Assembly (NCBI RefSeq): GCF_900199725.1
Contig: NZ_LT904904.1
Span: 91,298-155,297, forward strand
Direction of reading: 5' to 3'
Length of the DNA stretch: 64,000 nucleotides
DNA from: Cytobacillus massiliigabonensis
GTDB taxonomy: Bacteria > Bacillota > Bacilli > Bacillales > Cytobacillaceae
The position numbers and the translations under genes are program-made. Of this stretch, positions 1 through 64,000 are shown in pieces. The number at the start of each line of letters is the position of its first letter. The stretch's first letter is position 1. The notes beneath the pieces were generated by a model that saw only the letters and a program-made list of their open reading frames with translations, did no database searches and had not been told where the DNA came from.

Positions 1-1617
<1,617 letters not shown>

Positions 1618-1752
1618 TTGTGAGTTGATTAGCTCATAAATACCTTTTTTTTTAAAAGGCAAAATAATAAACGTTGACGTTTTTTGTTCGTTCAGTTTTC
1701 AAAGAGCAATAGATTAAATAAATTTAACTTCTTTTTCAGAAGCAACTTTATT

Positions 1753-1781
1753 AATATATCATATATTTCTTGAAGAGTCAA
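1753..1781 (-). promoter_or_regulatory. rrn promoter P2 (SigA type)
   Basis: The minus strand reads TTGACT (1776-1781), a 17-bp spacer and TATATT (1753-1758), about 135 bp upstream of the 16S 5' end. Position and quality fit the downstream promoter of a tandem rrn pair. Confidence 0.7.
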
Positions 1782-1824
1782 CAAAGATTTTTTTGTGAAA
1801 TCTTTTCTCTTGCTGACTTGAATA

Positions 1825-1853
1825 AGTATATCAACCTACTATAATAATTGCAA
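1825..1853 (-). promoter_or_regulatory. rrn promoter P1 (SigA type)
   Basis: The minus strand reads TTGCAA (1848-1853), a 17-bp spacer and TATACT (1825-1830). It lies 72 bp upstream of P2, giving the tandem arrangement typical of Bacillus rrn operons. It sits between the terminator of the upstream gene and P2. Confidence 0.65.
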
Positions 1854-1872
1854 GTGTTTTTTTAGTAAATAT

Positions 1873-1904
1873 AAAAATAGACCGTACAAATACGGTCTAT
1901 TTTA
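1873..1904 (-). terminator. Terminator of the HD-GYP-like gene
   Basis: AATAGACCGTA and TACGGTCTATT form an 11-bp stem around a short loop, followed on the minus strand by a T-rich run. The stem includes the TAG stop codon (1897-1899) of the upstream gene, so termination is immediate and separates that gene from the rrn promoters. Confidence 0.8.
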
Positions 1905-2988
1905 GTACTTCTTCTATAAATAATTGGCGATTCTTTTCTAAATGGATAATCTCATCCGTTTGGGTAATTTTCACAAGTGGTCTCGTTGGTGACTTTTCTT
2001 CTATAAAGAGAATTTCTGCTACACGATCATCAGATAATTTTACACTGCTTCCAATTGAAAAGGTCATTATACCTGATCCTATAGCTTGCATTGCAGTAAT
2101 ATCATATTTTCCAAACATATCTTGAAGCATCATCTCTAATACTTTAAACGGTGATTGCTTCCGTCTGTATAATCGGCTGCATGTCATAGCATGAAATGTA
2201 TCAGCAACACCAATGATTTTAGCAAAAATATTAATTTTATTATTTTTCTCTCCTAAAGGATATCCGCTGCCATCTAATCTTTCATGATGCTGTAAAATGC
2301 CAATCTTTGTACTTTCCCTTAAAAGAGAAATATTCTGAACCATTTTATACGAATAGGTTGTATGTTTTTTCATTTCTTCAAATTCCTGTTTTGTTAATGT
2401 AGACTTTTTATTTAAAATAGCTGGTTTAATTTTTGCCATTCCAGCATCAGATAAACATCCCCCAATAGCAAGCTGAACAATGTCACCCTTATTCATTTTA
2501 AGTTTTTTTCCTATAAACGCACTAATAAGTCCCACTGCAACCGCATGTTGATATAAATACTCATCTTGCGTTGATAGGTGGTGCAAGGAGAATAATTCAG
2601 ATGGGGTTACTTCCGACTTTTCTACTAAAGGGATCATGATATTCCTAATCTTTGAAAAATCAATAGGGATACCTGCTTGCCAATTTTTAAATTCCTTCTT
2701 ATAATCTCGGACACCAATTAAAAAGGCATCTTCCAGACTAGCTTCCATTATAGTTGGAACACTTTTTTGCTCAATCCCATCATCATCTAGAATTTCCCTA
2801 GGCTGAAATGGTGAACCATTAACCATCAATTTGTCTACATGAACCTCTCTAATTAAAAAGGCTTTTAATATTCCAATTAATTCATTCGTAATAATTGTCT
2901 TTTTACTAACGATAGGGCGATTTGTCAGACTGTAAATATCCTCCGATAAAATACACCCTTCTAGAAGTTCATTTATATTAACACGCAT
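1897..2988 (-). CDS. HD-GYP-like domain protein with a degenerate HD motif
   Basis: A 363-residue protein. The N-terminal 110 residues contain nothing I recognise. An HD-GYP-type phosphodiesterase domain spans roughly residues 140-320. In known HD-GYP proteins this domain hydrolyses cyclic di-GMP. Here HHERLDGSGYP (the HHE and GYP signatures) is intact and an upstream YQHAVAV histidine is present, but the usual HD pair reads CLSDAGMAK, so the first metal-ligand histidine is replaced by serine. Activity is therefore doubtful and a sensory or binding role is possible. I chose ATG at 2988 because GAGGTG lies 7 nt upstream; a TTG at 3003 overlaps that ribosome binding site. It sits between gyrA and the rrn operon, where related Bacillus species carry a similar gene. 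Confidence 0.85.
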   Translation of the reverse strand: MRVNINELLEGCILSEDIYSLTNRPIVSKKTIITNELIGILKAFLIREVHVDKLMVNGSPFQPREILDDDGIEQKSVPTIMEASLEDAFLIGVRDYKKEFKNWQAGIPIDFSKIRNIMIPLVEKSEVTPSELFSLHHLSTQDEYLYQHAVAVGLISAFIGKKLKMNKGDIVQLAIGGCLSDAGMAKIKPAILNKKSTLTKQEFEEMKKHTTYSYKMVQNISLLRESTKIGILQHHERLDGSGYPLGEKNNKINIFAKIIGVADTFHAMTCSRLYRRKQSPFKVLEMMLQDMFGKYDITAMQAIGSGIMTFSIGSSVKLSDDRVAEILFIEEKSPTRPLVKITQTDEIIHLEKNRQLFIEEVLK

Positions 2989-3042
2989 TTTTTTACACCT
3001 CAAATGTCATGAGTCCTTATTACTATTCTACTCCATTTTAAT

Positions 3043-3074
3043 AAAAAAGAGGAACACTAAATTGTGTTCCTCCT
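3043..3074 (-). terminator. gyrA terminator
   Basis: The minus strand forms GAGGAACAC / GTGTTCCTC around a 6-nt loop followed by six Ts. It starts 9 bases beyond the gyrA stop codon. Confidence 0.85.
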
Positions 3075-3082
3075 CTTTATTA

Positions 3083-5602
3083 TTACTCCTGCTCATTAAC
3101 CTCATCATCTTCAAGGTGTGGATCAGCACTTTCAATTGGCTTTGTTAATTCTTCTTCTGTTTTATCCTCATCTTTTTCAACCTTCGTAACAGTAGCAACA
3201 TATTCATTTTGGCTTTCATCTAAACGAATGAGTCTTACCCCTTGGGTATTACGGCCCATTGTTGAAATATCACTTACTGCCATACGAATAAGGACTCCGC
3301 CAGTTGTAATTAACATTAAATCTTCTTCTCCAGTTACTGCACGCATGGATACAAGATTACCATTCTTCTCAGTTATATTACATGTCTTAATTCCTTTTCC
3401 GCCTCTTCCTTGAATTCGATATTCTTCAGAAGGTGTGCGTTTGCCATAACCATTTTTAGTAACAATTAATATTTGAGAGTTTTCCTCTAAAACTTCCATT
3501 CCGACAACTTCATCATCGCCATTTAAACTAATTCCTTTCACGCCTGTTGCAGTACGCCCCATTGAACGGACATCAGTCTCAGGGAATCGAATAAGCAATC
3601 CATTACTTGTTCCAATAATGATTTCCTTATTGCCATCTGTTAAGCGGACAGAAATTAATTCATCATCTTCTCTTAAATTCAATGCAATTAATCCATTGTT
3701 TCTAATATGAGCGAATGAGCTTAATGGAGAACGTTTGGAAATTCCCATTTTTGTTGTAAAGAATAAGAACCAGTCATCAACAAAATCTTCTACCGGAATG
3801 ATAGCATTTACCCATTCATCCTTCTCAATTCCTAGGAGATTAATGATCGGTATTCCTTTAGCTGTCCTGCTGAATTCAGGAATCTCATACCCTTTCGAAC
3901 GATAAACCTTTCCCTTGTTTGTAAAGAAAAGTATCGTATCGTGGGTACAAGTAGTGATTAAATGCTCGACAAAATCGTCCTCATTCGTTCCCATTCCTTG
4001 AATCCCGCGACCTCCTCGTTTTTGAGAGCGATAGGTCGATACAGGCAGGCGCTTAACATACCCCTTATGAGTCAAAGTGATGACAATATTCTCACGCGGA
4101 ATAAGGTCTTCATCTTCAATTTGCTCAATTCCGCCTGCAACAATTTCCGTGCGGCGCTTATCATTAAATCGTTCCTTAATTTCACTTAATTCTTCACGGA
4201 TAATATCTAGTAGCTTTTCTTCATCTGCTAAAATAGCTTTAAGCTCGCCAATTAGTTTGACTAAGTTAGCATACTCTTCTTCAATTTTTTCACGTTCTAA
4301 TCCAGTCAAACGCTGAAGACGCATATCAAGAATAGCCTGTGCTTGCTTTTCGGATAGATTAAACTTCGTCATCAATCCTTCACGGGCGATATCTGTTGTT
4401 TGAGAGCTGCGGATTAATGCGATGACTTCATCTAAATGATCTAATGCAATACGCAAACCTTCTAGAATGTGAGCACGAGCTTCTGCTTTTCTTAACTCAA
4501 ACTCTGTTCTGCGGCGAATCACAACCTTTTGATGGTTTAAGTAATGAACTAAACATTGCTTTAAGTTTAAAACTTTAGGTTCTCCATCAACTAAGGCAAG
4601 TAAATTAATACCAAAACTTGTTTGTAAAGCTGTTTGCTTATATAAATTATTCAATAAAACATTAGCATTCGCATCTTTACGAACCTCAATAACAATTCTC
4701 ATTCCATCGCGATCTGATTCGTCTCGAAGGTCAGTAATGCCATCAATTTTTTTATCCCTAACAAGCTCAGCAATTCTTTCTATCAATTTCGCTTTGTTCA
4801 CTTGATAAGGAATTTCATTGACAATAATAACTTCCTTGCCGCTTGGCTTTTGCTCAATTTCTACCTTCGCTCTTATAGTAATAGAGCCTCTTCCAGTTTC
4901 ATAAGCTTTACGAATACCGCTGCGCCCCAAAATAATACCTGCAGTTGGAAAATCCGGCCCAGGAATAATATCCATTAACTCTTGAATAGTAATTTCGGGA
5001 TCCTTACTTACTGCTAAGACACCGTCGATTACTTCTCCAAGCTGATGTGGAGGAATATTTGTTGCCATTCCTACTGCAATTCCTGACGTTCCATTAACTA
5101 ATAAATTAGGAAAACGTGCAGGAAGAACAACAGGTTCTTTTTCTTCTCCATCATAGTTATCTTGATAATCAATCGTATCTTTATTAATATCTCGCAGAAG
5201 CTCCATTGAAATTTTAGACATCCGAGCTTCTGTATAACGCATTGCCGCAGCATCATCCCCATCAACAGAACCAAAGTTTCCATGTCCATCTACGAGCATA
5301 TAGCGATAGTTAAAATCCTGTGCCATCCGGACCATTGTTTCATATACCGCTGAATCGCCATGAGGATGGTATTTACCAATAACATCCCCGACAATACGAG
5401 CGGACTTTTTAAATGGTTTATCTGAATGCATTCCAAGGTCATGCATTGAATATAAGATTCGACGGTGAACCGGCTTTAAACCGTCACGAACATCAGGTAA
5501 TGCACGCGATACAATTACACTCATCGCATAATCAAGAAATGACTCACGCATTTCTGTGCTTATATTTCTTTCTTTTATCTGAGACTTCGGAGTTTCGGCC
5601 AT
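3083..5602 (-). CDS. gyrA: DNA gyrase subunit A
   Basis: An 839-residue GyrA, the normal Bacillus length. It is the breakage-rejoining subunit of gyrase (A2B2), which introduces negative supercoils. The active-site tyrosine is Tyr123 ([10 protein letters not shown]). The quinolone-resistance region reads [10 protein letters not shown] with Ser84 and Glu88, the usual sensitive-type residues. The C-terminal half carries repeated beta-pinwheel blades, including a GyrA-box-like QKRGGRGI near residue 530, and ends in an acidic tail. ATG at 5602 is preceded by AAGGGAGG. It lies 110 bp downstream of gyrB; a hairpin between them suggests partial termination and possibly a separate promoter. Confidence 0.98.
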
Positions 5603-5670
5603 TTAAAGAACCTCCCTTATAAGTGAAACTTCCAGCATGTTTATATGCTTATCATTAGGCTTTTCTATGT

Positions 5671-5705
5671 AAAACCAGGATAGAATAATCCTGAGTCTAT
5701 CCTGG
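5671..5705 (-). terminator. Hairpin terminator between gyrB and gyrA
   Basis: CCAGGATAGA and TCTATCCTGG form a 10-bp stem just after the gyrB stop, followed on the minus strand by TTTT. The T run is short, so it may be only partly efficient or an attenuator between the two gyrase genes. Confidence 0.6.
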
Positions 5706-5712
5706 CATCCTA

Positions 5713-7650
<1,938 letters not shown>

Positions 7651-7744
7651 CTACACTTTCATTATGCATAACTTACAAATCAATCATCTATATAAAAGCT
7701 GACGTTTAATGTCAGGTTATTTTTATTACTAGCTTCTTATTATT

Positions 7745-7993
7745 TTAGTAATCGTGGGTAACTGATTGTTTCGTGCGTCTTTTTAATGTTCCTGAAGCTA
7801 GTGGGGAAAAATAGACTTTCTTTGAAGTGATTACTACTGATTTAAAAGACCCTTTAGAAAGATTTACAACAGAATCATTCTGGCATTCTAAAAACTCTTC
7901 TATGTACTTAGAAGAGTTGACACTTTCTTTATCTAAAATTGCAATGATATCCTTTGAACGAACTAAAATATCTTCTCCGACATGGATATACAA
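7745..7993 (-). CDS. remB: Extracellular matrix regulator RemB (DUF370 family)
   Basis: An 82-residue DUF370-family protein matching B. subtilis RemB (YaaB) in start (MYIHVGEDILV), length and the YFSPLASGTLKRR segment. In B. subtilis RemA and RemB promote biofilm matrix gene expression; RemA forms DNA-binding rings. The start codon is TTG at 7993, with GAGGTG 5 nt upstream; the next in-frame start would cut the conserved N-terminus. It begins 9 bp after the recF stop and is probably co-transcribed with it. Confidence 0.9.
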   Translation of the reverse strand: MYIHVGEDILVRSKDIIAILDKESVNSSKYIEEFLECQNDSVVNLSKGSFKSVVITSKKVYFSPLASGTLKRRTKQSVTHDY

Positions 7994-8002
7994 ACACTCA
8001 CC

Positions 8003-9121
8003 TCATTGAATCTTAGTTATACCGCCAGCTTTAACATTAAATGCAGCTGCCTCTTTTAATGTTTGGTGATCAATTCCATCGACACTCGTTGTTGTTACAA
8101 AGGTTTGGACTTTCCCTTGTATTGTATTTAATAAATGGGACTGACGGTAGTCATCCAATTCAGAAAGAACGTCGTCAAGAAGAAGAATCGGATACTCACC
8201 AATTTCTGAATGAATGAGTTCAATCTCTGCCAGCTTAACAGATAAAGCGGTTGTCCTTTGCTGCCCCTGTGACCCAAATGTTTGAACATCCCGGCCATTC
8301 ACATAAAAAAGAAGATCATCCCGATGTGGTCCAAATAGAGTAGTTCCGCGTTCTATCTCTCTATTTTTCATTTTAGCAAATTTTTCCTCATATACATTTA
8401 TCATTTTCGACAATTCTTGCTGTTCTGATACATCTGCTGACGGCTTGTACTCTATTTTCAGCGTTTCCAATCCCCTAGATATGCCCTCATGGATCGGCAT
8501 CGCCCATTTCTCCAGCATCCTCAGAAATTCAAATCGCTTAGATACAATCTTCACGGCAGTATGAATAAACTGCTCTGTCAAGATTTCAAGCATCGTATGA
8601 TCAGTTTGTTTTTTTATTTGCAGCTGTTTTAAATAATGATTGCGCTGTTGTAATGTTTTTTGGTATTGGCTGATATCATGCAAATAAACAGGTGATACTT
8701 GGCCAATTTCCATGTCAATAAAACGGCGTCTTACTTGTGGACTGCCTTTTACGAGATGAAGATCTTCTGGAGCAAACATAACAACGTTCATATTTCCTAC
8801 ATATTGACTTAGCTTTTTCTGTTCAATGTGGTTACATTTAGCCTTTTTCCCTTTTTTAGAAATCACTAGTTGCATAGGCAATGAACCATAATTTTTTTGT
8901 ATCCGTCCTTCTATTTTAGCATACTCTTGATCCCAGCGTATAAGATCTTTATCATTTGATGTTCGATGAGATTTCGCCATGGCTAACACATAGATGGATT
9001 CCATCACGTTTGTTTTCCCTTGAGCATTCTCACCTAGTATAACGTTAACTTTATTTTCGAAGTGCACCTCTAAATCTTCATAATTGCGATAGTTTTTCAA
9101 AAGTAATTGCTCTATGTGCAT
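8003..9121 (-). CDS. recF: DNA replication/repair protein RecF
   Basis: A 372-residue SMC-like ABC ATPase that loads RecA at single-strand gaps. The Walker A motif is GENAQGKTN (residues about 31-39). The ABC signature appears as [13 protein letters not shown] and Walker B as [11 protein letters not shown]. Length matches B. subtilis RecF. ATG at 9121 has AAGGAT 9 nt upstream. It lies in the yaaA-recF-remB-gyrB order. Confidence 0.97.
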
Positions 9122-9207
9122 AGACGCTACATCCTTTTAGCTTTTTAAAGCTTCAGTCAATTGCTTTATTTAATTAAAACTAAACTTTTCACTTCAGAAA
9201 AAGTTTA

Positions 9208-9420
9208 TTAAATAATTTCAAAGGAACCATAATTAGGAATATCAATTTTATCCCCTACACGAAGCTTTCTTCCTCTTCTTTGATCCTGCTCTCCATTAAC
9301 AAATACCTCATATTCACTTAAAAACCACTTCGCCATTCCACCTGTTTGGATTACATCCGAAGCCTTTAAGAATTGCCCTAATGTTATATATTCAGAATCA
9401 ATTTTAATTTTCGTCATCAT
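9208..9420 (-). CDS. yaaA: S4 domain-containing protein YaaA
   Basis: A 70-residue protein made almost entirely of one S4 RNA-binding domain (VNGEQDQRRGRKLRVGDKI). In Bacillus it is always found between dnaN and recF; B. subtilis YaaA has been linked to ribosome assembly. Two consecutive ATG codons (9420 and 9417) follow GAGTGA, and either could start translation. A strong terminator separates it from dnaN, so it probably heads the recF-remB operon. Confidence 0.93.
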   Translation of the reverse strand: MMTKIKIDSEYITLGQFLKASDVIQTGGMAKWFLSEYEVFVNGEQDQRRGRKLRVGDKIDIPNYGSFEII

Positions 9421-9506
9421 TTCACTCTTTCTTCATCTAAAAATAGCCTCTAATACTTTATTCTACTAAATAACTGATTAATATTCAAAGGTAACCTTAT
9501 TAAATT

Positions 9507-9539
9507 AAAAAGCTACCCGCAACACACGAGCAGCTTTTT
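9507..9539 (-). terminator. dnaN terminator
   Basis: The minus strand forms a 13-bp stem (AAAAAGCTGCTCG with CGGGTAGCTTTTT, including G-U pairs) closed by a 7-nt loop and ending in T5. It starts 9 nt after the dnaN stop and ends the dnaA-dnaN operon before yaaA. Confidence 0.85.
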
Positions 9540-9547
9540 AATTTATC

Positions 9548-10684
9548 TTAATATGTTCGAACAGGCAAAATTAATTGAAGAATTGAATCATCATTGATTG
9601 GCCGTATGACAAATGGTCTCATCGCACCTGTAAAACTTATCGTAATTTCTGATCCTTCAAGTGTCTTTAATGCATCCATCATAAATTTAGCACTAAAAGA
9701 TATTTTTAATTCTTCTCCTTCAATCGATTGGCTTTGAAGTTCTTCAACTACATTACCAATTTCAGGTGTATTTGAAGAAATTTCAATGATTCCATCTTGA
9801 ATAGTTGTAAATTTAACGACATTATTTCTTCCTTCTCTGGCAAGCAGCGAAGCACGGTCAATCGCATGTAAGAAATCCTTTGTATTGACGACAATATTCG
9901 TCTTGCTTTCATTCGGAATTAATTTTGAAGTATCAGGATAATTGCCCTCTAATAATCTTGAGAAAAATAAGAGATTTTTTGCTTTAAATAAAACTTGGTT
10001 TTCTGTAATAACAATGTCAATTAAATCATTGTTGTCATCTAGAATTTTACTTAGCTCACCTAAGCTTTTCCCTGGAATTACCACATTATAGCTTTCATCC
10101 GCTTCTGTCTCAATTTTTGCTTTTCTCAATGCTAGTCGATGGCTATCTGTTGCAACACAGGTTAATTCACCATTTCCAACCTTCCAGTTTACACCTGTCA
10201 AGATGGGGCGTGTTTCTGAGGTGGACACTGAGAATACCGTTTGTCTAATCATAGCCTTTAATAAATCTGTTGGGATTTTAAAAATATTTTCTTCTTTAAT
10301 TTGCGGCAAATGTGGATATTCATCAGCATCTAAGCCGTTCAGTTTAAATTCAGATTTTCCTGAACGGATAACAGTTTGCAATTGATTTTCAACATGAATC
10401 TCAACTGTATCTGTAGGCAATTTTTTTACAATCTCACTAAAGAATTTGGCTTGAAGAACAATGGCTCCTGGTTGTTTAATTTCTGCAATTTCATCTCCAG
10501 CTTCTTCTTTAGGGATAAAAGATTCAATTGAAATGTCTGAATCACTGCCCGTTAATGTTACTCCATCAGTAGTCGCAACAATTTTGATTCCCGTTAAAAT
10601 AGGGATTGTTGTTCTGCTTGTCACAGCTTTCATAACATCTTGAACACTTTGAACTAAACGATCCCGTTGGATTATGAATCTCAT
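9548..10684 (-). CDS. dnaN: DNA polymerase III sliding clamp (beta subunit)
   Basis: A 378-residue beta clamp with three tandem clamp domains (about residues 1-125, 126-250 and 251-378) and the conserved C-terminus LILPVRTY. Dimers encircle DNA and tether polymerases and other clamp-binding proteins. Length and sequence match B. subtilis DnaN. It is second in the dnaA-dnaN operon; the 175-bp gap to dnaA is part of oriC. Confidence 0.98.
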   Translation of the reverse strand: MRFIIQRDRLVQSVQDVMKAVTSRTTIPILTGIKIVATTDGVTLTGSDSDISIESFIPKEEAGDEIAEIKQPGAIVLQAKFFSEIVKKLPTDTVEIHVENQLQTVIRSGKSEFKLNGLDADEYPHLPQIKEENIFKIPTDLLKAMIRQTVFSVSTSETRPILTGVNWKVGNGELTCVATDSHRLALRKAKIETEADESYNVVIPGKSLGELSKILDDNNDLIDIVITENQVLFKAKNLLFFSRLLEGNYPDTSKLIPNESKTNIVVNTKDFLHAIDRASLLAREGRNNVVKFTTIQDGIIEISSNTPEIGNVVEELQSQSIEGEELKISFSAKFMMDALKTLEGSEITISFTGAMRPFVIRPINDDSILQLILPVRTY

Positions 10685-10859
10685 TTTTTTAATCCTCCGA
10701 TATAATTTTTTATGGTGTATAGTTATATATTTTCTTTTAAAAAAATAATAGAAGTACTAGTAGGTCTTGTTGATATGTGGATAACTCTGTTTATTGAATG
10801 GAAACACAGCCTATCCACATGTGGACAGACTGTGTGTAAGCGGAATAGAGTTATTCACA
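10685..10859. other. oriC: oriC right half: dnaA-dnaN intergenic with DnaA boxes, DnaA-trio and AT-rich unwinding region
   Basis: This gap holds DnaA boxes at 10776-10784 (TGTGGATAA, perfect), 10811-10819 (CTATCCACA), 10820-10828 (TGTGGACAG) and 10851-10859 (TTATTCACA, touching the dnaA stop). Next to the perfect box, 10746-10763 reads as six in-phase triplets TAA TAG AAG TAC TAG TAG. This resembles the DnaA-trio element that in B. subtilis guides DnaA onto single strands. Beyond it, 10705-10750 is almost pure A+T. In B. subtilis the duplex melts on this side of dnaA. The box positions are seen; the unwinding role is inferred. Confidence 0.85.
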
Positions 10860-12206
10860 TTATACTTTTAGAATTTCATGAATTTCTCTCAGCTGTTTCT
10901 GGAATTGAGTATCTGTTTGGACTAGCTTAGAAATTTTCTCATGGGCATGAATAACAGTTGTATGATCCCTTCCTCCGAATTCTTCACCAATCTTAGGCAG
11001 TGAAAAATCCGTTAATTCCCTTGATAGATACATAGCAATTTGTCGTGGGAAAGCAACTGATTTCGTTCTCTTCTTTGCCTTAAAGTCCTCAAGCTTTACA
11101 TTATAATGCTCTCCTACAACTCTCTGAATATCATGAATGGTAATTACTTTCGGTTTGGAGCTAGGAATGATATCTTTTAGCGCTTCAGCAGCTAAATCAG
11201 CATTTATGTCTTTATTTATTAAGGAGGAATAAGCTACTACTCTTATAAGTGCTCCTTCTAATTCACGGATATTTGAATCAATTTGATTAGCAATATAAAG
11301 CATCACTTCATTTGGAATATCCAGACCTTCCGCTTTAGCCTTTTTTCGAAGAATAGCAATTCTTGTTTCAAGATCTGGAGGAGTAATGTCGGTAATAAGA
11401 CCCCATTCAAATCGAGAACGAAGCCGATCTTCAAGTGTTGGAATTTCCTTTGGAGGCCGGTCACTTGAAATGACAATTTGCTTGCTTTCTTCGTGCAATG
11501 TATTAAAAGTATGGAAAAATTCCTCTTGTGTAGATTCTTTTCCCGCTAAAAACTGAATATCATCAATTAGAAGTACATCTACTTTACGGTATTTATTTCG
11601 GAAATCAATCGCTTTATTATCACGAATGGAGTTAATAAATTCGTTTGTGAATTTTTCCGATGATAAATAAACAACCTTTGCAGACGGGTTATGATCTAAA
11701 ACGTAATGTCCGATTGCGTGCATTAAATGTGTCTTTCCTAAACCTACTCCTCCATATATAAATAAAGGATTGTAAGCTTTTGCTGGTGCTTCAGCGACAG
11801 CAAGAGATGCAGCATGTGCAAATCTATTTCCTGAACCTATAACAAAAGTATCAAACGTATTCTTTTGATTAAGCATAATGGAAGGCAGTTCTGGCTGCTC
11901 CTCTTCTTTTTTCCCTTTCTTTGGCGGATTAGGAAAATCCATATCATTTTCAGCCTGATTTTGCGGGATTATAAACTTTACTCCTAATTCTTCTCCAGTT
12001 ATTTCATAGACAATTTCTGAGATCAGTTTGGAGTAACGCTCTTCAAGCCAATCACGGGCAAAATCATTTGGAACTGTAATGACTAAAGTATCGCCTTGAA
12101 GGGCGTGAGCTTTTGTTGATTTTAACCATGTCTCATAACTTGGTTTGCTTATTTTTTTCTCGATCTTAGCAAGAGCATTATTCCAAAGATCCGATATATT
12201 CTCCAA
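10860..12206 (-). CDS. dnaA: Chromosomal replication initiator DnaA
   Basis: A 448-residue AAA+ initiator. Domain I covers residues 1 to about 80, and a short lysine/glutamate-rich domain II linker follows. Domain III has Walker [10 protein letters not shown] and Walker [10 protein letters not shown]. Domain IV has the DnaA signature [15 protein letters not shown] for DnaA-box binding. The start is TTG at 12206, with AGGAGGG about 7 nt upstream; an ATG nearby is out of frame. DnaA boxes lie both upstream and downstream, so autoregulation is expected. Transcription is leftward, first in dnaA-dnaN. Confidence 0.98.
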
Positions 12207-12255
12207 CCATTGTCCCTCCTTTTGCCTTTATTGATGCTGCTAAATTCCGCATTAA

Positions 12256-12290
12256 AAATATAGGTTATACAAGCCGTACAACCTATATTT
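12256..12290 (-). other. Inverted repeat in the dnaA leader
   Basis: AAATATAGGTT (12256-12266) and AACCTATATTT (12280-12290) form a perfect 11-bp stem with a 13-nt loop, about 30 bp upstream of the dnaA ribosome binding site. It would lie in the dnaA 5' untranslated RNA. It lacks a T tract, so it is not a simple terminator. Function unknown; it may be an mRNA structure or a dimeric protein's operator. Confidence 0.6.
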
Positions 12291-12381
12291 AGTAGAACAT
12301 CTTTATGTTTTGAGTCTTGCTTCATTCTTGTTTAACACTAAAGCTAGTGAGCTTATTTATTAGAATCTATCGAAACGAAAA

Positions 12382-12700
12382 TGTGGAAAAATATATAATA
12401 AGGAAGTAAAGTAGGGTTTCGACAATATCCACTACTTGTGGACAACGTTTTACAAGCTGTTTGAATAAACTGTCCACATAATATCCACAATCTGTGGATA
12501 AAGGAGTTATACACAATAAATTATCAAGAGTGAAAACACAATTATGATAACAGATAATACTAGGAGGTGCAACGGTTTTTCAGATATTATCCACAAGCAT
12601 AACATATTGGGCATAAAAATTGTCCACATGATAGGATTATGTGAAAAAGCTGTCAATATGTGTTGTGGATAATGAAAAAACTGTCGAAAATTTATCCACA
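12382..12700. other. oriC: oriC left half: DnaA-box cluster between rpmH and dnaA
   Basis: Perfect 9-mers (TTATCCACA or its complement) lie at 12493-12501, 12587-12595, 12664-12672 and 12692-12700. One-mismatch boxes lie at 12437-12445, 12481-12489, 12507-12515 and 12620-12628. Weaker ones are at 12382-12390, 12425-12433 and 12470-12478. Orientation is mixed. This corresponds to the incA/incB part of the Bacillus origin and must also contain the dnaA promoter. A possible TTGTCG / TATTAT pair on the minus strand near 12395-12425 has a poor 19-bp spacing, so I do not call it. Confidence 0.93.
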
Positions 12701-12844
12701 AGCTGTAATGGCAATATTCCCTTGGAGAAATTTACTTTATTAAAATATAAATTTTTGAGTGACAGATTGCAGAAAAAAGGGTAAACTCTCCTAGTAGATC
12801 TTTTCAAATTTCAAATAAATATTTTCAGCTTCTTCAATCAAGAG

Positions 12845-12874
12845 TTGACAATTTTCTAGTAGCATCTTTATAAT
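12845..12874 (+). promoter_or_regulatory. SigA promoter of rpmH
   Basis: TTGACA (12845-12850), an 18-bp spacer and TATAAT (12869-12874) lie 47 bp upstream of the rpmH start. Both hexamers are perfect consensus. Firing rightwards from the origin, it should also serve rnpA-yidC-jag to the extent that the rpmH terminator is read through. Confidence 0.85.
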
Positions 12875-12920
12875 AGTTAAGACTGTCTTTAGCAGCTATT
12901 CCTCAGGGAGGTGTCATATA

Positions 12921-13055
12921 ATGAAAAGAACTTACCAACCAAGTAAGCGTAAAAGAAGTAAAGTTCATGGATTCCGTAGTCGTATGAGTACGCCTAACGG
13001 ACGTAATGTACTTGCTCGTCGTCGTCGTAAAGGAAGAAAAGTATTATCTGCTTAG
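12921..13055 (+). CDS. rpmH: 50S ribosomal protein L34
   Basis: A 44-residue, strongly basic protein beginning [19 protein letters not shown] and ending KGRKVLSA, the standard L34. It is a 50S subunit component. ATG at 12921 follows AGGGAGG. It is the first gene to the right of oriC, as in nearly all Bacillaceae, and is followed by a strong terminator. Confidence 0.97.
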
Positions 13056-13083
13056 ACCACTGAAACGTCAGTGGTCTTTTTTT
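13055..13083 (+). terminator. rpmH terminator
   Basis: GACCACTGA and TCAGTGGTC form a 9-bp stem with an AACG loop and seven Ts. It overlaps the last base of the rpmH stop codon. Confidence 0.9.
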
Positions 13084-13124
13084 CCATAATCATAGAAATT
13101 TGTATTGGATTAAAGGTGGTGTAA

Positions 13125-13514
13125 ATGACGGTGAAAAAAGAGTATCGTGTGAAAAAAAATAAAGAGTTTCAAGAGGCCTTTAAGAAAGGAAAGTCATTTG
13201 CAAATCGCCAATTTATAGTCTATTCGCTAAAAAAGCCAGAGCAGGAGCATTTTCGAATTGGTCTTTCAGTTAGTAAGAAAATAGGGAATGCAGTCACTAG
13301 AAATCAAATAAAAAGATATATCCGCCAGGCCTTTCATGAAATGGAGAATGAAGTGCTTAACCCATTTGATTATATTATTATTGCTAGAAAACCTGTAGCT
13401 GAGATGGGATTAGAAGAAATAAAAAAAAGTCTGACCCATGTATTAAAGCTTTCAAAGGTTTTGAAAAAACAAAAATCAGGCAATAATGGACAACAGAATT
13501 TTAGAATCAAGTAA
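13125..13514 (+). CDS. rnpA: Ribonuclease P protein component
   Basis: A 129-residue basic protein of the RnpA family, which helps the catalytic RNA of RNase P remove tRNA 5' leaders. The RNR-type signature appears as [21 protein letters not shown] (two adjoining stretches of the RNA-binding helix), followed by [12 protein letters not shown] at 13125 has AAAGGTGG upstream. A GTG two codons later (13131) would give the MKKEYRVKK start seen in some relatives. The C-terminus ([13 protein letters not shown]) is longer than in B. subtilis. It precedes yidC by 133 bp. Confidence 0.95.
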
Positions 13515-13647
13515 AATGATGTGTTTTAGCCTGTCTTATTTTAAAAGACATGAGTTAGCAAAAATGTTAAAATATATGTAAGTCTGTGTTTTATGCATGG
13601 AAAAAATAATGATAATTATTTTCTAAGCAGTTAGGAGGAAAAAACGT

Positions 13648-14427
13648 TTGAAAAAAAGAATGTTTCTAGTAATTGGTCTGATTTTCATAATAGCTCTTTT
13701 ATCGGGTTGTACGGAAATCAATAAGCCGATTACTTCTGAGAGTGAAGGCTTTTGGAACGAGTACATAGTGTATCCGCTTTCACTGTTTATCATCAAAGTT
13801 GCGGAATTTGCAGGTGGTAGCTTTGGATTTTCGATAATCATCGTTACGATTATTATTCGCTTATTCTTGCTGCCGCTCATGATTAAACAGACGAAAAGCT
13901 CAAAAGCAATGCAGGCAATTCAGCCTGAAATGCAAAAGCTAAGAGAGAAATACAGCTCAAAGGATCAAAAGACTCAGCAAAAGCTGCAGCAAGAGACAAT
14001 GGCTTTATTCCAGCAGCATGGTGTGAATCCCTTAGCAGGATGTTTTCCATTGCTAATTCAAATGCCGATTTTAATTGGTTTTTATCATGCAATTACTCGT
14101 ACAAGAGAGATTGCCGACCATAATTTCTTATGGTTTGATCTTGGGGCGCCAGATCCTATTTATTTATTGCCATTAATTGCAGGGGCAACAACATTTATTC
14201 AGCAGAAGATGATGATGGCTGGAACGGCGAACCAAAATCCGCAAATGGCCATGATGCTCTGGTTAATGCCGATCATGATTATAATCTTTGCTATTAACTT
14301 CCCAGCTGCTCTTTCATTATACTGGGTTGTAGGAAATATCTTTATGATTGTTCAAACGTACTTTATTAAAGGACCGGAGATTAAGAATGCGAAAGCTGCC
14401 GGTAATGCAGGAGGAGCAAAAAAGTGA
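13648..14427 (+). CDS. yidC: Membrane protein insertase YidC (SpoIIIJ type)
   Basis: A 259-residue Oxa1/YidC/Alb3 insertase that places proteins in the cytoplasmic membrane. It starts with a lipoprotein signal (ALLSGC, lipobox Cys near residue 21) and has about five membrane segments with the conserved [12 protein letters not shown] and [15 protein letters not shown] stretches. The start is TTG at 13648, with AGGAGG 8 nt upstream. Its position beside jag marks it as the SpoIIIJ paralogue, needed in B. subtilis for sigma-G activity during sporulation. Its stop overlaps the jag start by 4 bp. Confidence 0.95.
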
Positions 14428-15044
14428 AACAAGTAACTGCTACGGGGACTACAGTCGAGGAAGCAGTAAAGTCGGCACTCGCTCAATTACAAACGATAAA
14501 AGAGCGCGTAGAAATTACGATTGTTGATGAAGGAAAAAAAGGTGTTTTCGGTATTTTTGGTGCTAGACCAGCAATTGTGAAAGCTGTTTTGAAACAAGAT
14601 CCAATAGATGAAGCAAAGAAGTTCCTGTTGGATATTAGTGAAAAAATGGGTGCTCCAATTGCAATAGAAGTTGTTGGCGAAGGCCGAAATATTCAATTTG
14701 TCTTAACAGGAGAGAAGATTGCTCTTTTAATTGGAAAAAGGGGACAAACGTTAAACTCCTTACAATATTTAACGCAACTTGTTATTAATCGTTACTCAGA
14801 TCAATATATAAATATTTTGCTTGATGCAGAAGATTATCGAAAGAGACGTAACGATACCCTTACACAATTAGCGGAGCGCTTAGCACAAAAGGCGTTAAGA
14901 ACAGGTCAAAATGTCTCATTAGAACCGATGCCTTCATATGAACGAAAAGTAATTCATGCAGCTCTAGCAGAAAATAAGCGAGTAAAAACCTATTCAAGCG
15001 GCAATGACCCGCATCGCCATCTTGTTATTTCACCAATAAAATAG
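14424..15044 (+). CDS. jag: RNA-binding protein Jag/KhpB
   Basis: A 206-residue protein with three modules: an N-terminal Jag domain (residues 1-50), a KH domain (about 75-150, [16 protein letters not shown]) and a C-terminal R3H domain (about 150-206, ending [10 protein letters not shown]). In related bacteria it binds RNA with KhpA and influences cell division and elongation. The start is GTG at 14424, overlapping the yidC stop as GTGA, so translation is coupled. A repeat element begins at the first base after its stop codon. Confidence 0.95.
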
Positions 15045-15129
15045 AAAAGTGAAAGCGGCTTGATCACCCCGACAAGCATAAGACCAGCTGGCTTATGACC
15101 TCGAGGGGGTAGCCGCTGGAGCTGGACAA
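15045..15129 (+). repeat. Hairpin-forming intergenic repeat, family A (short form)
   Basis: This is a compact copy of the family seen at 16934, 17058, 33765 and 24552. It has the core CCCCGACAAGCATAAG, the partner CTTATGACCTCGAGGGGG, and the terminal GGAGCTGGACAA. The inner hairpin of longer copies is missing. It starts directly after the jag TAG stop. Confidence 0.8.
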
Positions 15130-15132
15130 ATA

Positions 15133-15168
15133 AAAAAACTCCCAATCAAAGGATTGGGAGTTTTTTTA
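15133..15168 (+). terminator. Terminator after jag
   Basis: CTCCCAATC and GATTGGGAG form a strong stem flanked by A6 and T7. It ends the rnpA-yidC-jag operon and is nearly symmetrical, so it could also work from the other side. Confidence 0.9.
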
Positions 15169-15348
15169 TACCTACTTTTACGAATATAAATTGTTGGTCT
15201 GATTTATTGAACAAGCCTTTATGCATGAAGTAATAATCAGCGCGGTGAAATGATGCAGACGGCAATTTACATACCTGGTTGTGACCAACTGCTAATAAAT
15301 GTTTTATGTTTAAAATGCCTGAATGTGAATTATCATCTGGTTTTATTG

Positions 15349-15442
15349 TTATTCACATGTGGATAAGTTAAAATAAAGCATAATAATTTTAATGAATGTG
15401 GATAAAAGGAATAGGGACTTGTTAAAAAAGACTTGTGGATAA
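15349..15442. promoter_or_regulatory. DnaA-box cluster between jag and mnmE
   Basis: DnaA boxes lie at 15349-15357 (TTATTCACA), 15358-15366, 15397-15405 and 15434-15442 (all three TGTGGATAA, perfect). The first two abut as an inverted pair. B. subtilis has a DnaA-box cluster in the same jag-thdF gap that titrates DnaA and affects initiation timing. The mnmE promoter must overlap or follow it. The rest of 15169-15547 shows nothing else recognisable. Confidence 0.85.
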
Positions 15443-15547
15443 TTGAGTATTAGCGGTACTCCATTCTTTTCTTAAAAATAAGCATGTGCTATTCTATTTA
15501 TTTGGGATGAACGGATTTTGTGAGGCAGTAAGTGAGGTGGGTTTTAA

Positions 15548-16933
15548 ATGGAATTTGATACAATTGCGGCTATTTCTACACCAATGGGTGAAGGAGCCAT
15601 TGCCATTGTAAGATTAAGTGGTGATCAGGCAATTGCTATAGCAGATAAATTATTCAAGGGGATAGGTGGAAAAAGGCTAAAAACAGTCTCCTCCCATACG
15701 ATACATTATGGTCAAATTATTGACCCAAAGACGGGGCAAGTAGCGGAAGAAGTAATGGTATCCGTTATGAAAGGTCCAAAAACTTTTACGAAAGAGGATG
15801 TTGTTGAAATAAATTGTCATGGAGGCTTAGTTTCTGTTAATCGCGTGCTCCAGCTCCTGCTAACGAATGGGGCAAGACTAGCTGAGCCTGGGGAATTTAC
15901 AAAACGGGCATTTTTAAACGGGCGTATTGATTTATCTCAAGCCGAAGCAGTTATGGATTTAATTCGTGCTAAAACAGATCGTGCGATGAATTTGGCTCTA
16001 GGTCAAATGGAAGGTCGGTTATCTAAACTTATTCGGAAGCTTCGTCAAGAGATATTAGAAACATTAGCTCACGTTGAAGTGAATATCGATTATCCTGAAT
16101 ATGATGATGTAGAGGAAATGTCACATCGTATGTTGTTAGAAAAAGGCACCTATGTAAAAGAGGAGATTGTAAAGCTGCTCCGCACTTCTCAGCAGGGGAA
16201 AATTTTGCGGGAAGGACTCTCAACTGTAATCGTTGGGCGGCCTAATGTAGGAAAGTCATCTTTGCTGAACAGTCTTGTGCATGAAAATAAAGCAATAGTC
16301 ACGGATATTCCTGGAACAACAAGAGATGTGATTGAGGAGTATGTTAATGTACGCGGGGTTCCGCTCCGATTATTAGACACTGCAGGGATTCGTGAAACAG
16401 AGGATATTGTGGAACGCATTGGTGTAGAAAGGTCAAGGCAAGTATTAAAGGAAGCGGATCTAATTTTACTCGTTCTTAATTATGCAGATGAATTTACGAA
16501 AGAGGATGAGAATTTATTTAAAGCTGTAGAAGGCATGGATGTTATCGTAATTGTTAATAAAACAGACTTGCCTCAAATGATTGACATGGACCAAGTCCAT
16601 AAACTTTCAAAAAATCATAAGCTTGTTACGACCTCCTTACTAGAAGATAGAGGAGTAGATGAATTAGAGGAAGCGATCGCATCATTATTTTTTGAAGGAT
16701 CCATTGAAACGGGGGATTTGACCTATGTATCCAACACCCGTCATATAGCCCTGCTTAATCAAGCCCTACATTCGATTGAAGAAGCGATACATGCCGTTGA
16801 AATGGGGACACCCATTGATATTGTCCAAATCGATTTAACAAGAACATGGGAATTGCTCGGCGAAATTATTGGAGACAGTGTCCATGAGAGCCTTATCGAT
16901 CAGCTGTTCTCCCAATTTTGTTTAGGGAAATAG
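15548..16933 (+). CDS. mnmE: tRNA modification GTPase MnmE
   Basis: A 461-residue GTPase that, with MnmG, installs the carboxymethylaminomethyl group on wobble uridine 34 of tRNAs. It has an N-terminal tetrahydrofolate-binding domain (1-118), a helical domain and an inserted G domain (G1 [11 protein letters not shown]2 region [10 protein letters not shown]3 [11 protein letters not shown]4 NKTD). It ends in FCLGK, the conserved C-terminal cysteine motif. ATG at 15548 follows AGTGAGGTGGG. A family A repeat begins immediately after the TAG stop. Confidence 0.97.
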
Positions 16934-17195
16934 AAAAGCGGAGGCGCCTTGCTCAGCCCCGACAAGCATAAGGCTAGCCAGCGAGAAGGTTGTTCTTTAA
17001 CCTTCTTGATGGATGGACTTATGACCTCGAGGGGCTAGGTGCCGGAGCTAGACAAAGAAAAGCGGAGACGCCTTGCTCAGCCCCGACAAGCATAAGGCGA
17101 CCAGCGGAAGGTTGTTCTTTAACCTTCTTGATGGATGGACTTATGACCTCGAGGGGCTATGCGTAGGAGCTGGACAAGAGAAAAGCGGAAGTGCC
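16934..17195 (+). repeat. Tandem hairpin repeats, family A (two full copies plus a fragment)
   Basis: Two adjacent copies (16934-17055 and 17058-17177) share AAAAGCGGAG, CGCCTTGCTCAGCCCCGACA, AGCATAAGGC, the inner hairpin AAGGTTGTTCTTTAACCTT, CTTATGACCTCGAGGGGCTA and the end GGAGCTAGACAA (or GGAGCTGGACAA). A third start, AAAAGCGGAAGTGCC (17181-17195), is truncated. Each copy can fold into a long stem. They fill most of the mnmE-mnmG gap, with the first copy abutting the mnmE stop. I see no coding sequence here. Confidence 0.85.
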
Positions 17196-17240
17196 TTATA
17201 GGCAGTCCTATATATAAAATGTAATAAAGGAGGCAGCATC

Positions 17241-19130
17241 ATGCCATATGAAGCAGGAAATTATGATGTCATCGTTGTTGGCGCAGGTCATGCAGGCTGT
17301 GAGGCTGGCCTTGCATCAGCACGTCTTGGTGCAAAGACATTAGTTGTGACAATCAATTTAGATATGATTGCCTTTATGCCATGTAATCCATCAGTTGGAG
17401 GACCGGCAAAAGGAATTGTTGTCCGGGAAATTGACGCGTTAGGCGGGGAAATGGGAAAGGTAATCGATAAAACCCATATTCAAATGCGGATGTTGAATAC
17501 AGGAAAAGGACCAGCTGTCCGTGCCTTGAGGGCACAAGCTGATAAATTTATGTATCAGCACGAAATGAAGAAAATCCTTGAAGAAGAAGAGAACTTGACA
17601 CTCATTCAAGGAATGGTCGAAAAATTAATTGTAGAAGATGGTGTTTGTAAAGGAGTCGTAACCCAAACGGGTGCTGTCTACACTTCTAAAACAGTTATTA
17701 TTACAACAGGGACTTTCCTAAGAGGGGAAATCATTTTAGGGGAATTAAAATATTCAAGCGGTCCGAACAATCAACAGCCTTCTATTAAGCTGTCTGAACA
17801 TCTTCAGGAGCTTGGCTTTGATTTAGTCCGGTTTAAAACAGGAACACCTCCTCGCGTAAATAGCCATACCATTGATTATAGCAAAACGGAAATTCAGCCT
17901 GGCGATGAAACACCAAGAGCGTTTTCCTATGAAACAACAAAGTATATTACCGATCAGCTGCCTTGCTGGTTAACGTATACGAGTGAAGAAACACATCAAA
18001 TTATTAATAGCAATCTTCATCGGTCACCAATGTATTCAGGAATGATTCAAGGAAAAGGTCCGCGTTATTGTCCATCCATTGAAGATAAGGTTGTTCGTTT
18101 CAATGATAAGCCTCGTCATCAGATTTTCTTAGAGCCTGAAGGAAGAAATACACAGGAAGTATATGTTCAAGGCCTTTCTACAAGCTTGCCTGAGGAAGTT
18201 CAGCATCGGCTAATTAGAAGTGTACCTGGGTTAGAAAATGCGCAAATGATGCGTGCTGGTTATGCCATTGAATATGATGCAATTGTGCCAACTCAGCTAT
18301 GGCCAACCTTGGAAACAAAACAAGTGAAAAACTTATTTACAGCTGGTCAAATTAATGGCACGTCTGGTTATGAAGAAGCAGCAGGACAAGGTCTAATGGC
18401 TGGAATTAATGCAGGATTAAAGGCACTTGGAAAAGAAGAGGTTATATTAAGCCGCTCAGATGCTTATATTGGCGTTATGATTGATGACCTTATCACAAAA
18501 GGAACTTCTGAACCGTACCGCTTACTTACTTCACGTGCAGAATATCGTTTATTGCTGCGTCATGATAATGCTGATTTACGTTTAACTGAATTGGGCTACT
18601 CAATTGGTCTTATTAGAGAAGAACGCTACCAAAAATTCTTAGCAAAAAAGCAATCGATTGAAGGCGAAATTAAAAGACTCCAAAAAACAATCATTAAGCC
18701 AACTGCCGAAGTTCAAGAATTAATTCACAGTCTAGGCGGAAGTGAATTAAAGGATGGGATCCGGGCTTCTGATCTGTTAAAAAGACCAGAAATGACGTAT
18801 GAACATATTCAAAGGCTAGTTCCTAGTGAAGAGCTGCTGGATCCAGATGTTGAAGAACAAGCAGAAATTCAAATTAAATATGAGGGATATATTGAAAAAT
18901 CCCTTCAGCAAGTTGAACGTTTGAAAAAGATGGAAGATAAGAAGATTCCAGAGAATATCGATTATGATGCAATTAATGGACTTGCTACAGAAGCGAAGCA
19001 TAATTTAAAAGAAGTTCAGCCTTTATCCATTGCGCAGGCTTCAAGGATTTCTGGTGTAAATCCAGCAGATATTTCAATTTTGCTGATTTATATTGAGCAG
19101 GGGCGAATCGCAAGAGTTTCAAACGAATAG
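17241..19130 (+). CDS. mnmG: tRNA uridine-5-carboxymethylaminomethyl(34) synthesis enzyme MnmG
   Basis: A 629-residue FAD-dependent partner of MnmE in wobble-uridine modification. The FAD-binding site is [12 protein letters not shown] near residues 12-23. The GidA signatures GTPPRVN and [10 protein letters not shown] are present, and the C-terminal helical domain contacts MnmE and tRNA. Length matches B. subtilis MnmG. ATG at 17241 has AAAGGAGG upstream. Hairpin repeats separate it from mnmE, so the two may be joined by read-through or a separate promoter. Confidence 0.97.
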
Positions 19131-19157
19131 AGCGAGATATTTGGAAAGGACTAGGCG

Positions 19158-19874
19158 ATGAATATAGAACAATTTATTGATATGCTGAGTGCGAAGGGGA
19201 TTATACTTTCGCCTCAGCAGCTTCAACAATACGAAACATACTATTCTACATTAGTGGAATGGAATGAAAAAATGAACTTAACGGCTATTACTGACAAGCC
19301 AGAGGTGTATTTAAAGCATTTTTATGATTCGATAACGGCTGCTTTTTATTTTGATTTTAAAGAGCCTTTACATATTTGTGATGTAGGAGCTGGGGCAGGA
19401 TTTCCTAGCTTGCCAATTAAAATTGCTTTTCCAGAACTGCATGTTACTATCGTCGATTCATTAAATAAACGAATTGGTTTTTTAGAGCATCTCTCAAATC
19501 AATTGGGTTTGAAGAATGTCCAATTTATCCATGACCGTGCAGAAACCTTTGGTCAAAAAAAGGAGCATCGTGAAGCTTATGATGCAGTTACAGCAAGGGC
19601 TGTAGCTCGACTATCTGTGCTTAGCGAACTTTGCTTGCCGCTTGTTAAAGTTGGCGGTACTTTTATAGCTATGAAGGGTGCAAGTGCAAAAGAGGAATTA
19701 GATGCTGGGAAAAAGGCGATTGCTGTCCTGGGTGGCAAGCTTGATCAATCATACTCCTTCACTCTTCCACAAGAAGAAAGTGAGCGGAATATATTAATTA
19801 TCAAAAAAGAAAAATCCACTCCGAAAAAGTACCCAAGAAAGCCAGGTACACCAAATAAAACACCAATTGAATAA
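19158..19874 (+). CDS. rsmG: 16S rRNA (guanine(527)-N7)-methyltransferase RsmG
   Basis: A 238-residue SAM-dependent methyltransferase of the GidB family, which methylates G527 of 16S rRNA. Motif I is [15 protein letters not shown] near residue 75; [10 protein letters not shown] and AMKGA follow. The tail ([16 protein letters not shown]) is typical of Bacillus RsmG. ATG at 19158 has AAAGGA upstream; the gap to mnmG is 27 bp, so they are probably one operon. Confidence 0.96.
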
Positions 19875-20054
19875 TGTTACGTTTTTCATAGAAATATGGC
19901 ATAATGAATGGGTTACAGCTATGAGGTTTTGTAAAAGGAGCAGCAATGTTCACAATTTCAGTGCTGAAAAATAGGTTATATTGATATTTCGGAAGGACTT
20001 GTCATTTTTATAGAGAATATGTAATAGGGAGTTTCGTAAAGGTGGTGCAGGGTG

Positions 20055-20933
20055 ATGAAGCATTCTTTCTCACGCTTTTTTGGCCTAGGCGAAAAGGGAG
20101 AGCAAGTAGAAGCGGAAAAGATCGAAGAACAAGTGGATATAGAGAGGATTGGGGAATATGAAGAGGTAAAAAAAATCCCCATTGACCTTATTGTTCCTAA
20201 CCGTTTTCAGCCAAGAACGGTATTTGATGATGATCGAATTGAGGAACTGTCACGAACCATTCATACACACGGCATTATTCAACCGATTGTTGTAAGAGAA
20301 TTCGAAAATGGCCAGTTTGAAATTATTGCTGGTGAACGTAGATGGCGTGCAATGAAGAAGCTTGGCTGGGACGAGGTTCCAGCTATCGTAAAAAATTTAA
20401 ATGATACGGAAACAGCTTCTGTTGCATTAATTGAAAATCTCCAAAGGGAAGAGCTATCTCCGATTGAAGAAGCGGTAGCATACGGAAAACTTCTAGAATT
20501 GCATAATCTAACGCAAGAGGCATTAGCTCAGCGTCTAGGCAAAGGGCAGTCTACAGTTGCAAATAAACTCAGACTATTAAAGCTCCCTCAGCCTGTACAA
20601 GATGCTTTATTAAGCAAAGCAATTACAGAACGTCATGCCCGTTCATTGATTCCATTGAAGAATCCTGAAAAACAAGTAAAATTGCTAGAAGAAATTATTG
20701 AAAAAAATCTAAATGTTAAGCAGACAGAGGATCGTGTAGTTAGGCTTCTTGAACAAAATCATTCAAAGCCAAAGCCGAAAAGAAAGGCATTCAGCAAGGA
20801 TATGCGAATTGCAGTCAATACGATTCGCCAATCGTTGTCAATGGTATCAGATAGTGGGATTAATCTAGATTCCAAAGAAGAGGAATTTGATGAATTTTAT
20901 CAAATCACAATAAAAATTCCTAAGAAGAAATAG
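20055..20933 (+). CDS. noc: Nucleoid occlusion protein Noc
   Basis: A 292-residue ParB-family CTPase clamp that binds chromosomal Noc sites and the membrane and stops division over the nucleoid. The N-terminal [14 protein letters not shown] is the amphipathic membrane-targeting helix. The CTP-binding GERRWRA and [14 protein letters not shown] motifs follow, then a helix-turn-helix ([20 protein letters not shown]). I chose ATG at 20055, matching B. subtilis Noc; a GTG lies one codon upstream. I did not find a convincing Noc binding site in the window. Confidence 0.96.
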
Positions 20934-20966
20934 CTTTCATAAATTATTGATATGGATTAGTATACT

Positions 20967-21036
20967 GCCTGTGGAGTATGCGTTCAGAACTTTGATCGTT
21001 CTTTTGGATCACTTTCTGAGTGTGTGCACCACAGGC
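20967..21036 (+). terminator. Long imperfect hairpin after noc
   Basis: GCCTGTGG (20967-20974) and CCACAGGC (21029-21036) are perfect complements, with further pairing inside (TTCAGAA with TTCTGAG). A short T run follows. It is probably a terminator or processing stem between noc and soj; the large interior makes this less certain than the other terminators. The rest of the gap to 21226 shows nothing I can name. Confidence 0.5.
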
Positions 21037-21226
21037 TTTTACATATCTACATTTTTCCTTCTCCATATTTTTAACAAAAAGAATATTCTCTATCCTTTTT
21101 CATGTTAAAATAGATTACGTGATTGTCATTTTTCGATAATGGCAGATTCTCCATTTCTCAAACGTTGAAATTTTTCACATATATGCTTTTAATAACCTTA
21201 ATTAGAAGATGAAGGTAGGTGATATC

Positions 21227-21988
21227 GTGGGCAAAGTTATTGCCATTGCGAATCAAAAGGGCGGAGTTGGCAAAACAACTACTTCAGTAAATCTTGGTGC
21301 ATGTTTGGCATACATAGGCAAGAAGGTCCTGGTCGTTGATATTGATCCGCAAGGAAATGCAACGAGCGGAGTTGGGATTGAAAAGGCAGATGTTGAACAA
21401 TGTATTTATGATGTGCTAGTAGATGATGTGGAAGCCTCTAAAGTAATTATGCCAACTTCTGTTGAAAATCTATATGCAATTCCTGCAACCATTCAGTTAG
21501 CAGGAGCAGAAATAGAGTTAGTACCGACGATTTCTAGAGAAGTACGATTAAAAAGGGCATTGGAAGAGATTAAGGAAGACTATGATTATATCATCATTGA
21601 CTGTCCTCCCTCATTAGGTTTGCTTACACTAAACTCATTGACTGCATCAGACGCAGTTATAATCCCTGTTCAGTGCGAATATTATGCATTGGAAGGATTA
21701 AGTCAGCTATTAAATACTGTCCGTCTCGTTCAAAAACACTTAAATCATGAACTGAAAATTGAGGGTGTTTTGTTAACCATGCTTGATGCACGGACGAATT
21801 TAGGATTACAAGTCATTGAAGAAGTGAAAAAATATTTCCAAGATAAAGTGTATAAAACGATTATTCCTCGAAATATTCGTCTAAGTGAAGCACCAAGCCA
21901 TGGTGAGCCAATTATTACGTATGATCCTAAATCCCGTGGAGCAGAAGTATATATTGATTTGGCAAAGGAAGTGGTTTCGAATGGCTAA
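21227..21988 (+). CDS. soj: Chromosome partitioning ATPase Soj (ParA)
   Basis: A 253-residue deviant Walker-type ATPase. The Walker A motif is KGGVGKTTT with the signature lysine, followed by DIDPQGNAT and DCPPSLG. Soj acts with Spo0J-parS in origin segregation and regulates DnaA. GTG at 21227 with AGGTG 5 nt upstream gives MGKVIAIANQ, matching B. subtilis; an ATG at 21209 would add six residues and overlap the ribosome binding site. The end overlaps spo0J by 8 bp. Confidence 0.96.
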   Translation: MGKVIAIANQKGGVGKTTTSVNLGACLAYIGKKVLVVDIDPQGNATSGVGIEKADVEQCIYDVLVDDVEASKVIMPTSVENLYAIPATIQLAGAEIELVPTISREVRLKRALEEIKEDYDYIIIDCPPSLGLLTLNSLTASDAVIIPVQCEYYALEGLSQLLNTVRLVQKHLNHELKIEGVLLTMLDARTNLGLQVIEEVKKYFQDKVYKTIIPRNIRLSEAPSHGEPIITYDPKSRGAEVYIDLAKEVVSNG

Positions 21989-22823
21989 AGGCTTAGGAAA
22001 AGGACTAAATGCTTTTTTTACAAACATGGAAACCGTGAAGGAAGAAACGGTTCAAGAAGTTCGAACGAAAGAGCTGCGGCCCAATCCTTATCAGCCACGG
22101 AAAGTATTTGACAAGGAAGCAATTGAAGAGCTAAAGCAATCAATTATTGAACATGGCATTCTTCAGCCGATCATTGTACGCAAAAGCATTAAAGGCTATG
22201 AAATTGTTGTGGGTGAAAGACGCTTCCGAGCAGCAAAGGAAGCGAAGCTCGAAACTGTTCCTGTGGTTGTCAGAGAGTTAAACGAACAGCAAATGATGGA
22301 GCTTGCTGTCTTAGAAAACCTACAGCGCGAGGATTTATCGCCTATTGAAGAAGGAACTGCTTATCAGCTTTTAATGGAAAAGCTGAAGCTAACCCAAGAA
22401 GAACTGGCAAAGCGTCTTGGGAAAAGCAGACCTCATATCGCCAACCATATTCGATTATTATCCCTACCTCCGAGAGTGCAGGCGCTTATTTCCAATGGGG
22501 AAATTTCCATGGGGCATGGCAGAGCACTTTTAGGCTTAAGAAACAAGGATAAGCTCCAAGCAGTTGTAGAAAAAACAATAAAAGATCACCTAAATGTTCG
22601 CCAGCTTGAACAGCTTATTCAACAGTTGAATGATGTTCCACGTGAAACAAAAAAGCCGGTACAACAAAAAGATATTTTTATTAAAGAACGGGAGTCCTCA
22701 TTACGAGATCGATTTGGAACAACTGTGACAATTAAGCAATCAAAGAATAAAGGGAAAATTGAAATAGAATTCTTTTCAAAGGAAGATTTAGAAAGAATTA
22801 TAGAACTTTTAGAGAAAAAGTAG
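21981..22823 (+). CDS. spo0J: Chromosome partitioning protein Spo0J (ParB)
   Basis: A 280-residue ParB CTPase that loads at parS, spreads as a sliding clamp and recruits SMC/condensin. It starts MAKGLGKGLNAFF. The CTP-binding motifs are GERRFRAAKEA and ENLQREDLSPIEE, the helix-turn-helix is TQEELAKRLGKSRPHIANHI, and a C-terminal dimerisation domain follows. ATG at 21981 is inside the last codons of soj, with AAAGGAAG upstream. The gene contains its own parS site at 22634. Length matches B. subtilis. Confidence 0.97.
   Translation: MAKGLGKGLNAFFTNMETVKEETVQEVRTKELRPNPYQPRKVFDKEAIEELKQSIIEHGILQPIIVRKSIKGYEIVVGERRFRAAKEAKLETVPVVVRELNEQQMMELAVLENLQREDLSPIEEGTAYQLLMEKLKLTQEELAKRLGKSRPHIANHIRLLSLPPRVQALISNGEISMGHGRALLGLRNKDKLQAVVEKTIKDHLNVRQLEQLIQQLNDVPRETKKPVQQKDIFIKERESSLRDRFGTTVTIKQSKNKGKIEIEFFSKEDLERIIELLEKK
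22634..22649. promoter_or_regulatory. parS: parS site inside spo0J
   Basis: TGTTCCACGTGAAACA matches the Bacillus parS consensus at all positions. B. subtilis also has a parS within spo0J. Confidence 0.95.
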
Positions 22824-22830
22824 TTCTTTT

Positions 22831-22855
22831 AAACCATCAGATAGATGGTTTTTTC
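22831..22855 (+). terminator. spo0J terminator
   Basis: AAACCATC and GATGGTTT form an 8-bp stem with a 5-nt loop followed by a T-rich run, 8 nt after the spo0J stop. Confidence 0.8.
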
Positions 22856-22977
22856 TTTTATATATTTTGCTTTGAAAAAGATAAAACTAAAAAAAAGGGT
22901 TGTAAAGAGTGACCAATACATGTTAGTGTATTTTAAAAATATTCGATTTTCGAAATAAACTGAATAAGGTGAAGAAG

Positions 22978-23691
22978 ATGTTTTTACTAGGCACACTTGT
23001 CAACGGATTATTGATTATCATTGGAACATTAATAGGTAAGCGGCTTAATCGAATACCTGAGAATATGAAGGGAACCGTCATGTATGCAATTGGACTCGCT
23101 GTTATGGTCCTCGGACTGCAAATGGGACTTAAAGGCGAAAATTTTTTAATTGTCATTCTAAGCCTCGTTTTCGGTGCGGTAATTGGTGAATATTTTGCAT
23201 TAGAGGATAAACTTAACGCACTCGGAAACTGGCTTGAAAAAAAGCTTGGTTCAAATGATCAGGGCAGTATTTCACAGGGATTTGTAACAGCAACCCTAAT
23301 TTTCGTCATCGGTGCCATGGCTATTATTGGTGCATTAGACAGCGGGATAAGAGGCGATCATGATGTGCTTTATACGAAGTCAATTATTGATGGATTTACT
23401 GCATTAATATTAGCTACGACACTTGGGATTGGTGTTCTTTTCTCTGCGTTCCCTGTGTTTATCTATCAAGGATTGATTGCACTTTTTGCCACACAAATTG
23501 ATCGGTTTGTACCAGCAGAGCTAATGAATAGTTTTATTACAGAAATGACTGCTACAGGAGGAGTTATGATATTTGCTATTGGTTTGAATTTAGCAGGAAT
23601 AACAAAAATTCGCGTAGCAAATCTGCTTCCGGCTATTCTAGTAACAGGAATAATTGTAACAATCGTTTATTTATATCGTTTATATGTTTAG
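22978..23691 (+). CDS. DUF554 family membrane protein
   Basis: A 237-residue, very hydrophobic protein with about seven membrane segments, of the DUF554 family (E. coli YqgA type). It begins with the family's typical LGTLVNGLLIIIGTLIGKRL. Internal features include the glycine-rich VIGAMAIIGALDSGIRGDH. Function is not established; a transport role is only a guess. I chose ATG at 22978, with AAGGTG 6 nt upstream, over the GTG at 22969. The gap between spo0J and ychF also holds variable genes in B. subtilis. Confidence 0.85.
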   Translation: MFLLGTLVNGLLIIIGTLIGKRLNRIPENMKGTVMYAIGLAVMVLGLQMGLKGENFLIVILSLVFGAVIGEYFALEDKLNALGNWLEKKLGSNDQGSISQGFVTATLIFVIGAMAIIGALDSGIRGDHDVLYTKSIIDGFTALILATTLGIGVLFSAFPVFIYQGLIALFATQIDRFVPAELMNSFITEMTATGGVMIFAIGLNLAGITKIRVANLLPAILVTGIIVTIVYLYRLYV

Positions 23692-23721
23692 CAAATAGTT
23701 ACCATGATTTTTGGGATTGTC

Positions 23722-23877
23722 GAGCGCAAGCAGACTATCGCCGTACAAACTTCAGGACTCCTTCCTGCGATGGTCAGCATCGATTTGCTTACTCTCACCG
23801 TGTTTTCTTTAGCGAAAGGAAGTGTCCCTCCAGTTTGTACGGCGATGTTCAAGGCGCTTATGCTTTTCCAATGCTGC
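23722..23877 (-). repeat. Hairpin-forming intergenic repeat, family B
   Basis: This element of about 155 bp is bounded inside by a perfect inverted repeat, CGCCGTACAAACT / AGTTTGTACGGCG. It matches the copy at 45172-45330 through many shared blocks (AAACTGGAGGG, AAAGGAAACACG, AATCGATG, CCTGAAGTTTG). The outer ends resemble family A (AAAAGC..AAGCGCCTT). Its right end runs into the 3' end of yyaC and supplies that gene's last codons and stop. Confidence 0.8.
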
Positions 23878-24514
23878 CTTGAATATCCTGTTCTTTTTCA
23901 GATTCCCATTTAAATGCAGATATAATTGGACTGGAATCATATCCTAAGCTTGCTTTATAAATCCCATTAGCAATCGTTTTAGCCATATTTAGTACAAGAT
24001 GAAGCCTTGTATTTTGTAAAACAAAAAACTCCATAAATCCGCTTACATTGACAATTCCTGTTATATGAATATGTCCTACTTCAGGAAGATCTTTATTTAC
24101 ACCTGCTCCAGGTTTTACTGGACCTTCTCCAGCTTGAATCATTCCAACGCTTTTCAAACGGCCTAAGCAAGCATCAATTCCGATAATAAACGGGTTGAAA
24201 TGAGTCTTTTTTATCTCGTCTAATTTATCGGCAAGATTGACTGCATGGACGGGATTTTCAAGTGTGCCGTATACAAAAAAAGAGGATAGTTTTTTCTCTT
24301 CAAGCAATGTTCCGACAAGTGGTCCCAATGAATCACCAGTTGAGCGATCTGTTCCGATGCAGACAATGACAACTGGGCGGCTAGTGACCCCTGATGGCAA
24401 TAGATGCTTAATTGCCTTTGCTAAATCCGCAGCTGCATTTGTCTCGTCATAAGGAATTCTCGCTGCACCGTCTTTTTTATCAAACAGATTATTTCGTAAA
24501 TTCATTGGTTCCAC
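23858..24514 (-). CDS. yyaC: Spore protease YyaC (DUF1256)
   Basis: A 218-residue protein of the YyaC/DUF1256 family, related in fold to the germination protease Gpr. The conserved VCIGTDRSTGDSLGPLVGT lies near residue 50, DACLG near 120, and the GHIHITGIVNVSGFMEF segment follows. In B. subtilis it is a sporulation gene. It is encoded opposite to its neighbours. The last residues (GKA then TAA) are read from the end of a family B repeat, so the native C-terminus has probably been replaced or extended. A ribosome binding site (AAAGGGGTGG) precedes ATG 24514. Confidence 0.9.
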   Translation of the reverse strand: MEPMNLRNNLFDKKDGAARIPYDETNAAADLAKAIKHLLPSGVTSRPVVIVCIGTDRSTGDSLGPLVGTLLEEKKLSSFFVYGTLENPVHAVNLADKLDEIKKTHFNPFIIGIDACLGRLKSVGMIQAGEGPVKPGAGVNKDLPEVGHIHITGIVNVSGFMEFFVLQNTRLHLVLNMAKTIANGIYKASLGYDSSPIISAFKWESEKEQDIQGSIGKA

Positions 24515-24551
24515 CCCTTTTTCTATTAACTCAGATATCTATGAACTTTCA

Positions 24552-24705
24552 TGTTGTCCAGCTACATTACCGCCTCAGACGTACAGGACGTCGCGTTTCG
24601 ACCTCGAGCTCACAAGCCAACCCCTCCCAGAAAGGTAAAAAACTCTTTTCCGTGAGGCTCGTCTTGTGCTTGACGGGGGACGAGGTGCTATCGCATTTCG
24701 ATTAG
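24552..24705 (-). repeat. Degenerate hairpin repeat, family A
   Basis: In reverse orientation this carries GTCAAGCACAAGACGAGCCT, CACGGAAAAGAG, GGCTTGTGAGCTCGAGG and the terminal AGCTGGACAACATG, matching family A copies with many substitutions. It accounts for most of the yyaC-DUF951 gap; the remaining 180 bp show no gene. Confidence 0.65.
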
Positions 24706-24884
24706 TAGTAACAGTATACGGAAGAATTTAGCAATGTATACGTACCGATTAAATGAAAAGTGGAATCCAGGTGAAAAGACCTGTGATTTTTAAGAATATA
24801 CAATTAATAGAAGGTAGCCTTTGATAATTTTGTTCATTTAAGCTTAAATAAAGTAAAAGAGCACTACGTTTGGGAGGGTTAGCA

Positions 24885-25082
24885 GTGGAGCAAAAGGAAT
24901 TTAATTTAAATGATGTTGTTGAAATGAAAAAGGCACATCCATGTGGAACGAATCGCTGGAAAGTAATTCGGATGGGGGCAGATATCCGCATAAAATGTGA
25001 GGGATGTGCACATAGTGTGTTAATTCCCCGCAGGGAATTTGCACGTAAAATGAAAAAAATCCTTGTGAAAGGCGAGGAATAA
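24885..25082 (+). CDS. DUF951 family small protein
   Basis: A 65-residue protein of the DUF951 family, with the characteristic DVVEMKKAHPCGTNRWKVIR, GADIRIKCEGC and RREFARKMKKIL. The paired cysteines suggest a small zinc-binding fold. Function unknown. I chose GTG at 24885 because GGGAGGG lies just upstream; a TTG at 24870 is inside that region. B. subtilis has a DUF951 gene at the same place upstream of ychF. Confidence 0.9.
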   Translation: MEQKEFNLNDVVEMKKAHPCGTNRWKVIRMGADIRIKCEGCAHSVLIPRREFARKMKKILVKGEE

Positions 25083-25210
25083 CGTTCATCTGTCATGGTT
25101 TTGCCGAGTGCTTGTCTTTTCCCGCTTATATCTCTATAATTGTGAAGGGTATTACCTGAATGAAACGATATGATTTTTAATAGATATTTTTTAATAGAGG
25201 AGTGGCAATA

Positions 25211-26311
25211 ATGGCTTTAACAGCTGGGATTGTAGGATTGCCGAACGTTGGAAAGTCTACATTATTTAATGCAATTACCCAGGCGGGAGCAGAATCTGCA
25301 AACTATCCGTTCTGTACAATTGATCCGAATGTTGGAATCGTAGAGGTGCCGGATCACCGCTTAAACAAACTAACAGAGCTTGTTCAACCTAAAAAAACAG
25401 TTCCTACTGCTTTTGAATTTACGGATATCGCCGGAATTGTAAAAGGGGCTAGTAAAGGCGAAGGACTAGGAAATAAATTTCTATCACATATTCGTGAAGT
25501 GGACGCTATATGTCAAGTTGTCCGTTGCTTTGCAGATGATAATATTACACATGTATCTGGGAAAGTAAATCCGATTGATGATATCGAGATTATTAACTTA
25601 GAGTTAATCTTGGCTGACTTAGAGACAGTTGATAAGCGCATCGCTCGCGTGGGGAAAATGGCGAAGCAAAAAGATAAAGAATCTATGTTTGAAATGGAGA
25701 TTCTTGAAAAATTAAAGGAAGCGTTCGAAGCAGACATGCCTGCGCGTACGGTTGAATTTACAGAAGAACAAATGAAGGTAGCAAAAGGGCTTCATTTGTT
25801 AACGATTAAGCCTGTACTTTATGTAGCAAATGTTGGCGAAGATGATGTAGCTGATCCTTCCTCCAATGAATATGTAAAGCAAGTGAGAGAGTTTGCTGAA
25901 AAAGATAATGCAGAGGTTATTGTTATTTGTGCAAAGATTGAGTCAGAAATTGCTGAGCTTGAAGGAGAAGAAAAGGAAATGTTTCTTCAAGAGCTTGGAA
26001 TTGAAGAATCAGGTCTTGATCAGTTAATTCGTGCAGCATATAGTCTGCTTGGCTTAGCTACTTATTTTACAGCTGGTGTGCAGGAGGTTCGTGCCTGGAC
26101 GTTCCGTCAAGGAATGAAGGCTCCTCAGTGTGCAGGCGTGATCCATTCTGATTTTGAAAAGGGTTTTATTCGTGCTGAGACTGTTTCCTATGACGATTTA
26201 TTAACTGCTGGAAGTATGACAGCAGCTAAGGAAGCTGGGAAAGTACGTTTAGAAGGAAAAGAATATATCGTTAGAGATGGCGATGTTATGCACTTCCGTT
26301 TCAATGTTTAA
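25211..26311 (+). CDS. ychF: Redox-regulated ATPase YchF (Obg family)
   Basis: A 366-residue P-loop protein of the YchF/OLA1 family. It has an N-terminal G domain (GLPNVGKSTLFNA, DIAGIVKGASKGEGLGNKF), a coiled-coil insertion and a C-terminal TGS domain (VRAWTFRQGMKAP). YchF proteins hydrolyse ATP, bind ribosomes and affect oxidative stress responses. ATG at 25211 has AGAGGAG 8 nt upstream. Length equals that of B. subtilis YyaF. Confidence 0.96.
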   Translation: MALTAGIVGLPNVGKSTLFNAITQAGAESANYPFCTIDPNVGIVEVPDHRLNKLTELVQPKKTVPTAFEFTDIAGIVKGASKGEGLGNKFLSHIREVDAICQVVRCFADDNITHVSGKVNPIDDIEIINLELILADLETVDKRIARVGKMAKQKDKESMFEMEILEKLKEAFEADMPARTVEFTEEQMKVAKGLHLLTIKPVLYVANVGEDDVADPSSNEYVKQVREFAEKDNAEVIVICAKIESEIAELEGEEKEMFLQELGIEESGLDQLIRAAYSLLGLATYFTAGVQEVRAWTFRQGMKAPQCAGVIHSDFEKGFIRAETVSYDDLLTAGSMTAAKEAGKVRLEGKEYIVRDGDVMHFRFNV

Positions 26312-26326
26312 TAATGAACGAAATCA

Positions 26327-26359
26327 AAAACACTGCAGATTCTATCTGCAGTGTTTTTT
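26327..26359 (+). terminator. ychF terminator
   Basis: CACTGCAGAT and ATCTGCAGTG form a perfect 10-bp stem with a TCT loop, flanked by A4 and T6. It is symmetrical enough to act in both directions. Confidence 0.9.
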
Positions 26360-26459
26360 GCTGATTAGACCTTAGCCTGATAAGTAAAGAGGACCTGCAT
26401 TGCAAAAGTTGAACTTATATGATATACTTTCATCTTGTGAGTAATGAATAATTGCTCCT

Positions 26460-26490
26460 TGCCCGTATAGTCGGGCCGTTTAGACCAAAA
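26460..26490 (+). promoter_or_regulatory. Candidate S6:S18-binding leader of rpsF
   Basis: GCCCG and CGGGC pair around TATAGT, directly followed by CCG, about 20 nt upstream of the rpsF ribosome binding site. Bacterial rpsF leaders contain a motif with a CCG trinucleotide that binds the S6:S18 complex for feedback control. The position and CCG fit; I could not align it to the family. Confidence 0.55.
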
Positions 26491-26503
26491 GGAGGTGAAA
26501 GTG

Positions 26504-26791
26504 ATGAGAAAGTACGAAATTATGTACATCATCCGCCCAAACATTGAAGATGAGGCTAAGAAGGCTCTTATCGAGCGTTTTAACACAATCTTAACTGATA
26601 ACGGTGCGGAATTGACTGATTCTAAAGAATGGGGTAAGCGTCGTTTAGCTTATGAAATCAATGATTTCCGCGATGGCTACTACCAATTAATGCACGTGAA
26701 TGCTGAAGCAAAAGCAGTAGATGAGTTCACACGTTTAGCTAAGATCAACGAAGACATTATCCGTCATATCGTTGTTAAAGACGAAAAATAA
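26504..26791 (+). CDS. rpsF: 30S ribosomal protein S6
   Basis: A 95-residue S6 starting [13 protein letters not shown], with [10 protein letters not shown] and the acidic-basic tail. It assembles with S18 on the 30S platform. ATG at 26504 has AAAGGAGG upstream; a GTG at 26495 overlaps that site. It is first in the rpsF-ssb-rpsR operon. Confidence 0.97.
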
Positions 26792-26809
26792 TAGATTGCT
26801 TTACCAAAA

Positions 26810-26825
26810 TGTTCCATGTGGAACA
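26810..26825. promoter_or_regulatory. parS-like palindrome between rpsF and ssb
   Basis: TGTTCCATGTGGAACA is a perfect 16-bp palindrome differing from parS at two symmetric positions (T for C, G for A). It lies 18 bp after the rpsF stop and just upstream of the ssb ribosome binding site. It may be a weak ParB or Noc site, or another dimeric regulator's site. Confidence 0.4.
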
Positions 26826-26848
26826 ATGGTTGGAAGGAGTTGATTCTA

Positions 26849-27361
26849 ATGATGAACCGTGTTGTTCTTGTCGGACGTTTGACAAAGGATCCAGAATTGC
26901 GGTATACCCCAAATGGAGTGCCAGTTGCAACTTTTACTCTTGCAGTGAATCGTACATTTACGAATCAGCAAGGCGAACGAGAAGCAGACTTTATTAACTG
27001 TGTGATTTGGAGAAAGCCAGCTGAAAACGTAGCAAATTTCTTGAAAAAGGGAAGTCTTGCAGGCGTTGATGGACGCATTCAAACACGCAGTTATGAAGGC
27101 CAAGACGGCAAGCGCGTATATGTGACTGAAGTTCAGGCTGAAAGTGTTCAATTCTTAGAACCGCGCAACAGCAATAGTAATAGAAGTGATAGCGCAGGCT
27201 ACGGCTCTCCTAGGGAACAGGATTTCCCATTTGGGAACAACAACAATCAGAATCAACAACCGCAGTACAACCGAGATAATCAGGGATATACACGTGTAGA
27301 CAAAGATCCATTTGCCAATGACGGTCAAATTGATATTTCAGATGATGATCTGCCGTTCTAA
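26849..27361 (+). CDS. ssb: Single-stranded DNA-binding protein
   Basis: A 170-residue SSB. An OB fold occupies residues 1 to about 105 ([38 protein letters not shown]). A flexible Asn/Gln-rich linker follows, and the protein ends in the protein-interaction tip DISDDDLPF. It coats single strands and recruits repair and replication proteins. The double ATG at 26849/26852 follows AAGGAG; an upstream ATG at 26816 is inside the palindrome and has no ribosome binding site. It lies in the S6-SSB-S18 operon. Confidence 0.96.
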
Positions 27362-27389
27362 AAACCGATTATTTTATCATACAATATAA

Positions 27390-27647
<258 letters not shown>

Positions 27648-27654
27648 TTTTTAT

Positions 27655-27683
27655 AAAGACACCGAATCTTCGGTGTCTTTTTT
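27655..27683 (+). terminator. rpsR terminator
   Basis: AAAGACACCGAA and TTCGGTGTCTTT form a 12-bp stem with a TC loop, followed by Ts. The remaining gap to 27961 is AT-rich and holds no feature I can identify besides, presumably, the promoter of the next gene. Confidence 0.9.
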
Positions 27684-27961
27684 GTGTGTGGAAAATTATA
27701 AATATTTACACTAATGTGTAAGTGTAATAAATATCCAAAAGTGTAAAAAACTTTCAAATATCCAGAAAAAAATTATATGAAAATATTAAAACTATGTAGA
27801 TTTATGTCGAAATAATGACTGATTACTTATTTTGATGGAATAAGGGGAGAAAGAGAATAGGAATAACGAAATGTGAGGCGCATGGGAATTAGTTCCATAA
27901 TTAAGGGACATACAAAGATATTGTTCAAAAAAAATTTAGTCTAAAAAAGGGGGAAAACATC

Positions 27962-29953
27962 GTGTTAAAGTCAATTAAAGGCAAACTGATTTTACTGATT
28001 TCTGGCTTATTTATTGCAGTTCTTTTAACAGTTGGCTTTTTTGTATATCAGCAGACAGATCATGAAATTGAAAAAGAAGTAGTTGGTCAAACAAAGAGCA
28101 TTGTTGCTGAAATGAATAATTCACTTCAATTATTTCTAGAAAAATATTCTTCGAACATGCAATTTTTATCGGAATCCCAGCGTGTGAAGGATTATATTAA
28201 GTCGGCTGAAAATGAAAAAGCAAACATTGAATTAGAAAAAGATTTTACTAATTTCCTTGATAAAAATAAAGATGTTGCATCTATTTATGCAGCGAGTGCG
28301 AATAAAGATTTAAAAATTATGCCAAAAGCTGATTTACCACCTGATTTCGATCCAACTTCTCGGGATTGGTATAAAAAAGCTGTAGAAAATCCGGATCAAG
28401 TATTATGGAGCGAGCCGTATGAAGATGCGGCAACAAAGGAATATGTAGTTACGGCTTCCTATGCTATTAAAGAAGGATCTAAAGTAATTGGTGTAATCGG
28501 ACTAGATATTAAGCTTACTGATGTAACAAATATGATTAGTTCTGTACGAATCGGATACAATGGATATCCTTTTGTCTTTTCTCGGGAAGGTACAGCAATC
28601 GTCCATCCGACAGAGAGAAGCAATAACTTGATGGACCTTTCATTTATTAAAGAAATGTATGAGCATCAAAAGGGCGACGGAGTTATTGAGTACGTGTATG
28701 AAGGTGCAGATAAGAAGTTAGTTTTTGATACTGTACCAAATACAGAGTGGAAGGTGGGCGCAGCCTATTCCGATAAGGATTTAATGGTGACAGCCCTAAA
28801 AATTAGAAACAGTATTGTCCTTATTTCAATAATCGGTCTTATAGTCGCTATAGCCATTACTTATTTTGTTGCTGTTGGGCTGACAAAGCCTCTCACAGTG
28901 CTTAAAAAGGCATTTAATCAAGTATCAGATGGAAATTTGATGGTGAAAGTAAATGTAACTTCTAAGGATGAGATTGGTGAATTAAGCGGTCATTTTAATA
29001 CGATGGTAGAAAATATGAAGTCGATTCTGACCGCGGTAAATCTATCTGTTAATAATGTGAAAGAATCTGCGGAAAGTTTAAGTGCTGTTTCTGAAGAAAC
29101 AAATGCTTCTAGTGAGGAAATGGCCGCTGCTATTAATGAAATTGCCAAGGGTGCTACGCAATCTGCTGCAGAAGCGGAATCAGCGAATCAATTGTCTAGT
29201 CAGCTAAGTAATCAAATTAATGATATTAGCGAAAAAGCGACTGAGATGACTTCACTAGCTGAAAAGGCTGATGATATTAATCAATCGGGAATCAAGCAAA
29301 TTGGCCATTTAAAAGGATCATTTACGACATCAAGGGAATACCTTGGCTCCATGGAAGAAGTGATCACTGATTTGGAAAATAAGATTGAAAAGATAGAAAA
29401 GGTTATGACTACTATTACAGAAATAAGCTCACAAACGAATCTATTAGCTTTAAATGCTAGTATTGAAGCTGCCCGTGCAGGCGAACATGGGAAGGGCTTT
29501 GCAGTTGTAGCTGAAGAGGTAAGGAAGCTTGCAGAGCAATCAGTTGTAGCTACGGATGAAGTGAAGTTGACTATTACTGATATCCAAAACGGTGCGTTAC
29601 AAGCTGTTGAATCAATGAATAAGACGAAGGAAACCTTTAATCAGCAATCTGAAGTGGTAAGTGAAACGGAGCAAAGCTTCGAAAACATATCCGAACTTGT
29701 TGAGAGAATGAGAAACTCTATCCTTTATATAAGCAATGAGATGATTCACCTTGCTGAGAGTAAAGAAGATGTAGTAAGCGGCATTCATAGCATGGCTGCG
29801 ATGGCAGAACAGGCAGCCGCATCTTGTGAGGAAGTAAGTGCTTCTACAGATGAACAGCTTCATGCACTTCAGTCAGTTGCTGAATCAGCGGAACAATTAA
29901 CGGAATTAAGCAATGAACTAAAAGATATTGTAGAAAAGTTTAAAATTAATTAA
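27962..29953 (+). CDS. Methyl-accepting chemotaxis protein with dCache sensor
   Basis: A 663-residue chemoreceptor. The first membrane segment is residues 8-29 and an extracellular double-Cache domain covers about 35-275. Its SRDWY, W.EPY.D and GVIGLDI residues resemble the amino-acid-binding dCache class. A second segment follows (about 280-303), then HAMP and a long signalling domain with the hairpin tip [20 protein letters not shown]. It should control the CheA kinase. GTG at 27962 has AAGGGGG upstream. It stands alone between rpsR and yybS, with its own terminator, so it is probably an insertion into the conserved order. Confidence 0.93.
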
Positions 29954-29959
29954 AGAGAG

Positions 29960-29992
29960 AAAGGGATATCATTGAAATGATATCCCTTTTCC
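29960..29992 (+). terminator. Terminator after the chemoreceptor gene
   Basis: AAAGGGATATCATT and AATGATATCCCTTT are perfect complements around GA, followed by a short T run. Confidence 0.85.
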
Positions 29993-30134
29993 ATTAGAAT
30001 CAGATTTTTCTGAAAAATAAATAGGTCGACTACTTAATACTAGCATTGTCCCTGTGCAAAGTGCCGCATGGTTGAAACTCTCGATATTACTAGCTAAAAT
30101 AGACTTTATGAGTGCCCATCTAGGGGGTGGAAAT

Positions 30135-31079
30135 TTGAATCATGCACATAAATTAACGCAAGGAGCACTTTGTTTAGCTATTTTTGCTGTTTTAATATTA
30201 ATCACGATCTTTATTCCCGTGTTAGGGCTGGTTACGAACTTATTTTTAGCAGTCCCGTTTATATTATTTGCCGCTAAGAATACCCGAATGGATTCTTTTG
30301 TTTTCCTCGTTGCCGCGATTATTCTGTCTATGATGGTAGGAACGGTTCTAGCCATTCCATTTACATTATCTTATGGTATAGCAGGCCTTGTAATCGGGCA
30401 TTTTATCCAAGAAAAAAGGAGCAGAGCTTTTTCATTTATTGCTTCTACGCTAGTATTTTTAATGACCTTAATTGTAGAATATGCCGTATTGGCTGTTATT
30501 TTTAAGATGAATATCATTGAAGAATTGATTCGTGCGATGAGGGATTCTCTCGATCAATCTGCGGCAATTTTTGAAATGTTGGGCCGAAATGTTGATGGGG
30601 CCGCTATGGAACAATTTGAAGCAATGATTAACATGATTGAGTCCTTGACACCCAGTTTATTCGTTATGACCTCTGTAGCTGCTGTTTTATTGATCGAGTT
30701 AGTTTCTTTTCCGATCGTAAAAAGGTTTGGGGTGATCCCACAACAAAGAACACTCTTTAAAGAAATTACTTTGCCAAAAAGCATCCTTTGGTATTACCTG
30801 GTAATTATGCTGGCATCGTTTATATTAAAACCTGAAGAGGGAGATTATTGGTATTTAGCATTGGTCAATCTGTCGTTTATCCTTCAGCTTTGTATGGTTG
30901 TTCAAGGGCTGGCATTTATATTCTATATTTGTCATAAGAAAGGCATACCTAAAGCAGTTCCTATTATTGCAGCAGTCTTCACAATCTTTCCCCCAATTCT
31001 CCTTCCTATTGTTAGGATATTAGGTATAATTGACTTAGGGTTTGAATTAAGGAAAAGGTTAGAAAATAAAAATGGATAA
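30135..31079 (+). CDS. yybS: YybS family membrane protein (DUF2232)
   Basis: A 314-residue membrane protein with about eight hydrophobic segments, matching the DUF2232/YybS family always found upstream of gdpP in Bacillus. Function is unknown. The start is TTG at 30135 (NHAHKLTQGALCL), with GGGGGTGG upstream; the longer frame from 30054 has no ribosome binding site. The gdpP gene follows after about 70 bp, so they are probably co-transcribed. Confidence 0.88.
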   Translation: MNHAHKLTQGALCLAIFAVLILITIFIPVLGLVTNLFLAVPFILFAAKNTRMDSFVFLVAAIILSMMVGTVLAIPFTLSYGIAGLVIGHFIQEKRSRAFSFIASTLVFLMTLIVEYAVLAVIFKMNIIEELIRAMRDSLDQSAAIFEMLGRNVDGAAMEQFEAMINMIESLTPSLFVMTSVAAVLLIELVSFPIVKRFGVIPQQRTLFKEITLPKSILWYYLVIMLASFILKPEEGDYWYLALVNLSFILQLCMVVQGLAFIFYICHKKGIPKAVPIIAAVFTIFPPILLPIVRILGIIDLGFELRKRLENKNG

Positions 31080-31148
31080 ATGAGTGTTCAAAAGGAAATC
31101 GAGACTTTTTGAATGTCATCTAACACTACTGTTTGGGAGCTGAAAAAA

Positions 31149-33122
31149 ATGCCATCTTATATAGAAAAGCGGTCCATTCGCTATCCCATTTTTGGGCTGA
31201 TGGGCATAACAGTGGTGCTTCTCGGAGTATTAGCGTATTATAACTGGCTTTTGAGTATTATAGGGGTATTTCTTTCCTTTCTTCCTTTTTATTATATTTT
31301 AAAAATGGATGCAATGCAGAGGAAGGAAACAGAAGAATACATAACCACTCTATCCTATCGGGTCAAAAAAGTCGGTGAAGAGGCTTTGATGGAAATGCCC
31401 ATTGGGATTATGCTGATTAATGATGATTATTTCATCGAATGGACCAATCCCTTTCTAGCCTCCTGTTTTGATGAAGATACGTTAGTGGGAAGATCGCTTT
31501 ATGATGTCGGGGATTTACTCATACCCTTAATAAAGCAGGAAGTGGAAACCGAAATCATTACTCTTCATGATCGGAAATTTCGTGTCATTCTAAAACTTGA
31601 AGAACGGCTGTTATACTTTTTCGATGTAACAGAACAAACAGAAATTGAAAAAATGTATCAGGAAGAAAGAACTGTGCTGTCTATAATTTTCCTGGATAAT
31701 TATGATGATTTGACACAGGGGATGGATGACCAGACGAGAAGCAGCATGAACAATATGGTGACTTCCATTTTAAATAAGTGGGCAGTTGATAATGGTGTAT
31801 TCTTAAAACGAGTTTCTTCAGAAAGATTTATAGCTGTCTATAATGAGCAAATACTTCAGCAGCTTGAAAAAGGGAAATTTACTATTCTTGATGAGGTAAG
31901 AGAAACAACATCAAAACAAAATATCCCTTTAACCTTAAGTATTGGTGTGGGAACGGGTGTATCATCGCTTCCAGAGCTTGGTGTTCTTGCCCAATCCAGT
32001 CTTGACTTAGCACTTGGACGAGGCGGAGATCAAGTGGCTATTAAACAGACAAATGGAAAAGTGAAATTTTTCGGCGGAAAAACAAATCCAGTTGAAAAAA
32101 GGACGAGGGTTCGTGCACGAGTTATTGCCCACGCATTGAAGGAATTAATAACTGAAAGTGATAAAGTTATTATCATGGGACATAAAAACCCGGATATGGA
32201 TGCGATTGGGGCAGCAATTGGTATTCAAAAGATTGCAGAAATGAATAAACGTGAAGGGTATATTGTTGTGAATTTCCAGGAAATTGACACAAGTATCCAG
32301 CGATTAATGACAGAAATACAAAAGAAGGAAGAATTATTCGCAAAGTTTATCACCCCTGCACAGGCACTTGAAATTGCAACTGAAGATACATTATTAGTTG
32401 TCGTTGATACACATAAACCTTCGATGGTGATTGAGGAAAGGCTTATTCATAGGCTTGAACATGTTGTTGTAATCGACCATCATCGTCGTGCTGAAGAGTT
32501 TATTAAAAATCCATTGCTTGTTTATATGGAGCCATACGCTTCTTCAACAGCAGAGCTTGTAACCGAGCTGCTTGAATATCAGCCAAAGAATGTGAAGGTC
32601 GAAATGCTTGAAGCTACTGCATTATTGGCAGGGATTATTGTTGATACGAAGAGCTTCTCACTACGAACAGGTTCACGGACATTTGATGCAGCTTCTTATT
32701 TGCGCTCGCTTGGAGCCGATACTGTTCTTGTGCAGAAGTTTTTAAAAGAAGATGTAGAGACGTATATTAAACGCTCAAAAATCATTGAGAATGTATACTT
32801 TTATCGAGACGGGATTGCCATTGCAAAGGGGCATTCTGATGAAGAGTATAGCCAAGTACTGATCGCACAGACGGCTGACACCTTATTAACGATGGATGGG
32901 GTCATTGCCTCATTTGTCATCTCCAAAAGGTCAGAATATACAGTTGGTGTAAGTGCGCGTTCGCTAGGCGATGTAAATGTGCAAGTCATAATGGAAAATC
33001 TTGAAGGCGGAGGGCATTTAACTAATGCAGCTACTCAGCTCTCAGATGTTTCACTAGATGAAGTAGAAGAACGCTTGCAGCATGTAATTGATGAGTATAT
33101 AGAAGGGAGAAAGAAAGTATGA
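31149..33122 (+). CDS. gdpP: Cyclic-di-AMP phosphodiesterase GdpP
   Basis: A 657-residue membrane enzyme that degrades c-di-AMP. It has two membrane segments (about 10-55), a PAS domain, a degenerate GGDEF domain (the catalytic loop reads SSERFIAV) and a C-terminal DHH-DHHA1 module with [28 protein letters not shown] and [14 protein letters not shown] at 31149 gives [13 protein letters not shown], matching B. subtilis, with GGGAG upstream; an ATG at 31113 lacks a ribosome binding site. The stop overlaps the rplI start by 4 bp. Confidence 0.96.
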
Positions 33123-33568
33123 AGGTTATATTTTTGAAAGATGTTAAAGGTAAAGGAAAAAAAGGAGAGGTGAAAAATGTTGCTGATGGGTATGCACAAA
33201 ACTTCCTAATTAAGCAAGGTTTAGCAGTAGAGGCGAACCAGGCAAACGTCAGCACATTAAATGCCCAAAAGAAAAAAGAAGAAAAACTTGCTGCTGAAGA
33301 GCTTGCAGATGCAAAAAAACTAAAGGAAGTAATGGATAAAATTACTTTAGAATTCTCAACAAAAGCAGGAGAAGGCGGTCGTTTATTCGGTTCTATTACG
33401 AGCAAACAGATTGCCGAAGAACTTCAAAAAGCTCATAATCTAAAAGTGGATAAACGGAAAATTGAACTGCCTGATGCGATACGCACACTAGGCTATACAA
33501 AGGTGTCTGTCAAGCTTCATGCTGAAGTGACAGCTACACTAAATGTTCATGTAAAAGAAGCAAACTAA
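33119..33568 (+). CDS. rplI: 50S ribosomal protein L9
   Basis: A 149-residue L9 starting [20 protein letters not shown], with a long central helix and a C-terminal domain ([28 protein letters not shown]). ATG overlaps the gdpP stop as ATGA, a coupling conserved in Bacillus. A terminator follows. Confidence 0.97.
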
Positions 33569-33615
33569 ATTTGGAAGTTCCATTTACACATAAACATGAT
33601 AAAATAGAAGAGTTG

Positions 33616-33654
33616 AAAAAAATGTGATCGGTTCTTGCTGATCACATTTTTTCT
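33616..33654 (+). terminator. rplI terminator
   Basis: AAAAAATGTGATC and GATCACATTTTTT pair around a 10-nt loop. Confidence 0.85.
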
Positions 33655-33730
33655 AGGTGTTTGTATGTAATGATAGTGCTTGGTCTAAATGATAATGTTA
33701 TAGATTTGATTAATAGATTTTAATTTTCAG

Positions 33731-33882
33731 TGCCTGGTCAAGGCGCTTCCGCTTTTAACGATATCCAGCTGCAGCGCCTAGGGGCTCGAGGTCATAAGCC
33801 AATCCTCCCAAAAAGGTAAAGAACACCTTTCCGTGAGGCTCGTCTTATGCTTGTCGCCCCTAAACAAGGCGCTTCCGCTTTT
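33731..33882 (-). repeat. Hairpin repeats, family A (one full copy plus one end)
   Basis: In reverse orientation a full copy (33765-33882) begins AAAAGCGGAAGCGCCTTGTT. It has GACAAGCATAAGACGAGC, an inner AAGGTGTTCTTTACCTT hairpin, GGCTTATGACCTCGAGCCCC and AGGCGCTGCAGCTGGA. A second truncated AAAAGCGGAAGCGCCTTG lies at 33741-33758. The element ends only 20 bp before the dnaC start, so the dnaC leader carries it. Confidence 0.85.
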
Positions 33883-33902
33883 AATATAAGGAGGTTTTAT
33901 TG

Positions 33903-35267
33903 ATGAGTGATTTATTTGCAGATCGTCTTCCGCCTCAAAACATTGAAGCGGAGCAGGCGGTTCTTGGTGCGATCTTCCTTGAGCCATCTTCCCTCACATT
34001 AGCCTCTGAAATTCTAATTCCAGAGGATTTTTACCGCGCTGCTCATCAAAAGATCTTTAATGTCATGCTGAAGCTGAACGATCAAGGAAAAGCAGTTGAT
34101 CTAGTTACGGTAACAGAGGAATTAAGTGCAGCTAAACTTCTCGAAGATGCTGGCGGGGTCAGTTATTTAAGTGAGCTTGCAGGATCGGTTCCTACTGCGG
34201 CAAACATAGAATATTATGCAAAAATTGTTGAAGAAAAATCTTTGCTCCGCCGGCTCATTCGAACAGCAACTAGTATTGCGCAGGACGGATATGCCCGTGA
34301 GGATGAGGTTGAGGTCTTACTTGGAGAAGCTGAAAAAAATATCCTTGAAGTAGCCCAAAGGAAAAACGCAGGAGCTTTTCATAATATAAAGGATGTTCTT
34401 GTTCGTACCTACGATAATATTGAAGTGATGCATAATCGAAAAGGGGACATTACTGGAATTCCAACAGGTTTTGCTGAGCTTGATAAAATGACAGCAGGCT
34501 TTCAGCGCAACGATTTAATTATTGTTGGTGCCCGTCCTTCAGTTGGTAAGACGGCCTTTGCTTTAAATATTGCCCAGAATGTTGCAACGAAGACAGAAGA
34601 GAATGTCGCGATATTTAGTCTTGAGATGGGTGCTGAACAGCTAGTGATGCGTATGCTTTGTGCAGAGGGAAATATTGATGCACAAAGACTTCGTACCGGA
34701 TCACTTACAGATGATGATTGGGGCAAGTTAACGATGGCTATGGGGAGCTTGTCAAATGCTGGTATCTTTATTGATGATACACCAGGTGTCCGGATTACTG
34801 AAATTCGCTCAAAATGCCGCCGTTTAAAGCAAGAGCATGGACTTGGGATGATCCTTATTGACTATTTGCAGCTGATTCTCGGCAGTGGACGTTCAGGAGA
34901 AAACCGCCAGCAGGAAGTTTCAGAGATTTCACGTTCGTTAAAAGCGTTAGCACGTGAACTTCAGATTCCTGTTATCGCCCTATCTCAGCTTTCCCGTGGA
35001 GTCGAGCAGCGTCAGGATAAGCGGCCGATGATGTCAGATATCCGTGAATCAGGGAGTATTGAGCAGGATGCGGATATTGTGGCTTTCTTATATCGTGATG
35101 ACTATTATGATAAGGAATCAGAGGATAAGAATATCATTGAAATTATTATTGCCAAACAGCGTAATGGTCCAGTAGGTACAGTGCAATTAGCCTTTGTTAA
35201 AGAGTATAATAAATTTGTAAACTTAGAGCGGCGGTATGATGATCCGTCCATGCCGCCAGGCGCATAA
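33903..35267 (+). CDS. dnaC: Replicative DNA helicase (DnaB family; dnaC of B. subtilis)
   Basis: A 454-residue hexameric replicative helicase. The N-terminal DnaB-N domain (1 to about 105) is followed by a linker and a RecA-like motor with GARPSVGKTAFALN (Walker A), LIDYLQL (Walker B) and SDIRESGSIEQDADI. In Bacillus it is called DnaC and loaded by DnaI with DnaB and DnaD. ATG at 33903 has AAGGAGG upstream; a TTG one codon earlier is less likely. It lies in the rplI-dnaC-purA order. Confidence 0.97.
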   Translation: MSDLFADRLPPQNIEAEQAVLGAIFLEPSSLTLASEILIPEDFYRAAHQKIFNVMLKLNDQGKAVDLVTVTEELSAAKLLEDAGGVSYLSELAGSVPTAANIEYYAKIVEEKSLLRRLIRTATSIAQDGYAREDEVEVLLGEAEKNILEVAQRKNAGAFHNIKDVLVRTYDNIEVMHNRKGDITGIPTGFAELDKMTAGFQRNDLIIVGARPSVGKTAFALNIAQNVATKTEENVAIFSLEMGAEQLVMRMLCAEGNIDAQRLRTGSLTDDDWGKLTMAMGSLSNAGIFIDDTPGVRITEIRSKCRRLKQEHGLGMILIDYLQLILGSGRSGENRQQEVSEISRSLKALARELQIPVIALSQLSRGVEQRQDKRPMMSDIRESGSIEQDADIVAFLYRDDYYDKESEDKNIIEIIIAKQRNGPVGTVQLAFVKEYNKFVNLERRYDDPSMPPGA

Positions 35268-35270
35268 ATG

Positions 35271-35300
35271 AAGGGGACTAGTAATATGCTAGTCCTCTTT
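35271..35300 (+). terminator. dnaC terminator
   Basis: AGGGGACTAG and CTAGTCCTCT pair around a 7-nt loop and are followed by a T-rich run. Confidence 0.8.
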
Positions 35301-35353
35301 AATTTTTTAGAGGCATGGAGCATTGTAGTAACTTTGGTGAAAAATCTTATTAT

Positions 35354-35430
35354 TTAGACGAACGTATTTTCATATTTTCATATAAAATGTTCGTGTTTTA
35401 TTGACTTTTTGCTTTGATTATTGATAAAAT
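35354..35430 (+). promoter_or_regulatory. purA promoter with paired PurR boxes
   Basis: TTGACT (35401-35406), an 18-bp spacer and TAAAAT (35425-35430) form a SigA-like promoter. Upstream are two inverted CGAAC cores, at 35359-35363 and 35389-35393. The second is embedded in ACACGAACATTTT (complement), close to the Bacillus PurBox. The spacing between cores is 25 bp, slightly longer than usual. PurR control of purA is established in B. subtilis; here it is inferred. Confidence 0.6.
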
Positions 35431-35478
35431 AGGAATGTTTGAAGGGATATAATAAGATTTATTTGAAAAAATTAATGA

Positions 35479-36819
<1,341 letters not shown>

Positions 36820-36826
36820 TAATAAA

Positions 36827-36860
36827 AGAAGCCCTGAATCGTATCAGGGCTTCTGTATTT
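36827..36860 (+). terminator. purA terminator
   Basis: AGAAGCCCTGA and TCAGGGCTTCT form an 11-bp stem with a 6-nt loop, followed by GTATTTTTT. Confidence 0.9.
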
Positions 36861-36935
36861 TTTAGGAGAAAGTTAAAAAGTTATTGCTATAAACCTAGTT
36901 TATATGATATTATAAAAAACGTCGTCACAATGAGT

Positions 36936-37072
36936 TTTTATACCGAGCCATTAGCTCAGTCGGTAGAGCAGATTGCAGTCCAGAGCGTTTACATCCTGAA
37001 TAGCAATCTGTGACAAAGAACGCAGAGCTTTGGAACATCTGTAAAACTGAAGTCAAAGATTAGGATGACAAA
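36936..37072 (+). other. tRNA-Lys 5' half fused to a 110-bp element (copy 1)
   Basis: TTTTATACC plus the first 26 nt of tRNA-Lys (36945-36970, through the D stem) are followed by about 100 bp that are not tRNA. They contain CAGATTGC / GCAATCTG, a CAAAG / CTTTG hairpin, and GAATAG. The same 35-bp tRNA start recurs intact at 37073-37107. The non-tRNA part aligns with the insert at 37331-37445. It lacks the anticodon and T arms, so it cannot be a working tRNA. Confidence 0.8.
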
Positions 37073-37081
37073 TTTTATACC

Positions 37082-37157
37082 GAGCCATTAGCTCAGTCGG
37101 TAGAGCATCTGACTTTTAATCAGAGGGTCGAAGGTTCGAGTCCTTCATGGCTCACCA
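37082..37157 (+). tRNA. trnK: tRNA-Lys (UUU), with encoded CCA
   Basis: A complete cloverleaf: acceptor GAGCCAT / ATGGCTC, D stem GCTC / GAGC, anticodon arm TCTGA-CTTTTAA-TCAGA (anticodon TTT), T arm GAAGG-TTCGAGT-CCTTC, discriminator A and CCA. Confidence 0.97.
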
Positions 37158-37167
37158 TTTTGATAAT

Positions 37168-37239
37168 GGCCCCTTGGTCAAGCGGTTAAGACACCGCCCT
37201 TTCACGGCGGTAACACGGGTTCGAATCCCGTAGGGGTCA
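37168..37239 (+). tRNA. trnE: tRNA-Glu (UUC), no encoded CCA
   Basis: Acceptor GGCCCCT / AGGGGTC, anticodon arm CCGCC-CTTTCAC-GGCGG (anticodon TTC) and a T loop TTCGAAT. It is followed by TGG instead of CCA, so CCA must be added after transcription. It lies 10 bp after tRNA-Lys. Confidence 0.96.
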
Positions 37240-37245
37240 TGGCAC

Positions 37246-37295
37246 ATGACAGTCAGTAAGCGGCTGGCAAGTACAGCCTCCTTGCTGACTGTCAT
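37246..37295 (+). terminator. Strong hairpin after tRNA-Glu
   Basis: ATGACAGTCAGTAAG (37246-37260) pairs with CTTGCTGACTGTCAT (37281-37295) over 15 bp with one wobble. An inner GGCTG / CAGCC stem continues it, and ATTTTAT follows. It may terminate the Lys-Glu transcript or be an insertion between the tRNA genes. Confidence 0.6.
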
Positions 37296-37306
37296 ATTTT
37301 ATATAT

Positions 37307-37456
37307 GGCTCAGTAGCTCAGTTGGTAGAGGATTGAAAATTTGCCTGCGAAGCTTGACATCTATGAATAGAAAATTTCCAATCTGCAACAAAGACCAAAG
37401 GGCTTTGCCGCACAGATTTGAACTGGAATAATAAATTAGGCAACTATATTATATAT
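37307..37456 (+). other. tRNA-Phe 5' half fused to a homologous element (copy 2)
   Basis: The first 24 nt of tRNA-Phe (37307-37330, GGCTCAGTAGCTCAGTTGGT and GAG) are followed by about 115 bp of non-tRNA sequence. Its GATTG, ACATC..TGAATAG, CAATCTG, ACAAAGA and GGCTTTG blocks follow the same order as in copy 1. It ends just before the intact tRNA-Phe, whose upstream TATATAT and first half repeat the start of this unit. No anticodon or T arm is present. Confidence 0.8.
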
Positions 37457-37529
37457 GGCTCAGTAGCTCAGTCGGTAGAGCAAAGGACTGAAAATCCTTG
37501 TGTCGGCGGTTCGATTCCGTCCTGAGCCA
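37457..37529 (+). tRNA. trnF: tRNA-Phe (GAA), no encoded CCA
   Basis: Acceptor GGCTCAG / CTGAGCC, D stem GCTC / GAGC, anticodon arm AAGGA-CTGAAAA-TCCTT (anticodon GAA), T arm GGCGG-TTCGATT-CCGTC with wobble pairing, discriminator A. CCA is not encoded. Confidence 0.96.
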
Positions 37530-37542
37530 TCAAAAAAATAGC

Positions 37543-37580
37543 AAAAAGGGAGTATGATTCAATCATACTCCCTTTTTTTG
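37543..37580 (+). terminator. Terminator of the tRNA cluster
   Basis: AAAAAGGGAGTATGATT is the exact complement of the following AATCATACTCCCTTTTT, and the T run continues. It lies 13 nt after tRNA-Phe. Confidence 0.92.
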
Positions 37581-37595
37581 TTACACATTTGTAAT
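37579..37595 (+). promoter_or_regulatory. Candidate WalR box
   Basis: TGTTAC-ACATT-TGTAAT matches the WalR consensus of two TGTWAH hexamers spaced by 5 bp. It lies 338 bp upstream of a cell-wall hydrolase gene of the kind WalR controls, but it overlaps the tRNA terminator and is far from the start codon. The remaining gap to 37932 has no other feature I can assign. Confidence 0.35.
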
Positions 37596-37932
37596 ATTGG
37601 GGTAATTTTTTGCAGGTAGAAGGAGCTCTACCTCTTTTTTTGATTTTTTGCAATGAAGATCAAGAAACTTTTGAAAACTGTGATATATAGGCATTTTATA
37701 CTTGAATGTATGATTTATTATTTCGACAATTCCTGCTATGCTTTTCTTCTTTTCTAGGATAAATGGTAATAAAATGTCATCTATTATACAATTCTGTTAC
37801 ATTATGAAGTCTATTAATTTATGAGGGGGCTTTTATGATAAAGTAAAGAAGTGAATTTTTATAGGAATCAAAAAATAGTTACATAGCACTATATGAAAGT
37901 GTGTTTGGTACCGTAGTCTAGGAGGATGTAAC

Positions 37933-39408
37933 ATGCAAGATTCAATTAAAAAAATAATATCGTTAAAAAATTATACATATAAGAAAATGACAGCAGGATT
38001 TAAAAAGACAGCAATTACAGCGGTAGCTGTAGCTGCACTTTCGTTTGCAGGAGGTGCTTCTGCCTTAGCAAATGGCGAAAAGTTAACTACTGTTTATTAT
38101 GTTTACATGAATGATAAATACATAGGAACTGTTTCAGATAAAGGTATAATCGAAAATATAGTCAATGAAAAATTATCTGAGTCAAAAGATGCATTTAAGA
38201 ATCTTAATCTATCTGTAGCGTCTGAGGTTACATATGTTCCAGAACAGGTCTTTCATTCAAATGCTGCTACTAATAATTCAGAGGTTGCAGAACAAGTGAT
38301 TAAAGAGATTGGTGTAAAAGCTGATGCTTCCGCGTTAGTAATCGATGGAAATCCAGTCGCTTATGTTGAAAATGCAGAGATGGCAAAGACCGTAATAGAC
38401 CAATTAAAGTTAAAATATGTATCTGAAGATCAATTAAAAGCATTAGAGGCACGAAAAGCTTCTGATAGTAATTCATTACCCCCTTTAGAGAAAAATGAAA
38501 CTCGTATATTAGACGTTCGTTTATCAAAAGAAGTGACAGTTTCCAATGAGAAAATTGAACCAGGGAAAATATTATCCGTTGCGGACGCAATCAAACTTCT
38601 TGAAAAGGGTTCAGTAGAAGAAGTGAAATATAAAGTTAAAGAAGGGGATGTACTTGGAGGAATTGCTCATGCGCATAACCTTGATACAAAACAGCTGCTT
38701 GCTATTAATCCAGAGTTAACGGAAGATTCGCTTCTTCAAATTGATCAGGAATTAAACGTTACTGTTTTGAAGCCGTATGTTCAAGTAGTTGTTGAAAAGG
38801 AATATTTTACAAAAGAACATGTACCATTTGAAAAAGAGGTTGTTGAAGATTCTTCTATGTTTAAAGGAGACACAAAGGTTAAACAGGAAGGACAAGATGG
38901 CAAGCGAGCAGCAACCTATCATATATCTGAACAGAATGGCCAAGTCATTGCAAAGCAACTGGTAAAAGAAGAAATACTTCAAGAGCCAGTTAAACATATT
39001 GTAGTAAAAGGGACAAAAGTAGTTCCATCTCGTGGAGAAGGTAGCTTTATCTGGCCTGCAAATGGCGGATATATTTCAAGTAAGGTTGGTCATCGCTGGG
39101 GAAGAATGCATAAGGGAATTGATATTGCAAGACCGAGCAATCGTACAATAAAAGCGGCAGACAATGGAGTGGTTGTATCAGCAGGCTATGATGGAAGTTT
39201 TGGAAATAAAATTGTCATTGACCATAATAATGGCTTTAAAACAATTTACGCCCACCTTTCATCTATTGATGTAAATGTTGGACAAACCGTATCAAAGGGT
39301 TCAAAAATTGGTGTTATGGGCTCTACTGGAAACTCAACAGGCGTTCATTTGCATTTTGAAATTCACAAAAATGGACAGTTGCAAAATCCATTAAATTATA
39401 TTCGCTAA
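37933..39408 (+). CDS. Peptidoglycan DD-metalloendopeptidase (LysM-G5-M23)
   Basis: A 491-residue secreted cell-wall hydrolase. It has an N-terminal signal segment (about 24-48, ending ASALANG), a region of about 170 residues of unknown fold, a LysM domain (about 231-275, YKVKEGDVLGGIAHAHNLDT), a G5-like domain (about 280-358) and a C-terminal M23 peptidase. Its zinc motifs are HKGIDIA and HLHFEI, with HxH intact. It should cleave peptidoglycan cross-bridges. ATG at 37933 has AGGAGG upstream. It lies directly upstream of walRK, fitting a role in wall turnover. Confidence 0.92.
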   Translation: MQDSIKKIISLKNYTYKKMTAGFKKTAITAVAVAALSFAGGASALANGEKLTTVYYVYMNDKYIGTVSDKGIIENIVNEKLSESKDAFKNLNLSVASEVTYVPEQVFHSNAATNNSEVAEQVIKEIGVKADASALVIDGNPVAYVENAEMAKTVIDQLKLKYVSEDQLKALEARKASDSNSLPPLEKNETRILDVRLSKEVTVSNEKIEPGKILSVADAIKLLEKGSVEEVKYKVKEGDVLGGIAHAHNLDTKQLLAINPELTEDSLLQIDQELNVTVLKPYVQVVVEKEYFTKEHVPFEKEVVEDSSMFKGDTKVKQEGQDGKRAATYHISEQNGQVIAKQLVKEEILQEPVKHIVVKGTKVVPSRGEGSFIWPANGGYISSKVGHRWGRMHKGIDIARPSNRTIKAADNGVVVSAGYDGSFGNKIVIDHNNGFKTIYAHLSSIDVNVGQTVSKGSKIGVMGSTGNSTGVHLHFEIHKNGQLQNPLNYIR

Positions 39409-39423
39409 TAGTTCGACATGAAA

Positions 39424-39457
39424 AAGTCTCTAGTTCAACATACTAGAGATTTTTTTA
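39424..39457 (+). terminator. Terminator after the M23 hydrolase gene
   Basis: CTCTAGT and ACTAGAG pair around a 7-nt loop, followed by ATTTTTTT. Confidence 0.85.
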
Positions 39458-39633
39458 CTATTTCTTTTTGGAAAGATGCTGCTATTTAATAGCAACTGTT
39501 GAATGTATACTGTAACATCTTTCTAATACGTGTATTCTCAATTATAAAATGGTAAAGTAAAAGTGAGAACATATATGAATAATAATGAAAATACACTTCC
39601 TTCCAAATAATCCAATAGAAAAAGGAGAGCCAT

Positions 39634-40344
39634 ATGGAGAAGAAAATTCTAGTAGTAGACGATGAAAAACCAATTGCTGATATTTTGCAATTTAACTTGA
39701 AGAAAGAGGGATATGATGTTATCTGTTCCTATGATGGAAACGATGCATTGGAGAAGGTGGAGGAGATTAAACCTGACCTGATTCTTCTTGATATTATGCT
39801 TCCTCTAAGAGACGGAATTGAGGTTTGCCGAGAAGTTAGAAAAAAGTACGATATGCCAATTATTATGCTGACGGCAAAAGACTCTGAAATTGATAAGGTC
39901 ATCGGGCTTGAGCTTGGTGCAGATGATTATGTAACAAAGCCTTTTAGTACGAGAGAGCTGATCGCGCGTATTAAAGCGAATCTAAGACGACACCAGCAAA
40001 TCACTGCAAACGCGGTAGAGGAGGATGAGTCGAATGAAATCACGGTAGGCTCGCTTACTATTCATCCAGATGCCTACATCGTTTCTAAACGCGGAGAGAC
40101 GATCGAGCTGACACACCGTGAATTTGAACTTCTTCATTATTTGTCGAAGCATATTGGACAAGTAATGACCAGGGAACATCTCCTTCAAACTGTTTGGGGC
40201 TATGATTATTATGGAGATGTTCGAACTGTTGATGTAACGGTTAGACGTCTTCGAGAAAAAATTGAAGATAACCCAAGTCATCCTACCTGGATTGTTACGA
40301 GAAGAGGAGTAGGGTATTACTTGCGAAATCCTGAACAGGAGTAA
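39634..40344 (+). CDS. walR: Response regulator WalR
   Basis: A 236-residue OmpR-family regulator. The receiver domain (1-120) has Asp9, Asp10, the phospho-acceptor Asp53 (LILLDIMLP) and Lys in VTKPF. The winged-helix DNA-binding domain covers about 135-233 ([25 protein letters not shown]). With WalK it controls cell-wall hydrolase genes and is essential in B. subtilis. ATG at 39634 has AAAGGAGAG upstream. It is first in walRKHIJ, 9 bp before walK. Confidence 0.97.
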
Positions 40345-40353
40345 GGAGCATCA

Positions 40354-42177
40354 ATGAAAAAAGTAGGCTTTTTCCGTTCGATTCACCTTAAATTTGTTAT
40401 TATATATGTCCTTTTAATCTTGATTGCTATGCAAATTATTGGCGTTTACTTTGTACGGCAATTAGAGTTTACGTTGAAGGATAATTTTAAAACAACCATT
40501 CAAGACCGTGTGAAATTGCTTGCGTATTATGTCGAGGAACAAATGACGAAGGATCGTCTGACTGATGAGGAGACTACCCTTGAAGACGATGTCTATAAAT
40601 TATTGAGAGATTTTTACTCGCCAGATATTACGGAAGTACAGGTCATTGACGATTCACTGAAGATTCTTGGGACATCCGATCCGGATAATCAAGGCGTTGT
40701 GACACAAAGGACAACAGATACCCTTATAAGGATGACGCTTGCAACCGCTCAGAAATCGAGCGAGGAACGGATAGATGGTTCGGGAAATCGCATCTGGGTA
40801 TTAGTTACACCGATTAAGCATAAAGGCGAAGTAAAAGGTGCTATTTATTTAGTTGCCAAAATAGAAAATGTCTTTCAGCAAATGAGGCAAATTAATAATA
40901 TATTTATTACTGGTACAGCTATTGCGCTTGCAATAACTGCAGTATTAGGTGTTCTTTTGGCACAAACAATTACAAGGCCAATGTCAGATATGAGAAGACA
41001 GGCACTTGCGATGACAAAAGGGAATTTTTCACGAAAAGTTAAGGTTTATGGATATGATGAAATTGGTCAGCTTGCCATGACATTTAATAATTTAACGAAA
41101 AAGCTCCAGGAGGCACAGGCAACAACTGAAGGGGAAAGGCGAAAGCTTTCTTCTGTTCTCTCTTATATGACGGATGGCGTGATTGCGACTGATCGGAAGG
41201 GGCGTGTCATTTTAATAAATGAACCCGCGGCAGAAATGCTGAATGTTTCACGTGAAACAGTTTTATCCTCTCCAATCGTTCCACTTCTTGGTCTGGAGGA
41301 AGACTATACCTTTGATGAGCTGCTTGCAGAACGGGATTCAGTCATTTTAGATTACAGTGAACCTTCAAAAACGTTAATTTTACGGGCAAATTTCTCTGTT
41401 ATTCAAAAGGAAACTGGATTTGTAAACGGCCTTATTACTGTGCTTCATGATATTACAGAGCAGGAAAAAATTGAGATGGAGCGTCGGGAATTCGTTGCAA
41501 ATGTTTCTCATGAATTGAGAACACCACTGACGACGATGAGAAGCTATTTAGAAGCGCTTGCAGATGGTGCATGGCAGGATAAAGAAATTGCACCGAATTT
41601 TTTAGAAGTAACACAAAATGAGACAGAGCGGATGATTCGTCTTGTGAATGACTTGCTGCAATTATCAAAAATGGACAGCAAGGATTACCGTCTGACAAAA
41701 GAGTGGATCGATCTTATTTCCTTCTATAACCGGATTATCGATCGATTTGAATTAACGAAGCATCAAAATGTGATTTTTGACCGAAGACTGCCTAATCAGG
41801 CTGCATTTGTTGAGATTGATGCGGATAAGCTTACACAAGTGCTGGATAACATCATATCCAATGCACTGAAGTACTCTCCAGAAGGCGGAAAGGTTACATT
41901 CCGTGTCGAAGAAAAGCTGGATATGATGATTGTAAGTGTTTCTGATCAAGGAGTAGGAATACCAAAAGAAAATATTGATAAAATATTTGACCGATTTTAT
42001 CGAGTAGACAAAGCTAGAACGAGAAAGCTGGGTGGCACAGGTCTTGGCCTTGCTATTGCTAAGGAAATGGTTGAAGCACATGGCGGTGAAATATGGGCAA
42101 TGAGTAAAGAGGGAAAAGGAACAACGATCTTTTTCAGTCTGCCTTTTGCTCGTACTGAAGAGGATGATTGGGAATGA
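40354..42177 (+). CDS. walK: Sensor histidine kinase WalK
   Basis: A 607-residue kinase. Two membrane segments (about 12-33 and 184-204) flank an extracellular PAS-like domain. HAMP, a cytoplasmic PAS domain (about 260-365), HisKA (NVSHELRTPLTTM, phospho-acceptor His) and an ATPase domain (NIISNALKYSPEGG, DQGVGIP, GGTGLGLAI) follow. It phosphorylates WalR. ATG at 40354 has AAGGAG upstream. A perfect parS lies within the gene at 41244. The stop overlaps walH by 4 bp. Confidence 0.97.
   Translation: MKKVGFFRSIHLKFVIIYVLLILIAMQIIGVYFVRQLEFTLKDNFKTTIQDRVKLLAYYVEEQMTKDRLTDEETTLEDDVYKLLRDFYSPDITEVQVIDDSLKILGTSDPDNQGVVTQRTTDTLIRMTLATAQKSSEERIDGSGNRIWVLVTPIKHKGEVKGAIYLVAKIENVFQQMRQINNIFITGTAIALAITAVLGVLLAQTITRPMSDMRRQALAMTKGNFSRKVKVYGYDEIGQLAMTFNNLTKKLQEAQATTEGERRKLSSVLSYMTDGVIATDRKGRVILINEPAAEMLNVSRETVLSSPIVPLLGLEEDYTFDELLAERDSVILDYSEPSKTLILRANFSVIQKETGFVNGLITVLHDITEQEKIEMERREFVANVSHELRTPLTTMRSYLEALADGAWQDKEIAPNFLEVTQNETERMIRLVNDLLQLSKMDSKDYRLTKEWIDLISFYNRIIDRFELTKHQNVIFDRRLPNQAAFVEIDADKLTQVLDNIISNALKYSPEGGKVTFRVEEKLDMMIVSVSDQGVGIPKENIDKIFDRFYRVDKARTRKLGGTGLGLAIAKEMVEAHGGEIWAMSKEGKGTTIFFSLPFARTEEDDWE
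41244..41259. promoter_or_regulatory. parS: parS site inside walK
   Basis: TGTTTCACGTGAAACA is the ideal Bacillus parS palindrome. It is used as coding sequence (N-V-S-R-E-T) in the PAS region of walK, about 29 kb from oriC. Confidence 0.93.
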
Positions 42178-43502
42178 CATATGAAAATATTAAATCAGTC
42201 ATATTAGTCATTTTAGTGTGTTTTAGTATTTTATTGACATGGAGCATTTGGACATACCAGCCAAATTTAGAAGTGATGACCGAACAGAATACGGTTGAAA
42301 AAGTAGCAATAAGCGACAAAAAGGATGTCGGGGAAATTGTTAAACCAGACCGGATTTTTTATCATTTGGATAAAGAGAAGCATTTCGGAACAGTTAATAC
42401 AAATGAAATTAATAAGGTAATAGCTGAAATTAGCAAATGGAATTATGCTGATTTTGAAAATATGTCAGGAGGGATTGAGAATTTCTCCTCCTTTATCCAT
42501 AATTCGGGAAAAGCAGTCATTGAATTTCCAGACTTGATTCCTATTGATCTTTACCGATCGATTATCGATATTAAGGATAAAAAACTTCCAAATTTTCAAT
42601 TTGATCGTATTGTTATTGATGTAGATGGAACGTCGAAGGAACAAAGCTATGTCTATTTCATATCAGCTAAAGAGAAAAAGGCATTTAGAAGCCATGTTGC
42701 TTCGTCGTTCGTCAATAACTTTAATAATGCTTTCTTTAAAAATGTGGAATACAATTCTGGTTATTTATCTTATTTTCCATATAAAGTTTCAAATGAACGA
42801 GTACTATTTTTGCCGTCGAATGAAACAAAGATGTTAAGGTATCAATATATAACAAAGCCATTAGATTATGAAAAATATAAGAATGCCTTATTTACAAATC
42901 CGAGTGTGGTTCAGAAGAATCATCAATCTTCTGGAGTAGAATTTAAGGATTATTCAAGTTTGATGCGGGTGAATTATGATAAAAATACACTTTCATATGT
43001 GAACCCGGCTGAAAGCAATGAGAAGCCGTTTCCTGCAGATAATCTCTTGAAAAGGAGCATTGACTTTGTTAATGAACACGGGGGATGGACAGGAAATTAC
43101 CAATATGTAAAGGTAGATGAATCAAGTTATCGGGTATTGTTCCGCCTCTATGAGAGTAATGGATATCCTGTGTTTAGTGATGCGAATGGAATTTCTGAAA
43201 TCAGCCATACTTGGGGGCAAAATGAGATCTTGGAGTATTCTCGCAGTAATTTTTCATTTGGCATTCAGACAGATTCCTCAGAAACAACCCTCCAATCCGG
43301 ACAAGAGGTAATTGAGAAATTGGAAAGAATGGAAGGCGTTCATCTTAACCAGGTGCAGAATATTGTGATAGGGTATACGATGAAAAAGGATTTACACAAT
43401 GTATTAGTTTATCTTGAACCAGCTTGGTACTACGAATACAATGATACATGGAATAAAATATCCTTCGATGAAATAGAGGGGGGCAATCATGGATTGGAGT
43501 AA
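42174..43502 (+). CDS. walH: WalK regulator WalH (YycH)
   Basis: A 442-residue membrane-anchored protein of the YycH family. One N-terminal membrane helix (about 7-28) is followed by a large extracellular region. With WalI it restrains WalK activity in B. subtilis. ATG at 42174 overlaps the walK stop (ATGA); a TTG six bases upstream is unlikely. Its 3' end overlaps walI by 14 bp. Confidence 0.93.
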   Translation: MTYENIKSVILVILVCFSILLTWSIWTYQPNLEVMTEQNTVEKVAISDKKDVGEIVKPDRIFYHLDKEKHFGTVNTNEINKVIAEISKWNYADFENMSGGIENFSSFIHNSGKAVIEFPDLIPIDLYRSIIDIKDKKLPNFQFDRIVIDVDGTSKEQSYVYFISAKEKKAFRSHVASSFVNNFNNAFFKNVEYNSGYLSYFPYKVSNERVLFLPSNETKMLRYQYITKPLDYEKYKNALFTNPSVVQKNHQSSGVEFKDYSSLMRVNYDKNTLSYVNPAESNEKPFPADNLLKRSIDFVNEHGGWTGNYQYVKVDESSYRVLFRLYESNGYPVFSDANGISEISHTWGQNEILEYSRSNFSFGIQTDSSETTLQSGQEVIEKLERMEGVHLNQVQNIVIGYTMKKDLHNVLVYLEPAWYYEYNDTWNKISFDEIEGGNHGLE

Positions 43503-44286
43503 AATTAAAACAATCTTTATTTTGACCTTCCTTGTACTCGATATTTACTTAATGTATGAGTTCTTTAAATTAAAAGATTCCAGTCAATTAGAAGTAATTG
43601 CGGAGCCTTCATTTGATAAAAGACTGAAAGCAGATGAAATTGAGTATATTGAACTTCCGAAAAACTTTCAGAAAGATAACTATTTAAGTGCGAGGCCAAA
43701 AAATTTCACGAATGATGATAGCTTAGAAGATCCCAAGCTAAAAGGGCAGCAAGTAACAGTGAATGATGGGCTGGTTTTAACTGCTACTCTTGAAAAGCCA
43801 TATGAGTTAAATGATAAGCTGGATACGTCAGAGATTAATTCTTTTGTTAAAAACCATGTGATCTATGGCGATCAGTATCGTTTCTGGGGGAAAGATGAAA
43901 ACAAAATTACCTATTATCAGCAGTTCAAGGATAAGGTATTCTATAAAAATATAAGCGGTGAATTGACGATTTGGCTAAATGCTGAAAATGATATCGTTTC
44001 CTATCAGCAAACAATATTAGAAAATATCGAAGAACTGTCGGAAAAAGAAAAAATAATTCAGCCGCTTAAAGCCATTGAAACATTATATGAAAAAGGCTCA
44101 TTAAAGCCAAAAAGCAAAATATCAAAAGTTGAGCTAGGCTATGTTACCTTTGTTCATACAGGTACATCTCAGGTGCTGACGCCAGCTTGGCGCTTTGTCA
44201 TTAGTGATGAAGAGAATTTATTTGTCCACGCGATCGAGGGGCAGATTATGCAATTAAACAATGAAGAGAAAAAAATAGTGGAGTGA
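43489..44286 (+). CDS. walI: WalK regulator WalI (YycI)
   Basis: A 265-residue membrane-anchored protein of the YycI family: a short cytoplasmic start (MDWSKIKTIFI), one membrane helix (about 7-25) and an extracellular domain ending with TPAWRFVISDEENLFVHAIEGQ (seen in two parts), typical of the family. It works with WalH on WalK. ATG at 43489 has GAGGGGG upstream and lies within walH. Confidence 0.93.
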   Translation: MDWSKIKTIFILTFLVLDIYLMYEFFKLKDSSQLEVIAEPSFDKRLKADEIEYIELPKNFQKDNYLSARPKNFTNDDSLEDPKLKGQQVTVNDGLVLTATLEKPYELNDKLDTSEINSFVKNHVIYGDQYRFWGKDENKITYYQQFKDKVFYKNISGELTIWLNAENDIVSYQQTILENIEELSEKEKIIQPLKAIETLYEKGSLKPKSKISKVELGYVTFVHTGTSQVLTPAWRFVISDEENLFVHAIEGQIMQLNNEEKKIVE

Positions 44287-44292
44287 GAGAAT

Positions 44293-45087
44293 ATGTCCTT
44301 GCAATTTAGTGTTCTCGCAAGCGGAAGTACCGGGAATGCGATCTATGTTGAGACGGAGGATCATTCATTTTTGGTTGATGCTGGTCTAAGCGGGAAACAG
44401 ATGGAAGCCTTATTTCAAAAAATTGACCGGGATATGGGGAAGCTCTCAGGCATTTTAGTTACACATGAGCATAGTGATCATATTAAAGGTGTCGGGGTCG
44501 TTGCTAGAAAGTATAAATTGCCTGTGTATGCAAACGAGAAAACATGGCAGGCAATGGATGGCTTAATTGGACAAGTACCAGTTGAGCAGAAGTTTCTTTT
44601 TAATATGGAAACGGTAAAAACGTTCGGTTCTTTAGATATTGAATCATTTGGTGTTTCTCATGATGCGGCAGATCCGATGTTCTATGTGTTTCATCATGGG
44701 CAAAAAAAGGTAGTTATAATAACAGATACTGGCTATGTAAGTGACCGAATGAAAGGTCTTATCTCCAATGCGGATGCGTATGTATTCGAAAGCAATCATG
44801 ATGTGCAAATGCTTAGAATGGGAAGGTATCCTTGGAGTATTAAGCGAAGAATTTTAAGTGATGTTGGTCATGTTTCTAATGAGGATGCGGCGATTGCCAT
44901 GAGTGAGGTAGCTGGAGATCGAACAAAGCGCATTTATCTGGCTCATTTAAGTCAGGATAATAATATGAAGGATTTAGCAAGAATGGCTGTTGCACAAACA
45001 CTTGAGAGCAGAGGGATTAGAGCAGGGGAGCAGTTTGACCTGTTTGATACAGACCCGAAAATTCCAACTGCTTTAACAGCGGTTTAA
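44293..45087 (+). CDS. walJ: MBL-fold hydrolase WalJ (YycJ)
   Basis: A 264-residue metallo-beta-lactamase-fold protein. The zinc motif is [10 protein letters not shown] near residue 57, with later ligands in TDTGYV and SNHD. YycJ proteins have been linked to cell-wall homeostasis and DNA repair, and the exact substrate is not settled. ATG at 44293 follows GAGTGAGAG. It begins 6 bp after walI. Confidence 0.94.
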
Positions 45088-45106
45088 TAGTGGAATAGAT
45101 GCATGA

Positions 45107-45142
45107 AATGAGTGCCGCTTGATAGCGGTACTCATTTTTTTT
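45107..45142 (+). terminator. wal operon terminator
   Basis: ATGAGTGCCGCT and AGCGGTACTCAT pair with a TGAT loop (one wobble), followed by eight Ts. Confidence 0.88.
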
Positions 45143-45171
45143 AACAAAGAAAGTGTAACTTTTGAGTTAGA

Positions 45172-45330
45172 GAATTGTCTAGCTCCAGCGCCTATCGCCT
45201 ATCAAACTTCAGGTCTCCTCCCTACGATAAGTCAACATCGATTCGCTCTCGCTCATCGTGTTTCCTTTATCTCAGTCAGAGCCCCTCCAGTTTGTCCGGC
45301 GATAATCAAGGCGCTTGCGCTTTTCTTAAC
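45172..45330 (-). repeat. Hairpin-forming intergenic repeat, family B
   Basis: The reverse strand reads AAAAGCGCAAGCGCCTTGAT, then CGCCGGACAAACTGGAGGGG, AAAGGAAACACGATGAG, AATCGATGTTGAC, CCTGAAGTTTGATAGGCG and finally GGCGCTGGAGCTAGACAATT. It parallels 23722-23877. The rest of the walJ-htrC gap (to 45524) holds no gene I can support. Confidence 0.8.
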
Positions 45331-45524
45331 AAAATTCATCAAATTTATGAACAAAGTCGTAAGAATGCTTTTAATAATCACTTTTTGTTTAGCTTATAAA
45401 AAATGAGGGAGTATAATAATGGGTAAGAAGGAAGAATAAATCTTAGGACAATTCATGACATAAAGGGAAGACATGTAGCTCTCTCATTCTTTAATTAGAC
45501 GTGAAATGAAAGGACTGGTGCAAT

Positions 45525-46754
45525 GTGGGCTATTATGATCAAGATTATCAAAATCGATCCAATAAACAAAAAGGAAATAAAGGCGGCTATTTTTTAGCAA
45601 GCCTAGTAGGTGTCATTCTAGGCGCCATTCTTGTTATTGTTGCAATCCCTAAGCTCGCAGCTTACAATGTTTTGCCGTATTCGATTGAGCCGGATAACCA
45701 ATTGCAAGAGGAAGCTGCAAGCAACGAAAATGCAAACATTCCTACACAAAATGTATCCCTTAACGTCGTAACAGATGTAACGAAAGCCGTTGATAAAGCG
45801 GGGGATGCTGTCGTTAGTATAACAAATATACAAGCAGCCGGCTTCTGGTCCAGAGAGACTGGGGAGGATGGCGTACCAGCTGGAACTGGCTCAGGTGTCA
45901 TATATAAAAAACAAGGGAAAAATGCCTTTATCGTCACGAATCATCATGTGGTCGAAGGGGCACAGCAGCTGGAAGTAAGTCTCGCTGATGGAACAAAAAT
46001 ACCGGCAGAGCTTGTGGGCAGCGATATTTGGACCGATCTCGCCGTTTTACAAGTGGACTCAAAGGATATTAAAACGGTTGCCGAATTTGGTGATTCCGGT
46101 GTGCTGAAAACAGGAGAACCAGTCATTGCAATTGGAAATCCATTAGGCACATTTGAGGGCTCTGTCACACAAGGGATTATTTCTGGCTTAGAACGGACGG
46201 TACCAGTTGATATTGATCAAAATGGGACCGCTGATTGGCAGGCAGAGGTTCTCCAAACAGATGCGGCTATTAACCCTGGGAATAGCGGCGGAGCATTAAT
46301 TAATATTAGCGGCCAAGTCATCGGGATTAACTCAATGAAAATTGCTGAATCGGCAGTTGAAGGTATTGGATTGGCTATTCCAATCAATTATGCACGGCCA
46401 ATTATTGAGGACCTAGAGAAGTTCGGTGAAGTAAGAAGACCGTATATGGGTATTCAATTAGCATCAGTAAGTGAAATCCCTGGCTATTATCAGCAGGAGG
46501 CATTAAAGCTTCCGGCTGATGTGAAAACTGGAGTTGCGATTACATCTGTTGAGCCGAATTCACCTGCAGCACAAGCAGGCTTAAAGGAAATGGATGTCAT
46601 TGTTGAAATGGATGGCGAAGCAATTGCTGATGTCATTCAGCTAAGAAAGCATTTGTATAATCAGAAAAAAGTCGGCGATCAAATGAAAGTGAAGTTTTAC
46701 CGAGCAGGAAAGCTCCAGGAAGCAACGATCAAACTGAGCGGAGAGACATTCTAA
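45525..46754 (+). CDS. htrC: HtrA-family serine protease (HtrC/YyxA type)
   Basis: A 409-residue membrane-anchored trypsin-like protease. It has a short cytoplasmic segment, one membrane helix (about 20-42), a protease domain with the His (TNHHVVEGA), Asp (TDLAVL) and Ser (NPGNSGGALI) triad, and a C-terminal PDZ domain (about 310-400). It probably degrades misfolded exported proteins. The start is GTG at 45525, with AAAGGA about 10 nt upstream. In B. subtilis yyxA (htrC) occupies this spot downstream of walJ. Confidence 0.94.
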   Translation: MGYYDQDYQNRSNKQKGNKGGYFLASLVGVILGAILVIVAIPKLAAYNVLPYSIEPDNQLQEEAASNENANIPTQNVSLNVVTDVTKAVDKAGDAVVSITNIQAAGFWSRETGEDGVPAGTGSGVIYKKQGKNAFIVTNHHVVEGAQQLEVSLADGTKIPAELVGSDIWTDLAVLQVDSKDIKTVAEFGDSGVLKTGEPVIAIGNPLGTFEGSVTQGIISGLERTVPVDIDQNGTADWQAEVLQTDAAINPGNSGGALINISGQVIGINSMKIAESAVEGIGLAIPINYARPIIEDLEKFGEVRRPYMGIQLASVSEIPGYYQQEALKLPADVKTGVAITSVEPNSPAAQAGLKEMDVIVEMDGEAIADVIQLRKHLYNQKKVGDQMKVKFYRAGKLQEATIKLSGETF

Positions 46755-46768
46755 ATAGCTGATTTAAA

Positions 46769-46804
46769 GCAGGAAAGCACAGTGGGGGCTTTCCTGTTTT
46801 TTAT
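46769..46804 (+). terminator. htrC terminator
   Basis: CAGGAAAGC and GCTTTCCTG form a 9-bp stem followed by six Ts. Confidence 0.88.
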
Positions 46805-46822
46805 TGTTTTGATAAGATGGGA

Positions 46823-47130
46823 TGTGGATAAGTAGGAAATGTGAGTGGAATGAAAATTATCCACAATTCAAATAATAATCATAAGTAAAAATGAAGAAAG
46901 AAGGAATACATAAATGATTTACAGCTGCGAAGAACACGTTGATATAGCAATAGATACAGTGGTTGATGAGTACGAAACCTTCCCACAATTATCAAAAGTA
47001 TCAAAGGAACAAGAGTTATCAACAACCTGTGAATATTGTCGAAATAACGCTGTATATATTGTGGCGAACGAATGATCTCACACAAGATGTGGATAGAAAA
47101 TGTGGATATGTGGATAACTGGTGTGGATAT
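46823..47130. promoter_or_regulatory. DnaA-box cluster between htrC and rlmH
   Basis: Perfect boxes lie at 46823-46831 (TGTGGATAA), 46857-46865 (TTATCCACA) and 47109-47117 (TGTGGATAA). One-mismatch boxes lie at 47016-47024, 47088-47096, 47101-47109 and 47122-47130. The last four sit within 43 bp, two sharing a base. B. subtilis has oriC-proximal DnaA-box clusters near the same genes (yyxA, yydA). Open reading frames drawn across this region are spurious. Confidence 0.85.
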
Positions 47131-47155
47131 CTTGTTTACAAAGTGAGGATGACCT

Positions 47156-47635
47156 GTGAATATCTCAATAATAACGGTTGGCAAGCTAAAAGAAAAATAT
47201 TTAAAGCAAGGAATCGATGAATATTTAAAAAGATTATCAGCATACGCAAAAATGGAAATCATCGAGGTTCCAGATGAAAAAGCCCCAGAAGAACTAAGCG
47301 AAACAGAAATGCTTCAAGTGAAACAAAAGGAAGGCGAACGGATCCTATCAAAGATCCATCCAGATGCACATGTCATTGCTCTTGCAATTGAGGGAAAAAT
47401 GAAAACATCAGAGGAGCTGGCTGATGGGCTAGATAAGCTTGCTACATATGGCAAAAGCAAAGTTACATTTGTGATCGGCGGATCGCTTGGATTGAGCTCT
47501 GAGGTCTTGCAGCGTGCCAATGAGAAACTGAGTTTTTCGAAGATGACGTTTCCTCATCAGTTAATGCGTTTGATACTAGTTGAGCAGGTTTATCGGGCGT
47601 TTCGGATTTTGCGGGGGGAACCGTATCATAAGTAA
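47156..47635 (+). CDS. rlmH: 23S rRNA (pseudouridine(1915)-N3)-methyltransferase RlmH
   Basis: A 159-residue SPOUT methyltransferase that modifies pseudouridine 1915 of 23S rRNA. The SAM-binding knot motif is [10 protein letters not shown] near residue 103, and the C-terminus ILRGEPYHK is fully conserved. The start is GTG at 47156, with GTGAGGATG upstream. It is the last clearly core gene before the accessory region. Confidence 0.96.
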
Positions 47636-47694
47636 GTGTAGTTAAAGGAAAGGGACTTTTAGCATCCTAACATAATAAGGTCGGCTTTTTATGA

Positions 47695-47730
47695 ATTTAA
47701 AGGGATTGGACACGTCCAATCCCTTTAAAT
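47695..47730. terminator. Bidirectional palindromic terminator
   Basis: ATTTAAAGGGATTGGAC and its exact complement flank a central AC: 17-bp arms with A/T-rich outer ends. It lies between the convergent rlmH and VanZ-like genes and should terminate both. Confidence 0.85.
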
Positions 47731-47766
47731 ATTTACCGCAGCCATACATCGGTATTAGTCACTAGA

Positions 47767-48687
47767 CTACTCCCACCAATGCTTTAGTTCTGTGAAGTCT
47801 ACATCCCATAATTTTATGTTACCAGTAATAGCTATGGTTATTTCTTTCGTCTCGTTAAATAGTGGGATTTCTAATGGCATTTCCATTGTTCCTTGTTCTA
47901 TTAAGTATTTCTCATCTATTTGAATTCTTACCCTATCATCCGTATATATGGTTACTTTACCCTTAAATTCCTCAGAATCTGGAATGCCAAGGTTTAGATA
48001 AAAAATTAGCTCCTCTTTCCCTTCAACATTATAAGTATAGATTTGGCTAGTATTCCTATCATTACTGTACAAGTTGAATTGGGGTTCTATTGTATCGCCA
48101 GTTATAGTGAAGTTTGGAATATCTTTCGTTAGTGGCTTCTTCCCCATTGTTTCCTCGATATACTGTAAAGGCTGTTTAGAACTTACGCGCTTATCTAAAA
48201 TTTCAGAGACGCACATTACACAAACTAACAGTAGAGTAGCTGTTGAGCAAGAAACAATGAGCTTCATACAAGTCAATTTTGGTGTGAAACCAACTTTGTA
48301 GACAACATAGCCTATTATTGCACCTATTGTATTTGAAATAATATCGTCAGCATCAAAGGCTCCGAGATATGTTAAAACTTGGAGTATTTCTAATCCAAGA
48401 ATTACGATAATAAACCAGCTTAAAAATTTTCCAAAGTTAACTTGTTTTAATAAAGGAAACAGGATACCAAAGGGGATGAATGCCGCTATATTTCCTAAGT
48501 CGTACAACCAAGAAAACCGGAAACTAGGGAATTTTAAAGGGACGCTTGATGGAATAATTAGAAATTCATAACCTGCATCCATGTAATTACTTCTATGTTC
48601 TAGGCGATTAAAACCTAAAAACATAAAATATAAAGTAAGAGCCGTATATATAATTGTAATCGTGGTAATCAAATGTTGCTTTTTCAT
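47767..48687 (-). CDS. VanZ-like family membrane protein
   Basis: A 306-residue protein. The N-terminal half is a VanZ-like domain with about five membrane segments, including FIPFGILFPLL and the FDADDIISNTIGAIIGY motif typical of VanZ/phosphotransbutyrylase-like proteins. The C-terminal 140 residues are hydrophilic and look extracytoplasmic. VanZ itself gives low-level teicoplanin resistance in enterococci; chromosomal relatives are of unknown role. ATG at 48687 has GGAGGAAGG upstream. It points away from the ParM-like operon. Confidence 0.85.
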   Translation of the reverse strand: MKKQHLITTITIIYTALTLYFMFLGFNRLEHRSNYMDAGYEFLIIPSSVPLKFPSFRFSWLYDLGNIAAFIPFGILFPLLKQVNFGKFLSWFIIVILGLEILQVLTYLGAFDADDIISNTIGAIIGYVVYKVGFTPKLTCMKLIVSCSTATLLLVCVMCVSEILDKRVSSKQPLQYIEETMGKKPLTKDIPNFTITGDTIEPQFNLYSNDRNTSQIYTYNVEGKEELIFYLNLGIPDSEEFKGKVTIYTDDRVRIQIDEKYLIEQGTMEMPLEIPLFNETKEITIAITGNIKLWDVDFTELKHWWE

Positions 48688-48980
48688 TTACCTTCCTCCA
48701 CGTAAAATAGAATAAATATCATTGTAGCTGTTTAAAATGACTTTTAAGTGAAAATGAAGGTGACAATTTAGACACTTTCAGTGAAAGTAAGTAAGAAAAA
48801 TTTGGGATTAATGAACAAAAATAGAGGCTGAATGGCAGGATAATTGTTTGTATGCATTAATAGTAATAGTGACTTATATAGTAATTTTATGGAAAAATTG
48901 TTTAGATCAAATTAAAGAATGACAATTATTCAATTTTTCAAGAGGTTGATAATTTCTCAATCATTTACAAAAAAAATGAA

Positions 48981-49169
48981 GTATACAAAATTGTTTACAT
49001 GTCTACATTTTGTAATCAGATTGTATGCAAAAGCGTTTACAAGTAAACAACCCCGTATACATCCTATAGCGGCAAGATGTATACGGGTTTGTTGCTAAAG
49101 ATTACGGAAATGTCTACAAATAGCCATAGTTTACGAAGTGTTTACAGTTGTATATCTTTTGGGTATAGC
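48981..49169 (+). promoter_or_regulatory. Centromere-like GTNTACA repeat array and promoter of the ParM-like operon
   Basis: Heptamers related to GTNTACA start at 48981, 48993, 49001, 49012, 49023, 49035, 49055, 49079, 49112, 49129 and 49140, mostly 11-12 bp apart, so they face one side of the helix. They include GTTTACAAGTAAAC (49035-49048) and a CCCGTATACATC / GATGTATACGGG inverted repeat (49052-49085). TTTACA (49141-49146), a 17-bp spacer and TATAGC (49164-49169) form a promoter whose -35 is itself a repeat. This mirrors the parC/operator layout of actin-type partition loci. The stretch 48688-48960 shows nothing I can name. Confidence 0.65.
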
Positions 49170-49240
49170 TCATTGTGGAATCTAGTAATCTCTTATAGCC
49201 TTTTTATAGTAAAGAAATAAATAAAAAGGATTGATTAAAG

Positions 49241-50410
49241 ATGAACTCTAGAATTGCAGCTGTAGATGTTGGTAATGACTCCATTAAGGCCATTTTTGGT
49301 GAATTAGAGTACGAATTAAATATTCCTAATATTGTAGGAATAGACACAGAAGATCGTCCTGTGATTGGAATAGAAGAATTAAATAATAAAAATCCGTTAG
49401 AAGGAATACATATTAAGGTTCACTCCCCTGCATTGAAAGACAACAATGCCATCTACCGTGTAGGGCATTTGGCAACAAAAAGTGACAATGCAACAGAGCT
49501 AGATCCAGGAAGTGCTAAATCCGAAGAAGATCAAACATTGATCATGCTTTTTGCCACTCTAGCATTAGATGCCGTAAATGAGGAGAATAGCAATACTTTC
49601 CCACGAGTAAAAAATATTATCGATGCCAATTATACACTTGGAACTGGCCTCCCACTACGTGAAGTAAAGGAAGGGAAGGACGCTGGATACCGTTCCAAAT
49701 TGGTTGGTTCCGTCCATCAGGTGGAATTCCTTGTTACTCCTAAATATCAAGGTCTAAAAGTGAATATTAAGTTTAATGAAGTGAAGATTTATCCAGAAGG
49801 GTTTGCTGCTTATATTAATCTTGTCATGGACAACCAGCTAAAAATCATTAATAAAGATTTAATTGATAAAAGAATAATCATTCAGGACATAGGGGGACTA
49901 TCGACAGATATTGCTGTCATTAAGAATCGAAATGTTGATGATGATAAGGCACAAGGATTTAATCTAGGTGTATCGGAATCATTAGAGGCTATTAGAGAAG
50001 AAATCAGATCCAAACATGCCATCGAATTAGATAGCCGTCGTGATGTTGTCGAAATTATCACGAGAAAAAATGACCGGAATCATATTATGGTGAAGGGAAG
50101 TCGGACAAGTGTCCATGATATTACGGATCGGATCTTACTTGAACTAGCAAAAAAACAATATCGTCTATTACGAAATGTATGGCAGAAAAATTCACAAACA
50201 GAAATCTGCTATTTTGTTGGTGGGGGAGCGAATGTTTTAAAAGAATATATTAAAACATTGAATAATAATCTAGATGGGTATAATATTGATTTCTTTGAAG
50301 ATGAGAAAGAGAGTATTTGGATGATGGCGAATGCTTACTATAAGCTTATTACTGATTTTGTGAGGAAGAATGAAAAGTCTAAGCCATCCCAAGAACCTGT
50401 AAAGAAATAA
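49241..50410 (+). CDS. ParM/StbA-family actin-like partition ATPase
   Basis: A 389-residue actin-fold protein resembling plasmid ParM, Alp7A and AlfA. Phosphate-1 motif AAVDVGNDSIKAIFG lies at residues 5-19, phosphate-2 QDIGGLSTDIAVI near 223, and the adenosine motif YFVGGGANVLKEYI near 330. Such proteins polymerise with ATP and push or pull plasmid DNA bound by an adaptor. ATG at 49241 has AAAGGA upstream. A repeat array precedes it and a ribbon-helix-helix protein follows, so the cassette is complete. Its presence 37 kb from oriC suggests an integrated plasmid remnant or recruitment to a chromosomal role. It could also come from a phage. Confidence 0.9.
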   Translation: MNSRIAAVDVGNDSIKAIFGELEYELNIPNIVGIDTEDRPVIGIEELNNKNPLEGIHIKVHSPALKDNNAIYRVGHLATKSDNATELDPGSAKSEEDQTLIMLFATLALDAVNEENSNTFPRVKNIIDANYTLGTGLPLREVKEGKDAGYRSKLVGSVHQVEFLVTPKYQGLKVNIKFNEVKIYPEGFAAYINLVMDNQLKIINKDLIDKRIIIQDIGGLSTDIAVIKNRNVDDDKAQGFNLGVSESLEAIREEIRSKHAIELDSRRDVVEIITRKNDRNHIMVKGSRTSVHDITDRILLELAKKQYRLLRNVWQKNSQTEICYFVGGGANVLKEYIKTLNNNLDGYNIDFFEDEKESIWMMANAYYKLITDFVRKNEKSKPSQEPVKK

Positions 50411-50422
50411 TAGGGTGATGAT

Positions 50423-51034
50423 ATGAAAAGCTCTAGTTCAAAGGAGATTAAGAGAGGGCAAGCCATTTCATTTCGTATCCCTTCAGATACCCCTGATCAT
50501 CTATTAGGGCATTTACAAAGGCTAAAGGAATTAGAAAGAAGGAATTTTTCGAGTAAGATTGCCGAGTTTGTGTTACAAGGGGTTGGACAATCCTTTTCGA
50601 AGGAACGGGAAACGATTACGGTTCCTCTTCCTCATAAATTAAGTAAGTCACAACGAGATTGGTTAAAACATGAGCATTCGGAGGCCGTATTGGGTTCGAT
50701 TGTTTACCAGCTTTTAACGGATCCCATTCGTACAACTGCCTTGCTTGCATCGTTAAATAGTAATTCTCTAGATATTAATGAGGCCTTATATTTGCAAGAA
50801 GAATTGCCGAATGAAGAGGTACCTGATACGGAAGCATCCTTAGCGAGTGACTATTTAAGTACTTTTGAGAAAAAAGCTGACGCCGAAGATTTAAGTACTA
50901 TGGATGATTTAGACACGTTTGATTGGAAAAAAGTAACAAAAGATAAATCGATAACAGCAGAAGAGCAACAGGCTGACATGGAAAATGATCTAGACAGTCT
51001 GTTAGGGGATTTTCTTAATAAAATGAATAAGTAG
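50423..51034 (+). CDS. Ribbon-helix-helix adaptor (ParR/Alp7R-like) of the ParM-like operon
   Basis: A 203-residue protein, 12 bp after the ParM-like gene, with GGGTGATG as ribosome binding site. Residues 10-58 (GQAISFRIP strand, then two helices ending FSSKIAEFVLQGV) look like a ribbon-helix-helix DNA-binding domain. The middle 60-110 is basic and aromatic. The C-terminal 90 residues are strongly acidic (EELPNEEVPDTEAS, DMENDLDSLLGDFL), as expected for a tail that contacts the actin-like filament. I recognise no named family beyond the fold. The likely role is binding the upstream GTNTACA array, linking it to filaments and repressing the promoter. Confidence 0.75.
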   Translation: MKSSSSKEIKRGQAISFRIPSDTPDHLLGHLQRLKELERRNFSSKIAEFVLQGVGQSFSKERETITVPLPHKLSKSQRDWLKHEHSEAVLGSIVYQLLTDPIRTTALLASLNSNSLDINEALYLQEELPNEEVPDTEASLASDYLSTFEKKADAEDLSTMDDLDTFDWKKVTKDKSITAEEQQADMENDLDSLLGDFLNKMNK

Positions 51035-51154
51035 CATGATAGAAAAGGGGAAAATTGCAAATACAAAATAAACCTCATTAACAACTATAACGGGGAAACA
51101 GTACCATAAGTAACGGCAAAAAATTGGGGGAATAGGGCCAGAGGTCTGTGAGAG

Positions 51155-51244
51155 CGATGATTTATAGGTAATTCTAGCCCTATGGTTGACGGCGATGATT
51201 TATAGGTAATTCTAGCCCTATGGTTGACGGCTATTATGTATAGC
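51155..51244. repeat. 38-bp tandem repeat (two exact copies plus a partial)
   Basis: The unit GCGATGATTTATAGGTAATT + CTAGCCCTATGGTTGAC-type sequence occurs at 51155-51192 and 51193-51230 without change. GCTATTATGTATAG follows as a diverged third start. The array is framed by AGGTCTG..GAGAG (51143-51155) and CTCTCAGACCT (about 51255-51266), which are inverted. It lies between two convergent genes. It may be a terminator-like structure or a recent duplication. Confidence 0.75.
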
Positions 51245-51276
51245 AAGCATCACATTCTCTCAGACCTTGTCCACTC

Positions 51277-52050
51277 CTAAATTATTTGGCTTTTTGTTCC
51301 GGATCGTTTAATGCTAAATTCATTCCAGATCGAGTCCTTTTCATCCAGCAATTCTTTTCCATTCCAAAGAATATCGAAAATGTCACCCTCGTAAGCAATG
51401 GCTCGGCCAAATGCAAATGATATAAAATAGTCCTTCCAGGATCCGAAGAATTGGCTGGCATCATCAGCTGCTCTCTCTACATAGCCCCATGCCTGTTCTT
51501 CGGTAATATAACCAAGTATGTAGCTCCATCTTGCAATATTTACAGCTCGGTCAAAATCCCATGCAGCAATGGTGTCTACCTGATCAAAATCGGGCTTCGT
51601 AAAGGAAAGCTTTTTCATCATCGCTTCTTGGGCTGCTTCATAGCATTGCTGGGATTTCCCAACTTCCTCCTCTGTAAAAGACTGACCAGCTTTTAACGCT
51701 ATAAGAAGCTGATCATACCTTGCACGATGCCCTTCCGTAAGTAGCCATTCCAGGGTTTGTACGGCCTCCTCCGTATTACTAACGTCCCAGGATGAAGAAA
51801 GACCTTCCTTCAAGGTTTCATAATCTACCTTCACCGGCAGTATCCGTGGCGACTCAGAGCGGTAAAGAGAGAGATTGGCACCGTAGGCAAGCAAATGCTG
51901 TTTCTCCTTCGGCAAAGTGTTCGCCATCTCCATTTCTCCTCGCGCTTTTTTGTTGTTATTCTCAATCCGTTTGCTCGCTGTAATCAAACCTACGATAAGT
52001 AAAATTACAATTGCTGCAATAATTCCCACAATAATTAGAAAAGTCTTCAA
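51277..52050 (-). CDS. DUF1266 family protein with N-terminal membrane anchor
   Basis: A 257-residue protein. Residues 4-25 form one membrane helix, then a charged linker, then a DUF1266 domain (about 80-240). Its typical stretches are AAWDFDRAVNIARWSYILGY, ITEEQAWGYVERAA, FGSWKDYFISFAFGRAI. Function unknown; DUF1266 proteins recur near polymorphic toxins and membrane-stress genes. The start is TTG at 52050, with GAGAGGA about 10 nt upstream. It is divergent from the lipoprotein-DUF350 operon and may share its control region. Confidence 0.8.
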   Translation of the reverse strand: MKTFLIIVGIIAAIVILLIVGLITASKRIENNNKKARGEMEMANTLPKEKQHLLAYGANLSLYRSESPRILPVKVDYETLKEGLSSSWDVSNTEEAVQTLEWLLTEGHRARYDQLLIALKAGQSFTEEEVGKSQQCYEAAQEAMMKKLSFTKPDFDQVDTIAAWDFDRAVNIARWSYILGYITEEQAWGYVERAADDASQFFGSWKDYFISFAFGRAIAYEGDIFDILWNGKELLDEKDSIWNEFSIKRSGTKSQII

Positions 52051-52321
52051 ACCATCACGTTCCTCTCCATGTTATTCTTTGGTACAGTTAAAAAGGCTTG
52101 TTTAGTGTTAACTTTTTCTTACATTTCGTATGTTATTGTAACACAATAAATGGTAGATTAAACCAATATTTTACATAATAGAGAATCATCTGGAATATTG
52201 TTGCATACATGAATCTCTTCATGAAAGATAATGTAAAGTAAAAACATGATTGTTTAATTATATGAATCCTTAATAAAATCTGTTCGTAAGCATAGTGTAT
52301 AAAGGAAACGAGGTGAATACA

Positions 52322-52654
52322 TTGGGAAAAACGAGAAAAGTAATGGCAGGCATAACAACGGCATTCACTTTTGGTCTGGTTGGATGCAGTTCGCAAAATG
52401 CTGACGTCCCTTCTCCCCCAAATGATCCGAATTGTGATGATTGGGAATGGGACTCCGATGATGGGATCTGGGCATGTGAAGACAGCAGTTCGAGACACTA
52501 TGGTCATTATTATTATGGCGGCTATTATTATGGAAGCAAAAGCGCACTGTTAAAGAGTGATTCCTACAAGAGCTATAAAAATAGCACTTCTTTTAAAGGA
52601 GGGGGCAAGACTAGCTCTGGATTTGGCAGCGGGTCGAAAAGTATTGGGGGATAA
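52322..52654 (+). CDS. Small lipoprotein (DUF1190/YjfM-like)
   Basis: A 110-residue lipoprotein. The signal peptide ends at LVGC (Cys near residue 22). The mature part is an Asp/Trp-rich segment (DDWEWDSDDGIWACEDS), then a Tyr/Gly/Ser-rich tail (HYGHYYYGGYYYG, SSGFGSGSKSIGG). Composition and place beside DUF350 and an ATP-grasp gene recall E. coli YjfM (DUF1190), but identity is too low-complexity to be sure. TTG at 52322 has GAGGTG 6 nt upstream. It is first in the five-gene cluster to 55840. Confidence 0.75.
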   Translation: MGKTRKVMAGITTAFTFGLVGCSSQNADVPSPPNDPNCDDWEWDSDDGIWACEDSSSRHYGHYYYGGYYYGSKSALLKSDSYKSYKNSTSFKGGGKTSSGFGSGSKSIGG

Positions 52655-52699
52655 ACGTCCATACATGATGAAGGATAAAGAGGAAAGGATGGATCATAA

Positions 52700-53098
52700 G
52701 TGAATTTATATATTAATTTTGCATCTTATTTAGGGGTTGCCCTGCTTCTCCTTATCGTGGGAGTTATTTTGTTTACAATCAGCACACCAAAGATAAAAGA
52801 ATTTCGTTTGATTGCTGAAAAAAACATAACGGCAGCATTGTCCCTCGGAGGTAAAATCCTTGGCCTTGCCATTGTTTTAGGTGCCGCTGCTGAGTACTCA
52901 GTGTCACTAATTGATATGATCATTTGGGGGGGCATCGGGATATTGTCCCAAATTATTGTCTTTATTCTTGCAGAGGTCATCACTGTACGTTTCAGTATTC
53001 ATAAAGCAATCATCGAGGATAACCGGGCAGTGGGTACCCTGCTATTATCCTTATCTTTAGCAATCGGCTGGATTGTAGCAAAATGCCTATCTTACTAA
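52700..53098 (+). CDS. DUF350 family membrane protein (YjfL-like)
   Basis: A 132-residue protein with four membrane segments, of the DUF350 family. LGVALLLLIVGVILF and the KNITAALSLGGKILGLAIVL segment are typical, and the AAAEYSVSLIDMIIWGG stretch marks the second pair of helices. Function unknown. E. coli YjfL lies in the yjfIJKLMC operon. The start is GTG at 52700, with GAGGAAAGG upstream. Confidence 0.88.
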   Translation: MNLYINFASYLGVALLLLIVGVILFTISTPKIKEFRLIAEKNITAALSLGGKILGLAIVLGAAAEYSVSLIDMIIWGGIGILSQIIVFILAEVITVRFSIHKAIIEDNRAVGTLLLSLSLAIGWIVAKCLSY

Positions 53099-53117
53099 CT
53101 TGAGGCGGGGAAGTACA

Positions 53118-53579
53118 TTGGAGAAATTAACCTATTATATAGATAAAGGAAATGGCCATTATGAGCCGTTCTATGAATATACGATTCCGAATGTTGGCGA
53201 GGACGAATTTTATGCCAGACAGCTATGTACGTATTTTATTATGAGAGGTACCCAATACGAGCTTACTTCTAATGAGATGAATGGAGAAGAGGACATTTTG
53301 GTACTTAAAGAAATAGGAAGGAATCTGCCGGGAGAAAAGGAAATAAGTTATCGCGGCAATGGATTGCATATCGAGTTTCGCAGCCCTGAAGAAAGTGAAA
53401 ATTTTAAACTGTTCGCCAGAATTTCCTGTCATACTCACTTTGATGTCCTTCGCTTTCTCTTAAAGGATGTTGTGGATGTTCCAGGTATTGGACAAATGTG
53501 TGTAACCTCTACGGAGATTGATGAAGATCGGGGAGTGTATGTACTATACGTCAAGGACTTAGGAGAGAAAAAGGATTGA
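53118..53579 (+). CDS. Unrecognised soluble protein of the ATP-grasp cluster
   Basis: A 153-residue acidic protein without membrane segments. It reads like a beta-rich small domain (LTYYIDKGNGHYEPFYEY, YRGNGLHIEFRSPEESENF), with four scattered cysteines. I do not recognise a family. TTG at 53118 has GGGGAAG upstream. Its stop overlaps the next gene's start as TTGA, so it is translationally coupled to the ATP-grasp enzyme and could be its substrate, regulator or partner. Confidence 0.75.
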   Translation: MEKLTYYIDKGNGHYEPFYEYTIPNVGEDEFYARQLCTYFIMRGTQYELTSNEMNGEEDILVLKEIGRNLPGEKEISYRGNGLHIEFRSPEESENFKLFARISCHTHFDVLRFLLKDVVDVPGIGQMCVTSTEIDEDRGVYVLYVKDLGEKKD

Positions 53580-54808
53580 GCGGGCAAGCGTATCATGCAA
53601 AACGGCAGCAGTTTTACGGGAAAATAGAAGGCTTTTGGGCCAATCTTTATGGAGAGGAATATGCACTTTATGATATAAAACTTTTACATCAAGAAGATGT
53701 TTCTCAAATTAGGCTGATAAGTCAGCGTATTGGATTCATTTTTATAAAAACAGCCTCCCTGCTTCGAAGGGCCCCTGATGAAACCCTTTTGGAAATGGGT
53801 TTCCCAAAGGAAACACTCACATTTATTCGGCTTAAAACACTTCCATCCGAGAGTGTTATCTCCCGGCTTGACCTTATTCCATATGGTGATAGTTTTAAAT
53901 GCATTGAAATCAATGCTGATACCCCTACATTTATTAAAGAGCTTTTTCACATAAATGGTTTGGTATGCAGAGAATTCGGAGTGGAGAATCCGAATGAGGG
54001 AATGGATCGGCTTTTACAAAAAGCAGTTCGTGAAATCATATTCCAATGCACAGATAAGGAATCCCCTCATATTGTTTTTACTGCTCACGAGGATAACATC
54101 GAAGATCGCGAAACCGTGCTCTATCTTCAGAATTTTATACCATCTAAATTTACCCCGCTCCATAAGCTGCAAATTCATAAAGGTGTGGGTCTTTTTGATG
54201 AGGATGGAATGAAAATAGATATCCTTTATCGGCAAACCTTCCCGATAGAGAGTTTGATAGCAGATGTAGACGAGGAAGGAAATCCAATCGGACTATGGTT
54301 ATTAGAACTTGTTGAAGAGGGGAAGCTTTCTGTCATTAATCCCCCTTCAGCATTTTTATTACAAAATAAAGCGGTTCAGGCTGTTATTTGGGGATTGCAT
54401 GAAGAGCATCATCCTTTTTTTACAGATGAAGAGCATATGTGGATAGATGAATACTTTCTTCCGACCTATTTTGAATCTGAATATTTTTTACAAAATGGTC
54501 TTTCTTATGTAAAAAAACCTGCCTTTGGGAGAGAAGGGGACACGGTAAAAATATTTAATAAGGATGGTCAATTAATATACAAGGATGGTCAGAGTTCGTA
54601 TTCAGAATACGTCCCTGTTTATCAGAAATATGTCGAGCATCCAACCATAACTTTTAATTGTGAAAAGGGAAAACAGGATGGCCAGCTTTTGCTTGGAAGC
54701 TTTCTGCTGAACGGAAAACCGGCAGCACTTGGATATAGGGTAGGAGGTACTATTACCAATAACCTTTCTTATTACTTACCTGTGGGGCTCTTAAAAGGGG
54801 AGAAATAG
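53576..54808 (+). CDS. Glutathionylspermidine synthase-like ATP-grasp enzyme (YjfC family)
   Basis: A 410-residue enzyme of the GspS C-terminal ATP-grasp family. Diagnostic segments are the PYGDSFKCIEINADTPT region near 100, KKPAFGREGDTVKIF near 318 (the KP..GREG nucleotide-binding loop) and LGSFLLNGKPAALGYR near 377, with the Mg-binding Asn in TITNNLSYY. The amidase half of true glutathionylspermidine synthase is absent. Bacillus lacks glutathionylspermidine, so the ligated substrate is unknown; peptide or polyamine ligation is the family expectation. The start is TTG at 53576, coupled to the gene before it. Confidence 0.88.
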   Translation: MSGQAYHAKRQQFYGKIEGFWANLYGEEYALYDIKLLHQEDVSQIRLISQRIGFIFIKTASLLRRAPDETLLEMGFPKETLTFIRLKTLPSESVISRLDLIPYGDSFKCIEINADTPTFIKELFHINGLVCREFGVENPNEGMDRLLQKAVREIIFQCTDKESPHIVFTAHEDNIEDRETVLYLQNFIPSKFTPLHKLQIHKGVGLFDEDGMKIDILYRQTFPIESLIADVDEEGNPIGLWLLELVEEGKLSVINPPSAFLLQNKAVQAVIWGLHEEHHPFFTDEEHMWIDEYFLPTYFESEYFLQNGLSYVKKPAFGREGDTVKIFNKDGQLIYKDGQSSYSEYVPVYQKYVEHPTITFNCEKGKQDGQLLLGSFLLNGKPAALGYRVGGTITNNLSYYLPVGLLKGEK

Positions 54809-54811
54809 AGT

Positions 54812-55840
54812 ATGTGGATTTTGCATAAAATCTTTTCAAAATTAACGAAGATTAGCCTCTTGCACGCTGCTGTTCTTGCGCTGCTGATGATTATTATAAG
54901 TAGTATAACAATGAGACTGGCAGAGCCGGAGACATTTCCGCGGTTTATTGATGCAGTGTGGTGGACCATGACCACGCTTGTTACGGTCGGATATGGGGAT
55001 TATTTTCCGAAAAGTGATATTGGAAGAATTTTCACAATGATTCTAATCTACACTGTAGGGATTGGTGCAATGGGTGTTATTATCGGGAAGGTATTTGAAA
55101 GCTTCAGCATATATCGAAAGTTGAAGGAGGAAGGGCAATTGAATTATTCAGGAAAGGGTCATTACATCCTAATTGGTGCATCAAAGGAGAAATTAGAAAA
55201 TGTCGTGGAAGAAATTTTTAATGGCAGGGATACATGTGATGTTGTCATTGTGGATCATGCTGAACGGACACCAATAGAACAAAATCGAGTGCATTTTGTT
55301 AGCGGCAACCCTGCTGAGGAAGAGGTGTTGTTGAAGGCGAATATCCTTGAGGCTAAATCGGTGGCAATCTTTTCGGATGATCGAAATGACTTTGCGGAAT
55401 ACGCTGATGGAAAAACATTGCTTACTGCTTCCAGGGTTGAACATATCTCAAAGAAATATGATAAAAATATCTATACCATTGTAGAAATAAAAAAGGACAA
55501 GCATATCGCGTTGTTTGAGCATGCAAATGTCGATGAAGTCATCCTTTCAAATGATTCTGTTTCCCGGCTTATGGCGCAGGCAGCCATTCACCATGGTTCA
55601 AGTAAATTATTCAATCAGATGTTAAGTAGCGCTGACGGTGAAAATTTATATGAAATTAAGACGAAGGCACACTGGAATACATACAGAGATGCAGCCATGG
55701 AACTATTTAATATGGGTGCAACACTAATTTCAGATGGCAGTGCCCTAGACATTGCCCGCCGCCATAATGAAAAAATCCCTGAAGATGCCAACCTGTTTAT
55801 CATCTGTGATGAAATTACATATAGAAAAATCGTTGGGTGA
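54812..55840 (+). CDS. Two-TM potassium channel with RCK (TrkA-N-like) domain
   Basis: A 342-residue ion channel. The first membrane helix is about 14-34, the pore helix and filter WWTMTTLVTVGYGDYFP are at 50-67 (TVGYGD, K+ selective), and the second helix is about 72-95. A cytoplasmic RCK-type Rossmann domain starts at GHYILIGASKEK. The usual GxGxxG is degenerate there, so NAD binding is doubtful. ATG at 54812 is 3 bp after the ATP-grasp stop. Coupling to that enzyme suggests the channel is controlled by, or acts with, the ligase product. Confidence 0.9.
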   Translation: MWILHKIFSKLTKISLLHAAVLALLMIIISSITMRLAEPETFPRFIDAVWWTMTTLVTVGYGDYFPKSDIGRIFTMILIYTVGIGAMGVIIGKVFESFSIYRKLKEEGQLNYSGKGHYILIGASKEKLENVVEEIFNGRDTCDVVIVDHAERTPIEQNRVHFVSGNPAEEEVLLKANILEAKSVAIFSDDRNDFAEYADGKTLLTASRVEHISKKYDKNIYTIVEIKKDKHIALFEHANVDEVILSNDSVSRLMAQAAIHHGSSKLFNQMLSSADGENLYEIKTKAHWNTYRDAAMELFNMGATLISDGSALDIARRHNEKIPEDANLFIICDEITYRKIVG

Positions 55841-55950
55841 TGGAAAAAATTTAAAATGCAGCCTAGTTTATCGGTATTTTCCTGTGTAGGTGTAATCCAA
55901 AGGAGGCCCTATAGATGTCAAGTTTGAACGGCAAATTCTAGTGAAATAAA

Positions 55951-56034
55951 AACCTGATGCGCCTCGATGAACTGTACCATAAATAAATGAGTTTTTTAGT
56001 CAAATGCCTCACCTTAAGGTTGGGGGATCAGGTT
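55951..56034. repeat. Short inverted-repeat element
   Basis: AACCTGAT (55951-55958) and ATCAGGTT (56027-56034) bound 84 bp containing ACCATAAATAAATGAGTTTT + TTAGTCAA. A close variant of that inner segment recurs at 62257-62287. Just upstream, a strong AAAGGAGG precedes ATG with only eight codons (55915-55941), which looks like the remnant of a lost gene. Confidence 0.5.
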
Positions 56035-56039
56035 AAGCA

Positions 56040-56290
56040 TATGATCTGATGAAATAGACGGAAGAAATCCGCTTATTTAGTAAATAGTATTGAAAAAAAC
56101 CATAATAGCCGGAGAAATTACCCCTATGGACTCTAAAAACGTGAAAATGGGCGATTTTGCTTTGTATAAGCGGAAAAACTCCCCTTATTTATCCCGAAAC
56201 GTGCTTCATTCAGAAAATAACCGGATATTCTACGCTTATTTTACTTTCCCTGGTTGCTTAATTAAGGATAGGATTTATATTTAAATGAAA
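56040..56290. repeat. Degenerate AAGCGGA-type intergenic repeat (no gene)
   Basis: Repeated motifs of the type AAATCCGCTTATTT, GCCGGAGAAATTACCCCTA, AGCGGAAAAACTCCCCTTAT and AACCGGATATTCTACGCTTA recur in alternating orientation. They resemble non-coding repeat DNA common in Bacillus intergenic regions. The 64-codon open frame here has no ribosome binding site or protein-like composition. From 56290 to 56537 I see nothing else. Confidence 0.5.
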
Positions 56291-56537
56291 GCGGATAGTT
56301 TTTAATATTTGTATTGTTAACAAAGAAGGGTGCTTTGATTTAAGCATTCTTTATATCAAGAAAACCTCAATTATATACGTTACGGTAAACCATACCACTT
56401 GTGATGGTACATACAATCAGAAAAGAAATAATGTTTGATAGTAGTTATATCAGCAGATTAAGACGATGGTATTTTTTGCTAATTCATTTGGGGAGTGTAG
56501 AAATATTTAGCTAAAGAAGTAAGATTCTAAGGAACTC

Positions 56538-56732
56538 ATGAAAAAGAAATTTAACGAAGGCGATATATTTATAATTCCCATGCAGGATGATCGATTTGCA
56601 ATATGCCAGATAGTGTGCGCGCTGAAGGGCCGTTTCAAAAAGGCACTTTCGTTCGGTGTAATTCGCTTGGGGACTAAAAAGCTATGCAAGCATGGCTGGC
56701 TGATGCGGCGGACTAAGAGACCGGGGCTGTGA
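56538..56732 (+). pseudogene. Truncated Imm26-like immunity gene
   Basis: 64 codons encode FNEGDIFIIPMQDDRFAICQ and then FKKALSFGVI, which resemble the start of Imm26-family immunity proteins. These usually continue well beyond 100 residues. Here the frame soon ends in basic, unrelated sequence (HGWLMRRTKRPGL). No clear ribosome binding site is seen. It is probably a decayed immunity gene at the edge of the immunity island. Confidence 0.55.
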
Positions 56733-56785
56733 TTCACAATTTGAAAAGTAAGTAACTCATAATGCAGATGTAGGAGTGGTTTGGG

Positions 56786-57865
56786 ATGATCGTTTTGAAA
56801 GATATCGGGAAGTTTGAGGAGCTGCCGGAAATCGCCATGCATATTTACGAAGGAAATATTCCGGCTTTGCAGGCTGCAATTGCCGCAGGCTGGGATATTG
56901 AGGATGGTATTGTACTTAGCAAGCATATCACATTAAGTCCGTTGGATCTGGGGCTTGTATCGCAGAGAATGAATGTTGTAAAGCTGCTGGTAGAGCACGG
57001 CGTCAACCTGAATGTCAATCATAATCCGGCCTTTTTGCGAGCTGTTCGTTATTGCAAGGAGGACATCGTTCGCTATATTGCAGCGCAAGGAGGCAAGATG
57101 GATAAGCTTAATCAAACCGGTTCAGGCGCATATTCACAAGCCTACTATGGCAACAAAAAGAACATCCCGCTTATTCATGAGCTGGGATTAGATATCAAGC
57201 TGCATGGCGGCGCTGTATTGCGTCAAGCCGCATCGGACCACGATCTTAAGACACTTACGTATTTGCTCGATCATGGCGTGGACATCAATTACAACAAACC
57301 GGATAAGGTCTATCCTTATCAAGCGACTCCATTAACCGTTGCTGTAAGTATGGGTAATATGGCCATGGTCAAATTTTTGATTGAACACGGCGCGGACGTT
57401 ACTTTAGCGGAGAAGGACGGCGAGCGGCCTTATACGATTGCGGTTAGTAATAAGAATACAGTCATGGCCGATTATTTAAAATCGCTGGAGCCGGCAGATA
57501 TGCATAATCTGGAAAATAAAAAGTATGAGCTAAAAAAATATAAATTAACTGATGAACTGGTCAGTTTTCTTACCGGAGACAATCTGTGCCTTGAGCTAGT
57601 GCAAAATGAATATGAAATCAAGTATATCGACTTTTTCACATTGACCGATACGATTGAGATGAAATTTGGCAGGCAAAAGCTGCTGCGTCTATCAGCTGAT
57701 ATCGGTAATTACTCCGATCTGCAGCTAGTCTGGAATCCAAAGAAAAAAGGTTTGATAGGCTGTTATGACGTGGAGCATCAGACTTATGCGGATTTATGCA
57801 GTTTTACAGAGTTCCTCGCGCAGCCTGAAATGCACCTCATAAAGTTTCTTGAGGGAGAGTTGTAA
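56786..57865 (+). CDS. Ankyrin-repeat protein, probable immunity factor
   Basis: A 359-residue protein. Residues about 20-235 hold six or seven ankyrin repeats (SPLDLGLVSQRMNVVKLLVE, TPLTVAVSMGNMAMVKFLIE). The C-terminal 120 residues form a different domain ending in YADLCSFTEFLAQPE. Ankyrin proteins of this kind occur in toxin-immunity arrays. GC content looks higher than in the flanking genes, suggesting transfer. ATG at 56786 has TAGGAGTGG upstream. The next gene starts at the base after its stop, so they are one operon. No toxin gene is near. Confidence 0.82.
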   Translation: MIVLKDIGKFEELPEIAMHIYEGNIPALQAAIAAGWDIEDGIVLSKHITLSPLDLGLVSQRMNVVKLLVEHGVNLNVNHNPAFLRAVRYCKEDIVRYIAAQGGKMDKLNQTGSGAYSQAYYGNKKNIPLIHELGLDIKLHGGAVLRQAASDHDLKTLTYLLDHGVDINYNKPDKVYPYQATPLTVAVSMGNMAMVKFLIEHGADVTLAEKDGERPYTIAVSNKNTVMADYLKSLEPADMHNLENKKYELKKYKLTDELVSFLTGDNLCLELVQNEYEIKYIDFFTLTDTIEMKFGRQKLLRLSADIGNYSDLQLVWNPKKKGLIGCYDVEHQTYADLCSFTEFLAQPEMHLIKFLEGEL

Positions 57866-58501
57866 ATGAAGAACTGCATGAATATTTTAGTTGAGAGAAC
57901 AGACTGTATTCTTTATTATGCGGGACCAGGCCAATCGAACGAACATAGTACAGGCTGGATTGGAGGGAATGCACCTGAATTCTTTGATGATCAAGAAGAC
58001 CATATCCACGAAGGAAACCAAAGATATTATTTTTACTTGAGCCTCGTCCATCCCTTTAAATCTGAGAGCATGATTTCAATCTTCATCCCAGAGGACTATG
58101 AGGAATATTTGGATAACAATATTTATCCTAATTGCTCGATAAAGGTGATTGAGCATCCAACTTCAACGGAAAGCGTCAGAGATATGTTTACTAATCCAGG
58201 TCTAATAAAACATGCAATTTCAGACGGGGAAATAAGCAATGACGAAAAATCTATGGATCAGTCTTTTTTGATCAAACTAGGGGGAAAACCGAGACTAATT
58301 CAAAATCCAGACTATTATTTTACGAAGCTGACGGAGGAATCATTTTCTTTTTTATTTCAAATAGATGAAGATGGTTACCCCGAAACGCTTCTTCAAGACG
58401 GTTACAGTTATCCTTTTAGTTTTGGATCTCTCTATATTTTTGCTAAAGTTGAAATGAATGAAATACAAAATCCAGTAGCAGGTTTTTGGCAATTCTCATG
58501 A
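57866..58501 (+). CDS. DUF1963/YwqG-like protein, probable immunity factor
   Basis: A 211-residue soluble protein. The second half (LIKLGGKPRLIQNPDYYFTK, FSFLFQIDEDGYP, YPFSFGSLYIFAKVE) matches the pattern of DUF1963 (YwqG-like) proteins, in which a GG.P.LIQ segment precedes a FLFQID-type strand. Such proteins are often encoded among immunity genes. ATG at 57866 directly follows the ankyrin gene's TAA, with GAGGGAGAG as ribosome binding site inside that gene. Family assignment is moderate. Confidence 0.7.
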   Translation: MKNCMNILVERTDCILYYAGPGQSNEHSTGWIGGNAPEFFDDQEDHIHEGNQRYYFYLSLVHPFKSESMISIFIPEDYEEYLDNNIYPNCSIKVIEHPTSTESVRDMFTNPGLIKHAISDGEISNDEKSMDQSFLIKLGGKPRLIQNPDYYFTKLTEESFSFLFQIDEDGYPETLLQDGYSYPFSFGSLYIFAKVEMNEIQNPVAGFWQFS

Positions 58502-58676
58502 TTTAGCGCAGGGAACGCAAAGTCATTGAACTGATCCTGGAGGGTTGCGTTATAAACGAAGTAGGATATATCCCGATGTTAATGGCGTATCACTCAAAAA
58601 TACCGTCCTCTTATGTGTGTCGCATACTTAGGAAAATAATTTAGATCGTTTATTTTATATCGGAGGTGTAGTCGAG

Positions 58677-59132
58677 ATGCTATCGGAAAAAGTGATCAAT
58701 TATTGCAAAAGCAAAAACTGGTGGTTTGAAGACATTACAGAGGAGTATGAACAAGCATTAGTAAAGTTAGGCATCGATTTGGATACAGATTTTGCTGCGT
58801 TTTATTTGCATGCAGAGGATGGGCCGACTTTCTTTAATAGACGACGTGAAATCTATCAGATTTGTTGGTTTATGATCAATTCTTCTGATTATATGTTAGG
58901 CATGGAGAGAACTCATGTCGTTTTAAACCTGCCTGAAGAATATATTCCGCTGGATAGCTTTGAAGGGGAGTTCGGTTTTTTTTATAATAAGAACACAGAT
59001 GAAGTGTTAGGCTTAGGGTTAGGCCAGCAAATGGAGGATTTTTTTGCCGGTAAATTGAATTCGCAATGGGAAAGCTTTAACTCCTTCCTAGAGTGGTATT
59101 TTGAACTGAATGATTCGTGTGTGACTATATAG
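58677..59132 (+). CDS. SMI1/KNR4 (SUKH)-like immunity protein
   Basis: A 151-residue acidic protein resembling the SUKH superfamily: an early FAAFYLHAEDGPTF, FGFFYNKNTDEVLGLG in the middle and a final WESFNSFLEWYFEL helix. SUKH proteins are common immunity factors against contact-dependent and other polymorphic toxins. ATG at 58677 has GGAGGTG upstream. It lies 175 bp after the preceding gene and probably has its own promoter. No cognate toxin is visible in the window. Confidence 0.75.
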   Translation: MLSEKVINYCKSKNWWFEDITEEYEQALVKLGIDLDTDFAAFYLHAEDGPTFFNRRREIYQICWFMINSSDYMLGMERTHVVLNLPEEYIPLDSFEGEFGFFYNKNTDEVLGLGLGQQMEDFFAGKLNSQWESFNSFLEWYFELNDSCVTI

Positions 59133-59340
59133 TAAAAAGGCGTCAGCTGCCGCTGCTCGGGGGCTAACCTGATGGTGGAATGCTCCAGGGGATGCATGAA
59201 AACCTTTTATTATAATGATTTGAAACTTTAAATCAAGGCCATGAACGCTTGCCTTTCATAGTTCATCCTGTTAGAGAGTGAAAAGTGAAATGTCTATTTT
59301 ACAGATGAGTTATTAAAGATTAGTTTGATGAAAAATGCCG

Positions 59341-59387
59341 ACAAAAACGGATTATCTGTGTGGGACAGGTATCCGTTTTTGTTTTTT
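59341..59387. terminator. Terminator after the immunity island
   Basis: ACAAAAACGGAT and ATCCGTTTTTGT form a 12-bp stem that continues inward (ATCTGT / ACAGGT), followed by TTTTTT. The rest of 59133-59506 holds no gene I can support. Confidence 0.85.
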
Positions 59388-59506
59388 AAAATTCAGGAAA
59401 TGGTATATAGTTTAATTTTCGCCTTTTAATGTCGATATAAATGCAGTTCGTACATACACTTAACCCGCTATCATTGATATTGATTTGCAACAGGAGGAAA
59501 AGGGAA

Positions 59507-60493
59507 TTGAATAAATATCGTATTTTCATTTTTATAGTTATATTTATTTTTATGTTATCAGGGTGTGTTCCTGCTCAAAAACAAGCTGTTCAGGAAAAGC
59601 CTAATTTAAAAATAGGCATTATGTTATCAGATGCTGGACTGGGGGATCAATCCTTCTCAGATTCTGCCTTTATAGGTTTAGAAAAAGCAAGAGATGAACT
59701 AGGAGTTACATTTGATTACAGAGAGGTAAAAGATACAAAAAACTATGAAAATGGGTTAAAAGAGTTAGTAAAACAGAAGAATGATCTAGTAGTAGGCCTG
59801 GGGTTTGCTATGAAAGAAGCGATAGAAAAAGTAGCGAAGGATTATCCGGATCAAACCTTTTTATTAGTAGATGAAGTTTCTGATTTACCAAATGTTTATA
59901 ATGTAACTTTTAAAGAACATGAGGGCTCCTATTTATTAGGGGTTATTGCTGGATTAAAAACAAAGTCAAATATCGTTGGCTTTATTGGAGGAGTAGATGT
60001 TCCATTAATAAATAAATTTAGAGCTGGCTTTGAACAAGGTGTGAAGGATGTGAATCCAAGTGCACAAATTCTTGTTGAATTCGCAGGTGATTTTGGAGAC
60101 AGTAAAAAGGGTAATGTGATTGCTTTAAAAATGATTCAAAGTGGAGCGGACTTTATTTATCCTGCAGCTGGATTTACTGGGGTTGGAGCAATTCAGGCTG
60201 CTCAGTCGAACAAGGTATTTGCATTTGGAGTCGATAGTGATCAATTTTTTTTAGCGGAAGATACGATTGTTTCTTCCATGTTAAAGAAAGTAGATGTAGC
60301 AATGTTTGAAATTGCGAAACAGCTTGTTGAAAATAAAAAGATTGCAAAAAAACACCAATTATTGGGTGTAGCTGAAAATGGAGTAGATGTAGCACCTATC
60401 CGTGTTTTGCAATTAAATAAGCAAGAAAAAGATCAATTAGACAAAATGAAAAGTGAAATAACAAATGGCAGTAGGTCAGTAAATGAAAAATAA
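59507..60493 (+). CDS. BMP family (PnrA/Med-like) substrate-binding lipoprotein
   Basis: A 328-residue lipoprotein with lipobox FMLSGC (Cys near residue 20). The family pattern is IGIMLSDAGLGDQSFSDSAF near 38, EGSYLLGVIAG near 140 and DFIYPAAGFTGVGAIQAA near 225. Relatives bind nucleosides for ABC import or act as surface sensors. The start is TTG at 59507, with AGGAGG 8 nt upstream; the longer frame from 59441 has no such site. No ABC transporter gene is present. Instead a chemoreceptor follows after 21 bp, suggesting the lipoprotein feeds ligand information to it. Confidence 0.9.
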   Translation: MNKYRIFIFIVIFIFMLSGCVPAQKQAVQEKPNLKIGIMLSDAGLGDQSFSDSAFIGLEKARDELGVTFDYREVKDTKNYENGLKELVKQKNDLVVGLGFAMKEAIEKVAKDYPDQTFLLVDEVSDLPNVYNVTFKEHEGSYLLGVIAGLKTKSNIVGFIGGVDVPLINKFRAGFEQGVKDVNPSAQILVEFAGDFGDSKKGNVIALKMIQSGADFIYPAAGFTGVGAIQAAQSNKVFAFGVDSDQFFLAEDTIVSSMLKKVDVAMFEIAKQLVENKKIAKKHQLLGVAENGVDVAPIRVLQLNKQEKDQLDKMKSEITNGSRSVNEK

Positions 60494-60514
60494 CAGCTAG
60501 CGAGGAGTTACAAC

Positions 60515-62164
60515 ATGAATATGAAACAAAAATTGTTGCTAGTAGCTTTAATCCCGTTAATCCTTTCTGGAGGGATTATTGGAGCAATTATCTTTCAAAT
60601 GAACCAAATACAATCGAACAGTTCTTCGACCGTTAAAGAACTAACGAATGTGGAAAAACTAAATGGCTCATTCGTCTCGGTTCAATCATCACTTATAAAT
60701 TTCTCCTTTAGTACATCTGATGCAAATGCAGAAAGTGTTGAAATTTATATAAAAGAGACAGAAAAGCTAATTAATTGGTTTGATCAAGTAAATACGAAAG
60801 AGCAGAAGGAACTAGTTGAAAAAATTAAAGGAAAGTTCGGTTCTTTAAAAGAGGAAAGTGAAAAGGCGATTTCGGGAAAAGACCAAGCAGAATCTAAAAA
60901 GCAAGCATTACGAACAAAAGGGATTCTAAATGATATTTATCAATTAAATAGGCTTACCAATGATATGTATCTTCTTGGTGAATCGGAATTAAAAAGTAAA
61001 ATTTCATTTATTCAGATGTTTGCAATTATCTCTTTAATAGCTTTACTATTGATTGCAAGTGTGCTTGTTTATATTCAAACGAATAAAATGGCACTTGCCG
61101 TAAGACGGATTGCCCAAAATGCTCAATCGGTGGCGGATGGAGATTTAACCATCGAAACTATAGTCGTAAAATCGAAGGATGAAATTTATTATCTTAATAC
61201 CGCTTTTCATCAAATGGTTGAAAACCTCAAAGAACTCATAAGTACAATCGGAAATACTTCTGAACAAGTAGCTGCCTCCGCAGAAGAATTAAGTGCTAGC
61301 GCAGATGAAGCCAGTAAAGGAACAGAACTTATTACAAGCTCAATCCAGCAAGTATCAAGTGGAGCGGATCATCAAAATCTCATGACACAAAAAAGTGCTA
61401 AAGCAGTGAAGGAGACAGCAGTTGGAGTCATTCGAATAGCAGAAGGGGCAGAAAAAGTAACAGCAGTTACAAATGTGACGCAAATGCAGGCAATGGAAGG
61501 TCAAAAATTTGTAACAGAGACAGTTAAACAAATGGATTCCATTAAACAAGCTGTTGAAACTACAGATCAGTCTGTTGCGGCACTTGATGAAAAGTCAAAG
61601 CAAATTACAGATATCGTTAAATTGATTTCCGATATTGCGGACCAAACGAACTTATTGGCATTGAATGCAGCAATTGAGGCAGCAAGAGCAGGGGAAAGCG
61701 GGAAGGGCTTTGCCGTTGTAGCAGCAGAAGTAAGGAAATTAGCTGAACAGACAACCAATTCTGCAGGTCAAATTCATCAGATTATCCTTGATGTTCAAAC
61801 TGAAATGGATGTATCTGTTAAATCAATGGATGAAGTGAAAGGGAAGGTCAATGAAGGAATCAAAATTACTAATGAAACAGCACAAAAATTTAATGAAATT
61901 TTAAATGGCATGGAAGAAGTTGCTGAGCAAATTAATGAAATTCATGTAATTTCTGAACAAATAAGTGCAGGGTCAGAAGAGGTTTCCACATCCGTAAATG
62001 AAATGGCAGAATTAGCGATAAAAACGAGCTCAAATGCGCATGAGGTCGCTTCTATATCTGAAGAACAATTAGCGTCCATGATAGAAGTCAATTCTTCTGC
62101 TTATGCATTAACAAATATTGCGGAAGAATTAAATGAGTTAATTCGTAAGTTCAGAATCACTTAA
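60515..62164 (+). CDS. Methyl-accepting chemotaxis protein with four-helix-type sensor
   Basis: A 549-residue chemoreceptor. Membrane segments are at about 7-28 and 168-188, and the extracellular part between them is helical and only about 140 residues (4HB-like), with no Cache domain. HAMP and a signalling domain follow, with tip [23 protein letters not shown] at 60515 has GAGGAG upstream. It is probably co-transcribed with the BMP lipoprotein. A simple helical sensor plus a separate binding lipoprotein implies indirect ligand detection. Confidence 0.93.
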
Positions 62165-62327
62165 TAGAAAAATCTATTTTTTTATGTTTGATTAAAGCAG
62201 CTTTTGATGAAATGATAGGAAAGTAATTCTATTTCGTATCAATCAGGAGTACCATACCATAAATAAATGCGGTTTTTAAATCAAGGTAGGTAATCAATGC
62301 ATAGATGAGGAAGGAGTGGCTGTTAAA

Positions 62328-63575
62328 ATGAATCAGCTGCTGCAGATGGGAGCGAACACTGTTTTAAGTTCCCCAAAAGGTACTATTACTGTTAGCTACG
62401 AAATTTCTAATTTGATAGATATTTCCTTAACCGCTTTCCTTTTAACTGATTCAGATAAGGTCCAAGGAGATAGCGGAATTATATTTTATAATCAGCCAAC
62501 GACCTCTTCTGGTGTAGCTACCCTTATACCATCTGAGAAAGTAGGCAACACAGAAGTACACAAAATTAATTTTGACATGAGAAAAGTCCCTGAAGGCATT
62601 ACTAAAATAGCTATAACTCTTACAGAGGATAATAGCACGGGATTTTCAAATGTAAAGAATTTAAAGGCCGAAATATGGACCGATCATAATATTATTCAGT
62701 TAACGCCATCTAGTTTCACAAATGAAAATGGAATTGTCGTATTAGAATTATATCTAAGGAATGGGCAGATAAAGGCAAAATCAATCTGGCGCGGATTTTA
62801 CTCTGGGCTTGAAGGGTTATGTAAAAATTACGGTGTTGAGGTTGAATCTGATGAGCAAAATATGCCATCTGAACCTATAACGAATCCAAAACAAACCCCA
62901 ACAGAACCTAATAAGACTTTAACTGTTCCTGAAAATGAAAATAAACAAAACACGCTGCCGCCGATAAGCCTTGAAAAGGTAAAGGGTAAAATAAGCCTAG
63001 ACAAAGGTCAAAAGCCAGTTATCATTGAGAAAACACCAGAAATTACTGCTACGGTATCTTGGAAGTCTGGGACAGATTATGATATATATGCTTTGGTCTA
63101 TACAAGGAATGGAAAGCAGATAGATGTAGCAATGTTTGGGGCGCAAGGAACACCTCCCCTCAGGAGTTTTGGCAACGGAGCAGTGGAACATATGGGGGAT
63201 GTTAGGAGGAATAATCGATCAACTAAGACAGAAGTAATAAAATTGAGGTTAAATAATGATATTCTTGCAGTTGTTCCAGTCGTTTATTCTGCTCAGTCAA
63301 ATGGAACAGGCTCATTCTACAGATACAAAGTGTCCATGAGTATAGATAATCATAATGGAACCTCTGTTACTATTTTCGCCAAGAATGCAAATAATAATGA
63401 TAGAATTTATTCTTGTGTGCCAGGAATACTTCATAATACGCAAGATGGAGTGATAATAAGTCCATTGGAGCTTTATAGTGCACCGAACTCAGAACGCAGA
63501 CCTATACTTAGGATGGGGCGTTCAAATATGGTAGAAGTTATAATGGATAAAGGGCCAATAAATGATTACAAGTAG
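62328..63575 (+). CDS. TerD-family (TerA-like) stress protein
   Basis: A 415-residue protein with two TerD-related beta-sandwich regions joined by a Pro/Thr/Asn-rich linker (about 190-235). The N-terminal half has LTAFLLTDSDKVQGDSGIIF, and IWRGFYSGLEGLCKNYGVEV ends it. The C-terminal half has TATVSWKSGTDYDIYALVYT, then FGNGAVEHMGDVRR, typical of TerA-like calcium-binding stress proteins. The role is inferred as metal, tellurite or membrane-stress response. ATG at 62328 has AAGGAG upstream; the GTG at 62316 overlaps it. It stands alone here; other ter genes may lie outside the window. Confidence 0.85.
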   Translation: MNQLLQMGANTVLSSPKGTITVSYEISNLIDISLTAFLLTDSDKVQGDSGIIFYNQPTTSSGVATLIPSEKVGNTEVHKINFDMRKVPEGITKIAITLTEDNSTGFSNVKNLKAEIWTDHNIIQLTPSSFTNENGIVVLELYLRNGQIKAKSIWRGFYSGLEGLCKNYGVEVESDEQNMPSEPITNPKQTPTEPNKTLTVPENENKQNTLPPISLEKVKGKISLDKGQKPVIIEKTPEITATVSWKSGTDYDIYALVYTRNGKQIDVAMFGAQGTPPLRSFGNGAVEHMGDVRRNNRSTKTEVIKLRLNNDILAVVPVVYSAQSNGTGSFYRYKVSMSIDNHNGTSVTIFAKNANNNDRIYSCVPGILHNTQDGVIISPLELYSAPNSERRPILRMGRSNMVEVIMDKGPINDYK

Positions 63576-63588
63576 TATTTTTCTATTA

Positions 63589-63637
63589 AGGGAGGAGAGG
63601 GATCGTCTGATGATGATTTCTCTTCTCCTTTTATTAC
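63589..63637 (+). terminator. Terminator after the TerD-like gene
   Basis: AAGGGAGGAGAG and CTCTTCTCCTTTT can pair around a loop of about 20 nt, ending in a T-rich run. The stem has mismatches. Confidence 0.5.
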
Positions 63638-63752
63638 TTTTACATGTGCCTCTATATAATCCGTGAAATAATATTCCAACTTCCTCTACGTATATTCCTT
63701 TCAGTTAATAAGCTAGAACCCCCAGTAGTTCCAAAAAAAACCCTGCAAAGTA

Positions 63753-63794
63753 TTGATTTAAATCAAGGCAAAGAATAAATAAGCTTGTTAAAAT
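63753..63794 (+). promoter_or_regulatory. FNR-type palindrome and promoter
   Basis: TTGATTTAAATCAA (63753-63766) is a perfect palindrome fitting TTGAT-N4-ATCAA. TAAAAT (63789-63794) could be a -10 element with a start near 63801. This places the palindrome centre at about -41.5, the classic activator position. No good -35 is present, as expected for activator-dependent promoters. Confidence 0.5.
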
Positions 63795-63828
63795 AAGAAC
63801 ATAAAAATGAAAAAGGAGACCGAACATC

Positions 63829-63852
63829 ATGATTCTTTCAGCAGATACATAA
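63829..63852 (+). CDS. Possible seven-codon leader peptide
   Basis: AAAAGGAG is followed after 10 nt by ATG and six codons (MILSADT) to TAA, within the leader of the candidate anaerobic promoter. The ribosome binding site is strong for so short a frame. It may be a leader peptide or a decayed gene start. Confidence 0.3.
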   Translation: MILSADT

Positions 63853-63915
63853 TCAGTATGATTGGCAGATTGGGGAAGAGAAGATTAAGAGATTTATTCA
63901 TATGTGCAGACAAAT

Positions 63916-63933
63916 AAGTGAAATATTTCACAA
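63916..63933. promoter_or_regulatory. Rex operator 1
   Basis: AAGTGAAATATTTCACAA matches the Rex consensus TTGTGAAWWWWTTCACAA except at the first two bases. The core GTGAAATATTTCAC is identical to operator 2, 63 bp away (about six helical turns). Confidence 0.75.
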
Positions 63934-63978
63934 ACTTTCTCGAAAATCTGCAGTTCAATCTAAAAAATTTAATAGTAA

Positions 63979-63996
63979 TTGTGAAATATTTCACAA
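63979..63996. promoter_or_regulatory. Rex operator 2
   Basis: TTGTGAAATATTTCACAA is a perfect palindrome and a full match to the Rex operator. Rex represses fermentation and respiration genes when NADH is low. The regulated gene should start just right of the window. Confidence 0.85.
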
Positions 63997-64000
63997 TAAA

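What the first reader, a model, noticed from the sequence alone, without database searches (positions are those of the whole stretch)
48981..51034. Complete plasmid-type actin partition cassette in an oriC-proximal chromosomal position
A ParM/Alp7A-like ATPase is followed by a ribbon-helix-helix protein with an acidic tail and preceded by a helically phased GTNTACA array. One repeat of the array doubles as the promoter -35 (TTTACA-17-TATAGC). This is the full layout of a type II partition locus (centromere/operator, motor, adaptor), yet it lies among chromosomal genes 37 kb from oriC in a genome that also has soj-spo0J. It may be a plasmid fossil kept for its own sake, or an actin-based helper for origin segregation.
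Basis: partly seen in the sequence, partly recalled or inferred. Interest (0 to 1): 0.8.

Follow-up and report, generated by a model that had tools for sequence, protein, structure and literature searches.

The report
Conserved chromosomal actin partition cassette
A plasmid-style DNA-segregation kit (an actin-like motor, an adaptor protein and a repeat array that looks like a centromere) is kept as a chromosomal locus near the replication origin in many Bacillus-like bacteria, which suggests a job on the chromosome itself, though no function has yet been tested.

Summary
The cassette is real: an Alp7A-like actin (49241-50410), an adaptor with an acidic tail (50423-51034) and an upstream GTNTAC array. 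It is not a fossil. Orthologues (at least 77% identical, no internal stops) occur in 64 searched genomes of 17 families; the next best hits there are 43%. The adaptor follows parM in 144 of 144 loci. ParM is as conserved as DnaA (81.6% against 81.2%).

parM lies 30-281 kb from dnaA, on the rlmH side and transcribed away from oriC, in 43 of 43 genomes with both on one contig, including 18 of 18 with chromosome-scale contigs besides this one. It lies beyond rlmH on the same strand in 45 of 45. In 21 genomes the contig breaks leave the place open.

Chromosomal ParMs were reported in 2025, so this is a new variant of a known kind. Best reading: a resident ParMRC-type system acting in cis on origin-proximal DNA. 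Main rival: the place follows from linkage to rlmH, an insertion hot spot with SCC-like repeats, one of which abuts parR here. The ribbon-helix-helix fold was not confirmed and the proposed -10 is not conserved. Filaments, DNA binding and segregation are untested.

The parts
48981..49146 (.). Centromere/operator-like array: eight exact GTNTACA plus further GTNTAC/GTANAC half-sites; contains a dyad of two GTATAC sites 24 bp apart (about 49055-49084)
   Evidence: 8 of the window's 30 matches here; array upstream of parM in relatives; 24-bp pair at 180-233 bases before the start in 67 of 89 non-redundant loci
49173..49200 (+). Conserved block between array and parM; candidate promoter or leader, function not shown
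   Evidence: alignment of 89 upstream regions
49241..50410 (+). parM: Alp7A-like actin ATPase, 389 aa
   Evidence: Alp7A_like_C 2.1e-40, ALP_N 5.6e-9; orthologues; invariant columns
50423..51034 (+). parR-like adaptor, 203 aa: conserved N-terminal part of about 127 residues, variable acidic linker, motif DDLDxFxW, C-terminal motif D-x-LLG[D/G]FL-xx-MNK
   Evidence: (listed plasmid relatives match only within residues 1-105)
47156..47635 (+). rlmH: parM lies beyond it on the same strand in 45 of 45 genomes with both on one contig
   Evidence: family; positions
47767..48687 (-). VanZ-like gene between rlmH and the array; among 80 named loci only L032 (C. praedii) has it beside the cassette
47618..47635 (+). 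3' end of rlmH, core of an att-like direct repeat
51096..51113 (+). Copy of the rlmH end (15 of 18), preceded by AACCTCAT-type sequence, just after parR
   Evidence: 18 of 18 in L032 at 11856
55969..55986 (+). Third copy of the rlmH end (15 of 18)
10860..12206 (-). dnaA, reference point for oriC
   Evidence: ORF; TIGR00362, 6.3e-188; position
21209..21988 (+). soj (ParA-family ATPase)
   Evidence: ORF; ParA-type families up to 1.3e-33, below their curated cut-offs; the name soj rests on place and recall
21885..22823 (+). spo0J (ParB), ORF as listed; its true start is probably later
   Evidence: (TIGR00180 7.1e-64)
41244..41259 (.). parS-like palindrome inside walK; another at 22634-22649
   Evidence: shuffles give 0.15 matches with up to 2 mismatches; consensus recalled

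Best explanation
This is a chromosome-resident ParMRC-type system of the Alp7A branch, maintained by selection. Shown here: three parts kept together, orthology across 17 families, strong sequence constraint, and a recurrent origin-proximal place and direction. Inferred: the adaptor binds the GTNTAC array (and so also controls its own operon), its conserved C-terminal motif caps or tracks ParM filaments, and filament growth pushes apart or positions the newly copied origin-proximal region next to the ParABS system, soon after that region is replicated.
For: Orthologues in 42 of 61 near genomes and 24 of 398 Bacilli genomes (64 distinct, 17 families), none with an internal stop; no hit between 43% and 77% identity in those two searches. 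Adaptor in 110 of 110 loci and 34 of 34. Upstream GTNTAC count 2-15 in 109 loci against a mean of 0.42 in 1400 random windows of the same loci. Mean pairwise identity ParM 81.6%, DnaA 81.2% (820 pairs of 41 genomes; Mantel r 0.77, 0 of 2000 permutations as high). 43 of 43 same-contig genomes (13 families) have parM 30-281 kb on the rlmH side of dnaA, pointing away; free of contig-length bias are 18 chromosome-scale contigs, 18 of 18 at 51-234 kb, plus this genome at 37 kb. 10 of 11 further genomes of named loci agree, one of them a repeat. Control: a window neighbour gene has homologues in 9 of 42 other genomes, and 0 of the 7 on the dnaA contig lie within 300 kb. No second array was found in the genome.
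Against: No binding, filament or segregation data. The place may be inherited linkage to rlmH rather than selection for oriC. In 21 of 64 genomes dnaA and parM are on different contigs; there the dnaA contig runs outward up to 250 kb (G419), 195 kb (G156) and 179 kb (G428) without meeting parM, so larger distances or other places are not excluded. L079 departs on its scaffold. RacA-like genes, a second control, also lie about 208-221 kb from dnaA in three genomes of one genus. Some ParM placements disagree with DnaA (G044, G225/G325, G156), so transfer is likely. 374 of 398 drawn Bacilli lack the orthologue. It does not replace RacA: both occur together. The RHH fold is unconfirmed.
Confidence: 0.45

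Rival explanations
1. The cassette is a resident or module of the rlmH insertion hot spot. Its constant place and direction come from rlmH linkage or att-type integration, and any partition activity serves an rlmH island or its excised circle, not the chromosome as such.
For: Copies of the rlmH 3' end recur in the window at 51096, just after parR, and at 55969 (0.075 hits per window for shuffled tails). In L032 the copy after parR is 18 of 18. In L035 a 2.8-kb unit between two copies holds, among ORFs of 110 aa or more, only parM and parR. The repeats carry AACCTCAT/ATGAGGTT flanks like those recalled for SCC elements. A degenerate core gave 26 hits in 30 loci against 0-9 for eight shuffled cores. 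parM lies beyond rlmH, same strand, in 45 of 45 plus 10 of 10 genomes. An ICE family with active partition is known (PMC4489591, title and start of abstract in a listing).
Against: Only 5 of 114 loci have a core copy 1.7-3.2 kb after the parM start. A strict right-end pattern follows parR in 2 of 144 loci; of the 24 downstream stretches printed, most by eye show an ordinary terminator instead. None of the ten flanking proteins scanned is a recombinase. ParM is as conserved as DnaA and correlates with it.
Confidence: 0.22
2. ParM has been recruited to a non-segregation task (cell shape, positioning of a protein or of the spore septum). The array is only the operon's operator, and the origin-proximal place is an ancestral accident.
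For: The chromosomal adaptors (190-208 aa) have a long acidic tail with two conserved short motifs, while four more distant adaptors that I read are 142-159 aa and end differently; this suggests extra partners. An actin-like family that regulates cell morphology exists (PMC12645912, title and start of abstract in a listing).
Against: The array looks longer than an operator needs (median 13 half-sites in 89 loci) and keeps an 11-bp period. Motor, adaptor and array occur together in the loci read.
Confidence: 0.22
3. It acts on incoming plasmids: by capturing or destabilising plasmids with the same centromere, or by partitioning them in trans.
For: Plasmid relatives with an adaptor-like gene close to parM exist, at up to 43.4% ParM identity among those listed.
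Against: No plasmid relative is close by sequence (74 of 74 records below 60%), and phages hold only two weak hits.
Confidence: 0.06
4. Plasmid fossil: a remnant of an integrated plasmid with no present function.
For: Its kind is typical of plasmids.
Against: 64 orthologues without internal stops in 17 families and conservation equal to DnaA.
Confidence: 0.02

Closest known systems
Chromosome-encoded ParMR systems (cParMR) of Desulfitobacterium, Clostridium botulinum, Moorella and Bacillus tropicus (Ali et al. 2025, PMC12270681; abstract, sections 4, 5, 13 and passages read)
   Same: ParM-type actin and an adjacent adaptor on a chromosome, conserved within a taxon; Cb-cParR binds its chromosomal parC; Bt-cParM is said to be conserved on several Bacillus chromosomes; ParABS present too.
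   Different: The passages read mention no origin-proximal placement, no rlmH linkage and no adaptor tail of this kind; tables and supplements were not read. Whether Bt-cParM1 or 2 is this orthologue could not be tested.
Alp7A/Alp7R of Bacillus subtilis plasmid pLS20 (recalled) and the Alp7A-type systems on Bacillus/Paenibacillus plasmids found here
   Same: Alp7A_like_C domain (tested for the window's ParM), adaptor-like gene next to parM.
   Different: Listed plasmid ParMs are at most 43.4% identical; listed plasmid adaptors match only within residues 1-105.
Salactin of Halobacterium (PMC10746226, passages read)
   Same: Chromosomally encoded dynamic actin proposed to partition chromosomal DNA.
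   Different: Archaeal; no adaptor is named (the term was searched, 0 hits) and its DNA handle is described as unverified.
SCC elements of staphylococci (recalled; SCC papers seen only as listings)
   Same: Direct repeats of the rlmH 3' end with AACC-type flanks lie beyond rlmH, one just after parR.
   Different: No Ccr recombinase among the few proteins scanned; repeats do not bound the cassette in most loci.

Membership tests
Type II (ParMRC) partition system | Actin-like ATPase motor | tested here: met
   by family and motif only
Type II (ParMRC) partition system | Adaptor gene in the same operon | tested here: met
   gene directly downstream in 144 of 144 loci
Type II (ParMRC) partition system | Adaptor with ribbon-helix-helix DNA-binding fold | tested here: inconclusive
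   no family or fold match; poor model
Type II (ParMRC) partition system | Centromere of direct repeats next to the operon | tested here: met
   by sequence only; binding untested
Type II (ParMRC) partition system | Nucleotide-dependent filaments; stabilises the DNA that carries it | not testable with these tools
   -
Type II (ParMRC) partition system | Carried on a low-copy plasmid | tested here: not met
   dnaA on the same contig; no plasmid orthologue. Chromosomal members are reported in PMC12270681, so this limits the label 'plasmid-type', not the mechanism
Alp7A family | Alp7A_like_C domain above the curated cut-off | tested here: met
   138.5 bits against 22
Chromosomal cParMR (PMC12270681) | Orthology to Bt-cParM1 or Bt-cParM2 | not testable with these tools
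   no tool here fetches those chromosomal proteins by accession
SCC-type element | rlmH-end direct repeats bounding the unit | tested here: inconclusive
   present in the window, L032 and L035, absent next to most cassettes
SCC-type element | Ccr serine recombinase in the unit | tested here: inconclusive
   none of ten flanking proteins scanned; no whole-genome search made

The most novel reading that the evidence does not exclude
A second, actin-driven chromosome segregation system that works beside ParABS in Bacillaceae: a centromere held on the origin-proximal left arm is pushed by a dedicated actin. Many of the same genomes carry a second chromosomal ParM opposite the origin (0.48-0.50 of the replicon from dnaA in 7 of 8 same-genus genomes measured), so origin and terminus may each have their own actin handle.
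Probability: 0.3. Interest if true: 0.92.

Novelty: new variant of a known kind. Interest (0 to 1): 0.7.

Why it matters
ParMRC systems are textbook plasmid machines. Chromosomal ones were reported in 2025 with function unknown (PMC12270681). Here is one with clear signs of long-term chromosomal service in Bacillus relatives, with a defined candidate centromere, a recurrent place near oriC and an adaptor with a tail of its own. That makes the question 'does any bacterium use an actin to segregate its chromosome?' directly testable by one deletion, one relocation and one imaging experiment.

Tried and rejected
RacA replacement: rejected; own genome and several ParM-bearing genomes also have RacA-like genes, below the family's curated cut-off. 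A second array elsewhere in the genome: none (pattern hits 24 against 33 for the reversed control). Structure prediction: both models too poor to use; fold search without a credible match. RNA families near the locus: none. A covarying hairpin in the array: reduced to a conserved 24-bp dyad, because beyond the sites two positions stand out from column make-up (0.45 and 0.55 paired against 0.28 and 0.30). dif site in the 6-7 kb around 14 copies of the second ParM or its kin: none with the recalled motif. Promoter typing by pattern: not decisive. 'Phage origin': two weak hits only.

Rows dropped before counts: 21 of 64 genomes had dnaA and parM on different contigs and do not enter the 43; 19 of 64 had rlmH and parM on different contigs and do not enter the 45. 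G030 enters the 43 only if the contig end is taken to join dnaA. In the neighbour-gene control 2 of 9 were on other contigs than dnaA. L059 is the same genome as G018, and other loci among the 144 also repeat a genome. L001 was left out of the locus sets; one locus with a short upstream was left out of the array counts (109 of 110). Tree and identity counts used 41 of the 64 genomes.

Full report
WHAT IS THERE. The window is G000:C8:91298-155297, an eight-contig genome of 5.23 Mb. Its nearest named relatives in the listings are Cytobacillus praedii and C. solani. At 49241-50410 lies a 389-residue actin of the Alp7A type (Alp7A_like_C 2.1e-40, ALP_N 5.6e-9). Twelve bases after its stop codon a 203-residue protein begins. 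Upstream, 48981-49146 holds eight exact GTNTACA, of 30 in the 64 kb. dnaA is 37.0 kb away. A ParA-family gene in the soj place and spo0J are open, and parS-like palindromes lie at 22634 and 41244.

ORTHOLOGUES. ParM was found at 79-100% identity in 42 of 61 near genomes, 34 of them among the 36 of the same genus, and at 77-100% in 24 of 398 Bacilli genomes. Two genomes are in both sets, so 64 genomes of 17 families carry it, own genome included. None of these reading frames has a stop inside. In these two searches the next best hits are 43% and below. Among 72,556 plasmid records 74 have a relative, all below 60% and the best listed 43.4%; phages have two weak ones. In 80 of 80 named loci the adaptor follows ParM, while neighbours differ and rlmH is seen within the held flank (up to 10 kb) in only three.

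CONSTRAINT. Over 820 pairs of 41 of these genomes ParM is 81.6% and DnaA 81.2% identical on average, with Mantel r 0.77 (0 of 2000 permutations as high). The two trees (no support test made) agree largely within genera, but G044, G225/G325 and G156 are placed differently, so some horizontal transfer is likely.

PLACE. Of the 64 genomes, 43 have dnaA and ParM on one contig. Thirty-six give the distance directly: 30.5-280.2 kb, median 94 kb. Seven need the contig length: G001 114, G012 161, G019 156, G029 155, G042 234, G229 51 and G030 91 kb (length; assumes that the contig end joins dnaA). In 43 of 43 the gene lies on the rlmH side of dnaA and is transcribed away from oriC; these are 13 families. 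Short contigs can show only short distances, so the fair subset is the chromosome-scale contigs: 18 of 18 at 51-234 kb, besides the window's own contig (37 kb). In the other 21 genomes the place is open: the dnaA contig runs outward past rlmH without meeting parM for at least 250 kb in G419, 195 kb in G156 and 179 kb in G428 (positions). Eleven further handles reached through named loci were tested. Ten agree at 38-216 kb, one of them (L059) being G018 again. In L079 (Bacillus sp. EB01) dnaA lies far off on the scaffold, but rlmH and parM are 47 kb apart. parM lies beyond rlmH on the same strand, 1.6-166 kb away, in 45 of 45 genomes with both on one contig and in 10 of 10 further ones.

CONTROLS FOR PLACE. 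The glutathionylspermidine-synthase-like gene at 53576-54808 was sought in the same 43 genomes. Nine of the other 42 have a homologue. Seven are on the dnaA contig, at 0.53-2.05 Mb. RacA-like genes in seven genomes (with dnaA; below the curated cut-off) lie at about 208, 213 and 221 kb (one genus), 374 kb, 828 kb, 1.8 Mb and 2.05 Mb. So constancy of place is unusual. But linkage to rlmH, itself origin-proximal, may be the whole reason.

ARRAY. In 109 loci the 420 bases upstream of parM hold 2-15 GTNTAC, against a mean of 0.42 in 1400 random windows of the same loci (maximum 13; random windows could overlap the array). In 34 further loci there are 5-16 half-sites in either direction. In 89 non-redundant loci there is a median of 13 half-sites (2-18); successive spacings of 12, 8, 11, 24 and 21 are commonest, and the distances peak at a period of 11 bp. 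A pair of sites 24 bp apart, at 180-233 bases before the start, occurs in 67 of 89. No other array was found in the genome. The repeat used in the proposed -35 is conserved, but its -10 is not. A block at about 49173-49200 is better conserved.

ADAPTOR. Chromosomal adaptors are 190-208 residues long (110 loci). Residues 1-127 are well conserved. The rest is acidic and variable except for D[DE]LDxFxW (loose pattern in 87 of 144) and the C-terminal D-x-LLG[D/G]FL-xx-MNK (loose pattern in 132 of 144). Plasmid adaptors listed align only within the first 105 residues, and 0 of 22 records cover 80% of the query. The adaptors beside four more distant ParMs that I read (L146, L147, L148, L151) are 142-159 residues and end differently, so a C-terminal extension is not unique, but this tail is not shared by them. 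I infer that the end motif binds ParM. The ribbon-helix-helix fold is not shown. The ParM model was also poor, so its fold rests on the Pfam matches.

RLMH REPEATS. The last 18 bases of rlmH recur at 51096 and 55969 (15 of 18 each), against 0.075 hits per window for shuffled tails. In L032 the copy after parR is perfect. In L035 there are seven copies besides rlmH itself; the unit from 9185 to 12002 holds the array and, among ORFs of 110 residues or more, only parM and parR. The copies carry AACCTCAT / ATGAGGTT flanks. From memory this is the plan of SCC attachment sites. Across 114 loci (1.83 Mb) a degenerate core gave 44 hits, 38 on the parM strand (30 loci: 26 real against 0-9 for eight shuffled cores), but only 5 loci have one shortly after parR. 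A strict right-end pattern follows parR in 2 of 144, and by eye most of the 24 downstream stretches printed show an ordinary terminator. So the neighbourhood is an SCC-like hot spot and the cassette may at times have moved with it, but in general it is not an att-bounded unit.

LITERATURE. Eight searches gave one paper about chromosome-encoded ParMs, PMC12270681 (abstract, sections 4, 5, 13 and passages read). It reports filament-forming chromosomal ParMs and says that Bt-cParM is conserved on Bacillus chromosomes. I saw no statement there on origin-proximal placement; its tables and supplements were not read. Salactin (PMC10746226, passages) is a precedent for a chromosomal actin thought to partition DNA.

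VERDICT. A real, deeply conserved chromosomal ParMRC-type locus; a new variant of a known kind. The mechanism (adaptor on array, filament capping, movement of origin-proximal DNA) is inferred. Confidence is 0.45 for cis action on origin-proximal chromosomal DNA, with rlmH-island service and non-segregation recruitment at 0.22 each.

Noticed in passing
L150 (G001) 2815-3999 and lower table: A second chromosomal ParM type (27-33% identical to this one; ALP_N and a weak Alp7A_like_C match for the G001 copy) in 23 of 36 same-genus genomes, not in G000; not shown to be one orthologous group. In 7 of 8 measured it lies 0.48-0.50 of the replicon from dnaA, i.e. near the terminus (G019: 0.09). In G001 it sits beside a CotZ-like coat gene. 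Orthologues of the G001 copy at 75-79% in 4 of 398 Bacilli genomes; G307 at 0.42.
   Followed up: partly
window 47618, 51096, 55969; L032 8244, 11856, 15558; L035 5384-19252; L060: Direct repeats of the rlmH 3' end with AACCTCAT/ATGAGGTT flanks beyond rlmH in Bacillaceae, several following single genes, resembling SCC attachment sites.
   Followed up: partly
G015:C6:52158-57406 and G023:C14:17527-22780: Two rlmH genes 4-5 kb apart in each of two genomes.
   Followed up: no
L116, downstream of parR: A second GTNTAC-rich stretch after parR in G045, perhaps a bipartite centromere.
   Followed up: no
L146 (G009:C19:43209-50306): A second parM-parR pair (ParM 41% identical) on another contig of a genome that also has the chromosomal one, with ORFs nearby that by eye look transposase-like.
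   Followed up: partly
window 49052-49087: 15-pair stem within the array, reported as terminator-like on the minus strand; coincides with the conserved 24-bp dyad.
   Followed up: partly
L074, L071, L104: Records titled Chryseobacterium, Paenibacillus bovis and Bacillus subtilis carry this cassette at 86-89% identity; the titles may be mislabelled.
   Followed up: no
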